A stretch of DNA of 64,000 nt from Lophium mytilinum (Eukaryota; Ascomycota; Dothideomycetes; Mytilinidiales; Mytilinidiaceae). Made by a program: the position numbers and the translations under genes. Below the pieces are notes generated by a model. It was not told the DNA's origin. It saw nothing but the letters and a program-made list of their open reading frames with translations, and ran no database searches. The DNA is taken from assembly GCA_010093605.1 (NCBI GenBank), contig MU004187.1:1496018-1560017 (forward strand). The letters are read 5' to 3'. Shown here piece after piece: positions 1-64,000 of this stretch; positions within the stretch are counted from its first letter, which is position 1, and each line of letters opens with the position of its first letter.

Positions 1-2
1 TC

Positions 3-1442
3 CCAGGTGCTGCAGGACCTCTAGGCCTGAAAGGGGTTCCCGCAGACACCTGGAAGCAGATGCTAGACCTAGTCAACTGCAAAGTCTTATCCATCGTTGA
101 GTCCGAACATGTCGATGCCTACTTGCTCTCCGAGTCCAGCATGTTCGTGTGGCCACACAAGCTGGTTCTCAAGACTTGCGGCACCACTACTCTCCTCTGG
201 GGTCTTCCACGTATGTTGGAGATTGCTGCACTTGATGCAGGATTTCCCCATGTCACTGCTCAGCCTACTAGGGGAATCGCGGCGGCTGCTACCCCGTACC
301 GCGTCTTCTACAGCCGAAAGAACTTCCTTTACCCAGACCAGCAGCGTGGACCTCACCGAAGCTGGCGCGACGAGGTTAGGTTCTTGGACCAGAGGTTCCA
401 GGGCGGTAGTGCATACATGATTGGCAAAATGAATGGAGAACATTGGTACCTCTATATCACCGGTCCGGACACCAAACTCACGCCGCCTTCTACTCCGGAT
501 CGAGAGTTCATGGACATCCCGGTGACAGAGACCAAGATAATCGACCATCCTCAGCGGTTGTTGGTCGCGAAAGGAGATGAGACGCAAGACGAGACTCTGG
601 AAGTTCTCATGACTGATCTCGATGAGCAGAATGCACGTCAATTCTATCTCGAGGACGCGAGTGCGGTCGCGGAAGGTCGGTTCTTCCAGAAAGCTCGTGA
701 TGCGCGTAAGAATGCAATCAACAGTTTGGGTGTAATCCCCGAAGAGAAAGGGTCAAGCGGCAGTCTAGGAGGTAGCACTCTTCCCAACACTCGTGCGCAT
801 TCCGAGGACAGCTTTGATGTTTTTGAGCAAACATCTTCGGATCACTCTGGATTTAGCTCGGATGACGATGATCTAACTTTCCCCGAGGAGCTTACAACTG
901 AAGGTCATACGCTCGGCACTGTTGTCTCCGAAACCTGCGGTCTGGCCGACGTCTACCCGACTGCTAAGTATCCGGATGCTCGTATCGACGCATACCTTTT
1001 CACTCCCTGTGGATTCTCTGCCAATGGTGTTATTCCTGCTCCTGGTGGGACTGTCAACACCAACGGCAAAGGTTCTGATGGATCGAATGCCACTCACTAT
1101 TTCACTGTCCACGTTACTCCTGAACCGCAGTGCAGCTATGCTAGCTTCGAAACCAACGTCCCAGCGCGGCAAAGCGGTCGTGAGACGGCAGAAGTTGTGG
1201 AGCATGTTGTCGATATTTTCAAACCTGGTCGTTTCAGTGTCACCATCTTCGAAACTAAGCCAGCCGATGAGGCCCACTACCAGGACGCAGTGAAGAGGAC
1301 GAGCAGAATGGATTGCATCAAGGGATATCGTCGTGTCGATCGCATTGTCCATGACTTGGATGGCTACGATCTAGTGTTCCGCTACTACGAGAGGGACGAC
1401 TGGAAGGGTGGCAAGCCTAGGCTTGGCGAGATGGATTACTAG
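3..1442 (+). CDS. SPE2: S-adenosylmethionine decarboxylase proenzyme (5' partial)
   Basis: Makes decarboxylated SAM, the aminopropyl donor for spermidine and spermine synthesis. The frame is open from base 3, upstream of the first Met at 60, and the upstream residues (LKGVPADTWKQM) fit the family, so the true start lies outside the window. The self-processing site is plain: LLSESSMFV, where Glu-Ser cleavage creates the pyruvoyl cofactor. It is followed by KTCGTT with the conserved catalytic Cys. C-terminal blocks match the two-layer SAMDC fold. Between them is a Ser/Asp/Glu-rich insertion (about bases 740-890, including a DDDD run) that human and yeast enzymes lack or have shorter; it is probably a disordered loop. 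Stop TAG at 1440. No intron is visible in the part present. Identity is confident from the processing site and the Cys motif. Confidence 0.96.
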   Translation, partial: PGAAGPLGLKGVPADTWKQMLDLVNCKVLSIVESEHVDAYLLSESSMFVWPHKLVLKTCGTTTLLWGLPRMLEIAALDAGFPHVTAQPTRGIAAAATPYRVFYSRKNFLYPDQQRGPHRSWRDEVRFLDQRFQGGSAYMIGKMNGEHWYLYITGPDTKLTPPSTPDREFMDIPVTETKIIDHPQRLLVAKGDETQDETLEVLMTDLDEQNARQFYLEDASAVAEGRFFQKARDARKNAINSLGVIPEEKGSSGSLGGSTLPNTRAHSEDSFDVFEQTSSDHSGFSSDDDDLTFPEELTTEGHTLGTVVSETCGLADVYPTAKYPDARIDAYLFTPCGFSANGVIPAPGGTVNTNGKGSDGSNATHYFTVHVTPEPQCSYASFETNVPARQSGRETAEVVEHVVDIFKPGRFSVTIFETKPADEAHYQDAVKRTSRMDCIKGYRRVDRIVHDLDGYDLVFRYYERDDWKGGKPRLGEMDY

Positions 1443-1977
1443 AGGAGCATCTTGCAGCAGAGGGGTTGAAGTAGACTAAATTGCGAGTACACACAGGTTG
1501 ATTTTCTGTTCTAATGTTCCTTCCCCTTTTCATTTCCAACTCATACTCTCCCTCAAATATGTGCATTGTTCTCATCACGGCCTCCATCATGACTTTCAGC
1601 TCGTTTTGTTCGTGCGGAAATAGCCTTAGTTTCCTTCCACATCCAATTGCGAACTTCCTAGATCTCGAAACCGCATTCTATGTTGTGGTGACAATCCCAT
1701 GAAATCCTCGCCGGAGAGTGTTCTTTGTGAGCATTGTGGAGAGCAATATTGCTCCGGGCAAGCAGGAAAACACTACATCCACAGCCATCTCCAAGGCCAC
1801 TATGAACATCATTGTACGGGCATTGTATTCAGATGCGAAATCATACCTAAGGTCTCCAGGCACACCAGTTAGCCATTCTCTTACCCAGACACCGCAACCT
1901 CCAATCTCAACTTCCCATAAACAAGCTACCACTGCCAAGTTGCAGACACCCACATTCACACCGCAGAGCGTACCAGG
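1443..1977. other. Intergenic, 3' UTR of SAMDC and upstream region of small gene
   Basis: No supported gene. The first part is T-rich as expected of a fungal 3' UTR. Short open frames here lack homology I can recognise and overlap each other on both strands. Confidence 0.6.
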
Positions 1978-2241
1978 ATGGCCTCCCCTCAGCAAACTCA
2001 AGCAGAACAACAGCAAGATCCTGCCACAACTGGACAGAATTCCGCTACGACATGGCGAGTCCCCACCTCTACTGCAACAAAGCACCGCAATAATGAAAAT
2101 TATGTCTTCGATGCTATGATGCATGCGCGATGGGAGAAAGACAAGAATGATTCGGTGGCGAAGGCGTGGCACGATAGGGAGGTGTGGAAGATAAAAAGTG
2201 ATGCCCATGGGGAGGAGCGGGGACTCTATTGGCGTGGTTGA
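1978..2241 (+). CDS. Small hypothetical protein, tandem paralog A (87 aa)
   Basis: I do not recognise a family. The protein has a Gln/Thr-rich N-terminus (MASPQQTQAEQQQ) and a C-terminal block: NNENY, then two residues and DA.MH, then WEKDK.D.VA.AW, then a basic tail. The same block, in the same order, ends the next gene (2680-3213), so the two are tandem duplicates. Copy A is about 90 residues shorter because it lacks most of the acidic middle part of copy B. The conserved block across two otherwise diverged frames is the main evidence that both are real genes. The start is the first ATG in this frame next to the Q-rich segment; an extra upstream exon cannot be excluded. The product is probably soluble, with no signal peptide or membrane segment. 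Confidence 0.6.
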   Translation: MASPQQTQAEQQQDPATTGQNSATTWRVPTSTATKHRNNENYVFDAMMHARWEKDKNDSVAKAWHDREVWKIKSDAHGEERGLYWRG

Positions 2242-2331
2242 GAATTAGACTCCGTAGACCGCTAGGGGGCTAGATGATTGTTGATGATGTTGTCTGAGTA
2301 CCCCGAGGTGATTCGGACGCAAACTTTGTCT

Positions 2332-2349
2332 CCCAAAGACGTCTTTGGG
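2332..2349. repeat. 18 bp perfect palindrome downstream of paralog A
   Basis: CCCAAAGACGTCTTTGGG is identical to its reverse complement. It lies about 90 bp after the stop of paralog A. A weaker hairpin (AGGTC-GAA-GACCT) is found at the comparable place after paralog B, near 3391. It could be an RNA 3'-end structure or a dimeric protein site; function unknown. Confidence 0.7.
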
Positions 2350-2410
2350 GCAAAGCAGACATTGCTGAGTATGTGCTCTCCGGCATGACGACCTAGCACA
2401 GTAACGAGTA

Positions 2411-2428
2411 GAGATCATTTGTTGATCG
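2411..2428 (+). repeat. Hairpin motif downstream of paralog A (copy 1)
   Basis: GAGATCATTTGTTGATCG. The arms GATCA and TGATC flank a 5-nt loop. It is nearly identical to the motif at 3420-3438 after paralog B, so the duplicated unit includes the 3' flank. Confidence 0.6.
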
Positions 2429-2679
2429 TTTGTGAGTACTAAGAAGAACAATGTTGCTTCATCGAGGCAGCCAAAGCACAACATCAAGTACTCATCACAT
2501 CACCAGCACCATTGTACCTCCAACATTGTATCTCAACACTTTCAATATAAAAGACCCTTGCTCCACGCACTATTCGAATCGCCAAAACCCCAACCCCGAA
2601 ACCTTCATCTCATCCTCATTTCTCTATACAGAATACCACCCAACTTCCATAACAGACTCAACAAGCAGGTCTCACCAAT

Positions 2680-3213
2680 ATGGCTCACGGCGGCAAGAAA
2701 GTGGCTGCAAAACAGCAACAAGCGCCTGCAAAATGGCAACAAGCAGCTGGAAAACGGCAACAAGCGACTGCAGCCAAGAATGTTCCTGCTAAGACCCAGC
2801 AGGGTACCACAGCCCCCGAAGCACGCAAGAAAAGCCGAGCAACAGCTGAAGCCAATGCCCTCGACAACAGCTTCATCGACCTCGAAAATCTCGATTGGAT
2901 CACAGAAGGCTTCTGGGGTCTCCCGCCCGATTATCGCGGCGAGACGACCGACGTTGATCCCAATGAGCGACATCAGCAAGATCAGACCGTCCGCTCAGAT
3001 GACGAGGGTGACGAGTTCAATTGGCATTATGGTCCGCAAAAGCCTGTCGATAATGAGAATTATTTGACGGATGCGGCAATGCATGTCCTCTGGGAGAAGG
3101 ATAAAAAGGATCCTGTGGCGAGCGCGTGGTATGCCAGGCAGACCACGGAATTGAGCCATTCCAAGTTCATTGGGAGTGGTGCGGGAACGAGGGATCCGTA
3201 TGCGCGGTCGTAG
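2680..3213 (+). CDS. Small hypothetical protein, tandem paralog B (177 aa)
   Basis: Unrecognised family; tandem relative of the gene at 1978-2241. The N-terminal 45 residues are a low-complexity repeat of roughly K/A-x-QQ units (KQQQAPAKWQQAAGKRQQ), a likely disordered, basic segment. The middle is acidic and aromatic (LDWITEGFWGLPPDYRG, then DDEGDEFNWHYG). The C-terminus carries the shared block DNENY..DAAMH, WEKDKKDPVASAW. There are no Cys pairs, signal peptide or membrane helix. The ATG at 2680 has an A-rich leader (CACCAATATGG). It is probably a lineage-specific protein; the mix of a basic repeat tail and an acidic body is only suggestive of nucleic-acid or chromatin contact. Confidence 0.7.
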   Translation: MAHGGKKVAAKQQQAPAKWQQAAGKRQQATAAKNVPAKTQQGTTAPEARKKSRATAEANALDNSFIDLENLDWITEGFWGLPPDYRGETTDVDPNERHQQDQTVRSDDEGDEFNWHYGPQKPVDNENYLTDAAMHVLWEKDKKDPVASAWYARQTTELSHSKFIGSGAGTRDPYARS

Positions 3214-3641
3214 GGCTAACTGAGGTTGGCGCTGCAGTCTATGGTCGGTGGACGAACATGAACAGTCTTCCTCCATCTACTCCTCCTTAACGGACTGATC
3301 ACGAGCAGTGCAGTCAACCCTGGATCTTGCCGATCATTGTCTTCGCCTCGGCTACTCCCACACTACACGTTAGTGAGTAGGTGTTTACTAGGTCGAAGAC
3401 CTGGTACTGTACATGAGGGGAGATCACTTGTTGATCTCGTCTAAAATCAAAATAGAATGAACGTTGAAAACGCATGGAACACGGCCCAAAATTTGTAAGT
3501 AAAGTCTATGAAGAACGAAAGTGATAGTAAAGTAAGTGCAGCTGGATGATACTGATTTGTCAATGATACTGAATAGTCAAGTGCTCGTCGTCCGCCGGGC
3601 ATCTTTAGTGGGCCCTACTCCGTCCTCTCCATCTAAGCCTC
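3214..3641. other. Intergenic between paralog B and the DUF6604 gene (convergent 3' ends)
   Basis: Contains the 3' flank of paralog B with its hairpin, then AT-rich sequence up to the stop of the minus-strand gene. No gene seen. Confidence 0.6.
3420..3438 (+). repeat. Hairpin motif downstream of paralog B (copy 2)
   Basis: GAGATCACTTGTTGATCTC: a perfect 7-bp stem (GAGATCA/TGATCTC) around a 5-nt loop. It matches the copy at 2411 and lies about 200 bp after the stop of paralog B. Confidence 0.65.
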
Positions 3642-6104
3642 TCAAAAACTCCACTGAAAGTCCTCAGGCTTAAGCCCCTTCGCGCAATCCAGTAGCGCTT
3701 TTCGCCCAAGCCTGAGCTCCCCAAAACCTTCAACAGACCCCAGACTGCGCCTCTTAGGAACCTCATTTTTCCAAGCATCCACAATTTCCATCGCTATGCC
3801 CACACCCAAGACTCCTGAGCCTAAGTCAACACTGCAGGCCGGGTTACCATCCTTGTGGCAGTTTCGCCACAACTGCATGTACCTCTCCAGTACTTTCACG
3901 CAAAGCAAATAGACTGCGAACCAGTTCGTACGGATGAGCGGGAAGGGACCGAAATAGAACTCAGCCTCTGCAATGCCGTGAAGCTTTTCTAGAGTGCGTG
4001 GTACAGCTAATGATGGGAACACAAGTTAGCTGATACTCTTCGAAAGGGGGAACACACAATCGGACTTTACTTACTCATTAAGCAGGCGGGCCAACGGACA
4101 TCTGCATCCGTCTCCCGTACCCATCTTTCCTGTGCTTTTTTAGCACCCTTTTTGGTCTCTCCTTCCCCGTATATTTGACATTTCACCGAGTCGTCTGTGA
4201 GATATCTCGTTTTGTTTACATGGTAGAACGTTGATTGTCTCTTTTTCATCTCGAAATGCCCATCGTTCTCGCTATAGCACGGGAACATGGTTGGCAGCTT
4301 CTTACGGTTAGGCTTTTTCGAATCCATCGTGCTTTGGCCAACAGAAGCTACCAGGTTCTCTGCGAAGTTAGACTCGGGGCGCTTGTCGTGGAAACAGAGA
4401 TCCTCGAGAGACCCGCAGAGTAGTTCGAGTAGTGTATACTCCGCTGGATTGACCATTTTGATATGAACGAGGACATTGTAGAGATGCAGGACTGCGGTGA
4501 TGACACCGTAGTGCTTGATCAAGGGAAAGCTAAAATGGTATGCCTCTGCGAGAATCTCCGAAATATGCGTGCCTGCTACCCAGGGCGACCGGAAATAAAG
4601 ATCGAATCGTTTGTCAGAGAGATAGGGAGTCAAGAAAGCCGAAAAGTCGTGTAGCCGTCCGAGGTGCTGTGTCGAATGGTGATCGAGTAGGGGTCGCACC
4701 GAGTTCTGAAGGCCCTTTGCAAACCTCAAGAACGTGATCCGACAATCGACCGCTGGTGAATCCTGGGTTGTTGCAAGGTAGGTGCTGAAGATAGAGAGCC
4801 AGAGCTGTATTCCTATGACGAGATCGGTGCCTTTTATCGCCGGATTGGCGACATATTTATTGAAGGGCGTCTGCACAGGGTTTCCCGGTCTACCTTTATA
4901 GCTAGCCATGGTGGCAAGCATAAGACGCATACAATGCTTGTTCTTCTCATCACCCGACACGTGTTTGAATGGTAAGCTCCCGATTGGAACTATGTCTTTG
5001 GGGTTTTCGATCTGGATACTCCCGGAAGCTGATTTCTGACGCGCTTGCCCTGCTTGGCTTTGGAATTCTTGCAGTACGTTGAAAGCCTCTTCACATCCAA
5101 AAAGGTCCAAGCCCCCATCAGCGGTAGTGCCTTCGTATAGATCGAGTGTTCCGCCAATCTCATCTAGGGATGATATCAGCTCCCTGCGTAGATGGAGGAA
5201 GCTTTCATGGTTCTGAATCCCATACAGCTCGGGGAGCGATGTATTAGTTATATTGTGCACCGAGGTGTATGCCACATTCGTGAGCCACGTCTTGATGATC
5301 AGGTCCCAAGGGCCTGAGTGAGGCCTCTCCCAAACTCTGATTATTTCGTCAAACATCTCTTTGAGCTCCTATCAAGTATAATTAGTAATGGTTAACCTGT
5401 CATACGTGGTAGGCTAAAGAACTGCTTCGTCGCTATACTTACCGACTGATAGTCATAAAAGAACTTGCGCCTGCGGTGGATTGCCAGAAATTCTTCAATA
5501 AAGGCTGCCCCATCCTCGTCGTCGGCAATGAAGCCTTGTCTTCGAAGGTCCTCTTCGAGTAAGACTCTGAGTGGCTTCTTTCCATACAAATGCTGCTCCT
5601 CTTCTTCGTCGACAAGGTCTTCGAAATCAAGAACCTCGTACAGATTGGCTACAATGTTTGTCTCTCCGGGAGCACTCTGATCTGAAACTATAGCGGAGCG
5701 TCTCACGGTGGGAAACAAAATACCAAAGATCTTGTTCAGTCTAAGGTATCTCGTGAGCGGTTTCGTCTAGAGCAAAGGCGAATATGCTTCAAATTGACTT
5801 ACAGCTTTGTGAAATGCTCATGCGCGGCGGTACTATCATCATCCGTTTCTGGACCGCCGCTTTTGTGAAGCTTCGTAAGCAGGGTTCTATTAGAGATAGC
5901 ATCTCGGAATGCCCAATATATGGCAGAGGGAATCTCAGTCTTTGCTGCGCGAACAGTCTCAGCTGCAGCGACCATCTCTTTGAGAGACAATGATGACACT
6001 TCTGTAGAGGCTCTGGTGGACGACTTGAGCCATTTAATGATAGCAGAAGTGCTTTTTTTATAAGAGCGGTATAAATCCGGCGCTGAATGAGGGGGACATG
6101 TCAT
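3642..6104 (-). CDS. DUF6604 domain protein (four exons, 752 aa)
   Basis: Fungal protein of unknown function with an N-terminal DUF6604-type region: YRSYKKSTSAIIKWLKSS, then an Ala-rich helix and IPSAIYWAFRDAISNR, followed by the acidic FIADDEDGAAFIEEFLA segment. I place exons at 5803-6104, 5443-5740, 4075-5368 and 3642-4006. Every junction is GT-AG with consistent phase and introns of 62-74 bp, and the joined length is 2,259 nt. The start is the ATG at 6104 that opens MTCPPHSAPDLYRSY; a longer frame upstream begins with a Pro/Gly-type low-complexity stretch caused by a GGT microsatellite and is unlikely to be coding. No catalytic motif is visible. The homologues I know of are scattered through filamentous ascomycetes without an assigned role. 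Confidence 0.85.
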
Positions 6105-6149
6105 AATGGCTACTCCGGAGAAAGTATTATTACAATAACCTAGGGGGGC

Positions 6150-6169
6150 GGGTGGTGGTGGTGGTGGTG
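6150..6169. repeat. (GGT)n microsatellite
   Basis: Six to seven GGT units next to a G-run, in the upstream leader of the DUF6604 gene. Confidence 0.9.
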
Positions 6170-6526
6170 TGCGGTTAGTGGATGCGATTTGCAATTGTGA
6201 GAAGCAGAGAGAGCATTATTATAGCGCTTTATAGCGGCGCGGAGAACTTTTAGGAATTGGTGAATGATGGCAAGGTAAAAGGGTGAATTGATTGACGAGG
6301 TGGAATGAACAGTACTACGGGCAATTGATCGATCACATACTCCCAGATTCCGAGCGAGATTGAAGTTTATGGTCCTATTACCTACAGAGATGTCACTAAC
6401 CACTCTACACGCCCGAATACGTTGACTTGTAAGTGAATAGATTACAGTATGTTCTAAGGGAAACCTTTAGCAAGCTTACCTTTGTCTCAGAGGCCACAAA
6501 CCAAGAAAATACCCCCTCATTCCTTT

Positions 6527-6589
6527 CACTAGTAACTAGTCATAGTGGGGCTTACGGGAGGAGCTGTAGTGGAACTATGACTATGTGAA
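6527..6589. repeat. Imperfect inverted repeat (hairpin)
   Basis: The arms TAGTCATAGT (6537-6546) and ACTATGACTA (6574-6583) are perfect complements around a 27-nt loop. Beyond a bulge the stem continues with TTCAC and GTGAA. It may be a remnant of a miniature inverted-repeat element or a chance hairpin. Confidence 0.55.
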
Positions 6590-6886
6590 ATGCATTCTAC
6601 GCTCAGGCGGAGATACGAGCAGTTTGAACCCAACTAGTCGAAGCATTTCAGAATGATAGACCCCACAAAGAAACAAAGGAACAAGTAATCTTGAGTGAGC
6701 TATACTATACTCATTAAGTAAGTTGGATGGAGCAGAGCTGTAGGTATGTATGAAGCTATGACGCCGGATAGACTGAGTCGGGAAAGTCGTACGCTTCTTT
6801 GAAACTCATCAACTCCAAAAAAAGCCCCAATGAAAATCGTAGCAACTTTGACCCACATGATACAGGTACAGAAACCGTACGTGTCT

Positions 6887-8620
6887 CTAGGATGCCGCAA
6901 CCGGTTCCGTGGGCTTCTCCGCTTGCTCAGAGTCTGTCTCGTTCAAGGACATGCTGCCCATCTCCTGGGAGGCTTGTTCTAAGAACGAGTCCTCCTCCGT
7001 AGTAGAAGCTTTCTGTGCCGCTTCGGCGTCTCGTATCTTCTGCTCTTCCAGTCGATTCCTCTCTGTTTCAGCTCTCTTCTTTTCCTTCCTCTCCTGGTCC
7101 AACTTCTCCAGTTCTTCGAGTCGGACTCTCGTCTGCTCCGCTTCTTCCTGCTCCCTCTTTTCCCTCGTCTCCCTTTCTATCTTCTCCTGTTTCTCCCTCT
7201 CCACTCTCTCCAAGGCCTCAAACTCTTCATCAACCTCGGTCTCATCCACAACGCCCTCCTGGCCAACCTCGTTGATGATGCCAGAAACCTCATCGACCTT
7301 GCTCATCTCCTCTTTCAGCGCATCAACAACACCCTCGACACCTTCCGCACCTCCGATTTCTTTGTTAAGTCCCTTTAGAACAGTCGAGCTAGCCTCCATA
7401 ACTTTGATAATCTCAACCTGGTCAGCCGCTTGCTCTATCTTGGCAAACACCTCCTCTAGCTGGGCAAGGGTATCTGTGCGACGGACAAGCGTAGCTTCGG
7501 CTAGTTTCTTTGAGCGCAGCGCACTCTTTGCTGCTGTCATAGTCTTCGAGGCTACAGCAGCTCGGGCAGTCGCATCGAGTGTCGCTATCCGCGCAGTCAA
7601 GGGCGGTATTTGAGTGTTCATTGAGGATATGAGATCGCGCAGGTTGGCGATCGTAGCATCTTGGTGGGTGATTGGTGATGGTAGGGTGTGACTGTCTTGC
7701 TTGAACTTGACAGTTTTGGAGTCGAAGGATACAGATTGCTTATCTCGAGCAAGATGCGTGAGGAGTATATTGAGGTCGACCTGGGTGAGCGCATGGGAGG
7801 AGTCTAGTGTATTGGCGAATTCGGTAGCGAAGGTGCTGCGGGAGAAGACGAGGTCTACATTCGACTTGCGAGAGGACATTTGTTTGAGGACATTGGAAGC
7901 GGCGGCCTTTAAGAATTAGCAGCTGTAGTACGACAGAGTCCAGCGCGGATTATACCTCAACATTAGCCATGACTACAAAGTTTCCAACAGCTAGCCTGTC
8001 CTGAGATCCTGGAGCTCCAATCACTCCGAGCTGCCGTAGTCCCCATGATATCACCTGCCGTGGCGTTGGAACCCAACTCCGGTTATAGATACTCGTCTTC
8101 GATGCTAGAAATTCGTTCAGAGGAACCATTTCTTTCTTCGATACCGCGTCTCCCTTCGAATCTGTCAGATTTGCACAGGCGCTGTGCAGGAGTAACTCAC
8201 TATCACCACTCCCAAGGCCATAGGTCGTCCATATTCGTTGCTAGCAAGCGCTCTCGATAGCTCGTCGCCTGTGCGGATCGTGAGGAGATCGTGTGCGGCG
8301 CCCTGACATGGAATCACTCCAGCGCGCGCTGCGTCCGCGAGCGCCTTTTTCCAGGCGGCTATATTGGCATAGTAGCCATCGGGGTTGGTGTGGATCTGAG
8401 AGCGGAAGTCCGAATACAGCGACGCAAGGCGACCGCGGCTGGGGTCGAGATCAGCATGAAATCCTTTGAGTGAGTTTAATCATCATTACCTTTGAAATGC
8501 TTCTTCATGGTCGAGAATAAAGGATAGTAGCTCATTCATGGTCCGTGGCGGTTTGTTGACGGGGCGGGAGCGCTTCGCGTAGGTAGGGACAACATCGTCA
8601 CCGCCAAGCTTTCTTTTCAT
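6887..8620 (-). CDS. CHM7: CHMP7/Chm7-like ESCRT-III protein (528 aa)
   Basis: ESCRT-II/ESCRT-III hybrid protein; in yeast and animals this family recruits ESCRT-III to the inner nuclear membrane for nuclear-envelope and pore-complex surveillance. Exons: 8490-8620, 8201-8438, 7956-8153, 6887-7906 (GT-AG, introns 47-51 bp, phases consistent, 1,587 nt). The N-terminal part (MNELLSFILDHEEAFQ... through VVSWGLRQLG-type segment) is the winged-helix region. The Snf7-like core follows in the last exon, with the Ala/Lys-rich helices TAAKSALRSKKLAEATLVRRTD-type and the helix LEEVFAKIEQAADQVEIIKVM. The C-terminal third is a long Arg/Glu/Lys coiled coil, then an acidic tail (EEDSFLEQASQEMGSMS) that is a candidate MIM-like motif. 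Length fits fungal members. The second intron could also use a nearby acceptor, so that junction is the least sure. Confidence 0.85.
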
Positions 8621-9142
8621 GGTGTCGGTGGTTACAAAGATCTACGATTACAGACAAGGAGCTGGTCATGGTGATAAGGGTACTGTGACCCGTCGTTCAC
8701 ATTCTACATTTTCCCCAGTCGGTGTTTCCACCATATTGATCGTGGTGAATGCCTCCGCCTTGCTCTGCCCCGCTAGTGGGGGTTGTCTGGGATATCGCTG
8801 CTATATCAGCGCCTATAAGCTTCTTGAGATAGCACGCGGGGCATAGAAAAGGTGGCACGCTTATGTCAATCAACCCGCGATGAATGTGTAGGCGTGTATG
8901 CCACTGCTTGGGTTGCCCCAATGCATTTTCAGAAACCAAAACGAGAGAGAAACCATTCACTTTGGGCCATCTGAAACCTCGTTAGGGCACTTCAAGCAGT
9001 GGTGGACAGGTGTACACGAGATAGAGTGCTTGAAGGGTGTGCCACTTTTTTCATGCCCAGCATGGATGGATAGCTCTCGTCTGATCCCAGGTATAACAGA
9101 ACGCCTCCGCCGTTTCATGCAATAGTGCGCTTAGAGTGCCCT
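8621..9142. other. Intergenic between CHM7 start and GPN2 stop
   Basis: Promoter side of CHM7 and 3' flank of GPN2. Short open frames on both strands show no recognisable domains. Confidence 0.55.
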
Positions 9143-10453
9143 TCAACCTTTCTTAACAATTTTAATTCCGCTCTTCTCCACCGCCGCTTTCATCTCCTCC
9201 ATATCCTCCATGTCTTCATCGTCACTATCAGCCGCCGTACCGCCACTACGAGGAGGAGGCTTCGCAGCTTGAGCCTCCGTAGTCTTCGAGATAAGAGTTT
9301 CCGCAGGCCTGGTAACTTCCTCAGTCGTTGGTTCTGTGCCACCGGCCTCCTTTCCCTCTTCTGCCCAAGCTTTTCTCTCCTCCTCGTCCAACTCCTCTCT
9401 CCGATCCAGCCATCGCTCCTGCACGTCTCGCGCGTCCATGGTCACGGCGTCCGACCGCATAGCGACCTCCCACACAGTATCATTTGCGCCGTTCTCGCCA
9501 CCAAAAGCATATCCACCCGTTCTGTCGATTGCTTTCAAAAGCGTCATCATCGACGTCTTGTCCTCCACGGCCAGAGTCTCAAAGCCAACAAGTGCATATT
9601 CCTCTACCAGCTCTACTACAGCTCTGTTCAGGGCTGCGAATTTGGATGGTGGAGGGTCTTCTTCGCCTTTCTCTCCTTCTTTCGCTTCTTTGCCCGAGCT
9701 TGGACGTGAAGCTTGCTCTGCGTCCAATATTGGGAGAAGATGTGATAGATCATGAACTTCAGTGTAGAAATCGAGGTTGAACGGTAGGTTCGGATGGTTG
9801 ATCAGATTGTCGATTTTGGTAAGGACATTCAGGGTCGGCAATTCGATCTGCAACATGCTACGAAGAGCAAGCAGCAAAGCGGATATGTAGGTAGAGGGTT
9901 GTGTGATAACATAAGAGTCAGTCAAGTTCATGAGTACGAGCTGTTGGAGATTAGCCTGAAGTACAACGACGGAAATGCATGAGGGATCAAAGGGAGGGCG
10001 GACTCTGTACCCGAGCTTTTGGAGGCGGTAGAAGATGTTCCGCAGCGAGGCATGATGCGTGAATAGTTCGACTTGGCCAGGGCAGTCGAAGAGTATGTAG
10101 TCATCTATCACATGAATTGTTAGCTGTTTCCATATCACTAGCGGGGATGCTGTTCTCCGCTCACCTCCGAGAGTCTTGAGGCCTTCCTCCAACCAGTCGA
10201 AATTAAGCTCAAGGTCCTCTAGAGCAAACAGAACACTCCCGTTTGGCCCCAGTTGCTCATCTTCCATTATGCTATCTAGACTGACAAGATCGCGAACGTC
10301 GAGAGCCACCGGGTAAGAGGTATGGTCGTTGGCGGGATCGAGGTTGACGACGGAGCACTTGCGCCCGACAGCTGTGAGGAACTGGTGCATTCCATCGCAG
10401 TAAGTAGACTTTCCAGAGCCCGGTGGCCCTATTACAAGCTGAGCGAAAGGCAT
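9143..10453 (-). CDS. GPN2: GPN-loop GTPase 2
   Basis: Small GTPase needed for assembly and nuclear import of RNA polymerases II and III. Walker A GPPGSGKS is at residues 8-15, the signature Gly-Pro-Asn loop is seen as LGPNGSVLFALEDLE, switch-type DCPGQVELFTHH and the guanine-specificity TKID motif follow. Exons: 10165-10453 and 9143-10104; the intron 10105-10164 is 60 nt, a multiple of three with no stop, so the unspliced frame also stays open. Splicing is required to give the family sequence LG-DDYILFDCPG. The start is the ATG at 10453 (MPFAQLVIGPPGSGKS), which matches the family; an upstream in-frame Met adds an unconserved leader. The 416 aa product is about 100 longer than human GPN2, because of a Glu/Lys insertion (near SSGKEAKEGEKGEED) and an acidic tail (DSDDEDMEDMEE). 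It is divergent from BUB3 across 263 bp. Confidence 0.93.
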   Translation of the reverse strand: MPFAQLVIGPPGSGKSTYCDGMHQFLTAVGRKCSVVNLDPANDHTSYPVALDVRDLVSLDSIMEDEQLGPNGSVLFALEDLELNFDWLEEGLKTLGGERRTASPLVIWKQLTIHVIDDYILFDCPGQVELFTHHASLRNIFYRLQKLGYRVRPPFDPSCISVVVLQANLQQLVLMNLTDSYVITQPSTYISALLLALRSMLQIELPTLNVLTKIDNLINHPNLPFNLDFYTEVHDLSHLLPILDAEQASRPSSGKEAKEGEKGEEDPPPSKFAALNRAVVELVEEYALVGFETLAVEDKTSMMTLLKAIDRTGGYAFGGENGANDTVWEVAMRSDAVTMDARDVQERWLDRREELDEEERKAWAEEGKEAGGTEPTTEEVTRPAETLISKTTEAQAAKPPPRSGGTAADSDDEDMEDMEEMKAAVEKSGIKIVKKG

Positions 10454-10716
10454 ATTCGATACTGTGGATGTTGTTGCAAGGGAGAGAATGGAAGACGGTG
10501 GGGCAAACAAAAGAGCTCAGCGCGGGCGGTGGCAGAAAACGCGACCTCGAATTCACGACCATTCCCTCTCACCTTTGGAAAGACCATCACATCCACGAGG
10601 TCCCCCCACAGTCGAAAATATGAGCAGCAGTAAGTCCAGCTTCTTCACCTCACCTCACTTCATCATCTCACTCTCACCCGTACCTCTCCTCCTTGTCCGC
10701 ACCACACATCACCAAA

Positions 10717-11846
10717 ATGCCCACACTCGTTGACTTCGCGACAACAGGTGCGCAATTCGAGATCCCCGAGTTCGAGAACCCCACCGACGCCATCTCGTCC
10801 GTCAAGTTTTCACCCTACTCGAACCGGCTCCTTGTTGCTTCCTGGGACAAGCATGTGTACCTCTACGAGATCACCAGCGGCGTTGGAACCCTCGTAAACA
10901 AATTCGAACACCGTGCACCTGTCCTTGATGTCTGCTTCGGCAAAGATGACGATGAGGCCTTCACTTGCGGTCTGGACTGGGACATTCGACGGTGCTACGG
11001 GTCCTCTAGCCATGAGTTGCTACCGACCGCTGACTCGTCTTTAGACTCGACCTTACAACCGGCACCCAAACTGTTCTGAGCACCCACTCGGCGCCCGCGA
11101 ATCGCCTCGTCTACAGCAATGCGCGATCTCTCCTCGTCTCTACCTCCTGGGACTCGACCCTCCACTTCCACTCTCCGAGCGCCGATCAAAACCCGGCCTC
11201 CCTCACGCTCCCATCGAAAGCGTTCTCGCTCTCCCTAACCGCCACCAAGCTTGTGGTAGCTATGGCATCGCGTGCCCTCCACATATACGAGCTCAAGAAC
11301 TTACAGCTGCTTCTATCAGAATCTAGTGCTACTCAATCTGCTATGAGCACTATCGAAGCCGAACCATGGCAGCGTCGCGAAAGCTCCCTGAAGTACATGA
11401 CTCGCGCTGTCGCATGCATGCCCAACGACGCCGGCTACGCCTCGTCCAGCATCGAGGGCCGCGTTGCTGTCGAATGGTTCGATCCTTCTCCCGACTCACA
11501 AGCGCGCAAGTACGCCTTCAAGTGCCATCGTCAGACTGAGAATGGAAGCGACACCGTGTACCCCGTCCATGCGCTCGCATTCCACCCCGTGCACGGCACA
11601 TTCGCATCTGGAGGTGGCGACGGCATTGTGGCAATTTGGGACGCGGTGGGCAAGCGGAGGATTCGACAGTACCACAAGTTTCCGGCCAGTGTAGCCGCGA
11701 TCGATTTCTCTACAGATGGTAAGTTCTTAGCAGTTGCATGCAGCCCAGGCTTCGAGGATGGGAAGGACTTTGTTGCCGAGGGAAGCGTAAGCGTTGTCAT
11801 TAGAGAGCTTGGGGATCTGGAGACACAACCCAAGGCGCCGAGGTGA
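10717..11846 (+). CDS. BUB3: Spindle assembly checkpoint WD-repeat protein Bub3
   Basis: Seven-bladed beta-propeller that docks Bub1 and BubR1/Mad3 on phosphorylated Knl1/Spc105 at kinetochores. The opening residues (DAISSVKFSPYSNRLLVASWDKHVYLYE) match Bub3 blade 1. Later blades show LVSTSWDSTLHFH, CMPNDAGYASSSIEGRVAVEWFD and VHALAFHPVHGTFASGGGDG, typical of Bub3/Rae1. Exons: 10717-10991 and 11045-11846, with a 53-bp GT-AG intron splitting an Arg codon (CG/A). The joined 358 aa is close to the usual 325-360. The ATG at 10717 has an A-rich context (ACCAAAATGC). It shares a short divergent promoter with GPN2. Bub3 is preferred over Rae1 because of the FEHRAPVLDVCF and SPDSQARKYAFKCHR segments. 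Confidence 0.93.
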
Positions 11847-12565
11847 GGATGCCTTGAGCGAGGGGGCGGCAGGGGATTCGGGGATGAGCGGCAGGATGGG
11901 AGGAGGGGCACTATAAGGGGAAGGGCAAATTCTCGAATCTCGTCGTGGCGAAGTTGAAGACGATGCGAATCGGAGCAGGAGGTAAGTTGGGCGTGTTTTG
12001 GGCTCGCGAAAAGGCTTATGAACATGTGCAAAAGTTTGAATTACCAGGCTCACGACTCGACACTCGGACTCGGACACACTTGGAACCAAGCAGATACTTC
12101 TGAGGTCTCTTCTCATTTGAAGGATACGTCTTTGGTGGGTAGGTCTTGGCAGGCTCGAAAACGTTGGCTTTCCACTGCTTCTAGAAGTCCTCTAGTATTG
12201 CCAATTGGCCTGATCTCGGGGTTGGCGGCTAAGGACATGGTTTTGAAGGTGTAAATAAGACTCCTTCTGAGGTAGATGCCTACTGTGTTTTGAGCAGAAC
12301 ATGACTGCAAACCTCCAAGATTCCAAGATTTAGCGCCTACGTAAATGGCAACTGACACCTACAAGCATGTACGGAGCTAATTTGATGAAACTTCATGTGC
12401 CCTAAACCTCGAGTACTATAGTATTGAGCATTGTTTATATATCACGTGATCTGTGCACGTCCCTTCAGGCACTACCTAACGTCCGCCATAATCCTTCTCA
12501 TCTTTAATATCCCATTACGCCACGAACATGGAGTAGTTCTGATTGAACCCTTTGAAGGAGCCAAG
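11847..12565. other. Intergenic between BUB3 and MLH1
   Basis: 719 bp without a supported gene; contains the palindrome at 12441-12450 near the MLH1 start. Confidence 0.6.
12441..12450. promoter_or_regulatory. ATCACGTGAT palindrome upstream of MLH1 (E-box-type)
   Basis: A perfect 10-bp palindrome containing CACGTG, about 115 bp before the MLH1 ATG. CACGTG is the core site of bHLH regulators such as Cbf1-type factors. Binding is inferred from sequence only. Confidence 0.4.
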
Positions 12566-14872
12566 ATGGTGGAAGAGATGGATAACGAGTTTGCGTCTCC
12601 GAGGGGCACAAAGAGAACCGCCGACGAAGCACAGCTCCCGGAAGCTCCCAGAAGGATCAAAGCGCTGTCCCAAGACGTCGTCAACAAAATCGCCGCCGGC
12701 GAAATTATAGTCGCGCCCGTCCACGCGCTAAAGGAGCTGATTGAGAATGCGGTTGATGCTGGATCCACCGGGCTTGAGATTGTGATCAAAGATGGCGGGT
12801 TGAAATTGCTTCAGATTACAGACAATGGGAGTGGTATTGATGTAAGTCTTGTCTTCGAACGTATGAGAGCCATTTATTGATATGTGAATAGCGAGAGGAT
12901 TTAGCGATTCTATGCGAGCGCTTCACGACTTCGAAGCTTAAGGCTTTCGAGGATTTGACTTCGATTGGGACGTATGGATTCCGTGGCGAAGCGTTAGCCA
13001 GTATCAGTCACATAGCTCATCTCAGCGTTACCACCAAGACAAATGGTTCAAGCTGTGCATGGCGTGCTCATTACGGGGATGGGAAACTAGTTCCATCTAA
13101 GCCAGGCCAGACTGCGGAGCCGAAGCCCACTGCTGGGCGGGGAGGCACTCAGATTACAGTGAGTAGCTTACTGACACAAAGTTGCGAGCAAAGCTTATTC
13201 TTCGCAGGTCGAAGACCTCTTCTACAATGTCCCATCGCGCCGGCGTGCCTTTAGATCTGCCAGCGAGGAGTACGCCAAAATCCTAGATCTCGTGGGCCGG
13301 TATGCCGTCCACTGCGCTGGCGTGTCTTTCACATGCAAGAAGCACGGAGATTCAACGATGGGCATCTCTGTGCCTTCAAACGCTAGCACCGTTGACCGTA
13401 TACGACAAATCCACGGTAGCGGCGTTGCCAATGAACTCATTCAATTCAAAGCTTCCAATGACCGCTGGGGATTCAAGTCAGATGGGTGGGTCAGCAACGC
13501 GAATTATAGTGTCAAACGAACAACGCTGCTACTCTTCATCAATCATCGTTCGGTCGAGTCTTCAAACATCAAGAAAGCGGTTGAGCAGACCTATGCCACG
13601 TTTCTTCCCAAAGGGGGCCACCCGTTCATCTATCTCAGCCTGGAAATTGATCCTCATCGCGTCGATGTCAACGTACATCCCACCAAGCGCGAAGTCAACT
13701 TTCTCAACGAAGACGAAATCATTGAGATTATCTGTGACGAGATCAGAACGAGTCTAGGCAAGGTGGACACTAGCAGAGCTTTTATGACACAAAGCCTCCT
13801 TCCTGGCGCGAAGATTCCTCTCATTTCAGCGTCCGGTGTTCTCTCAGGCGAAACTGATCCAGAGAGCCCAGGCGTTTCGACGCCGGTCGGGAAGTCTCAA
13901 AAGAAACCTGGTTCTAAGAACGCAACAAAGAAGCCATACGAGAACAACCTCGTTCGAACAGACGCTTCCGTACGGAAGATCACATCCATGCTCGTCCAAA
14001 CCCAGCATCCTTCCTCAGATGGAGCTTTTCAAGGTGATACTTCAGCCGTCGAAGAAATAGAGTATGAGGACTCTGAAAAAGAGATGACCCTCTGCCGTTT
14101 GACAACTATCAAAGAGCTTCGATCCGACGTCCGCGACGCCATGCACAACGAGCTCACCGATATCATCGCAGGCCATACGTTTGTCGGTGTGGTCGATGAG
14201 CGCAAACGTATTGCCGCCATTCAAGGCGGCATCAAGCTCTACCTCATCGACTACGGCATGTTGTGCAATGAGTTATTCTACCAAATCGGGCTCACCGACT
14301 TCGGAAACTTCGGCGCCATCCGCTTCAATCCTGTCCTCAATCTCCAAGAGCTCCTAGAGCTGGGCGCCGCGCACGAGAAAGACATGGCAGAGATTGACGA
14401 CGAAACTGACTGGGACGAAGTCGTCACCATGGTCCGTCAATGCCTGATTTCGCGTAGAGACATGCTCTCTGAGTATTTCTCGATTGAGATCTCAGAGGAG
14501 GGCGAGTTGTTGGCCATTCCCTTACTCATGAAGGGATATAAACCGTCTCTCACTAAGTTGCCCCAATTTCTGCTGCGTCTTGGGCCGTTTGTCGAATGGA
14601 AGGATGAAAAGGAATGTTTTCACTCGTTCCTGCGAGAGCTCGCGAGCTTTAATGTCCCAGAGAGTCTACCGCTGCCACGGACACCTGATACGGGTGATGG
14701 AGGTGTGGAGGATGCAGAGATCACGACCAGACGGAAACACCTCCTTAGGGCGATTGAGTATGTCATCTTTCCTGCTTTCAAGGCCAGGCTTGTGGCTACG
14801 AAAGGCCTGCTGCGTGGGGTCGTCGAAGTGGCTAATCTGCCGGGTCTGTATAGAGTCTTTGAGCGTTGTTGA
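12566..14872 (+). CDS. MLH1: DNA mismatch repair protein Mlh1
   Basis: MutL-homologue ATPase; it pairs with Pms1/PMS2 and Mlh3 for mismatch repair and meiotic crossover resolution in the nucleus. GHKL motifs are in order: [19 protein letters not shown] (with the catalytic Glu and the Mg-binding Asn), DNGSGI, FTTSKL and [14 protein letters not shown], then the transducer motif [12 protein letters not shown]. The C-terminus ends [11 protein letters not shown]; the terminal FERC is the conserved Mlh1 end that completes the endonuclease site of its partner. Exons: 12566-12841, 12892-13158, 13208-14872 (introns 50 and 49 bp, both phase 0), giving 735 aa. There is an N-terminal extension of about 30 residues before the ATPase compared with human MLH1. 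An acidic/Ser linker between domains is as expected. No defect seen. Confidence 0.97.
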
Positions 14873-17142
14873 CCAAAACGGACACTGCTTAGACAGAGGC
14901 AGATAATGGAAACAGAGCGGATGATTGACGGACTACGATAAGCAACCATGTTGAAAATGTATAGTACGTAGTGGCGGCTATATAGTGCTGATGAGTGTTC
15001 AAGATAACTTACAACTTTGAACGGTTATCTTCTACTACTCCTCTCTATATTCCCTGAGGGTCGAGCATATATTCCCCTGCAATAAGAGCATTCCTCAAAG
15101 TCTACGTTGCGGCTTTACGATACATCTTCGACAGCCACGCAGCCTATCCCACCCTCAACTTTCTCTCACCGCTGTTTCCGACTCACTTATCCTTCACATG
15201 TAAACAACTCCCCAAGTCTAATATGTCCACCATGTATCTTCTACCTTTCGTTTCGAGCCCCGCAATCCGCTTCTTCCTCGTCGACAAGGTGGCAAAGTTC
15301 ACGGCTGCCTATAACGGTAATACTCTACCCTCGCCTGACTCCGGAGCCCGCCGCGCTCGCCCTATCGTCTTCACTCCCGCCCATGTCCATGTAGGTTGCA
15401 TATATCCCATGCTTGGCCTTCCCGAGTTGAAACACTTTCATACCTAGCCGAGCTTGGGAACCCCTAGTCCTAGCAGGGACATGAAACACTTCCATATGCA
15501 GTCAACACCACCAGTCACACTTTACTACAACATCACAAGAGTGATACAAGGTTGCATGCAATATACCAACACGGACCTTTGACGGGCGAGTCCATAGACC
15601 GGAGTTCAAGTGCTGAAACACATATCGTATTCCTTTCTCTTACTCACCGAGGAAGCTATCAACCCGGGGCTAAGTTTTCACCATTCACTACGTTCGCATT
15701 TACCAAGTTTATGGACCCAGGTTTCGGAAGGTCACAACTCCAAGATTTGCAAGACTTAGCACTTTCCTCGTTTGACCGACTCCCTCACGGGCGACTAATC
15801 TCATTCCCTAGAAGGACACTCTATATAACATCGGACTATACCTCGTATCTGTACACACACCATGATACCGTATTCATGAACTGGACGCAACTAGTTCATA
15901 AACGCGTTTCGCTAGCGCAAAGCTCGCGCTTCTAGGTGTACCTAAAGCTTTACAATACCTTTGTAGGCACGTCTCTCGTACACAGACAGCGTCGTTACCC
16001 AAGCTTTGACAGTCCAAGATATTGCTTCGTATGCACACCAGCATTTTGAAAAATTCCTCTTGCTCCCATTTTTGTTACCTGTGCTTACTTACGATACATC
16101 GCTCCGGGCCGTGCATCAATAAATTTCGTCTAGTGTTTTCTCCTCTGTGTAGCACCGCGCGGCGTTCACCCGCACGCGCCACGTCCATCCCAATAGCCTA
16201 GACCCACCTATGCACGGTTTCCAATAAGTCGAACGCGACACCATAAACGCTAGATACATGCCAGATACCCAGCTAGATTGGATAACAGTACCCGTGATCG
16301 TGGGGGGAGGGTCTTGCAAGATGGAAACTGCACGGGACAATCACAATCTCAATTTTATTGAAAAATGATAACAAGCTTCTGCTTGACATTGGTAGCTCCG
16401 AATCGTAGCATATGTACCATAGGTCACTAATAAGCATGGGATAATCACGGGTGTGAAGTTTCGCCCACTTCGCCGCCGCCGCCGACGCCTTCGATAGACA
16501 CCACTCACTCCGATAAGCCGAACGCCCCACGGTGTGGCGATGGCGATGCGCCTCCAACCCACCGTCTTACCCCACCCACAGCTTCTAGAAGACGCCGCGC
16601 CTTCGAGAACGGTTCCGTTCGTCCCTTCCTCGGTATGTCCGCCGCCACAATGGTGGACGTGAATCGCAAAAGACGGAAAAGCAGCATTCTGGGGAGAGCC
16701 TGCTGGACATGATCGCGTGCACGGGTCGTGATGAATTTTTCGATCGTTGAAGGTAGTGAAACGAACCAATCCGATTGTGGTATGCCCCCTGTTCTTCACA
16801 TCCTGTCCGTTCCTGCCCGCTCCTATCCTGTCCTAGATTTCCCCCTTCACGTTCCCTTAGACCCTAAACAGAAAACAAAAAACCTAACCCGTTGGGAATA
16901 TAGCGCTTAAATCCAGATATCACCCAGAGGAATGAAAGATGATTAGACTCTAAACATTGACGGTCGTAGCGAGATGTGAGCAGACAGAAATACAGATGCG
17001 CCTAGCTGAGTTAAGCTGAGCTGCTAGAACGAAGGAGAACATGCGCATAAGATGGAAAGGGAATCTCAGATCCAATCTCCGCGGATTGAGAATGAGAAAG
17101 GGAAAAGTATAGATAGAGATATTGACATAGAGAGTAAAGAAT
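14873..17142. other. 2.3 kb stretch without a supported gene
   Basis: 3' flanks of MLH1 (+) and TSC1 (-) plus about 1.9 kb more. Open frames of 75-150 codons occur on both strands (for example 15552-15935 + and 16341-16799 -), but none has a recognisable domain. They overlap each other, and one contains an Arg run from a GCC-type microsatellite near 16471. A small or decayed gene could be hidden here; I cannot support one. Confidence 0.5.
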
Positions 17143-20100
17143 CTACATGATTCCCTTCAAACCGCGGAAACCGCCAGTCTTGGGCGCTTTGTCCTTCTTC
17201 TCGGCCTTTTCGGCTTTCTCTTTGATCTTCTTGCCGACGTTTTGTGCACCGCCTATGTCCATGTTAATGACTGTCCTTTCGAGTAGTAGATGAAGCAAAG
17301 TAGGACTTACCACGACCGTATACACGAACATCCGACTTCGGTACAACTTTTGCCTTCCTCCGCTCGGCACTACTGCCAGTTTCAACAGACCAGCTGCTCT
17401 TGCTACTCGAGTGTACTGTCTCGGGCTTATTGGGAGACTGGAAGGAGGCGTTGAGGGATGTCTCGTATGCAGCAGAGAGATCGTGGGTTGGCGTGATCGG
17501 ATCTTTGCCGTGCTTTTCTTGCTGCAGTGACTCAAGGCGGACAGGTCGGGCGGGGTAGTTGTAGTTTGGGGGGCTACTGGTCGAGTTTGGGGAGTTGTAC
17601 TCGTTGTAGTAGTCGTACTGTTGCTGAGGGTGCTCTGTTACTAAAGGACGCGTATAGCGCGGATTTGTCGTGTTGCTGGCCGAAGGGGCGGCCTGACGAT
17701 ACTTATATGGAGCGTCTTCTTTAATGTCCATCATGCTAGACTGTCCCCGGGAGCTCATTGAGTTCATGCGCCCCACCTGGGCCTGGTTCTCTCCTTCAAG
17801 CTCGTGGAGGCGCATCTCTAATTCGGTGTACTGGTCTAGTAGGCGATAGTGTGTCTTCTTCAGCTTGTCCATCTTGGCATTGCTCGCAGCCATTGTCGAG
17901 TCAAGCATCTGCTGCACGGATCTTGGAAGTTGGCCTGGTTGGGTAGCTCCTTGTGCTTGGGCCTGTGCCTGTGATGTTTGAAGTCGACTCTCGAGGTCCA
18001 AGATCCTGCGTTCGAATGTCTTCCTAGACCGCTCCCGCTCCACGTCCCTGCTATTGAGTTTCAGATTCGCAATCTCGAGATCACTACGCAGACTATCGCG
18101 TTCCATCCTGGTCGGCTCTAATTCGGCATTGACCCCTTGTAGCTTTTGTACCTTCTCTTTCAAGGCGTCCACCTCTCGCTGTAGATTCTCCAGCTGTTCG
18201 AGATCCAACTCCATCGACTTTAGCTTTTGCTTAGCGTGGAATTCCCGTGCCTCGCTCTCGACGACCAGTCTTCGCAACCGATCACAGTCTTTCTGTGCCT
18301 TCTGCATATCCACTCGCATGGACTCCTCGTCGGAGTGCCAAGTCTTTGACTCCTCCCTGTAAGAGCGAACTTTCGAGCTGAGCTCACTTTCCCACTTCTT
18401 CGATTGGCTTCGCCCTGTCTGCGTCTCTTTCTTGAGCTGCGCGTACAGCTCGTTTGCTTTCGCAAGCTTTGCTTTTAGCGTCCTGTTGCTGTTGATCAGA
18501 TTTTGTGTTTCTGCTTCCACGGTCGCTTCTTTAATATGCTTTCGCTGTAACTGGCCAATGTGAGACAGGTGCTGCAGTTTTAGGTATCGCTCAAAGTTCA
18601 GGTCATTTTTCAGTAGCATAATTTCACGCTGTAGAGACGCAACGCTCTGGCCGTGAACATCACCACGCGATGGAGACGTCGACAACTGGGTCTGCGTCAG
18701 GGTTTGTGCAAAGTTTTCCAGTCTAGGCGAAGGGGCCGTAGCGCTATGAGGAGCAGAGATGGTGCTGCCCTTGCGAAGATTCTGTGATGGCGGCTTCTTC
18801 AATCCTGTCTTGTTCTCCCAGTCGCTTATGTTGCTCAGAGGAGGTAGCGTGGGGCTGTCACCAACATCGCGAGGCTTGAGGATTGGCGAGGGTGGAATCG
18901 ACGATTTGTTCGCACTGGCGAAGGACTTTCGTGACGGTAGCTCGGGCTCATCGGACTCCTCGTTGCCAGACGGCGAGAACATTGTCGACTGCGTGTTTCG
19001 CCAGCTTGTACTAGGCTCGTCCTTCATCATCGAACCATCGTCGTCCAGGATGAATATGCCATTCTGAGGTACGTCCTCATTGCGAGAAGTCACGTTGAGC
19101 GGCGCAGGGATATCAGGCAGCTGGGGCGGAAGGTCAGGCAGTTTCGTGGTCGGCGGTGGGCCAGGGTCATCCAGCGACGACGAGACAGCTACACAAAGCT
19201 CCATGCACTCGGTGACCACGTCGGCGGGATCGCTCTTTAGCCATCGGTTGTCGCTGAGTTCGTCCTCGGGCGTGGTGTTGAACATATTGGGATGAAGAAG
19301 ATGCACCTGCCGAAATGGGTCAGTCCGACTCCGGATCAGATCCTGGTCGAACTCAAAGTCGTCGGCGCCCGGAAATTCGACAGTCTTGAGATACTTTCGG
19401 GGCTTCCTAATGTAACTCATGAAGTTGAGAGGAAAGAGCCCGTACAGGAAGGTGAAGTAGTGCAGCAGGCCAGGGGCGGTGCTCTCTGCCGAGTCGAAAG
19501 ATCGATCCATCTTTTCCCATCCAGGCTCGGTCTCATGAGAGCTTTGGAGATGGCCGCTTGCAGACGACGACGACGACAATATGTCGCTCGCCCTGCAGAG
19601 AACTGTGATGGTCTCTTCGGGCAGCCGGGGCAGCATCTTCTCTAGCCTAGTAGCATCTTCCTGTTTCTTCTGTTCTGCCTCAGCTTTCTCGAACTGGTCC
19701 CAACATAGAAGCCTGCTATAGATTAAGAAAAACTTGCTGAGGTGGAGGTCGGTAGTCAGTAAGCTAGTGATGTGCGGCAGGAACATGATCAGGACTGTCA
19801 GGGACAGTTCAATCACGGTAGCGGATGTGTCCACCATGAGGCAGGTCTCGAGGTGCTGGATCAGCTGTGTTTCGAGGACGAGATAGAGATGCGGTGGCTG
19901 AACGCGCACGAATGCGCTCAGGAGATTCAGAGCTTGGGCACGCGTGTCTTTCTTGACAAACAGTGCATCGAGAGCGACAAGAAGCTCCTAGTATAATGTT
20001 AGACTTTGCATATAATGCCGCTGGACACGTGCTTACCTTTGGCTTCCTCCGCCCGAATGCCACCACTTGGGACTCAAGTTCGTGAGCGATGAACTCATCC

Positions 20101-20701
20101 TCAGGCGATACACAGTCCTCGTCCGCCGACGGTATCTTCGTCCGCGCAAGATAGGCATCTAGCAGCTTCATGGTGAAGTGTGCAGACAGACGCGACCCCT
20201 CCCCGTCCTTGTCATCGTCGGCGTCGAATACCAACAAATCCTGCAGGAATGCCCGCGCATCCTCAATCTCGTCCCGCTTGTGTCCCAGCGCGTCAATTGT
20301 AGGCCGTATTACCAGAGTCCACCACTCGTCCAGCCGGCTCTCTCCGCGGATGGCGGGTCGTAGCAGTCGCAGAGCGCCCAGAAACGGGCCATGCCTTTCG
20401 GGAACGTCGGCGACACATTTCTTGTAGAGCGGGAGCAGTTCATCCTGCAGTCGCTGCGAGTCGTGGTCGCTGATGTCGTGGTAGTGCTCCAGAAAGGCCT
20501 CGATGGTCTGCTGGAGGTCTTCGGGCAATGGGTAGGGCGTCGTCGGGGCGGAGAAATTGGCTTTCAATGAGGCCGTCAAGGCACTCAACGTCCTGATATC
20601 CGGTCAGCGTCTGCAGCAAGATTGCACGTGCAAGACCACACTGACAGCCCAATGTCTCGGGCGCAGCAGAGGCTGAAGGGGGAGTCTTACCCTGAGGACA
20701 T
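17143..20701 (-). CDS. TSC1: Hamartin (TSC1)-like protein (1,117 aa)
   Basis: Scaffold of the TSC complex that restrains Rheb-TOR signalling; in fission yeast Tsc1 also affects amino-acid uptake. Exons: 20691-20701 (11 nt, MSSG), 20037-20592, 17311-19987, 17143-17252; introns 98, 49 and 58 bp, phases consistent, 3,354 nt. The N-terminal alpha-helical hamartin core spans residues about 20-400 (FLGALRLLRPAIRG..., LLYSRLLCWDQFEKAEAEQ, LHYFTFLYGLFPLNF). After a Ser/Pro-rich disordered middle comes the diagnostic coiled coil, about residues 570-830: LNFERYLKLQHLSHIGQLQR and then ETQNLINSNRTLKAKLAKAN. Human hamartin has the same [21 protein letters not shown] type of segment. The C-terminal end is a Lys/Glu stretch (KKIKEKAEKAEKKDK). 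The tiny first exon is inferred from splice phase and the ATG, and is the least certain part. Confidence 0.88.
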
Positions 20702-23068
20702 GTTCAATGGCGACGGTCAGCTTCTCGAGCTGCTTCGGCGGTCTCACTCTCGTCGCAGCGTCGACGCCCGGAGAGGCAGTTCGGTGGAGTCTTTAGCGAT
20801 GACGGCAGCTTGGTGAGGTGCAGACACGAATGGCACTACTACTGGGCCAGGGTCACGCCGTGGGCCATTGGCGTCTTGACAGAGAGGTACTACTGATGGA
20901 GGCCGAGCCCGTGGGGGGGGTTGTCTCATTGATATGTACTATTCACAACTCGGTGTTGTCTGGGGCGTCGGCCGCGACGGGCTGCTGAGACTGCTCCTTC
21001 TGCGGCCCCTCGTTTGTGCCCGTCTGCCTGTTTCGACTACTGGGCCCAAAAGTAAGCACATATTATGTGCGAGGGAGCAAGTCGGCCGTTACCATTGTGT
21101 GGGTTGGTATCCCGCTAGGATACCTCGTAGTGTGGGAGTCCCCTGCACGCTGCCCATCAACGCCACCACGGTGCAATGATATGGGAGGCGGAACGCGAAT
21201 TGCTTTTCTCTCCCCCCGGCGCTCCCTTCAGCACCAACCAGCCTAGCTACGGATATCTCCCCTGCTCGCTCACTGCGCGGATATTATGGCGACAGTGGGT
21301 GGATTAGCCGTCGCTTCAGCCGCCTCCTGTATGGTATAGAACTCTCCCAATCCGCTATCGAACCACCCTAAACCATCATCGATCTGCCCCTCGAGGCCTC
21401 GAAGCAGCCGCGGCGGATACCTGCTCGCTGCCGTGCCTGGCCTGACAGCATCCAGGGCCCCCTTTCTCGTCCCCGGATCGCTGCAGCAAGCCGCGCGCGG
21501 AGGTTGTTTGCATGCGTTCAACACTGCAGGCACAATGCAGGCCACAGCGCAGCCTTCCCGTTGGTCGCGTTTCGAGTGGCGTCGGCTGCAGTTACACAAT
21601 CTCAGCACCTGGGGACGCCTAGGAGACACCTGGGAGACGCCCTGGACACGGCACTGAGGCTTGTCTCGGCCAGGCACGACCGCACTGCATTCCCCCACGA
21701 GCTTCTTTAGCATGTGGCTGCAGCAGCCCTCCCCCCAAAGTCCGCGGGGTGCAAGGAGCCGGGTACGCTATCAGAGCCAAGAGCAGAGAGCGTTGAAGAA
21801 ACGGCCGCTTGGGCCGAATAATTATGGGGACCGACGGAGCGCCTCAATGGCTTACTGCTGACTTTGTCAATACTGTGCAGTACGCGCTCGTGTACGGAAA
21901 TCCGGTCGGATATTGCACGCTATTGGATCCTATGCCCGGTACATATCCTACAAAGGCTATTGTCAAATCACTTATCCGCGCGATTGACGGGGACAAGCCC
22001 GATTGTGTCTTAGGCGGCATGCCGTCCGTTCCTATCGCATTCGGTCCGTCTCAAGGAATAAGGAGCTCTCTGCGACGCTCTTTCGTCGACTCAAACACCC
22101 ATGGCCAACAGATACGCCTCGTAGACGTTCTGCCAATGTTACATGTGGTGCACAAGTTCAAGACTGACTCTCCACTCGGGGAAAAGCGTGCAGGCAAGAC
22201 GCCTCGCTCGCATCACCACTGCACAGAACACGAAAGAGGAATTGACTCTCCAATGGAACGTAAGTGAGGTAAGGAAACATCTGGCCAGCTACAGAGCCAC
22301 CGCCCATAGAGCAGGTATCACTTTGGAGACGGGCGGCCGCCGAGCTTGCCGTGCATGCCCCGTACCTGCATGCCATTCTGTTGATTGGTGCGTTCTGACT
22401 CCCACCCAGCCGTTGGGCGGCGGCGAAGCTATGACAACTATCACCAAGTATTTCGTGGGACAGCATCCTTCGAACGGGTCGGCTTAGACTCAAAGGTTTT
22501 GTGGTCTATCAACAGTCTTGCTACAACTCGGCGAATTACCGCGGAAGCAGAACCGACTAGTCTTGCCTGATGCGCACCAGGCAGGTGGTGCAGACCTTGC
22601 GTTCATCCGGATCGTCGGTGGATTTAAAGTTGACATCTCAGCCTTGCAGATCTTATTCTGACACAATGGTGTGCGTCGCTTGGCTCAGACAGGAATCAGT
22701 TGGACGATCGCATATGTATGTAGGTAGGAATAGTAGGTAGTTTGCAGTAATTCATATCTCGAGATACCCTCTAGTTATCAGTGAGTGTTTGCCCGCAGCG
22801 CGCGCATCGTGGGAGGGTAGTACAGTGCAAATCCGGCCAATCCAGCGATCGCAACAATTTACGTCAAAACCCCAATCAGAACACCACGGGTCTGCCGTAT
22901 CTGGCATAGCGCTCCCCACGCTTGAGATCAGACATTCGAAGCGTCAAGGCTGGGGGCGGACATTCGCAGGAGCCACAGTCTGCCACACCACCACCACGCG
23001 CACGGATGACAGATATCCGCTAAACGCGGCCCGGTTGACGCAACATCACTTGGACCCTGATTTCAACA
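20702..23068. other. 2.4 kb divergent intergenic region, no supported gene
   Basis: Lies between the divergent TSC1 (-) and IAH1 (+) genes. It is GC-rich around 21.2-21.8 kb. Frames such as 21809-22267 (+) have no recognisable domain, no A-rich start context and no intron support. I see no repeat, RNA gene or transposon end. Confidence 0.5.
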
Positions 23069-25043
23069 ATGGAAAGCACCGTGCAGCTCCCGAAGATCGT
23101 CCTCTTTGGCGACTCGCTGACGGACTGGGGTTTCGATGAATACAATGGTGGTTTCGGATGGGCATTGGAAGAAGAATACAAGGACAAGGCAGAGGTGCTC
23201 AACGAAGGTATGCTACGCGATACTTCATGCGAGATAGCGATTTCAAACTTAATCGCTAACCCCCGACAACCAGGTCGCGCAGGGTAAGGAAACCATCCGC
23301 AGATCAGATAAACTCAGGGTCCTGATCTGATCTTCCACGAGCTCACCGATTGTGTACATGCAGGTGTGGCGCCCGTTCCTGCCTATTGGCTTACTCAGCA
23401 CGATACTGTATATCTATCCTTCCGTTGTAGCTAGCTTCCTCCCTCACTCATCAAACAATACAATACTTGACCATCACCGAGCCGCTGCTGAACGAACTCT
23501 ATCACAGCTGGCGCCCGACGAGAGGCAGCAGTCATAACAGAGCTCAGGAAGATGGAAGATAGCAGCAATTGGATGGATCCTGCTTCGCTGTCCGGGACAC
23601 AAGCAGTCATCGGTCGTCTAGGGCGGTCGAGATACCTGCCGTTAGGAACGTGCAGATGCGGTTGGAGTCCGGGACTTCGACTATGGGCCACACATTCACC
23701 GTCAGGGACACCGAACAACAGCATCAAGTCATGATTCTCCTTGTCAGGGACACATTGAATCAACATACCAGTTGGACTGGAACCCCTCTACGGCATACAC
23801 ATCTCACTCCCGAATACATCAACTCCAGCCATCACCGACATCCCCTTATGATGGCACCCCATAACAGCATACACATCCTCGACATCAGCGATCTAGAGGA
23901 GGATAACGGGCATCACATTCAACCTCATGCACGACAGTACTTGATTCTGGACATCCACAACAGGCACCTTTCAAAGCAGCATCTGTACACTATTCACAAA
24001 CCCACATTCGCTGTTCAGGAGGAAGGAGCATTTGACATGGAGACTTGGAAGGAGATTTGGGAGGACACTCATTCACATCTGTACTCCACTACCCTAGCAC
24101 CACATCTACCTTGGAGATACTCACTGGTTGCGAGCTGATGCTCTTAGTCTCAAAATGGGGGTGGCTGTGGCGCCCGTTCCTGCCTATTGGCTTACTCAGC
24201 ACGATACTGTATATCTATCCTTCCGTTGTAGCTAGCTTCCTCCCTCACTCATCAAACAATACAATACTTGACCATCACCGAGCCGCTGCTGAACGAACTC
24301 TATCACACAGGTATACATCGTCGATGCTTAGGCCCAACTTTGAGAAGATAATTTCGCGAGCGAAGAATCCGAACGCGCCCCCCACTCTCTTCTTCACCAT
24401 TTTTCTCGGAGCGAACGATGCTTGTCTACCCCCATGGTCCGGCCACGTCCCGCTGGTAGAGTATGAGGCGAATTTGAGGGCGTTCGTGGAGACGATCTTG
24501 TCCACGAAGGACTCCTTGGCAGACACCAAAATTGTGCTTATCACTCCACCTCCGATCAACATCCGCGACGCACTGCCAGATTACCCGGATGGGTCCGACA
24601 GCGAGGACTTGCAGGCGTCTCTGGAGGAGGAGAAAAAGTCAAGTGGCTACCGCACTTATATGAGCAAGAAACAGTACGCCGAAAAAGCCATGGAGATTGC
24701 GGAATCATACGGAGCAGTCACAGATAGAGTCATCGGTTTGAACCTCTGGAAAAGCCTAATAGACACCGCACTTGAACAGCAAGGCAGACTGCACGCTGAA
24801 GATGCTTACGATGAGAAAAAGCTGCCAGGATGCGGACTTCCTGGCGCCAAGGAATTCGAGGAGGGCTTCTTCACAGATGGGTTGCATTTCGGTCCCTCGG
24901 TGAGTTTGATGCTCTATTGAAATATATAGCGAGACGCTAACCACTACTCATGCGACGATCTTCAGACCTACAAGCTGCTTTCAGAGGATTTGATCACCGC
25001 CGTGCTTCAGAAGTGGCCGGAACTAGGGAGGTATAAGCTCTGA
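23069..25043 (+). CDS. IAH1: Isoamyl acetate-hydrolysing esterase-like GDSL hydrolase, intron invaded by an LTR element
   Basis: SGNH/GDSL esterase of the yeast Iah1 type, acting on short-chain acetate esters. Block I is IVLFGDSLTDWG (nucleophile Ser16), block III is LGANDA, and the C-terminal Asp-His pair is DGLHFGPS. Exons: 23069-23207, 23274-23283 (10 nt), 24311-24899, 24966-25043; phases agree and the product is 271 aa, near the family norm. The third exon resumes GRAG-YTSSMLRP exactly. Intron 2 (23284-24310) is 1,027 bp because a 943 bp LTR-type element sits in it. Without the element and one target copy the intron would be 80 bp. The acceptor used now lies in the duplicated CAGG after the right LTR; the original acceptor (CATGCAG at 23357-23363) remains before the left LTR. 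The coding exons look undamaged. Whether the long intron is removed efficiently is unknown. Confidence 0.88.
23365..23506. repeat. Left terminal repeat of the miniature LTR element
   Basis: 142 bp, TG...CA. Preceded by CAGG and followed by GC and the putative primer-binding site. Confidence 0.9.
24166..24307. repeat. Right terminal repeat of the miniature LTR element
   Basis: 142 bp, same sequence as the left repeat. It contains GCTGAAC (24288-24294), a good fungal branch-point match 17 nt before the acceptor AG that the flanking CAGG supplies. Confidence 0.9.
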
Positions 25044-25175
25044 TCAGTCGCGAATGTATACAGTGTCGCTACACTTTCGCTGCACATCATGACTGCATGC
25101 TTTCGTTTACATTTACATTCAGCGTGGGACTAAATGGCACACACGTGGTTTGGCTAGCTACGCCATGTTCCCTGA

Positions 25176-26353
25176 TCAGCCACGGTTCAGCGTGTTTCCT
25201 GAACCTTTCGGGTTATCTTCTTTGAACTCATCCCATGCACGCGCCTTCATCGTCTCTGCATCTGCAGCTACCAGATCGTCCTCGTTCGGCTCAGGGCGGA
25301 TCCCGGACTGCTCACCACCCCCTTCGATCATCCCACCTCTTCGCTTCTCCTCCTCTAGATACTCATCGATCGTCATGGTTGGGAGGCTGTGATCAGGCCT
25401 GAAGACGCCTTGTTTCAACACCTGTCGGTTGTCTAGCAACGTGAATGGTCGCAGAGGCTTGCCGTCGCTGCTCAGGATGGGGCCGGATGACCTCAATCCC
25501 CCAACGAGGGGGTTATCTAAGCGCTCAGAATACCCGTCCCCTCTATCTTCTTGGCGAGAGTCACCTGGGTTCTGAGGCTGTCCTGCAGGCGGTGCCGGCG
25601 GAGCTAAGGCAAGGATCTTCAACTCTTGCGCGCATGACTCTAGAGACTGAAATGTTTGGTGAACGCACAGTGCAATGTTAGTCATGTGGAGCTGCCTCAA
25701 GGCTGCATCGTCGTTCTCTAGCGCCGTGGGGTTCTGTCTGAGATACTGCAACCACTACATGAGCAAGCTTCTCAACGGCAGATTACGGAGTCGAGGCTAC
25801 GGACCTCTAATTTTCGTTTCAGCTCCTTTTCCTCCTTAAACCGCGAGATCTTCATCTCGCGTCGGGCAGCGGCGTCCGTCATTGATGCCGTAGAAAACTC
25901 GTCGCGAGCGTCGAGATAGCGCTCAAGCAGCCTAGCGTCAGACTTGGAGAGCACGTCGTACGAATCCAATAGTTTCAGGAACATCTCGTAGCAAACTTGC
26001 GCCCGCTTGATGTAGGCCTTCCGGTTGCCCCCCGTGATTTTCAAAATCAGCTCAGCGAGGTGGTAGTTAAGTGGCATGTATCTGTGAAATTTAATGTCTG
26101 CTCAAACCTAGCCCCATGGCTTCAAAGACACGTACTGCAAGTCCCCGCTCGAGATGTCATCGAGTGTCTCATTGGGGCTGTAGAGTGAGACCTGCTCTGC
26201 TACACGCAAACATTCTTCGTACGTGGCGATTGCCGCCGTGAGATTCTCCTGGTAGGCAGTGCTGTTGGAATCCCAGGATTTCTCGAGCTGGTCGCGCCGT
26301 CTTTCCGCTTCTACGAACAGCCCTCTTATGCTTTTAGGCTGGTCTTCGTCCAT
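25176..26353 (-). CDS. TAP42: TAP42-like PP2A-associated protein
   Basis: Binds catalytic subunits of PP2A-type phosphatases and links them to TORC1 signalling (yeast Tap42, human alpha4/IGBP1). The N-terminal TPR-like helical domain is clear: LFVEAERRRDQLEKSWDS, YEECLRVAEQVSLYS, NEDLDDISSGDLQY-type region, then MPLNYHLAELILKI and ARREMKISRFKEEKELK, which contains the conserved basic phosphatase-contact helix. The C-terminal part has RPFTLLDNRQVLKQGVFRPDHSLPTMTIDEYLEEEKRRG, the Tap42 signature. Exons: 26136-26353, 25805-26081, 25176-25754 (introns 54 and 50 bp, phases 2 and 0), giving 357 aa. It is transcribed divergently from DCL1 across 535 bp. With TSC1 5 kb away, the window holds two TOR-pathway genes, probably by chance. 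Confidence 0.95.
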
Positions 26354-26888
26354 TGTTTCGTTGTTAGGCGCGAGTGTCGCAGCGGATGGTGTTGTTCCGG
26401 GGTTGTCTTAGGCCTGTTCTGAGATAGATGTAGATCCTTATCTAATCAGCACGTGACCGCGAGTGTCTAACGCGACGACACGCCTTCTCTGCCCCACCAA
26501 CCTCACTCCAACAGAACTTCTGGATAATGAGGCCTAATGAACGAAACTTCGGTGCACCGTTTGATCTATATCGCTGACTGGTAGCTCCGCTTCACTTACT
26601 CTTCATGCTCTTTCGTCTCAGCTCTCAAGTTCTGCCGATTCCGTGTTTGATGTCCCATTTCACAACCTCATGATGATTGTTACCATCGCCGGATCACAGC
26701 ATCCACGAGTTTGCACACCGCTTGTTCGCGATACGCTAGGACCCGAGTCCCCTGACCCGAAGGGCGGGTTTCTTCCTTGTACGTGGCTAATTAACTAACC
26801 TCCCACCTTTGACAACTGCCTCCACTCCATTCCTACTGTTCCAACTATCAATTCTCCTCCCTATCCATAGTTGTATACTTGTACAACA
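26354..26888. promoter_or_regulatory. Divergent promoter region of TAP42 and DCL1
   Basis: 535 bp between the two start codons with no open gene. It has a CACGTGAC site at 26450-26457 (bHLH core) nearer TAP42, and a CT-rich leader immediately before the DCL1 ATG. Confidence 0.5.
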
Positions 26889-29800
26889 ATGGAGCTCGAG
26901 GAACCCTATCTAGAGGAGGAACTAGACAGTGACGAGGAGCGAGAGTTAATAAACGGTGCAGGGACCGATCACAGCGATGACGAGTCTGACATCGACATCG
27001 ACTACGACGTCGCCCATGCTCATGCTCCTAAGACCTCGTCCGAGAAGCGCAAGGCCCAAAACGAGGTTTTCGTGGCATGGGCGAACAAGAGGACAGAAGA
27101 AATCACGGAAAAAGAGGTAAAGCAGGCCATTCAGGGCGCCGACGACGAGACCTTGTCTATCAAAGACATTCTCGCAAAACAAGATGTCAGCGCAACGATT
27201 ACGAGTCCTCGAGACTACCAGATGGAGCTGTTTGAGAAAGCGAAGCAGGAGAACATCATTGCTGTTCTTGACACCGGTTCTGGCAAGACTCACATCGCGA
27301 CTCTGCTCCTCCGTCACATCCTCGATGGAGAGCTTGAGAGCCGAGCAAAGGAGAACGCCCCTAGGCTTGCTTTCTTTCTCGTAAGTCCTTCAAAGCACCA
27401 CGTATCATATCATCACAATTAATTCACCCGTAGGTGGACTCCGTCAATCTGGTCTTCCAGCAGACCAACGTTCTTCAGTGCGGTCTCGACCACAATGTTG
27501 TCGGCTTGTGCGGTTCGATGGGCGTCGACCTCTGGGAAGCTAAGACGTGGGACAAGCATTTTGCTGGCAACATGGTGATTGTTTGCACCGCGGAAGTTCT
27601 CGTCCAATGCTTGATGCACTCGTTCATCAACATGGGTAGGATCAATCTTCTCATCTTTGATGAGGCTCACCACGCCAAGAAGAATCATGCATACGCCCGG
27701 TACTGTCACTTTATCCTACTCAGCCTGGTAAATTGCTGACGTTCCAAATCAATAGGATACTCAAGGATTATTACATGGCGGAAACCGATATGTTCAAGCG
27801 ACCAAAGATCTTTGGAATGACGGCTTCGCCGGTCGATGCCAAGGTCGACGTAAAGCAAGCAGCGATGTAATCTTCCCAAATATCCTCCCCTGAATCTTTG
27901 CTAACGAGTACCAGCGAACTTGAAACCCTGTTGCATTGCAAAATTGCGACCACTTCTGATCTGACTATGATGCAGAATCAGATCAGCAAGCCTTTCGAGA
28001 ATGTGGTGTACTACGATGCCCTCACAGCTCCTTTTGAGACCCAGTTGCACCAACAGCTGAAAGCTCGCTTCGGGGATCTACGGCCTTTCCAGAACTTGTT
28101 CAGAGTCTCCAAAGAAATCAGCTCCGAGCTAGGTAGATGGGCCGCCGACATCTACTGGTCTTCTGCATTTTCGGAGGAAGAGGAGCGAAAGACTGAAATG
28201 CGACAAGAGAGGCGCTTCCATGCCCAAAAAGTAGCAAAGCCAATGGCGAAACTCGACGAAGAAGTGGCTCTGCTGCGCCAAGCTGCGGAGGTCGTGAAGA
28301 ACTTTGACTTTGGCATCCCGAAGGAAGATCTCAACGACATCAGCTCCAAAGTCAAATCCCTTGTCGAATGGCTCCAACTGTATTTCAGCAGACCAACAGA
28401 ATCCCGTTGCATAGTCTTTGTCGAACGTCGCTATACTGCGCGACTTCTATTGCTCATCGCCAAACATCTTGGCGGGTCGTATCTTCGTGGTGGAATGCTT
28501 GTCGGGGTCAACTCCACCGCTGGAGATGTCAACGTCTCGCTACGACAACAGATTCTCACGGTGGCGAGCTTCAGAAAGGGTGAGCTGAACTGCCTTTTCG
28601 CAACATCAGTGGCGGAAGAGGGCCTGGATATTCCCCAGTGCAACTTGATCGTCCGATTCGATCTCTACCGGACGATGATATCCTACGTCCAGTCAAGGGG
28701 TCGGGCACGCCACACAAACTCAAAATACCTACATATGGTTGAGAGGGGCCATCTTGCACAGGGCCAAATCGTAAACGAGGCTCGAAGCGCAGAAATAATA
28801 ATGCGCACATTTTGTCAACAGCTGCCAGCTGATCGGCTCATAGATGTGCTTGACGCGGACGTTGCGGACGAACTTGCGAAGCAAAGAGGCCTTCGAAGCT
28901 TCACTGATCCTGTAACCGGAGCGAAGCTTACCTACTCCTCAAGTCTTGGAGTCCTCGCACATTTCTGTGCTTGCCTACCACAAGGAGAAGAGGCGGTTTC
29001 ACAGCCAACCTATATCATAGCCCGGCATGGGGGGAAATTCATCTGCGAAGTGATACTTCCAGAGGCTTCACCTGTTCGCTCCGCCTTGGGTATCGCCGCA
29101 AGCAAGAAGTCCATTGCAAAGCAAGGTGCTGCATTCGAAGCGTGTATCGCGCTTAGGAAGGGCAGATACATCAATGCACATCTACTCCCGATCTATACCA
29201 AGCAGCTTCCTGCCATGCGGAACGCTCAGCTTGCGCTCGATGTTAGGAAGAAGGACCTATACCCGATGCGCACCAAGCCGGACTTCTGGAATTATGGCCG
29301 AGGCGAGCGCCCAAAGACTCTCTACATGACCGTGCTCGATTTGGACAATGGCTTGGAGAGACCTCATACGCCAATCTGTCTGCTCACCCGTCAGAAGTTT
29401 CCCGCGATGCCTGTCTTCCCTCTCTATCTTACAAACGGAACGCAGACTGGCGTCACATCTGTATCTCTCGAAAAGTCCTTCGAGGTATCAGAGGAACAGT
29501 TAGAGCAGCTTACGCTGGTGACTCTGCGAGTCTATCATGACATTTTTGCCAAGCTATTTGAGAATGACGCCTCGAAGATGAGTTATTGGCTGGTCCCTTT
29601 CAAGCCGATCGGTTCGCCACTTGATCCAAGCCACGACAACCCGTGTGATCTCATCAATTGGGAGGATGTAAACATGATCTATCGTTATGATAACGACGCA
29701 CGATGGACCCCCGAGGTTCCTAATGAGAGCTTGGCAAATCGATTCATTGTCGATTTGTGGGATGGTGGACGTAGGTTCTTCTCTATCGCTGTGGATCCGA

Positions 29801-31707
29801 GCAAGACACCCTTGGATCCCGTTCCCTCTACGGCTCCGCGCAACAAGAGATTCAACGACAACATCCTGGACTATTCCGTCAGCCTTTGGACGAAGTCAAG
29901 AACTATCCGAAAATGGGACCTGTCGCAACCAGTTGTCGCAGTCGAGAAAGTTCCATTCAGGCGCAATCTTTTGGCACCGATTGAGACCGATGACGAGATT
30001 GTTTCACAGTGCTCGGCTTATGTGTGTCCGGAGCCTTTGAGATTCTCATCTGTAAGTTGGTTTCAAGATTTTTTTGAGGCATCTGCTGACATAGAGCAGC
30101 TGCCTGCCAACTTCGTAGCCACGTGTTATACCTTCCCCGCCATCGTCCATCGTTTTGATTCGTATCTCATTGCCTTGGATGCCTGCAAAGTCTCCGGTCT
30201 CAGAGTCTGCCCTTCGCTCGCATTAGAGGCTTTGACAAAAGACTCTGATAACACTGATGACCACGAAGGAGAGAAGATCAACATTAGATCCGGTATGGGG
30301 CCAAACTACGAGCGTCTTGAGTTCATGGGCGATTGTTTCTTGAAGATGGCAACGTCAATTTCGGTATTCGTTCAACGGCCGGACGATAACGAATTCGAAT
30401 TCCATGTGAGGCGCATGTTGCTCCTATGCAATAAGAATCTCTTCAAGACGGCCAGAAAATTGCACCTCTATGAATACGTGCGTAGTATGGCGTTTTCTCG
30501 GCGACTGTGGTACCCGGAAGGTTTGAAGCTTTTGCAGGGGAAAGGAGCCAAGAAAACTAGAGACGATGTCGTCAGGGTCCGTCTAGGAGATAAATCTGTG
30601 GCCGATATCTGCGAAGCCCTCATCGGTGCCGCTTTTATGGAGGATAACAAACTCGGCACATTCGAGCCGGCGAGATGGGATCAAGCTGTAAAGGCGGTCA
30701 ACGTTATGGTTGACAACGAAGACCATAAGATGGAGAAATGGGCGGATTACTACAAAGCCTACTCGATGCCAAAGTATCAGTACGTCGAAGCCACACAATC
30801 CCAACTCAACCTAGCTGCGCAAATTGAGCAGAAGCACCCGTACCATTTCAAATGGCCCCGACTGCTCCGCTCCGCGTTCATCCACCCTTCTCAATCTTAC
30901 ATGTGGGAAAAGATCCCTCACTACCAGCGACTCGAGTTTCTTGGTGACTCTCTCCTCGACATGGTATTCGTGGCACACCTCTTCTACGGCCATCCCACCA
31001 AAGACCCTCAATGGCTCACCGAACACAAAATGCCTATGGTGTCGAACAAATTCCTCGGCGCCCTCTGCGTCAAGCTGGACTTCCACGTCCACCTTCGCCA
31101 CAACAACCAGGCCCTACAGCACCAGATTCGCGAGTACGTCACTGAGGTGAAAGAAGCGGAGCGCGAGGCCAACGGCTCGCCAGACTACTGGACGACGGTC
31201 AGCGAGCCCCCAAAATGCTTGGCTGATATCATCGAAGCGTTCGTCGGCGCACTGTTTGTCGACTCGGAGTTCGACTTCAATACCGTCCAACAGTTCTTCG
31301 ATTTGCATGTCAAGCCCTACTTCGAAGACATGAGCATTTACGACACCTTTGCGAACAATCACCCTACGACCAAGTTGACAAAATTACTCCAGGTCGATCT
31401 TGGCTGCCAGGAGTGGCGCATTGCGACGCGTATGTGCGATTCCGTCATCCCGGGTGCGCGTCCAACGGTGGTGGCGATGGTGCTTGTGCATATGAAGGTC
31501 ATTGCGGATGGCACGGCAGTGAGTGGACGGTATGCGCGCATCAAGGCGAGTAACAACGGGTTGGAACTGCTCGAGGGTCTGCCACAGTTTGAGTTTAGGC
31601 AGCGGTTCGGATGCGATTGTCAGGAGGTTGACGAGGGTCTTATGGAAGTTGACAAGACAAAAGAGGAGCTGGAGGCGGAGGCAGATAGGATGGGCAGTGC
31701 GATTTGA
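26889..31707 (+). CDS. DCL1: Dicer-like protein 1
   Basis: RNase III enzyme that cuts long dsRNA into small RNAs for RNA silencing and meiotic silencing. In order: an acidic N-terminus; DExD/H helicase with [10 protein letters not shown] (about residue 128) and [15 protein letters not shown] (about 240); helicase C-domain with [12 protein letters not shown]; Dicer dimerisation domain ([18 protein letters not shown]...); a weakly conserved middle; RNase IIIa [14 protein letters not shown] (about 1073) with [13 protein letters not shown]; RNase IIIb [15 protein letters not shown] (about 1278) with [13 protein letters not shown]; and a C-terminal dsRBD-like end. Catalytic Glu/Asp pairs are present in both RNase III domains. 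Exons: 26889-27380, 27434-27699, 27756-27866, 27915-30051, 30100-31707, giving 1,537 aa. The 48-nt fourth intron keeps an open frame when retained. Similarity to Dothideomycetes DCL1 makes DCL1 more likely than DCL2. Confidence 0.95.
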
Positions 31708-31951
31708 AGCCTTCCACGAGAGCTATGGGTTCGATTGACTTGCTTCTGCCCCGAAGGTAGGTCTTGACTGATCAGATAGAGGCAAAAAGCGTAGGGGGAG
31801 AAAAGTGTCTCTATGGATATTTGGGTGTTATGCGAGATACCCAAGGAAGATGCAAGGAGTCTGCTCTTTGCATGATGACTTTTGGCAATTGCTAGGGGCT
31901 TTCCAGCCAGGTATATTTCTCTTCTAGATTCTTTCCCAAGTCTATTTCCTG

Positions 31952-33221
31952 CTACACATATGACACGACCCACCCGTCCACACCAACCTCATACTCCAGC
32001 ATATGCTCACTCCGTGATGCTCCCTCCCCACTGAACACGTGCACAACCTCGGCGTTACACTCCCCGTAATGCCCCATAAAGTCCAACTCCAGCCTCAACT
32101 CCCTTCCCTCTTCCAGCTCCTCCCGGAAGCTAATCACAAACGGCTCCGCCCGCGCCACCCGCCTACTATCTTTCAGCTTCACCGACTGCAGAAACGTCGC
32201 CGGTGTCCCGTCCACATCAACCCCGCTGATCTTAATCGAATGCCGCGGCTTCGAAGTCCCCTCGCTCTCCATCTCAACAACCAACCGCCGCCGCAGTACA
32301 AACGGCGGAATTGGAATCCCTAATTTCGCCATAACACGCGTCATCAGCTCGTCCGTCTTCGAGTAAACCCGCAGAGCAGTCAGGTCATCGAGCGGCGTGG
32401 GCTGTAGGTTACAGATCACCAACTTCCCAGCCTTCCGCGTACCAACGACTGCTGGGATTTCGTTCGCCGGTGTCACAGTAAGGGAGGAGCCGAGCACGAG
32501 ACACAGATCTGCTTTCTTGGCGTGTGCGAAGGCGGATGAGAGATGCTTGGCGGGTAGGTCTTCGCCGAAGTTGACTATGCTGTCGAGGAGGGGGCCGTTG
32601 CAATTTGGGAGGGCGCAGCGTCGGCCAGTGCGGTGGTCGTGGTCGTTTTTCTCATATGATGCGACAGCTCGGAAGTCTTTTTATGCGTTAGGAACGAGGG
32701 GAGATGGGGAAAGAAGGGGACATGTGTGTGTACCGCGGAGATATTCTTTCCCGCAGCTTTGGCAGTATTCACGATTGCTGTTGCCGTGGAGTTCGGATAT
32801 GCGGTCCTTCAAATCACAATCAATTTCAGTATCAAGTGTTCTCCTATTGTTATCGTTTAGATGGGGGACTCACGGGCAACGTCCCACTCCGCCTATGCAA
32901 CCCATCGCAGTTCTGACTAACGAGATACTTCAGCAACCCTCGATTCTGCAGTTCCACTAACGCCATGTGCGTGGGGGTCGGAATGGCCGTCAGTGTGTCG
33001 ACTTTTTGGGTGCGTTGCCGTCCTTGGGTTCGCAGTGTCCAGTTGCCCTCTGGACCGCGGAAGTCAGGGATGCCTGCAGAAGTTGATATCCCGGCACCCG
33101 TGAAAGCGATGAAGTGCTTGCTTTTCCGTATTTGGTCTACAAGAAGTTGTGCCTTTTTGTCGATTGCGGAAAGCGATTCTTGGAGTTCTGCTGGAGCGAT
33201 TTTGGGGGCGAAAGCGGACAT
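31952..33221 (-). CDS. Sirtuin, SIRT6/SIRT7 class
   Basis: NAD-dependent protein deacylase, probably nuclear. It has the NAD-binding FTGAGISTSAGIPDFRG, the catalytic region SQNCDGLHRRSG (Cys in place of the usual Val, as in SIRT7) with the catalytic His in ELHGN, two zinc-binding Cys pairs (CQSC and the C-x5-C of RRCALPNC), and LVLGSSLTVTPANEIP. Exons: 32874-33221, 32734-32806, 31952-32676 (GT-AG, introns 67 and 57 bp), 381 aa. A C-terminal extension of about 110 residues (from LRRRLVVEMES to the stop) follows the core and is rich in beta-type sequence; I do not recognise it as a separate domain. It is convergent with DCL1, with 244 bp between the stops. It is not the Sir2/Hst1 class, judging by the SIRT6-like TPTHMALVEL and NLQPT motifs. 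Confidence 0.92.
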
Positions 33222-33534
33222 GATGGTACGCAAGACGAAGCACACTGCAACACGATATGAATAACTTGGACTATTTGAACTGAGATGATATGAAAATGGG
33301 AAAGAAGACTGAAGGGGTGTTACTTGAGTGCTAGTGTTGGGAAATGTCAAATGGGTCTCGCTAGGCAACAGTGAGATCTGCATGGACCAATAGAGTACCC
33401 TTGCTGTATCGTCGCGGACAGGCTTGCCCTTACCACCAGTCCAGTCACAACTCCGGATCCTTTTAATGTTTCTAGCGTCTAGCTATACGAGGTTCTTCTT
33501 CTAGCAACGATTCTGCCATGCCCAATATGCCAAC
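33222..33534. other. Divergent gap between the sirtuin and the interrupted amidase
   Basis: 313 bp that would hold both promoters. No other feature seen. Confidence 0.5.
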
Positions 33535-34042
33535 ATGCCAACGGCTGATATACCGGTTGCCTTCCAGTTAAACAGCAATTTTTACATTGCTAGACCTCTC
33601 ATACCTGTAAGCCGAAACCCAGCTCACCGGAGACTGACAAAGCTGATATCTGGGCTAGACGACCACTCTTGAGGAACATAGCGAGCACTATCCATTTGTG
33701 ACTTGTTTGCGTGTGCAGAAGAATCAAACAATCAACGCTAGTACTCTCCAAGCCTGGCGAACTGAATACCTGGATGAAGATGACGTCTTCGACTCAACGT
33801 TTCTTCAAGAAATTATCTTTGGCGGTGTAAAAGCCAGCGAATTACACGTGGGAAATGATGCGAAGGAATTGCTGAAAGATTGGCAGACACTGGTGGTCAG
33901 ATACGAACCTGATCTAGACGTTAGCAATGGTCCACACTACTGCGCTCAGGGTTACCTCCATTCAGTATGGAAGATTTACGAAGGTCGGCAGCTTCCTTTT
34001 GTACAAGCTACATGGCCATCGGCAGCCGGAAATAGGTATGCT

Positions 34043-34181
34043 TGTTGAAACTAGCTCGAGCTTAAAGCTAGCTAGGTTCTAACATAGGAGAATTAGGCCT
34101 AGTGTGGCGACGGATTAGTATATATAGAGCCCTAGCCCACCATCTATTTATTAATTAATTAATTAATTATACCTTTTAATA
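34043..34181 (+). repeat. Left LTR of the outer element
   Basis: 139 bp. The outermost 50 bp keep CG/TG-rich sequence while the inner part is AT-converted. Preceded by ATGCT. Confidence 0.88.
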
Positions 34182-34280
34182 GGTTATAAGCCCGGGTTTT
34201 TATAAGCTAAGTATTAGCTTATTTAATTAAAAACTATATAACTAAATTAAATAGGGGTAAGATAATAGATAATATCTATT

Positions 34281-34590
34281 CCCGCTGCGTAGCCCCTCTA
34301 GAACTAACTAGTTAAACCTAAAATAAGAATATCTAACTACTATTTTAAATTATTCTTAGCCCGCATAACTAGCCTAGGTCTAAAACTAACTAGTTAAATA
34401 AAAAAGGGAGAATTATTAACTAATACCTAAATTCTTTTTAACCCGCATAACTAGTATAACTCTAGAATAACTCTAGATTTCTTAAATCTATTAAGATCTA
34501 TAATCTTATATAGACCTATTTAAATTATTTATAACCTATATAACTAGCTTAGGCCTAGGCCTAACTAGCTTATAATAAATAACTAGACTA
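34281..34590. repeat. Four imperfect leader repeats of about 80-90 bp in the outer element
   Basis: Units starting near 34281, 34360, 34442 and 34535 each begin with a CCCGC/CCTAT-type motif followed by an AACTAG-rich stretch (CCCGCATAACTAG in two of them). They are diverged from one another and lie in the untranslated leader. Confidence 0.5.
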
Positions 34591-35013
34591 TAATAACTTT
34601 AAAAGTATTCTTCTATTATTACCTAAAATACCTACTAAAGATAAAAAGAAGTCTACTCTAGAGTAAATTAACTATTAAACACTTAAACTAAGAAGAAATT
34701 AATATCTTAAGATAGTAGGGTGCTTCTTAAAATTAAGGTTTAAGCTAGTAAAGACTAGAGTAACCTATATCTATTTCTAGATTAACTTTAGCCGCTAAGT
34801 AGTATAGCCTATTTATATTAAATAATACTTACTTAGTAAAGAAAATATAAAAGAACTTATTTCTTTCTCTAAAATAAAGTCTTTAACTATACTCTAATTA
34901 GGCGCTTATATAAGATATAATCTTTATAAAAGACTATTAAAGATAGCTACTACTAGAATCTATTAAATACTTAACTAATAATATTTTTCTTATCTTATAA
35001 AAACCTTTCTATT

Positions 35014-35233
35014 TATTACAGTGCAATATAGAATTATAATAGAAAACTAATAGTATTAAGTATATAATAAAGTAGCTATAAGAAGAGAGAGTAAGGCGCG
35101 GAGCGCCGGCCGAGAGGTAGGCGAGGCTGGCGCTAAGCGAGGTTAGGTAACGGTGGCACGTAATAGAAGCCACGTAATGTTATTACCTGTAATAGAAATG
35201 TATTATAATAAGGGTTATATTATAGCTATAATA
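35014..35233 (-). repeat. 3' LTR of the minus-strand gypsy element
   Basis: 220 bp; same length and alignable end to end with 43087-43306. GC-rich islands survive inside (GGCGCGGAGCGCCGGCC). Confidence 0.88.
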
Positions 35234-38200
35234 CTACCCCCCTCTAAAAGAAAGCTATATAGATGCAGTCTTTCTATTCTAGTAGTTTTATTCTTACTAT
35301 TAAATATCCTTTTTATAGGGTAGTTCTTTAATTAATTAATTAAATTATCTTATAGAGGTATAAATAAGCTATTATTTATCTAGGCCTTATTATAGGTGCG
35401 CGCTAGGCCTTAGATATAAGGTTAGTAATATAGTTAATCTTTTATACATTACTAAGCTTTATTGCGTAGTCTATATAGTATAGTATTATCTAATTTCTTA
35501 TATAAATTAGTAATAGCTTAGCCAGCCAGTACTAGTTAAGTTAGTAAGGTAGGGGACGGGCGTTAACTATAGAGCGTTATTATAATTAGGGCGAGTAGCG
35601 GCTTCTAGTATTTTAGTTTCTAGAAGGACTTATAGAGTTCTTTTACTTTTAGGTAGGCGTAGTAATAGTCTATAATAATATTATAGTAGTTAGTAATACT
35701 AGTATAGAACTTCTATTAAGAATTAGCGTTTTATTTAGGGTAACTAGTATAAAGGATTTTATACTAAAGCAGGCCCTTTTAGTTTATAGCTAGGTTAAGC
35801 ATGGCTTTATTAATACGTAAGTTAATAATCTTATTAATATTTTATTACTTATAGCCTTCTTTATTAATCTTAATAGGTTTAGGTTTCTTCTAGATTTATT
35901 CTTCTAACGGCTTATGCGTAATATAATAAAGTAGCTATAGGTAGAAGACGTTAAATACTCCTTTTATAGTACGCGGGAGAGATAGCTAGTAGGTAGTGTT
36001 ATTAATAACTTTAGTAACTTTAAATAGACTAAGTTATTTATAATTAAGAGACTTATTTAGGTGTTGGGTTTTAATATTGCGCGTGTTAAGCATAACTTAG
36101 TTACCAACTTTAAATTCCGTAGCTAGTTTCTATTTATAGTTAGTAAATTCTTCTTATTTAGCTTATACCTATATTAATTTATCTTAGAGAAAGAGGCGTA
36201 GGTTATTTAGTCGTTTAGTAAGCGCGTTAGCCTTTTCTCTAAGAGGTTTTTATAGCCCTTTAACTATAGAGTTATTAGCTAGCTTAAGACCTAAGCGCGG
36301 ATTATATTCTTTTATAGTAATAAAGAGAGAGATGCTAGTAGTTATCTTATCTAAATTAGCTTTAAACTTAGTAATAGGTAGGAGATTAGCCTAGTTATTC
36401 TACTTATAATTAATATACGCGTGTAAGTACTATTTAAGTACTATATTAGTAATTTCTATCTATCTATCTATTTTAGAATAGAAGGTAGTAGAGAGCTTTA
36501 GCTTTATTCTAACCCAGGTATATAGTTGTTTCTAAAAATAGGATATAAATTAAGGTCCGCGGTTAGAAATAATAGAGTATAGGTATTCTTCTTCTTGCTA
36601 GATCTATTTAATAAATGCCTGTATAATATCTTTAGCCTCTATAGAGTCTATAGCTATAAACTTCCTCTTCTTTAAGAACCGATTAATAATAACTATAATA
36701 TATTTAAGCTTGCGTCTCTATTACTTGTAGATTAGTAAGGGGGTAATAAAGTTAATAGAGATATAATACTAGTATTAATTTAAAATAGGCAGAGAATAGA
36801 GAAGTTCTTATTTACTCTCTTAGGAATGCTTTACTCTTTTATAGGCAAGATAGGCGCTAATATATTAGTTAATAAAGGACGTTATCTAAGGCTAGTAATA
36901 GTACTTATAAAGTTATGCATAAGTTAATATTATTCTAGAGTATCTAGCTAGCTTAGGTTTATATATTAAGTATATAATATAAGTGCGTAGTTATTTAATA
37001 TCTAGAATATAGAGCCGCTTATAGATATAGAGAAGGTTATTAATAACTTTATAGTTGCCTAATTCTATTCGCAAGTAATAATCTTAATAGAACTGCGTAG
37101 GCAGTTATTATTAGTTACGGCGCTTAGCGTATTTAACCGCTTATATAATAGGGTTACCTTTAGAATACTTTTAGATCCTTTAAAGAATTTAATTACCTAT
37201 AAGAACTATTTTCTTAAATAAATTATTTAGCTTATTATTTATAGGCAGCTTCTTAATAGTAGAATTATATAGCTTATCTACTAGAGGTATCTTATTCTTC
37301 TTAGGGCGTCCTTATAGGCAAGCTGGGCTAGAGTTATTTATTTTATTTAGTATAGCTGCTGTTTAAGAAGCTGCAGGCGTAGTTAACTTCTTAGGGCGGC
37401 CCCTTATCTAAATGCGTAGTCTAGAGTTATTTAGCTTATCTAGAGTAGCGGGCGGAGAGTGTATATACATAACTACTACTAAGTAGATATTATTATTATC
37501 TAGGTAATTAAATTTACTAAAGTTATATATTATCTTAGCTAATTTAATAGAAGTATATTTAAACGTATTAGTAAGAATATATGCAAGCTTAATAGTATAA
37601 TACATTTCTAGCTTATAGTTAAATAGTTTTAGTATAACTTATTCTTAATACTTATATCTATTATCTTTTAGGGCTAGCTTATTACCTAGTTATTAAGTTA
37701 GTAGATTAGGCTTCTTATTTTACTTGCCTGGTTTATATATAATCCTAAAGTTAAACTTAGCTAGAAACTTAGCCTAGCGAGCTTATTAATAATTAAGGCG
37801 CTTAGAAGTTATAAATATTTAAAGGTTCTTATAGTCTAAGATAATATTAACGGGGCTATTATACTTCTATTCTTATCTAGTAAGCTCTAGTCTCTATTCT
37901 TTAAAGGTAAGTACTATAGCAAGAAGCTCTTTATTATAGATAGCGTAGTTAATCTATTATAGTATTATACATTATAATATAAAGGTAACCGGGCGGAGCG
38001 TTCTATTAGGCTAGACCTATAATAGCACGGCGGCAGTTATATAGTTAGAGGAATCGCATTTAACCTAGGTATTATAGTCGGGGTTCTATAGTGCGAGCTA
38101 CGGGGCTACGCAAAAATATTTCTTAATATTGCGGAACGCTTTAGCTTTATTACTATTATCTAGCTATAGAAACTTAAAGCCTTTTCTAATAGCTAATATA

Positions 38201-41200
38201 AGCGTTATTAATAGAGCTATAAATGTAGAGTAGTTAGTAATAAAATAATAATAGAAATTATAGAATCTAAGGAAAGCTTAAACGTTCTTAAGGTTTTATA
38301 GTGTTAGCTAGTCTAATACTATTTAGACCTTTAATAGGTCTATCTAAACACTATTAATGCTAATAAGTATACTAAGATATTTAACTTTATTAATAGTAAA
38401 TTTGCATTTATAGATATTAAGGAATAGTCTAGCGTTATAAAGCTTAGTAATAATTATAAGAACGTGCGCCTTATATTCTTCTAGTATATTACTATATATT
38501 AGGACGTTATCTATATATATAGTATAGAAGTTATTAAGGTATTTCTATAAGGTATTATTAATATAGGCCTAGAAGGAGCTGGGTGTATTATATAACCTAA
38601 ACGGAAGTACTATAAACTTAAATAACCCCTAATAGGTAAGAAAGGCCGTCTTATATTTATTACCTTCTTTAATTTATAATGCATTAAATGCGCTAATTAT
38701 ATTAAGCTTAGTATAGTACCTAGCTTTAGCTAATAAGGCGAGAGTGTCTTTAATAAGTAGTGGTACGTTGCAGCTTTTAACGCTAATTTTATTAAGGCCG
38801 CGGTAATTAATATAGACTTAAAGTCCTCCTTCTAGTTTCTTAATAACTAGCGTAGGTGCAGCGTATAATAATAAGCTGGGGTGGATAAATCCTTTAGTGC
38901 GCATTTTATTAATAAAGGCTTTAATAATAGCGGCTTAGTCTCTTAAGAGGCTATATACCTTATAAGCAGGTAGTTTAAAGCCGGGGAGGACATTAATTAC
39001 GTAATCTATTAGCCTATAAGGCGGTAGTTTATTTACTTCTTAAGGGTTCTATATATTAGCTATATAATAGAGCTAGTTAGAAAGTAAAGCTTTAATTTTC
39101 TAATTTATAATAGGGGGGCGGTTTATTTTCTTAAAGAACTTGCGATAGTTAGATAGATTAATAGTAAAGATATTAGCGGTAAAAGCAGCTATTTATATAT
39201 TATAGAGAATATTATTAATTTTAGATAGGCTATATAGAGCTAGGTCTGCTTCTAGAGTAGATATTTATAGAGGATAAGTTATAGGCTAAGGCTAATAGTA
39301 TTTATAATTCTCTATTTATTATAGTTTTACCTAATTATTATTCTAGAGTTAGATAATATAGTTCTCTTTGCTATTGCGCTAGAGCTTTTAGCAGGCTGCT
39401 ATTATATTCTTTACCTTATCTAGTTCTAGGCTAAGTTTCTAATACTTATTAAAGACTTCTTAAAGTGCGGTATTATATATACGCTTACCTACTTAGGTAA
39501 TATTATAGTCTTTACTATTACTCTATACGCGTCTATATCTATCTATATATAGATAATAATTATAGTAGAAGTCTTTATTAAAATTAAGGGCGTGCTCGCC
39601 CTATATAATATTAGGCTTATATTTCTTAAACTATAGTATACCTAGAATAATATTATAGCTCTTAAAGTTAGTAATATAATACTATATATTCTCCGTATAA
39701 GCTTCTAAGAATAGCGTAAGCTAGGCCTTATAGGTTACGAGCTTTATAGGTATACTATTAGCTAAGCGTAGAGAAATAGAAGTAGCTAGCGGAAGTATTA
39801 TTAGCTTATTAGTTTTAGCGTATAATTATAAGATAAAAGTAAAGTAGAAGCAGCCCGTATTAGTAAGGTAGTAGCTACTAGTTATGCTAATAGGTATATA
39901 GATTCTATACTTAAAATTTAACTACTTACTATAAGTAATGTCTTAGGTTAAGTTAGTAGAATAAGCTAATAGCTAGATTTTACCGGGCTTAGAGGGCGGC
40001 CTTTCTAACTCTTAGATACGGGCTATAATAGTACTTAGAAAGAATTCTATATAGCTCTATCTATAACTATAGTTAGAGCCTATATAAAACCCTCTTTCTT
40101 ACTATTATTATTACTACTACTATTACTTAGAACGCTAGAAGATAAAAGTTTATTAGTATAAGTAATAATAGCTAGGTCCTCTCTATTACTATTAATAGAG
40201 ATTAGGTTATTATTATTCTTATTAGCGTAGTAGATTGCGGAAAGCTTAAGTTTAAGGCTACTATTAGCTTTAGATAGGCGCTCGGTTAGCTTATACTTAG
40301 ATAGAGGGGGGTTCTAAGCGCAAGAGCGCTTAGAGTTATTAGCTTAGTAACCCTTCTTAATATAGTAAAAATAGTAGCCTTTAGTGCGCAGAACCGCTAT
40401 AACCGTAGAAGAAAGGTAAATAGGGCGGTTACCCTAATTCTTATTATTATTGCGAGTTAATAACTATTATGCGTAGCTCTGCTTAGGGCGGCGGTCTTAG
40501 TAGTTATTTAGTTAGTAATTACTTAAGCAGTTATTACAATAGCTATTATAGAAGCTAGTTAGTTAAGAGGGCTAAGTAGTTATATTACGCTAAGCGTTGT
40601 TCTAAAGAAAGGCTTTAGCGCGGAATACTATAGTAATAAGTGTAGGCTAGTCTAGATAGCTATTAGCGCTACTAAATACTTAGGTACTAAGGTCTAGGTA
40701 TAGAAGGCGTTTAAGCTATCCTTTTTTAGATATAAAGGGCATCTAGTTCTTATTATTAATATTAGTTATCTCTTTAAAACGTAGTATATATATATTCTAT
40801 AACTTATAGCCCTTTATCTTTACTTTAGAGCTATAGAGGATATTATCTATATATATAGGCTTATTAAAGATAGTAAAATATAGGTCTATATATATAAATA
40901 TCTAGTTAAAAGTTATAAAGTTTTTATTTAGCAAGGGCTTTTTAAACTAGGTATAGCTGCGGATAGTTACTTCTATATAGTTAACGCAGTATAACTTAAT
41001 ATATTCTATCTTACTCTATTTATCTAGGTATACTAGCCCTTTATATTAGAAGATAGCGTAGGTATAGCTCTTCTAAGATAGGTATTAGTATTTATTACTC
41101 TTACTAGTAAATTTCTAGAGGTTATAGAATTTAGGTTTATAGTCTCTATAGAGTTATAGGCGCGTAAGCTAAGTTATAGTATTATTATCTATAATAGTAA

Positions 41201-43086
41201 AGTTATTATAATTAGCATTATTATTATTATTGTCTTCTAAGTTGTAGTTAAGGTCGCCTGTAGCGGCGGCGGCAGCGCGACGTAACTATATAGGCGCTAA
41301 TGCTACTTTTTAGTTTACTTTTAAGTTAGTATACTGCCGCTTATATATAAGGCTAAGTTCTTTAAAGTAATTATACTAGGTTTATAGTTAATCTAAATTC
41401 TATTATACTATAGCAACGTCTTAATAGAGGGCTTTATTTTCTAAGCGTATCTTACCTAGTAGGAGGACTTTAGCTTTATAAGCTTTCTATTTAGTTATAA
41501 ACTAGCGGTTATACTTAGTATATGCCTTCTTATTCTCTAATTAAAGACGCGTAATATCTTTAGTTAGTTAGGTAACTTTAGCTTATAGATATAAAATCTT
41601 ATTAGAGTCTTAAGCTTAGTTATAAAGGGTAGTTAGCTTAGCGTTTTAGGCTTAGTAATTCTCTTAAAGAGATTCTAGGTTCTACTAGAATATAGTAACT
41701 CTATAGTATATATCTTTATAGTATTTAGAAACTACATTATAGAATACTTTAGTAGAGTTAAGGTTAATATTAATAGTATTAGCGACTCTATTACAGTTAA
41801 TATAGAACGTAATTCCTTTAGCTATTATAGTAAAGTATAACTTATAGTAGCTAGAGTTATAGTATGCTAGGCCTAGTATAGGCGATTCTAGGTTAGGCTG
41901 TAATATTATAGCTGCGGTAGAGGGACTCTACGCTAATAGGGGTAGATTATCTATATACTTCTTAGTGCGCTAGGCTTTCTAAGTAAATAGAAGGACTAGG
42001 CTTGCAGGAATATTATTATTCTATATATTAAGGAGGTTACCTTAAGTAAAGTAGACTACTTTCTAGAGGTCTATAGCTAACTAGAATTAAGTATTATTAT
42101 CTTTCTTATTAAGCTTGTCTAGTTTCTAGTTTAACTAGTTATTATTTTTCTTATTAGAGGTAACACGAAACTCTTTATCCTCTAGGTTAAGAGAGCGCCT
42201 ACTGCGCTAGAGAATAGTAGTTAGTTATTAACTATAGGCTACGGCTGCGCCTAGTTTAATAGTGCCGGCCTTTAGTATATAGAGTTTACTATAAGCGGCT
42301 AGCTATTCTAGGGTAGAACTAATACTATATTAAGATAATTTACCTACCTTTTTATATAAGAATTTTACGTATTAGGTTTCTTATTAGGCGTGTTAAGAGT
42401 CTAAGGCTAGTATAGATTAAGTAGTTTAACTCTTAAGGTTAGAGTATAGGTAGTTAGTATTACTACTCTTATTAACGTATATACTACTAGAGAAAGCTTC
42501 TAAATATGCTATAGTATATTTACCGCAACTTAGTATTATAGGTAGGTAGTTCTACTTATAGGGTCTTAAATAAGAAGGAACTAGTATTAGAGGGTTACAC
42601 TAGTTAACTATTACTAGTTAGGTAATAGTAGAAGGTGTTCTAGTAGGTAGATAATAGTCCGGGTAGTTAGATAAAGAAAAAGATTAGTATAGGTAGAAAG
42701 GTTATAGGGCCTTTATAAAAGCTAGTAAGTAGATATAGCTAGTGTACTTCTTAGCGGCCGTTCTTAGCGGCGGAGTTAATTAGTAAATAACTGCACTTAG
42801 TTTAGTTAGTTTACGCGTGCGCGTGCGGGTAGAAGTATAATAGTAAGTAGGTTTATAGGGCCTACGCGTTAGTTTATATATATAACGGGGTGTAGTATTC
42901 TTACTATAAGGTTATAGGGCCTTCTAAGATTATAGAGTCTTCTTTTATTTTATTAGTTTCTTATTAATAAAGGTTACGGGAATTAAATTTTAGTAGCTAT
43001 AGAGGCGCCGGTATATATATATATAGGTAGGTAGATAAAAAAAGTACTTTTAATATCTTCTAGAAGCTAGAAGAGTAGCTACTTTA

Positions 43087-43306
43087 TATTATAGTGTAAT
43101 ATAGAATTATAATAGAAAACTAATAGTATTAAGTATATAATAAAGTAGCTATAAGAAGAGAAAGTAAGGCGTAGAGCGCCGGCCGAGAGGTAGGCGAGGC
43201 TAGTGCTAAGTAAGGTTAGGTAATAGTAGCATGTAATAGAAGCTACGTAACGTTATTACCTATAATAGGAATATATTATAATAAGGGTTATATTATAGCT
43301 ATAATA
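43087..43306 (-). repeat. 5' LTR of the minus-strand gypsy element
   Basis: 220 bp partner of 35014-35233. Followed on the plus strand by the target duplication CTATC. Confidence 0.88.
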
Positions 43307-45870
43307 CTATCTCTACTAACTAAAAATAATAAGTACTAATATTACTATATTAAAAGAGAAGACTCTATCCCCTCTAGCGGATATATAATAGATAACTCTT
43401 TATCTACTACTAGAAGTATAAACCTTTAGAGACTATTAGTTAAAACTAGATTAACTATCTCCCTATCTTCTATATTATACTATATAGCTTTCTAAGAAGT
43501 ATCTAGCTTATTATTTAACTTAATAGATAATATATTAACTAATAATATATTAAGTTTAGACTTAGATATAGATATATTTATTCTAGTTATCTCTTCTAAT
43601 AATAGCTCTAATTTCTACTAACTCTTAAGCGCTATACTAGCAGCCTAAGATATTAATAACTAAATTAGAGGGCGGTATAGCTCTATCCTTAATTAAAAAG
43701 CTAGAGTTAAGTACTAGATAGAGTAAGTAGAACCTTAAAGTTTAAAATTAGCTATAAATAAATAGATATAGAAGTCTCCTTAAACGTTAGCTATATAAGC
43801 TAACGCCTAAAGTTATATTAGAGGAACCTAAGTTAGAAGCAGTAAATATAGATAATAATAAAGAAGCTGCTTAAGTAAAGCTTAACTAATATAACGTAGC
43901 TATAATAGCTATAGAAATAGCCTTTTATATAGAATATAAATAGTAAGTAACTATATTACTTCTACTTATTAAACTTTAGCTTAATAAGTAAGAAAGAGTA
44001 TACATAGTAGTATATAATTAGTGCGGTAAGAACGCTAGAGAAGAAGTTAAGGCTAAAGAAGTTATACTTATAATACTAGAAACTATAAAATAACATTTTT
44101 AACTAACTAGTAGTGCTATATTCTAGTAGCTAACTTAAAGATATTACTTAATTACTCTAGTAGACTATAAAGAAGTTAACTACTATACTAAAAAGCTTTA
44201 GAAAGCTTATTAAGATCTTATTAATATTAATAGAAAGGTGTAAATAAGTAAATACTTTCTAGTATAATAGTTTATAACTAGTCTTAGATTAGAATATAAT
44301 ATATTTAAGACTATATTTAGCTAATAATATAGCCTTCTACTAGTATAGAATATTAATAATACTATTACTAAAAATACTACCACCTTTAATAAAGTAGTAA
44401 TAGCTATAGAGCGTAAAGAGCTTATACTTAAGAATCTAGTAGGAACCTTAAAAACTACTATAGTAGCTATAAAAGGAAAACCTAAATCTATACTAGTAGA
44501 ATTATCTAGTTATAAAGAAAAGTACTTTAAGAAATACTTATATTATAATAAAATATAATATACTTCTAACACTTACTAGTAACTATATTCTAAATTATAA
44601 GTTATATTTAAAAATAAGAAGAGGTAATATAAAGAAGATAACTCTAGTAATAAAAGGTTATAAGAAGACTTACTAGGTTATATAGCTAACTTAGTATTCT
44701 ACTTTTCTAATAGAATATTATATATTGTAACTATAGCTATAAAAGCTATAAAAGGTACTAATAGATTAAAGGTATCTAATATACTATAGCTAAAAGATAT
44801 ATAGTTAATTAATACTAGCTACTCTATTTATTACTTAAGTATAAAAGACGCGTTTATACTATTAACTCTATAGTAATATACTAGAATAGAACTAGGTAGA
44901 ATAGAAGAGTTATATATTTAACCTAACCTAATAGAAACTATATATATTAAGTACTACTATAAAGAAAAGAAAGTAGTTCTACTTCTTAATAATATATTAT
45001 ATATTCTAACTCTTAGCTATAACCTTATTTTAATTTTATAATTACTTAAGCTAGGTACTTAGATAGAATTTAAATTAACGTAAGTAGTTCTTACTTAAGA
45101 AAAGAATACTTTCTTAGCACCTTAATAGAACGGTATCTATATTCTAAACCTATAACTACTATAGTATATAGGGCTTATAGTCTATACTATTAAGAACCCT
45201 TTAAATTAAATCTAGTATAAATATATAAAATATCTAGATAAGTAAGAACTATAATACCTAAAAGAAATATCTATAGAAATAAAACCTATTTTAGAAGGTT
45301 ATATATATAAACCTTATATATAAAAAAGAATAAAGTTAGGCCCCTATAATTAACCTAATAAAAGGGGAGAAAGACCTATAGAATTTATCTATATAGATAT
45401 TACCGGCTAATTTTCTACTACCTATAATAGTTATAAATATTAGGTTACTTTTCTAGATAACTATACCTAAATAATATAGGTATACCCTTTATAAGAATAA
45501 AAGAAATTCTTCTACTATCTAAAGCTCTTTACTAATACGTTCTAAACTTAAGAGAGACGCATTTAATATATATAGCTTAATTAAGCGGGGGAGAACTTCT
45601 CTAGATTAGTTAAAGATTATTATTAAGACTAAGGTATACTTCTTAAAGCTACTAGACGCGATTAATATTAATCTAATAGAGTTGCGGAAGTTCTAAACTA
45701 AGTTATTATTAATAAAATTAATTTAATAATTATATAGTCTAGACTAGATAGAAAATACTAGCTAGAAGTTCTATAAGTAGTTACTATTATTTAAAACTAA
45801 AGTCTAAGCTTAGTTATATTAACTATACTATATAAAGCCTAGATAGATAATATTCTATAACTAGACTAGT

Positions 45871-46108
45871 TATAATAGATTACGCCCCGCCCTCTAGTTA
45901 TATATTTACCCGTTACCGGCCTCCTACCTCTATACCTATTATATTATCTAGCGCCGCCTACGCGCTAGCCTACCTAGCGCCTACGCGCCTCTCTTCTCTA
46001 TATATATAGTTTCTACCTAGAAGCCTCTCTTTCTACTCCTTATATAACCTTTTAAATTTAACCTAGTTATTTTATACTACTAAGCTTCTCTATACTATAA
46101 CTATAATA
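45871..46108 (+). repeat. 5' LTR of the plus-strand gypsy element
   Basis: 238 bp; starts TATAATAG and ends CTATAATA (ancestral TG...CA altered by RIP). Confidence 0.88.
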
Positions 46109-49100
46109 TTAGGTTATATTAAAAACTCTAACTAGCACTAATTCTTTTTTACTATTACTACTTTAACCCTTATACCTTAGACCTTATACTTTAGACCTTA
46201 ATTTCTATTTACTAAGCTATCTAATAGCTTAGTAAGTATATACCTATATAACTATATATATAATACTAAAGAGTATATAGCTATACTACTCTACCTTACT
46301 AAGCGCTATTACTATATTCTTTATAATAAGCAATCCACCGCCTCTACTAGGCGCTAGAATAGAACCTAGACGCTCTAGGCGCAGTAGCTTATAACTAGCC
46401 TTCTACTTTCTACTATCTTATCTATAGTCCCGCGCGCCCTCTAAGTCTTTTTATAAGACTCTAAAGAGCGCGCCCCTTTAAAAGCTAACTAAAGAAGATA
46501 TATAATAGTCTACTTAAATAATACGCGTAGATAATACTTAGTAGGCCACTTAGAAGAAAGAGAATTAGCTTACCTAAGAGAACTAGCTTAACTAAGAGAA
46601 CTAGCTTACCTAAGATAAAGATACTACTAAAGATAATAATATTAATAATTCTATATATACCCCGGACCTAATAATCTATAGCTCTATTACTAAGTACTAT
46701 ACTTCTAGCCGGGGCCGTAACTAGGGCATGTTTTTTAACTCTATTAATAACGTTACTAAATTCCTAGATTATTTACTCCTGCCCGGTAATAACTAGTTTA
46801 ACGGTTTAATTAAGATTATAGACTTCTAGGACTTTCTTACGCAAGTTTAAGCTAACTCTATCTACTTCTTCTATATTCTTAGGAGCTATTAAGCTATAAC
46901 TAAGATCCTCTAGTAGATATATAAGAATAATTAGAAAGCGCAGTATAAACTCTAGAATAAAATTAGAGTCCTTAAAGATAAATATAATAAAAAGGATAAT
47001 AACTTAGAAGCCGCATATAAGAAACTTAAATATCTACTTAATATTAAAACTAAGCTTAGTAAATATAAAAATAAACTTTATATTTATAAGAAGATAGTCG
47101 CTTTTCTTAATATAGATATTAAGGCCTAGTAGAAGAACTATATTTAAGCTAATAAGTAATCTATAGAGTAAGGAAAAATTATAGAATGCCTTATAGCTAA
47201 CCTTACTTAAGTAGCTAAGAATAAGTATAAATATAATACGCGCCTTACTACTTTAGAGAATAAAATTAAAATACTATAGATACTTTAGCGCACTTTTATA
47301 CCTGCACCTACTATAGCCTCTTCTATAATAGCGCCTCTAGTAGTATACTATTCTATTACACCTCTACTACTAGTTAACCCTATTACTGCAGTAGCTAAAG
47401 ATCTGCTCGCCTCCCTTAATAGAGTAATTAAATCTAGAGAAGCGTAAGCTAATAATAGCCTCTTAGTAGGCCGTAATATAGGCTATAATACTAATTAAGC
47501 TTACTATACTATAGAGTATATAGGTAATATAAATTATACTTACTATACTATAGATTATATACGTGTTTACGGCCGCTATAACTCTAGCCTACCCTTATTA
47601 GATAATAGAAGCTTGCCTTATTATTGCAATTGCACGTGTAGTCCCTTTTATTATTATAATTACTTCTATAAGTGTTGCTCTTATTAACACTTACGCTTAT
47701 AATTATATTTATAAAACGTAAGCTATTACTATTACTAAGACCCCTATATTAAGACGTCTAAAGATTATTAAAACCTTAGTATTACTCTAAATAGAGTTTC
47801 TTATATAGAGGATAAGTTCTAGCTCTATCTAGATAAGTTTAGAGGTAATAAAGATAAGTACTCTAAGTTCTATTATAGATTTCTAAATAAAGTTAACTAT
47901 AGTAGCTACGCTATAAGATTTAGTAAACCCTTACGCCTTATCTATCTTAGTAAATAACTTATAGGCATACCTCTTAAAGGCTTCCGCGCCTAGTAAGATA
48001 GCTACTAGCTCTTTCTTACTATCTAGGAAGCTATTGCATTTTTAGACTCCTAATATAATAACTCTAATAAGATTAGAACTACTAAGAATAAGCTTTATAA
48101 GCTTATATAGACTACTAGTATAACTTTAGATTATATATAGAAGCTAATAAAGTTATATATAATCTACCTTCTAGGCTATAGGGGCTATAATAATATCTAT
48201 AACCTTAAGTAGAAACTTCGCCTAGATATTATAGCCGGCGCTATTTTAGATAAAGACTTTACTACTAGCCTATAGTATATTAACGCTGCACGTAAATAGC
48301 TCCGTAATAATAGTATTAATAAGAACGCGCAATCTAATAGTAACTATAGTTTTAGTAACTTTAACTATAACTAGCCTTAAGGCTTTAATTATAATAATTG
48401 CAACTGTAATAACTATAACTATAATAACTATAATTACTATAACTGTAATTATAATTATAACTATAACTACACTCTATACCCCCTAACTGTAGCTGCCGCC
48501 TCTATAACCTAGAAAGATATTAAAATTACGCCTCCCTTTAACTAGGTGCCCCCTAATAAACTCCGTAAGGGCGATAAAGAAGTACTTATAAAGAAAGGCA
48601 AGTATTTCCGCTACTATCTTTCTAAGTACTTTACCTAAAACCTATACTACTCTATAAATTAACTTAATAAATTAGGCTTTACTAATTATTAGATAGATGC
48701 ATCTCTAGCACCCTGTTTTAATAATTGCGCTACTTGCGTTAAAGAACTTTTAGATAATAATAATAATAGTTTTAATAACTATAAAACTCTTAATAATAAG
48801 CGCGGCTCTAGCTACTCTAAAGGTAAGGGTCCTAAAGAAGGTTCTTAGAGAAAAGTAAGGTTATAGACTATAGTCGCGGTCTATAATACTAAAAGAACTT
48901 AGTTATAGAGAATCTTTAGTATAGAAGGCTTATTATTTTAGCAGCCTCTCTTAGTAAAGCTTAATAGGAACTATTTTAAAATAAAGATAGAGGATTTAAT
49001 ATTAAGCGGGTAAATAATATAGTCCTTTTAGCAATAGTATAAATCTATAAGAAAGAATAACCTATAGAAATAATAAAAATTAATTCTTATCTTAATTATA

Positions 49101-51458
49101 GAGCTACTAACTTATTTACTAGTACTAAGTTTATGCACCTAGTAAATTTACCTTTAAAACTACTTAAAAAAGCCTAAGTTTTTAAACTAGCTAATAGATT
49201 AGCCGTCGCCTAAAAAGTAATATATAAAGCCCTTCTTAGCATAAATATAAATAGCTATTAGAGTTACTACTAGACCTATATTACTAACCTTAGAGACTAT
49301 AATATTATAATAGGCCTTAATTAGCTATAAGATTATAATCTAGCTATTAACTAGAAAGCAGGCCACCTAGACTTTATTTACTCTTGCTATAAACTATACT
49401 AAAACTGCGTATATTATTTTAACCGCAACTCTATTACTATCTAGGTAAATAGTATATATCCTTATAATATATATAGTAATTACTATAACCTTATAGATTA
49501 GAAACCTATTAGTATAAACGCCTATATATAAATAGCCTCTATTACTAAGTATAAAGAATAGAAGCTTAAATAGATTTCTTGCTACGTTATAGAAATATTA
49601 GAAAATAAGAATAAAGACTTTATTATTACTTGCAACGGCTTATAAGTTATCGCCTTCTATATAGGCAATAATATTCTACTAAAAGCTTATAAAATCTCTA
49701 TAGAAGATATTAAAAAATTTATGCATATTAAGATATATCTCTCCCGTAATAAGATAATTTAATAGCTATCTAAATAACTACGCCGCTACATCTATATCTT
49801 TAACTAAGTAGAAGTAAATATACTTCCCCCTTATTAACCAGGCATTAATTATAAAATTAACCTTGTCTCTAGCGCTAGTAAACTACCTAAAGCCCGTTCT
49901 TACACTATATCTAAGAAAGAGCTTAAAGTTATTAAGAAATAGATTAATAATAACCTTAATAAAGGCTTTATTTATAAATTATAATCCTCTATATCCTCCC
50001 CTATACTACTTATCTAAAAACCGGGTAGCGGAGTCTAATTCTATATTAACTATAGAGCTATTAATATAATAATAATTAAAACCTAATACCTATTACTACT
50101 AGTCTAAGAGACCCTCTAAAAACTTAGTAACGTAAAATAGTATTCTAAACTAGACGTTATATCCGCATTTAATTATATCTAAATACGCAAAGAAGATAAA
50201 GGCCTTATAGTCTTTTCTACTTACTAGGGCTAATATAAATTACTTATTATACTATTTAGCGTTATAGGCGGCCCGGGCAGGTTCTAATTCTATATTAATT
50301 AGACGTTATATAACTACCTTAATAACTTCTATTCTACCTATATAGATAACATTTTAGTCTATATAAATAGTATAAAGAAATAATATAAGAAATATATTAC
50401 TAAAGTTCTTAAATAGCTTAATAAAGCCGGCCTTAACTATAACTTTATAAAGTGCGAATTTAATAAGATAGAGATTAAATACCTAGGCCTTATTATTATA
50501 ATAGGCGGCGTCTAGATAGACCCTAATAAAGTCGCCGCTATTATAAACTAGAAGATACTAATATGCCTATACAATATATAAGCGTTCTTAGAATTTACTA
50601 ATTTCTATTAACGTTTTATACACGCGTTCTCTTATATTATTAGCCTACTTACGTCTATAATAAAGACTATAGACGGTAAGAAGACTAAGCTTAAAGCGTA
50701 GTTTACTTAGAATAATAAATATAACGCCGCTTTCTAAGCGCTTAAAATAGCGTTTACTATAGTATCTATCCTTTACTACTTTTAATACAGTAAGAAGGTC
50801 TATATTAAAACTAACGCTTTAGACTATATTACTGCTAGCATTATATTATAAGAAGGTAAAGATAGCTTACTCTACTCTATTATCTTCTTCTCCTCTAAAA
50901 TAAACCCCTAGGAATATAACTATAAAATCTATAATAAAGAGTTACTTGCTATTATTAAAGCCTTTAAAGAATAGAGGCCTAAACTAGCTAGCGCTAACCT
51001 AGATAATTCTACTAATATACTTATAGACTATTAAAATCTAAAGTACTTTATATCTATAAAATACCTTAACCGCTACTAGGCCTATTAGGCCGGCTTTCTT
51101 ACTAGTTTTAACTTTAAAATTATCTACCAACTAGGTATTTTAGAAGGAAAACTAGATAGCCTTACTAGATATTTATAAGACCTTTCTATAGATCTAAATA
51201 ATCTATGCTATTAGTTTTAATACTAAACAGTCCTTAAATTATAGAACCTAGGCCTAGGCGTTGCACTAAAGTATTTACTAAATATTAAGTTAAGCTTACC
51301 TAATAATAGCCTAGGCCGCATACTAAATCTAATTAGGCTAGTGCCCTGCTATAAAGAGTTAGACCTATTAATAGCTATAGAGTTACTATTATTAAAGATA
51401 TACTTTTAATTTCTTCTTATACCTGTAAGGCTGCGCAGCCACGCGCGGAATAATAACG

Positions 51459-51510
51459 TTAACCCTAACTCTAACCCTAACTCTAACCCTAACTCTAACC
51501 CTAACCCTTA
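51459..51510 (+). repeat. Telomere-like (CCCTAA/CTCTAA) short array inside the gypsy fossil
   Basis: Alternating CCCTAA and CTCTAA hexamers over about 50 bp, a 12-bp period. CCCTAA is the usual fungal telomere unit on this strand. Confidence 0.8.
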
Positions 51511-53711
51511 CCTTAAATCTAATTCTTTTCTTATAATTAAGCTACTCTCTATAAATAATAATAATCTTTATATAGAGCCCGATCTAGTCTATTAGTATAT
51601 ACTTACTAAGCTATTTAATAAAGGCTATTTTAGTACGCTACTATTTAATTCTACGCTTTATAAACTTATTACCCTTATATAAAATAGTAAGCGCATACTA
51701 CCTTAATCTCTACGCGATATTATTAGCAACTTAGATATCTTAGAATTTAAAGTCCGCTGCAATTAACTATATTACTACGGCCGATTATATATACCTGCGT
51801 ATAATAATTTATAACTTAAGCTTCTATAGCTTACCTATAATACTACTATTAGCGGGCACCTAGAAAAGTATAGTATATATAAACTTATCTAATATTACTA
51901 CTTTTAGCTAGGTATACGCAACTTAGTTAAAGACTATATAAGTACCTACTATAGCTATAAATAATTAAAAGCCTTCTATAATAAAAAATAAGGACTTCTA
52001 TATTTACTTAATATACTAGAATAGTATTAGACTAATATTACTATAGACTTTATTATAGAGCTTCCTCCCTATAAGTAGAATAGTTAAATCTATACTAAAA
52101 TTCTTATTATTATTTATTACGCTAGTAAGAAATATTACTATATTTCTATAAGCGGCACCTCTATCTATAATATTATTAATACCTTTCTTTAAGAAATCTA
52201 CCGCCTCTATAGCCTGCCTCGCATTATTATTAGTAATTGCAACCCGCGCTTTATCTCTAACGTTTAGAAATAAGTATATAAGTATATTAGTATCTACTAG
52301 AATATCTCTATAGCCGCTTACCCTAAAATAGATAGATAAATAGAAAACGCAAACGCCGTTATAAAAGCCTATCTTAGGCAGTTTATTAACTACTACTAGA
52401 ATAACTAGGTTAACTACTTACCTATTAGGGAGTTTTTAGTAAATAACTAAGTTAATATCTCTACTATAATAATACCGTTCTTTATTAATAAGGGTTTTTA
52501 CCCGCGCTCTAGCCTTAAGCCTCTACCCGGCGTTATAAATAATACTAAACCCGCGCCTCTACTCTTTCTAATACCCGATCTTAGTAATAACGCTGCTGTC
52601 CGCAGTTAATAGCTTAAAGAAGATAATTACGTTAACTAGATAAAGAAGATTCTAGATAAATATAAGGCTATAATAATATAGGTATAAACTAAATAAATAG
52701 ACTATATAAACTAATATTATAACCCTCTACTAAAGCTCTAAGTTAATAACTAGGTATAGCTTAACGCCTGTAATATAAAGATAACCCGCCTAAATAAGTT
52801 ACTTAATTATAAGAATCTTAGCCCTTTCCGCATTACTAAGATTATTAATAATAGTTACGCCTTCTAACTTAACTTTATAAATATAAGCCTTAAAGGCTCT
52901 TAAATATACTCTATTTTTTACTCTTACCTTCTCTACCTAGATAGGTCCCGCCTGCTGCTAGGCTAACGCTAGCCACTACTACCTCCCGTCTAGGTAATTA
53001 ACCCGGTTACCTCTAAATCTATTAAATAATATGTAATTACGCGCATTATTAATAGCCGCTGGCGCGGCCGCGGTCTAAAAGAATGCTGCTATCTAGAATA
53101 TAAAGAACTTTATAAAGGTTATACTATACTATAGAAATAGTAACTATAGAAATAATTTATATCTAAAGCTGCGGATCTAATTAGTAAATTCTATAATCTT
53201 AACCCCAATACTAATAGTCCTTATCTAGACTTTAAACCCAATAATAATTAGCGCGCGCGCCTTACTAATAATAATAATACTATTAATAATCTTACCGCTA
53301 ACTGCTTATAATTATAATTAATCTATACTGCTAACTATTTATAATTATAAACGCTCTATAACTAGCTACGTTTTTATCTTTATATAATTACCTTGCTGCA
53401 CCTCTACACTATAATTAAAAATAGCCTTATATAGTTTATTGCAACTTTATATATAATAACTATAATAAGATTAGAATTCTTAGCTGTATAAAGTAGGCTA
53501 AGCTGTTATAATAGAAAAGCCCTTATAAGTAATACCTTAAGTACGCTAGCTTCTTATATATTAGTATATAACTAATAATTAGCTAAACTATACTATATAA
53601 TTTACTGCACCGGACGACCTTTTATACCCTTATATTTAAGCCTAACACAGCCTATAATACTATTTTCTTTTCCTTTTTATTTCCTTCTAGCGTTCTTAAA
53701 TGGGGGGGTAG

Positions 53712-53949
53712 TATAATAGATTATACTCTACCCTCTAGTTATATATTTACCTATTACCGGCCTTCTACCTCTATACCTATTACGTTACCTAGCGCCGCCT
53801 ACGCGCTAGCCTGCCTAGCGCCTATGCGCCTCTCTCCTCTATGTATATAGTTTCTACCTAGAAGCCTTTCTTTCTACTCCTTATATAACCTCTTAAATTT
53901 AACCTAGTTACCTTATACTACTAAGCTCCTCTATACTATAACTATAATA
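53712..53949 (+). repeat. 3' LTR of the plus-strand gypsy element
   Basis: 238 bp partner of 45871-46108. Preceded by the polypurine tract and followed by CTAGT. Confidence 0.88.
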
Positions 53950-56310
53950 CTAGTTATAAGTAATAGAAAGTAAATACTATATACTACTATTAGATAATAA
54001 CTATAAAAAGGTTAGCTACTTATATTCTAAAAACTGCACTCTTATTAGATATTTAGAAGGGTAAAACTATTACCTTCTAAATAAAAATAACCGTATTATT
54101 ATAGTTAAAGATATTATCTTTCTAGAAAAGCCTCTATATATAGACTTTTCTAATAACTAGATAATTAAAGAAGAAGGAACTTTATAGAGACCTCTATAAT
54201 AACTGCTTAAATAATAATAGAATATTATAGCTCTACTAGAATTAAATAAGAATAATAACCTATCTTACCCCTTAGTATAAGATTAACTAGACTTTAAGCT
54301 TCTAACTTAACCTTTAGAAAATCCTATAATAGATATTATAGATACTATAGAAAAAGTACCACTAATATCTATAGAATTATAATAGTTTTAAACTCCTCTT
54401 AAAAACCTATTAACGCCTAGTATAATATAGTATAAAGAAGAATAGGTATCTACTCTATATATATCTACTCTACGTGCACCTACTCTATATATATAACTAC
54501 CTATTAATAACGCCCTATAGAGAATACTAGAACCTATAGAAGAAAGCGCGCCTACTAGATTTTAACCCGGCGTACTAGGTATTACTTAAATTTAAGGCGC
54601 CTTAATAGAAGTACTTAATAACTACTCTAAACTCTAGATATTAAATTAAAGTACTAAAGAGTCTTAGAGAGTAGAAGTACTATAAAACCCTTTTAGACTA
54701 CTTACTCTAATTAGAATTACTACTAAGAAACTATTTAAACTAAAGTCTTTAAAATAAGTAAAAGATAGCTTAACCTAGAACTAGTAGAAAGACGCTATAA
54801 TAGAAGAGAATAGCTCTCTTCTAATTAATAAAATATAGGACCTTATAGACCCTTCTATAAATTAATATATATTATAAGGTAAATAGGTTTATAAGCTAAA
54901 ACGCAGAGCTGCAGGTAAAGTTATTAGATATAAAGCCCGCTAGGTAGTTTATAGATTTAAATAAGAAGAAGATATTAATTATAATAAGATATTTACGTTA
55001 GTTATAAAGCTAATAAGCTATAAAATAATCTTTATAATTGCCGCTGCACTAGATCTAAATATTAAATAGATAGATATTAAAACTGCCTTCTTATATAGAA
55101 ATATTAAGAAAGAAATCTATATTAAATAACTCTATAGAATAGAAAATACTATAAATAACCTAATACTATTATATATCTATAAGCTTTAAAAAGCCTTATA
55201 TAGTCTAAAGTAGGCTCCGCGCATTTAGTATTATACGCTCGCTATATTTCTAAAAGACCTAGGGTTTACTTCTTTAAACTCTAATTTAGAATTCTTTTCT
55301 AAAGAATATATATTTATTACTATCTATATTAATAATCTACTTATTATAGAACTAACTATATCTAATATTAATTCCCTTAAGTAATTACTTAGCTCTTAAT
55401 TTAAAATATCTAACCTAGGTACTTATAGCTACTATCTTAGAATGTTAATTATATATAATTATAGAAATTATAAGCTATTACTTAGCTAAAAAGGATATAT
55501 CTATAAAGTCTTACAAGAGTTTAACCTAGTAGATAGTAAACTAGTTACTACGCTAATAGAAACTAGTAAAATAGAACTAGTAGAGAAAGAATTCTCTACT
55601 CTAGAAGCTAACTGCTTCTAGTATATAAAAGCTATTAGTTCTCTTATATATACTATACTTAGTATATAACTAGATATAGTATTTATAGTATCTATTTATA
55701 GTAGATATCTAGTAAACCCTATATAAGTATATATTAAAGCTATAAAATAAATTATATAATATCTCTAAGATATAATAGACCTCTAATTAGTATACTAAGG
55801 CCTAATATAACTATTAGCCGGGTATATAGACTTAGACTAGGCAGGTAACTAAGTAATATAATAATTAACTACTAGCTATATATTTAATATTAGCAGCGGA
55901 GCAATTAGTTAGTTATTAAAATAATAGATAGTAGTTACTCTCTTCTTATATAAAGCTAAATATATAGGGGAAATATAAGCTATAAAAGAAGTAGTATAGT
56001 TATACTTTCTTCTAGAAGAACTTCTAGCTATAGAAGAAGCTCTAGCAGTAATAATTATCTATAGTAATAATTAAGGAGCTATAGTATTAGCTAAGAACCC
56101 GTAATTCTACTCTAGATTAAAATATATTACTATCTAGCATTACTATATAAGGAAGAAGGTAGCTAATAATACTATAGACCTTTAATTTATTTCTACTAAT
56201 TAATAAGTAGTAGATAGGCTTATAAAAGTATTACTAAAAGACCGCTTTCTACTCTACTAAAGCGCTCTTAGACTTAAATAAGCTAAAACTATTATAGTAA
56301 GGGGGAATAT

Positions 56311-58378
56311 ATATAATAAATATCCTCTATTATTTTTAGCTTTATATTATTAGAATTTTAAAATTAATAAAATTCTAGGTCTACTAATATTAGTAAATTC
56401 TAGAATCTTATTTTAGTACTCTATATAACTAGGTTACGCCGCCTTATAATATTATTTTTATCTAAATTAGTTTAATATTAAATGCGCAAGAACTTCTAAT
56501 ATTATCTAAAAATAACATGCTCTGCTAGTTTTTAATCTTTCTAAATTTTTATTTAAGATCTAATTAGCCTAAAATTATTCCGGCCCGCTATATTATTTTT
56601 ATCTAGATTAGAGTAATATTAACCTCTCTATAAGGCATACGCTATTAATATTAAATTTAAAAATACTTATTCTATCTAACTTTACTAGTACGCTAGTATC
56701 TATCTAGAACCTATTAATTACTTTAGTATAAAAAAGTAGTCTAGCGCCTAGTATATAAGTTTTTCCTTTATTATTTTAAACCTAAGTCTATATATTCTCT
56801 TTTTTAACTTAGAAAATTTAAAGGTAAATTTAAATTTAGAAATTTTTACTAAGTCTTTAAATTTATCTTAGTACCTACTTTAAAAAATTATAACTCCGCT
56901 AAATATTATCTAAATTAATTTATTAGTATACTAAAATAACTATACTACCTTCTTCTATTCTATTAGAGTTCTACTAGTATACTAATAATAATTAAGCTAT
57001 CTACTAGGCCTAAAATAGAGTCTAGCACCTTATATTTAACTCTTAAGTAGCCTTTTACTTCTATATAGATAGTACTCTTAGACCTAGTACTATAGGTACC
57101 CGCTATATAATAGAAAGACTCTAATATTCTATCCCCTTTAAACTAGATAATATCTAATATAAAAAGAGAAGACTATAAGAAAGAAAAGATATTAAAGCTA
57201 CTACTACTAATAAAAATTAGTCTTCTAAAAGCTCTACTAAGATAGAATTAGTTCTAGATAATTACCCTAATACTCTATCTAAATAGTAGTAGTCTCTTAT
57301 TATTAACTACACCTCTCTACCTAATTATAGAGCCTCTATTATAGAAATATAACTTTAGATTTCTAAGTTCTTTAATAAAGAACTTATTCTAGAATAGCCT
57401 TTCTATTTTAATACTAAGTTTATTCTCTATAAGGTCTAATTTATTATTATAAATAATAATAGAACTATTAGTAATATACCTAGAACTAGTCTAAAGCTTA
57501 CCTATATACTCCCCTTAGTTAATTACCTTATAGACGCTTAATATATTCTCTTTTCTAGAGAGTTTTCTACTTTTCTTACTAATAGAGACAACGCTAATAA
57601 CTATAGAAATATTAACTAACCTCTTTAGAGTGCTTTCTAATTAAAGAATACTAAATAGACTTACTACTACTCTTTCTTCTATAAAGAATATAAGTTTCTC
57701 TAAGCTAGATCTATCTTTCTTATAGCTAACTTAGTAGATATTATAGAGTGTAATTAACGCTTTATTATAGAAGTAGCTAACTAAGATAATCTAATTATTA
57801 ATAGATAACACCGCGAAGAAATAACTAAGCTAGGTAATAAGCTATTTAAGTATAGGCGTAATATAGCCTCTACTAAACGCTACTAAGTAAAGTAAAAGAG
57901 AAGAATAACTAAAAAAAAAGATACTAGACTTAAAGTCCTTACTAATAAGGTAATAGAACTTTAAGACTCTATACCTAAGTAGCTTTCTAATATAAAAGCT
58001 TAGTTACTTATAAGAGAAATTAAAGATAAAAGAGATATAAAAGCTAGAATAACCTAGTAAAACTTAGATAATACTAAATAAAATAGAGACTACTAGAAGT
58101 AAGTATATATAGTAGCTAGAAAAGTAGAATTAAATACTAGAAGAGCTAAAATATAAGCTAGGGTAAACTTAGCTAGATAGGTAAGTTTTAAATACTAAGG
58201 AATTAAATACTTTACTTAAAATAGCTAGAGTAAAGCTATAAAGGACTTAGAAATTAATCTTAAGAAAGAAAGAATATAGATAGACTAGATAGTAGTAATA
58301 GAAGAAGCTTCTAGTATATAGAAGCTTTAGGTTTCTTTACTAGATACCTTTATATTTTCCTATATTCTTATATAGGAG
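56311..58378. other. Unassigned 2 kb of RIP-altered sequence inside the outer element
   Basis: Lies between the end of the copia RNase H remains (followed by a G-run AAGGGGG near 56310) and the outer right LTR. It is not needed for a standard copia. It is AT-rich and CA/TG-poor like the rest of the block, with two related stretches near 56446 and 56582 sharing TATTATTTTTATCTA. It could be an extra coding region of the outer element or a further nested, unrecognised insertion. Confidence 0.5.
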
Positions 58379-58517
58379 TATTAAAACTAGCTTAAGCTTA
58401 AAGCTAGCTAGGTTCTAATATAGGAGAATTAGGCCTAGTGTGGCGATGGATTAGTATATATAGAGCCCCAGCCCACCATCTATTTATTAATCAATCAATC
58501 GATCATACCTTTCAACA
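58379..58517 (+). repeat. Right LTR of the outer element
   Basis: 139 bp. Its last 60 bp keep unmutated sequence (AATCAATCAATCGATCATAC) while the first part is AT-converted, the mirror image of the left LTR. Confidence 0.88.
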
Positions 58518-60254
58518 ATGCTTACGTTGATTGCCGTCTTAGATTAGAGAGACCGCTAACCATGGTAATAGAAGCTTCGTTCAAATCAATGCCGCTGGCA
58601 ATGGCTATCGTAGCCATGGAATAGCTGTGCCAGCAAGGTCTTGGTCGCGGACTATCGATTCTCCCAGCTCTCGTGGGCAGCCAGAATCGCAGAGGCGAGA
58701 GAAATATGAAAACTTCTCTACTTTCCGATTTTGTCTAGGTGTGATTAGTTCGCCCTTATCCTCAACTTACACGTTTTGGTCTAGTCCCCTGAAAGGCCTC
58801 CGAGTTGCTATAAAGGATAATTATCATATCCGCGGTACTCGAACATCTCTCTGCAATCGCGCATACTACGAGACATACCCTGTTCAGGAAGAGACTGCTG
58901 ATGTCGTCTCCCACTTATTAGATGCAGGCATTCAGATTGTTGGCAAAACGTACCTAAGTGCCTTCGCCATGATGGAACACCCGACGCAAAGCGTCGATTA
59001 CCAAGCTCCTTCAATCCACGAGGAGATGGCTACTTGATAACAGGTGGCAGTAGTGGCGGAAGTGCCGCCGCGGTCGCTGCCTATGACTGGATCGACTGTG
59101 CAATCTGTAGTGATAATACGGGAAGCGCGCGAATTCCGGCTCTTCAAACTGGAATTTTTGGGTTTCGTCCATCCACACATTCCATCTCGAGAGAAGGGTT
59201 TGTGAAGGCCCGGCCAGCCGTAGACCCACCTGCTTGGTTTGGGAGGGATCTTGAGATATTTCCAGATGTCTTCGATGCTCTGGTGGAGCACAACGCGGGA
59301 GATCCGTCGTCGAAGGACTCACCTCTCGAGAATTCTCTACCCAATTGACTTCATTCCCGAAAATCATACCGAGCAAGTTGACCTGATGGAACACTTCCTC
59401 AAAGACGTTGGTCATTCTATGAAATGCACTCATCGTCGTATATCCATACGAGAAGACTGGCGAAAGTCGGCTCCCGTCGATGAGAAGGATTTAACCAAAT
59501 ACCTTTACTACGTAAGTTGTTAATCATGACAGTCTGACCAAAGAATTGAAATTTCACCTCAGGGTAGTGAGCACGGCTGGTATTACGCGGCGTACCATTC
59601 TTTCGACGAGTTCGGGAGAAAGTACAACGACGAGAATGGTCACGGTCCTTTTGTGACAGAGATATTCAGGTGGTATTGGTACAGTCTTGGCTTCCCCGGT
59701 CACCAACGGTAAATGCGCACCGTAGTTAGGAGTCTAGGGAAAGAAGTCAGCACGGAACAACATCAGGAGATCATGGATCACTTCGCAGTCTTCAAAGCTT
59801 GGTTCAATAATCATTACAAGCTGAACGACTTGCAAAGTCCCTTTCTCGCATTGCACATTGATACAGCGACCCCAAGATATCGAGATGTGTATCCTGGCGA
59901 CACTAATCCAGCAGTACCCGGACTTCGTCCTACAAATCTCTCGGCAATTCTAGGCGCACCCGAGTTGGCGATACCAAGTGAGCAATCCGACAGTTCACGA
60001 TATCTGTGACCGTCCGCTTCCTATGGGCATTACTGATAAGATTACGACTAGTTTCTCAAACTCCTTATCAAACCCGGATCACAGGCAAGGAGGAACAGCT
60101 ACCAATGGTCGTAGGACTCATGGGGCCGCCTAGTACGGATAAGAAACTAATACACTGGACTCTGCAAGCATTGCGAAAGAGCGGTCGTGCAACGAAAGTT
60201 ATGACAGGCCCTGCAGCCTTCGAAACTTCCTCAAAGAAGCGTGCGGGGCTTTAG

Positions 60255-60640
60255 TAATTACCGCACCTCGCAGAGCTTACTATAACTAACACTCTCTTTA
60301 CTCAGCAGTTCTGTTGGCTCAGTACACAAAGCCTCATATGTCTAGCTCTATACCTACTTTGCTTCACCGAATTAGAATAGGTGTTGATTAGCCCAGGTCT
60401 CGGACGACCGTGCTGTCCAATGCGTGCTCTTCGTTCTGGTTTCATTACGTGGCGTAAGTGCAGCCTTCAACTCTCAACTGGCATGGATGACGGTGCCTCT
60501 TCATCGACGAAATATCACAAAGTCCCAACACTAGCCACGGATCTGGGGTATCGTCGTAATTATCTCTTTTCTCTTATCCCTAGTTATCTATTCTAGCTAG
60601 TCTCTTCCTTAATTAGGGGTGGATAGTCTCATCATGTATT
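60255..60640. other. Intergenic between the amidase remnant and the phosphotransferase gene
   Basis: Convergent 3' ends. No gene or repeat recognised. Confidence 0.5.
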
Positions 60641-61624
60641 CTAGATGGAGTCTTGAGTATGTTCCAACCGAAAACCTCCAAAAAGTACCTTCACCATACT
60701 ATGCCCCAGCCAGTTCAAATCTCTATCCAGAACCTTCTGCAATAACTCCACGCCAACCGTATAACAAACATCCGCAGGCCCCCACTTCCCTCTCTTGGCC
60801 CAAATAATGATGTGAACCCCTAATCTTGCAGCGACAATGAGACTATCTTGAAGGCTCAAAGGTCTGCTTTTGACATATTCCGCGAGAAATGCATCAAAGA
60901 GGCCTCCTTTCCTGCCAAAATCTTCCATCATCCAGACTTCACCAGCAAATAGGCCGACATCGAACGCGCCATTCCCTCGTCTCGCCCATTCCCAGTCGAT
61001 CACTGTGAGCTGTGGTGTCGGTGTCGGTGTATCTTCGTCGGCGACGACGATGTTCGAAGGTAAAAAGTCGCCGTGGCATTGGCAGGATTTGTTCTCTTCG
61101 CCATCAAACAGGAATGAGAGAATTTTCTCGCCTAAAGCCTCATGGCCGGATGCTCGAAGCGTTCCTGGCAGGTGTTGCTCAAGGTGCATGGACGAGAGCT
61201 CCACTGATTGATTGTCGATGTTGACGGGAGTGGAGTGCAACTGAGCGAGCCATTGTCCAATCCGGGCTCCCACAGTCTGAAGATCAAGCTCGGAGAATGC
61301 TTCGATGAGATTGCGAGACCCGGCATCGGAAATCTGCAAGACATGAGCTTGATTGTCGTAGAACAGCAGCCTTGGGACTTGAATATCGCCGTGGAATGGT
61401 AGGACCGATATGGCTTCTGCTTCAAACTTCTGTCGCTCGATCGGCAAACGGACCGCCGTATTTATCTTCAAATAAGGGGTGGCATGTTTGACAACGCTCC
61501 CTACGCTGGAAATGATTCGCCAAGAGTAATTCGAGCCGCCAGCTGTGAGTGGTTCAAGTGAGGTAAATGGAATGTGTTTTGATCGGAGGTACTCCTCCAT
61601 TTTCGGCGTTGTGGTAAGGTCCAT
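60641..61624 (-). CDS. Aminoglycoside phosphotransferase (APH)-fold kinase-like protein
   Basis: Single-exon 327 aa protein with the small-molecule kinase fold. The catalytic loop is CHGDFLPSNIVV (HGD...N) and the metal-binding segment is VIDWEWARRGNGAFDVGLFAGEVW. The N-lobe Lys is probably in SWRIISSVGSVVKHATPYLK. APH-fold enzymes in fungi phosphorylate small substrates such as choline, homoserine or fructosamine; the substrate here cannot be assigned. I choose the ATG at 61624 (MDLTTTPKMEEYLRSK), where family similarity begins. An in-frame ATG at 61690 would add 22 hydrophobic-to-neutral residues without conservation. All key motifs are intact, although it is the nearest gene to the RIP block on this side. 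Confidence 0.88.
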   Translation of the reverse strand: MDLTTTPKMEEYLRSKHIPFTSLEPLTAGGSNYSWRIISSVGSVVKHATPYLKINTAVRLPIERQKFEAEAISVLPFHGDIQVPRLLFYDNQAHVLQISDAGSRNLIEAFSELDLQTVGARIGQWLAQLHSTPVNIDNQSVELSSMHLEQHLPGTLRASGHEALGEKILSFLFDGEENKSCQCHGDFLPSNIVVADEDTPTPTPQLTVIDWEWARRGNGAFDVGLFAGEVWMMEDFGRKGGLFDAFLAEYVKSRPLSLQDSLIVAARLGVHIIIWAKRGKWGPADVCYTVGVELLQKVLDRDLNWLGHSMVKVLFGGFRLEHTQDSI

Positions 61625-61690
61625 TATAGTGATATGATAACATTTTGGAAAATGAACGTTGCTTAAAGTGATGAAAGGGAAATGAGTCAT

Positions 61691-64000
61691 AGAAAATGAG
61701 CTCCGCTTACAAGACGCTGTAACCTCTCCTAGGGTACGTAGGCCTAATAAGGCTCCTATCCCTTAACCTGCTGATAGACAACGCTCGGACCATAAATGTC
61801 GAATACCGTACAGAAAAGGCGAAACCCGCAGCATTTCTTCTCACGCCTAACTATTATTAGTCGCATCCTTATCAATATCGTTGAGCCCATTTCAGCTGGT
61901 TAAAGGATAGCATTAGCCTGTGGTGGACTAGAAATGTGAAAGGTAAGATAGCGAAGTTGACACGCTTCGACTACAGTGACGAAGGGGAAATGCTCGGCAT
62001 CTTCCAGGAAGGATTGCAGATTGAAGTGGAATTGCGAGGTCGTCGTCAAGCCGGATAACACTTCGCCAAAGGACAAGGCGGAGTAGGTCGGAGTCAGGCA
62101 CCATTTTCATACGTGCTTCATAACCGGCGCTTAGCGTACCAGATTCACATTATTGGAAGGCTCTCAAGGTATCAAGGTGGTGTTGTAAGAGTTGAGTTGG
62201 GGGCTCGTAATATTAGTGTATTGTAGGTGAAGCTATCTAATGCAGGAGGAGGCAAGGATAAGAATCCCACGCCAAGCGCTGACTAAGCTGCCAACAGTGT
62301 CATTTAGATTGGCATAGCCTGAGGGCTGGGATTGCGAGTAGCCTGACTCAACGGAGGTCATTATGATCTGCCTGCAGTTTCCTTACAATGCTACTGCGGA
62401 AGTTGTGGGAAGATACGCGCTTTCTAGGTTGCGAACTACAACATTTCGTATAAGCCGGGCATCGCTGATGTCTTTGAGAAAGTGGCAGTATTCAAGGCCT
62501 TTTACACCATGCGATACAATGACGTATAATTAGGATACTGGGTAAATTCGCAGGCCATCAGAATCTAGTTCCGAGAGATCACTTTCCTTTCTCTTTGGCA
62601 AAAGTAGATCAAGTTCACGACCAAACCTCAAACCGAGAGAGCGTTTGAAAAATTGAAAAGATCCCATCAATTTTATTTCCTATTCTTCTGAGTCACAAAA
62701 GGCCAAAGATGTTTCTCCCCACAGCCACCCATGGTTTTCCCAAACACCTAGCCACACCGGCCCAGAATCGATGACAAACAAGCTGGGAGAACCTTGGGAC
62801 GACAGTGGTGTGCATATTCGAACCTGCAGAAGAAAAAACGGGGCAGTCAGCCAGAGCTGACACTGCGAGACCCACCCGCGGTTCGCACGACTCCCCCGAA
62901 GCAAGCCGCCAATCAACCGTGGAAACGCCCAAATACAACCTGTAGTAAGAGCGCCGAACCTAGAAAAAAAAAGCGGTTGTCAGCAAAAAGCCGACGTTGC
63001 GAGCACCTAGTCAGGAATTCTCTCGGGTGAAGTTTTCATCGTCATTGCACAAGCTCGGATCGTAACAAGAGTTCCCCTCATCAATCCTCCGTGACATCCT
63101 CAGTACCCGCCTTTGTATGTCTATCTCCTTGTGCCTGTCTCCGGGTCTTCTAAGCCCCGTGTGGGTTTGTGGGAAGGAGAGGCACCAGGAGGGGGGCGTG
63201 CGAGGCGAAGGTATTGAGGGTCGTTGTTGTGGTCAAGCCCGATGATGATGCCAAAGAGGTGCTTTCAACGTCGTTACTGAGCTTGCTCTGAATGACGTTG
63301 GTTAGCAAAGCTCAAGAGGCTGAGGGCTGGAGGGGATGACCTACCGGGTGGTATGTGTGTGGGGGTTTGTCGAGCTGTCGACAGACCAAAATAACTTCAG
63401 CTGTGTCGAGAAGATTGAAGCGGCGGTAGATAGGAACAAGATAAAGCTGGGAGGACGTGGAGTGATTAGGGTTGTGGATGCTGGAGTCGAGTTGATGGAG
63501 AGATGTGAAAAGAAGAAGAAGAAACGGGCAGAGGAGAAGAAGTATTTGTACTCCAAGATTCGTGGAGAGAAGGCACATTGCGGAAACAAGGTAAGAAGGG
63601 TACAGTAACGTATTCCGTTTCTCAGGTTCGCGATGCCATGCAGGTGCAGCTTGCAACCTTTTGCAAATGCATCCCAACGTCGTTTCCACAAACACGTCGC
63701 ATTCGAGACCGCTGATACCGAACAAAGGGAAGAAACGACTAGGAACGTCACAGGCCGCTGTCCGGCGGCGATAGATGAGGCTCAGCTTTTCATCCAGTGA
63801 AATGAATCGACATAGCAAGGCTCACGGCTTTGGAAAGTCTAGATGACGACATAGAATCGCGGACACAAGGGCTACTAGACCTTATTTTGAATTAGAAAGA
63901 GTCGTTGGCAAGAACCGTACTCGGATATTAAGCGGCCAAGAGTTGGGAGTTCGAATTCCACCTAGTTCCCCGGGCTTGCAGAACCTTCTTGCTTTCTCTA
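61691..64000. other. 2.3 kb terminal stretch without a supported gene
   Basis: Holds the upstream region of the phosphotransferase gene. On the minus strand between about 62.8 and 63.6 kb there is CT-rich leader-like sequence and several intron-acceptor-like sites, but no reading frame I can recognise. Nothing convincing on plus. A gene running off the right edge or a small multi-intron gene cannot be excluded. Confidence 0.45.

Follow-up and report, generated by a model that had tools for sequence, protein, structure and literature searches.

A miniature LTR retrotransposon on a splice acceptor of an IAH1-like esterase gene in Lophium mytilinum

Within a 64,000-nt stretch of the Lophium mytilinum genome (the window; contig MU004187.1, positions 1,496,018 to 1,560,017), a miniature LTR retrotransposon lies exactly on the 3' end of the second intron of a predicted esterase gene, with four target bases, CAGG, duplicated on either side of it. 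Judging from its splice signals, we consider the chances about even that this is a leaky allele of reduced function, in which the old and new acceptors would compete and yield mostly an early-stop message together with a minor, correctly spliced fraction. Coordinates below are those of the window, and all features lie on its forward strand.

The esterase gene and the element within it

The gene comprises exon 1 (23069..23207), which contains the GDSL block (LFGDSLTDWGF); a microexon of only 10 nt (GTCGCGCAGG, 23274..23283), in which the GRAG motif is completed; exon 3 (24311..24899); and exon 4 (24966..25043, stop included). Intron 1 (23208..23273) reads GTATGC...GCTAAC...CCAG and intron 3 (24900..24965) reads GTGAGT...GCTAAC...TTCAG, while the 80 nt of the ancestral intron 2 (23284..23363; donor GTAAGG, acceptor CATGCAG) stand unbroken 5' of the element. 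Joined, the exons have neither stops nor frameshifts and give a protein of 271 aa that aligns end to end with its relatives and whose residues 1-246 match the Pfam domains Lipase_GDSL_2 (PF13472, E 6.7e-12) and Lipase_GDSL (PF00657, E 1e-10). By this GDSL domain and the full-length alignment, the predicted product is an IAH1-like SGNH esterase; "IAH1" is the name given in the preliminary description of this locus, and related records are named SGNH hydrolase or, in some metagenome records, isoamyl acetate esterase. The top database match is P0001 of Mytilinidion resinicola (about 85-86% identity over 100%); the Lophium mytilinum record P0002 is 100% identical over 82%, and identity to P0003, P0006, P0008 and P0010 is 57-60%. 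A second good copy of the esterase was not found in the host genome (43.2 Mb, 24 contigs), where the single weak match lay on C6 (E 5.8e-4), and our literature searches found nothing on the genome of Lophium mytilinum and transposable elements, or on its genome jointly with Mytilinidion resinicola.

The element is 943 bp long, with TG...CA ends, and consists of two LTRs of 142 bp (left, 23365..23506, from repeat comparison and family alignment; right, 24166..24307, from repeat comparison) that are 100% identical and enclose 659 bp. Its primer-binding site (TGGCGCCCGACGAGAGGC, 18 nt, 23509..23526) begins 2 nt inward of the left LTR and is complementary to the 15 encoded 3' nucleotides of the host tRNA-Lys(UUU) gene, located by ARAGORN in L026, plus the CCA that tRNAs receive post-transcriptionally. 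An exact search of the genome for that 15-nt tRNA end gave three matches, in the tRNA gene, in the element described here and at one site on C21. A purine-rich tract (AAAATGGGGGTGGC, 24152..24165) stands immediately 5' of the right LTR. Identical repeats combined with such primer-site complementarity are far beyond chance, and we regard the anatomy of the element at this locus as practically certain. With its short TG...CA repeats, primer-binding site, purine tract and target duplication, and with no recognised mobility proteins of its own, the element is by sequence a miniature LTR retrotransposon of the TRIM type, and we have filed it as such. A 9-mer, TGGCGCCCG, is common to the LTR start (23367-23375) and the primer-binding site (23509-23517), perhaps by chance, perhaps as a trace of the origin of the LTR end.

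The internal region also contains an open frame of 191 codons (23563..24138) that is probably not a gene. Since only 1.1% of 2000 trials under a first-order random model reached that length, the frame is unusual and could be a remnant; we nevertheless judged a coding role unlikely: Pfam gave no match, none of 285 candidates is a homologue at E<=0.01, and the two relatives with internal sequence, on C19 and C21, lack a long frame (62 and 56 codons).

The two CAGG copies are at 23361..23364 and 24308..24311. The preliminary description had reported the 943-bp element with its identical 142-bp repeats, its insertion exactly on the acceptor with CAGG duplicated, the growth of the intron from 80 nt (23284-23363, without the element and one CAGG) to 1027 nt (23284-24310), and a reading frame that stays open when splicing goes to the new acceptor; our analysis bears out each of these observations. 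That description had also called the insertion recent: the repeats are indeed identical, but the age is weakly bounded: with 0 differences in 142 sites and the rate of 1.05e-9 substitutions/site/year stated in PMC5689174, the 95% upper bound comes to about 10 Myr.

A putative empty site in Mytilinidion resinicola

Where the joined Lophium protein reads KAEVLNEGRAGYTSSML, P0001 of Mytilinidion resinicola reads KAELTDCVCTNRYTSSML. The residues ELTDCV in this record correspond to the translation of Lophium 23339-23356 (GAGCTCACCGATTGTGTA), in the 3' part of intron 2, and run via CTNR into the YTSSM of exon 3; the E could just as well be the final residue of exon 1. From this protein record we infer that in Mytilinidion resinicola the homologous intron end adjoins exon 3 with no element between them, which would be an empty site in a relative, in keeping with the preliminary description, and that part of the intron has been translated in the gene model of that species, which is wrong at the microexon. 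By our own count, the stretch from ACC to the exon that P0001 implies is 4 nt longer than that of Lophium, so the intron ends of the two species are not identical. The residues LT in P0001 are compatible with YTNAC at the position of CTCAC, a branch-point candidate of the Lophium intron (see below).

Several other records of relatives, several of them from Dothideomycetes, are garbled or short at the microexon (e.g., P0004, P0005, P0013, P0015, P0024 and P0031), and trouble at this one spot is consistent with an old microexon of 10 nt that escapes gene finders. By a crude regular expression the motif is kept in 38 of the 120 proteins listed; many of the proteins that fail the expression are fragments, and a few are intact (e.g., P0032).

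Splice signals at the old and new acceptors

The preliminary description had overlooked that the left CAGG and the start of the LTR together form a donor-like CAG/GTGTGG (23361-23369), and thus that the element plus one CAGG is a potential intron of 947 nt (23364..24310), recognised here by string identity with the empty site. Because GT arises where the last G of the duplication meets the first T of the LTR, and AG/G comes from the second CAGG, this hypothetical intron is a seamless GT-AG unit, and deletion of 23364-24310 restores the exact ancestral string. Removal of the old intron as a first step would leave the junction CGCGCAGG/GTGTGG, an AG/GT-type recursive site at the boundary of the two introns.

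As a yardstick we used the A. nidulans consensus GTRWGY / RYTRAY / YAG (Kupfer's, as quoted in PMC12403724). Intron sets from the Lophium genome itself (~150 kb) were rejected for calibrating splice scores as too small and mixed: the search by coding score gave 0 candidates at first and later a noisy set of 25, and the search within open frames gave, against a reversed control, 6 vs 2 GTRNGT donors, 65 vs 26 with any GT and 37 vs 4 at the strictest score. Introns 1 and 3 have donors that agree with GTRWGY at 6/6 positions, and both the native intron-2 donor GTAAGG and the new GTGTGG agree at 5/6. Among Fusarium donors, a T at +4 (22%) and a G at +6 (4%) are uncommon, according to the donor data in PMC5677156; GTGTGG carries both and the native GTAAGG also carries the latter. 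In the same source, 2022 Fusarium introns span 42-529 nt, a set in which neither 947 nor 1027 nt would be typical.

The branch sites of introns 1 and 3 are both GCTAAC. The old intron-2 acceptor, which stands unreplaced 947 nt upstream of the new one with its AG intact, has the candidate CTCAC (23342..23346, with its A at 23345, 18 nt 5' of the exon), with CTGAT farther upstream, at 33 and 38 nt. No CTRAY occurs in the last 50 nt before the AG of the new acceptor, CACACAG/G, whose sole yTnAy, TTGAC, stands at 39 nt with another AG (24281-24282) in between. The preliminary description had credited the LTR end with a branch-point-like GCTGAAC; the heptamer is indeed at the stated place (24288-24294, 17 nt upstream of the new AG) yet departs from the fungal CTRAY, and GCTGAA, taken at 18 nt, is missing the final pyrimidine, so that the notion of a good branch point from the LTR end is not supported. 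By simple count of RYTRAY matches the old and new acceptors tie, the best candidates of each scoring 5/6, a score readily reached by chance (in 76% of windows of 50 nt and in 46% of the shorter window). The CTRAY/yTnAy core and its spacing would rank the old acceptor above the new one, a ranking that is not proof. CTCAC, too, is not the majority branch motif. Fusarium branch motifs are CTRAY in 91% and TTRAY in 4-5% of cases in the figures given by PMC5677156, and by analogy TTGAC, as a member of that accepted minor class, may make the new acceptor better than assumed.

An inverted pair, GATCAGAT ... ATCTGATC, was seen by eye at 23302-23332 in the ancestral intron 2, where it overlaps the CTGAT candidates; the pair could fold between the donor and the branch site.

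Predicted transcripts

As its branch-point region and its CAG have stayed side by side, the old 80-nt intron would be expected to remain a target of intron definition. A transcript that loses the old intron alone would continue into the LTR and meet a stop after 71 codons, and we would expect at least partial mis-splicing to this stop, an alternative that the preliminary description had itself raised; given the untouched old signal, a broken message appears at least as likely as clean removal of the element. The full protein could be reached by two routes that would yield an identical product: removal of a single 1027-nt intron up to the new CAG, or removal of the 947-nt intron from CAG/GTGTGG, before or after that of the old intron, the boundary then acting as a zero-length-exon AG/GT recursive site.

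The main model of the preliminary description was that the new acceptor has fully supplanted the old, giving a 1027-nt intron and normal expression. Joining 23283 to 24311 does preserve the frame and the full-length protein, the exons are free of stops and frameshifts, and the new site reads CAG/G; yet the old branch candidates and CAG are still intact upstream, no CTRAY lies within 50 nt of the new AG, a 1027-nt intron exceeds the 42-529 nt of the Fusarium set (PMC5677156) and intact exons carry little weight for a young insertion. We consider this model quite unlikely, and its account of a recreated splice site is partly supported by the sequence: a working new 3' splice site is unproven because the CTRAY core is lacking near the new AG and the old acceptor is intact.

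The opposite outcome would be a null allele, with use of the old acceptor and/or polyadenylation in the left LTR abolishing the protein and no correct splicing at all. Sense-oriented LTRs usually bear polyadenylation signals, the context of the old acceptor is intact and its use would lead to the stop after 71 aa, all of which speak for complete loss; against it, the seamless 947-nt GT-AG unit and the CAG acceptor are both present, and therefore some rescue is plausible. On balance a null allele seems rather unlikely. The same features would allow a more far-reaching reading, namely that an LTR retrotransposon has been caught becoming a seamless intron, its donor built from a target G and the T of the LTR, its acceptor from the duplicated CAG, and its removal accomplished as a second step at AG/GT. 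We think this unlikely; if true, any TG...CA element that inserts after AGG would share the property of seamless removal, and a general route to splice-neutral LTR insertion in fungi would follow.

The first exon of the deposited gene model, BU16DRAFT_349149 (P0002, 279 aa), falls by our mapping at 24138..24899: it begins at an ATG within the element and stays in frame across the right LTR and on into exon 3. The model contains neither the GDSL block nor the GRAG motif. We rejected it as evidence for or against any splicing outcome because the Mytilinidion model, from a gene with no element, is also wrong at the microexon. It could be taken to mean that a transcript begins inside the element and encodes a truncated protein, and the ATG at 24138 with its frame through the right LTR would agree with this, as would the LTR core (GTATATCTATCC...CTTCCTCCCTCACTCATCAA), the most conserved portion of the family alignment, which we take to resemble a TATA plus CT-rich promoter. 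The product would, however, be without the GDSL block and GRAG motif, and gene finders fail at this gene anyway, so that initiation from the LTR strikes us as very unlikely.

Relatives of the element

Among the best candidates scored, relatives of the element occur at at least 18 other places in the genome, mainly as single LTRs or pieces. With the element as query we found 18 places, the window included, and the LTRs of three relatives as queries added one more (C8:848536). Two diverged yet recognisable LTRs with internal sequence lie on C19 (L009), one LTR with internal sequence at C21:491502 (L010), and a match that covers the final portion of the internal region plus the right LTR at C21:430021 (L019); the remaining 15 places are single LTRs or pieces within the flanks that were fetched, the one on C8 being judged by eye. 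A test for target duplications took in ten single LTRs whose left end could be read (L011, L012, L014, L015, L016, L017, L018, L020, L021 and L024); L009, L010 and L019 were omitted for their internal sequence, L013, L022, L023 and L025 for a left end that was cut or unclear, and L066 was also omitted. Exact 4-bp duplications flank six of the ten (five by script and the sixth, L018, after its start was shifted by hand by one base), compared with 2/90 mismatched flank pairs; L015, L016, L021 and L024 have no target duplication, and 5-bp duplications were found at 0/10. The seven duplications are CAGG, GCAG, GCAG, ACGA, CCGC, ACGG and ACAC, and three of them contain CAG; seven are too few for a target preference to be claimed. 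The family gave no sign of intron creation in the six joined empty sites that we scanned for open frames, with L011 and L017 read in detail. At L017 the single LTR (2360-2507, with a GCAG duplication) ends 9 nt 5' of the ATG of a frame that resembles a short-chain dehydrogenase, and it may alter the 5' UTR or promoter of that frame.

A partner that might supply the missing enzymes was sought in several ways. Among the 19 places (best candidates scored), no two lie near enough to each other to form the LTRs of a longer element. The second exact match to the tRNA-Lys primer site (L028:1498-1515; C21:420626) has no direct repeat of at least 40 nt within the 9 kb fetched. Reverse transcriptase loci of the genome (RVT_1, 150/150 matching among the best 150 of 173 candidates scored; RVT_2, 33/33) are mostly stop-ridden, and none was tied to this LTR.

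The window also includes an AT-rich block at 34000-58000 (GC 25-31%) with a strong RIP-like dinucleotide bias (TpA/ApT 1.8; (CpA+TpG)/(ApC+GpT) 0.18) and with RVT_1/RVT_2 matches containing several stops at C7:1534385, 1546065 and 1550850; it probably consists of mutated retrotransposons. The miniature element is without such a bias (0.68 and 1.32 for the same two ratios).

Discussion

The leaky allele that we favor would have arisen when a non-autonomous mini LTR element, presumably primed by tRNA-Lys(UUU) and served in trans by the enzymes of another element, entered the last bases of intron 2 in sense orientation and duplicated CAGG. The locus offers a clean opportunity to ask, at one place in the genome, whether duplicated splice signals allow an LTR insertion at an acceptor to be tolerated; the old and new acceptors would compete within one transcript, and a sister genus supplies the inferred empty site.

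In its short LTRs, primer-binding site, purine tract, absence of coding capacity and total length below 1 kb, the element is like the TRIMs and SMARTs, and it differs from them in its 4-bp duplications (those of TRIMs are usually 5 bp), its low copy number and its exact position on a splice acceptor. SMARTs in grasses are described as often intronic or near genes (PMC3281118), and TRIMs are listed in fungi in the surveys of PMC5689174 and PMC10652580. Introners take splice sites from target duplications, and the ascomycete introners treated in the relevant part of PMC9860276 are reported there to lack such duplications. The Lophium element resembles introners in that its splice sites would combine duplication bases with element ends and its removal would restore the ancestral mRNA, at least on the level of sequence; introner families, however, create introns in many genes, whereas here an LTR element sits at one locus, at the end of an existing intron.

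Mobile elements within genes are also known to be removed by splicing: the retrotransposon 412 in Drosophila vermilion and Ds in maize are reportedly spliced from RNA, in work attributed to Fridell in 1990, Wessler in 1987 and Giroux in 1994. The difference is that removal was reportedly shown on RNA there and is predicted here. Recursive splice sites are AG/GT zero-length exons, and both they and stwintrons share with the Lophium locus the stepwise removal of two introns to leave one clean junction. In fungal stwintrons, as characterised in PMC12403724, introns are nested in such a way that a splice signal is divided, and no target duplication is seen; the Lophium introns would instead be adjacent, with a boundary made by a retrotransposon. 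Each part of the proposed arrangement has known parallels (TRIMs, introners and spliced-out elements), and the combination is attractive, yet it concerns a single locus; should splicing prove to excise the element as an intron, the locus would link introner biology to LTR retrotransposons in ascomycetes.
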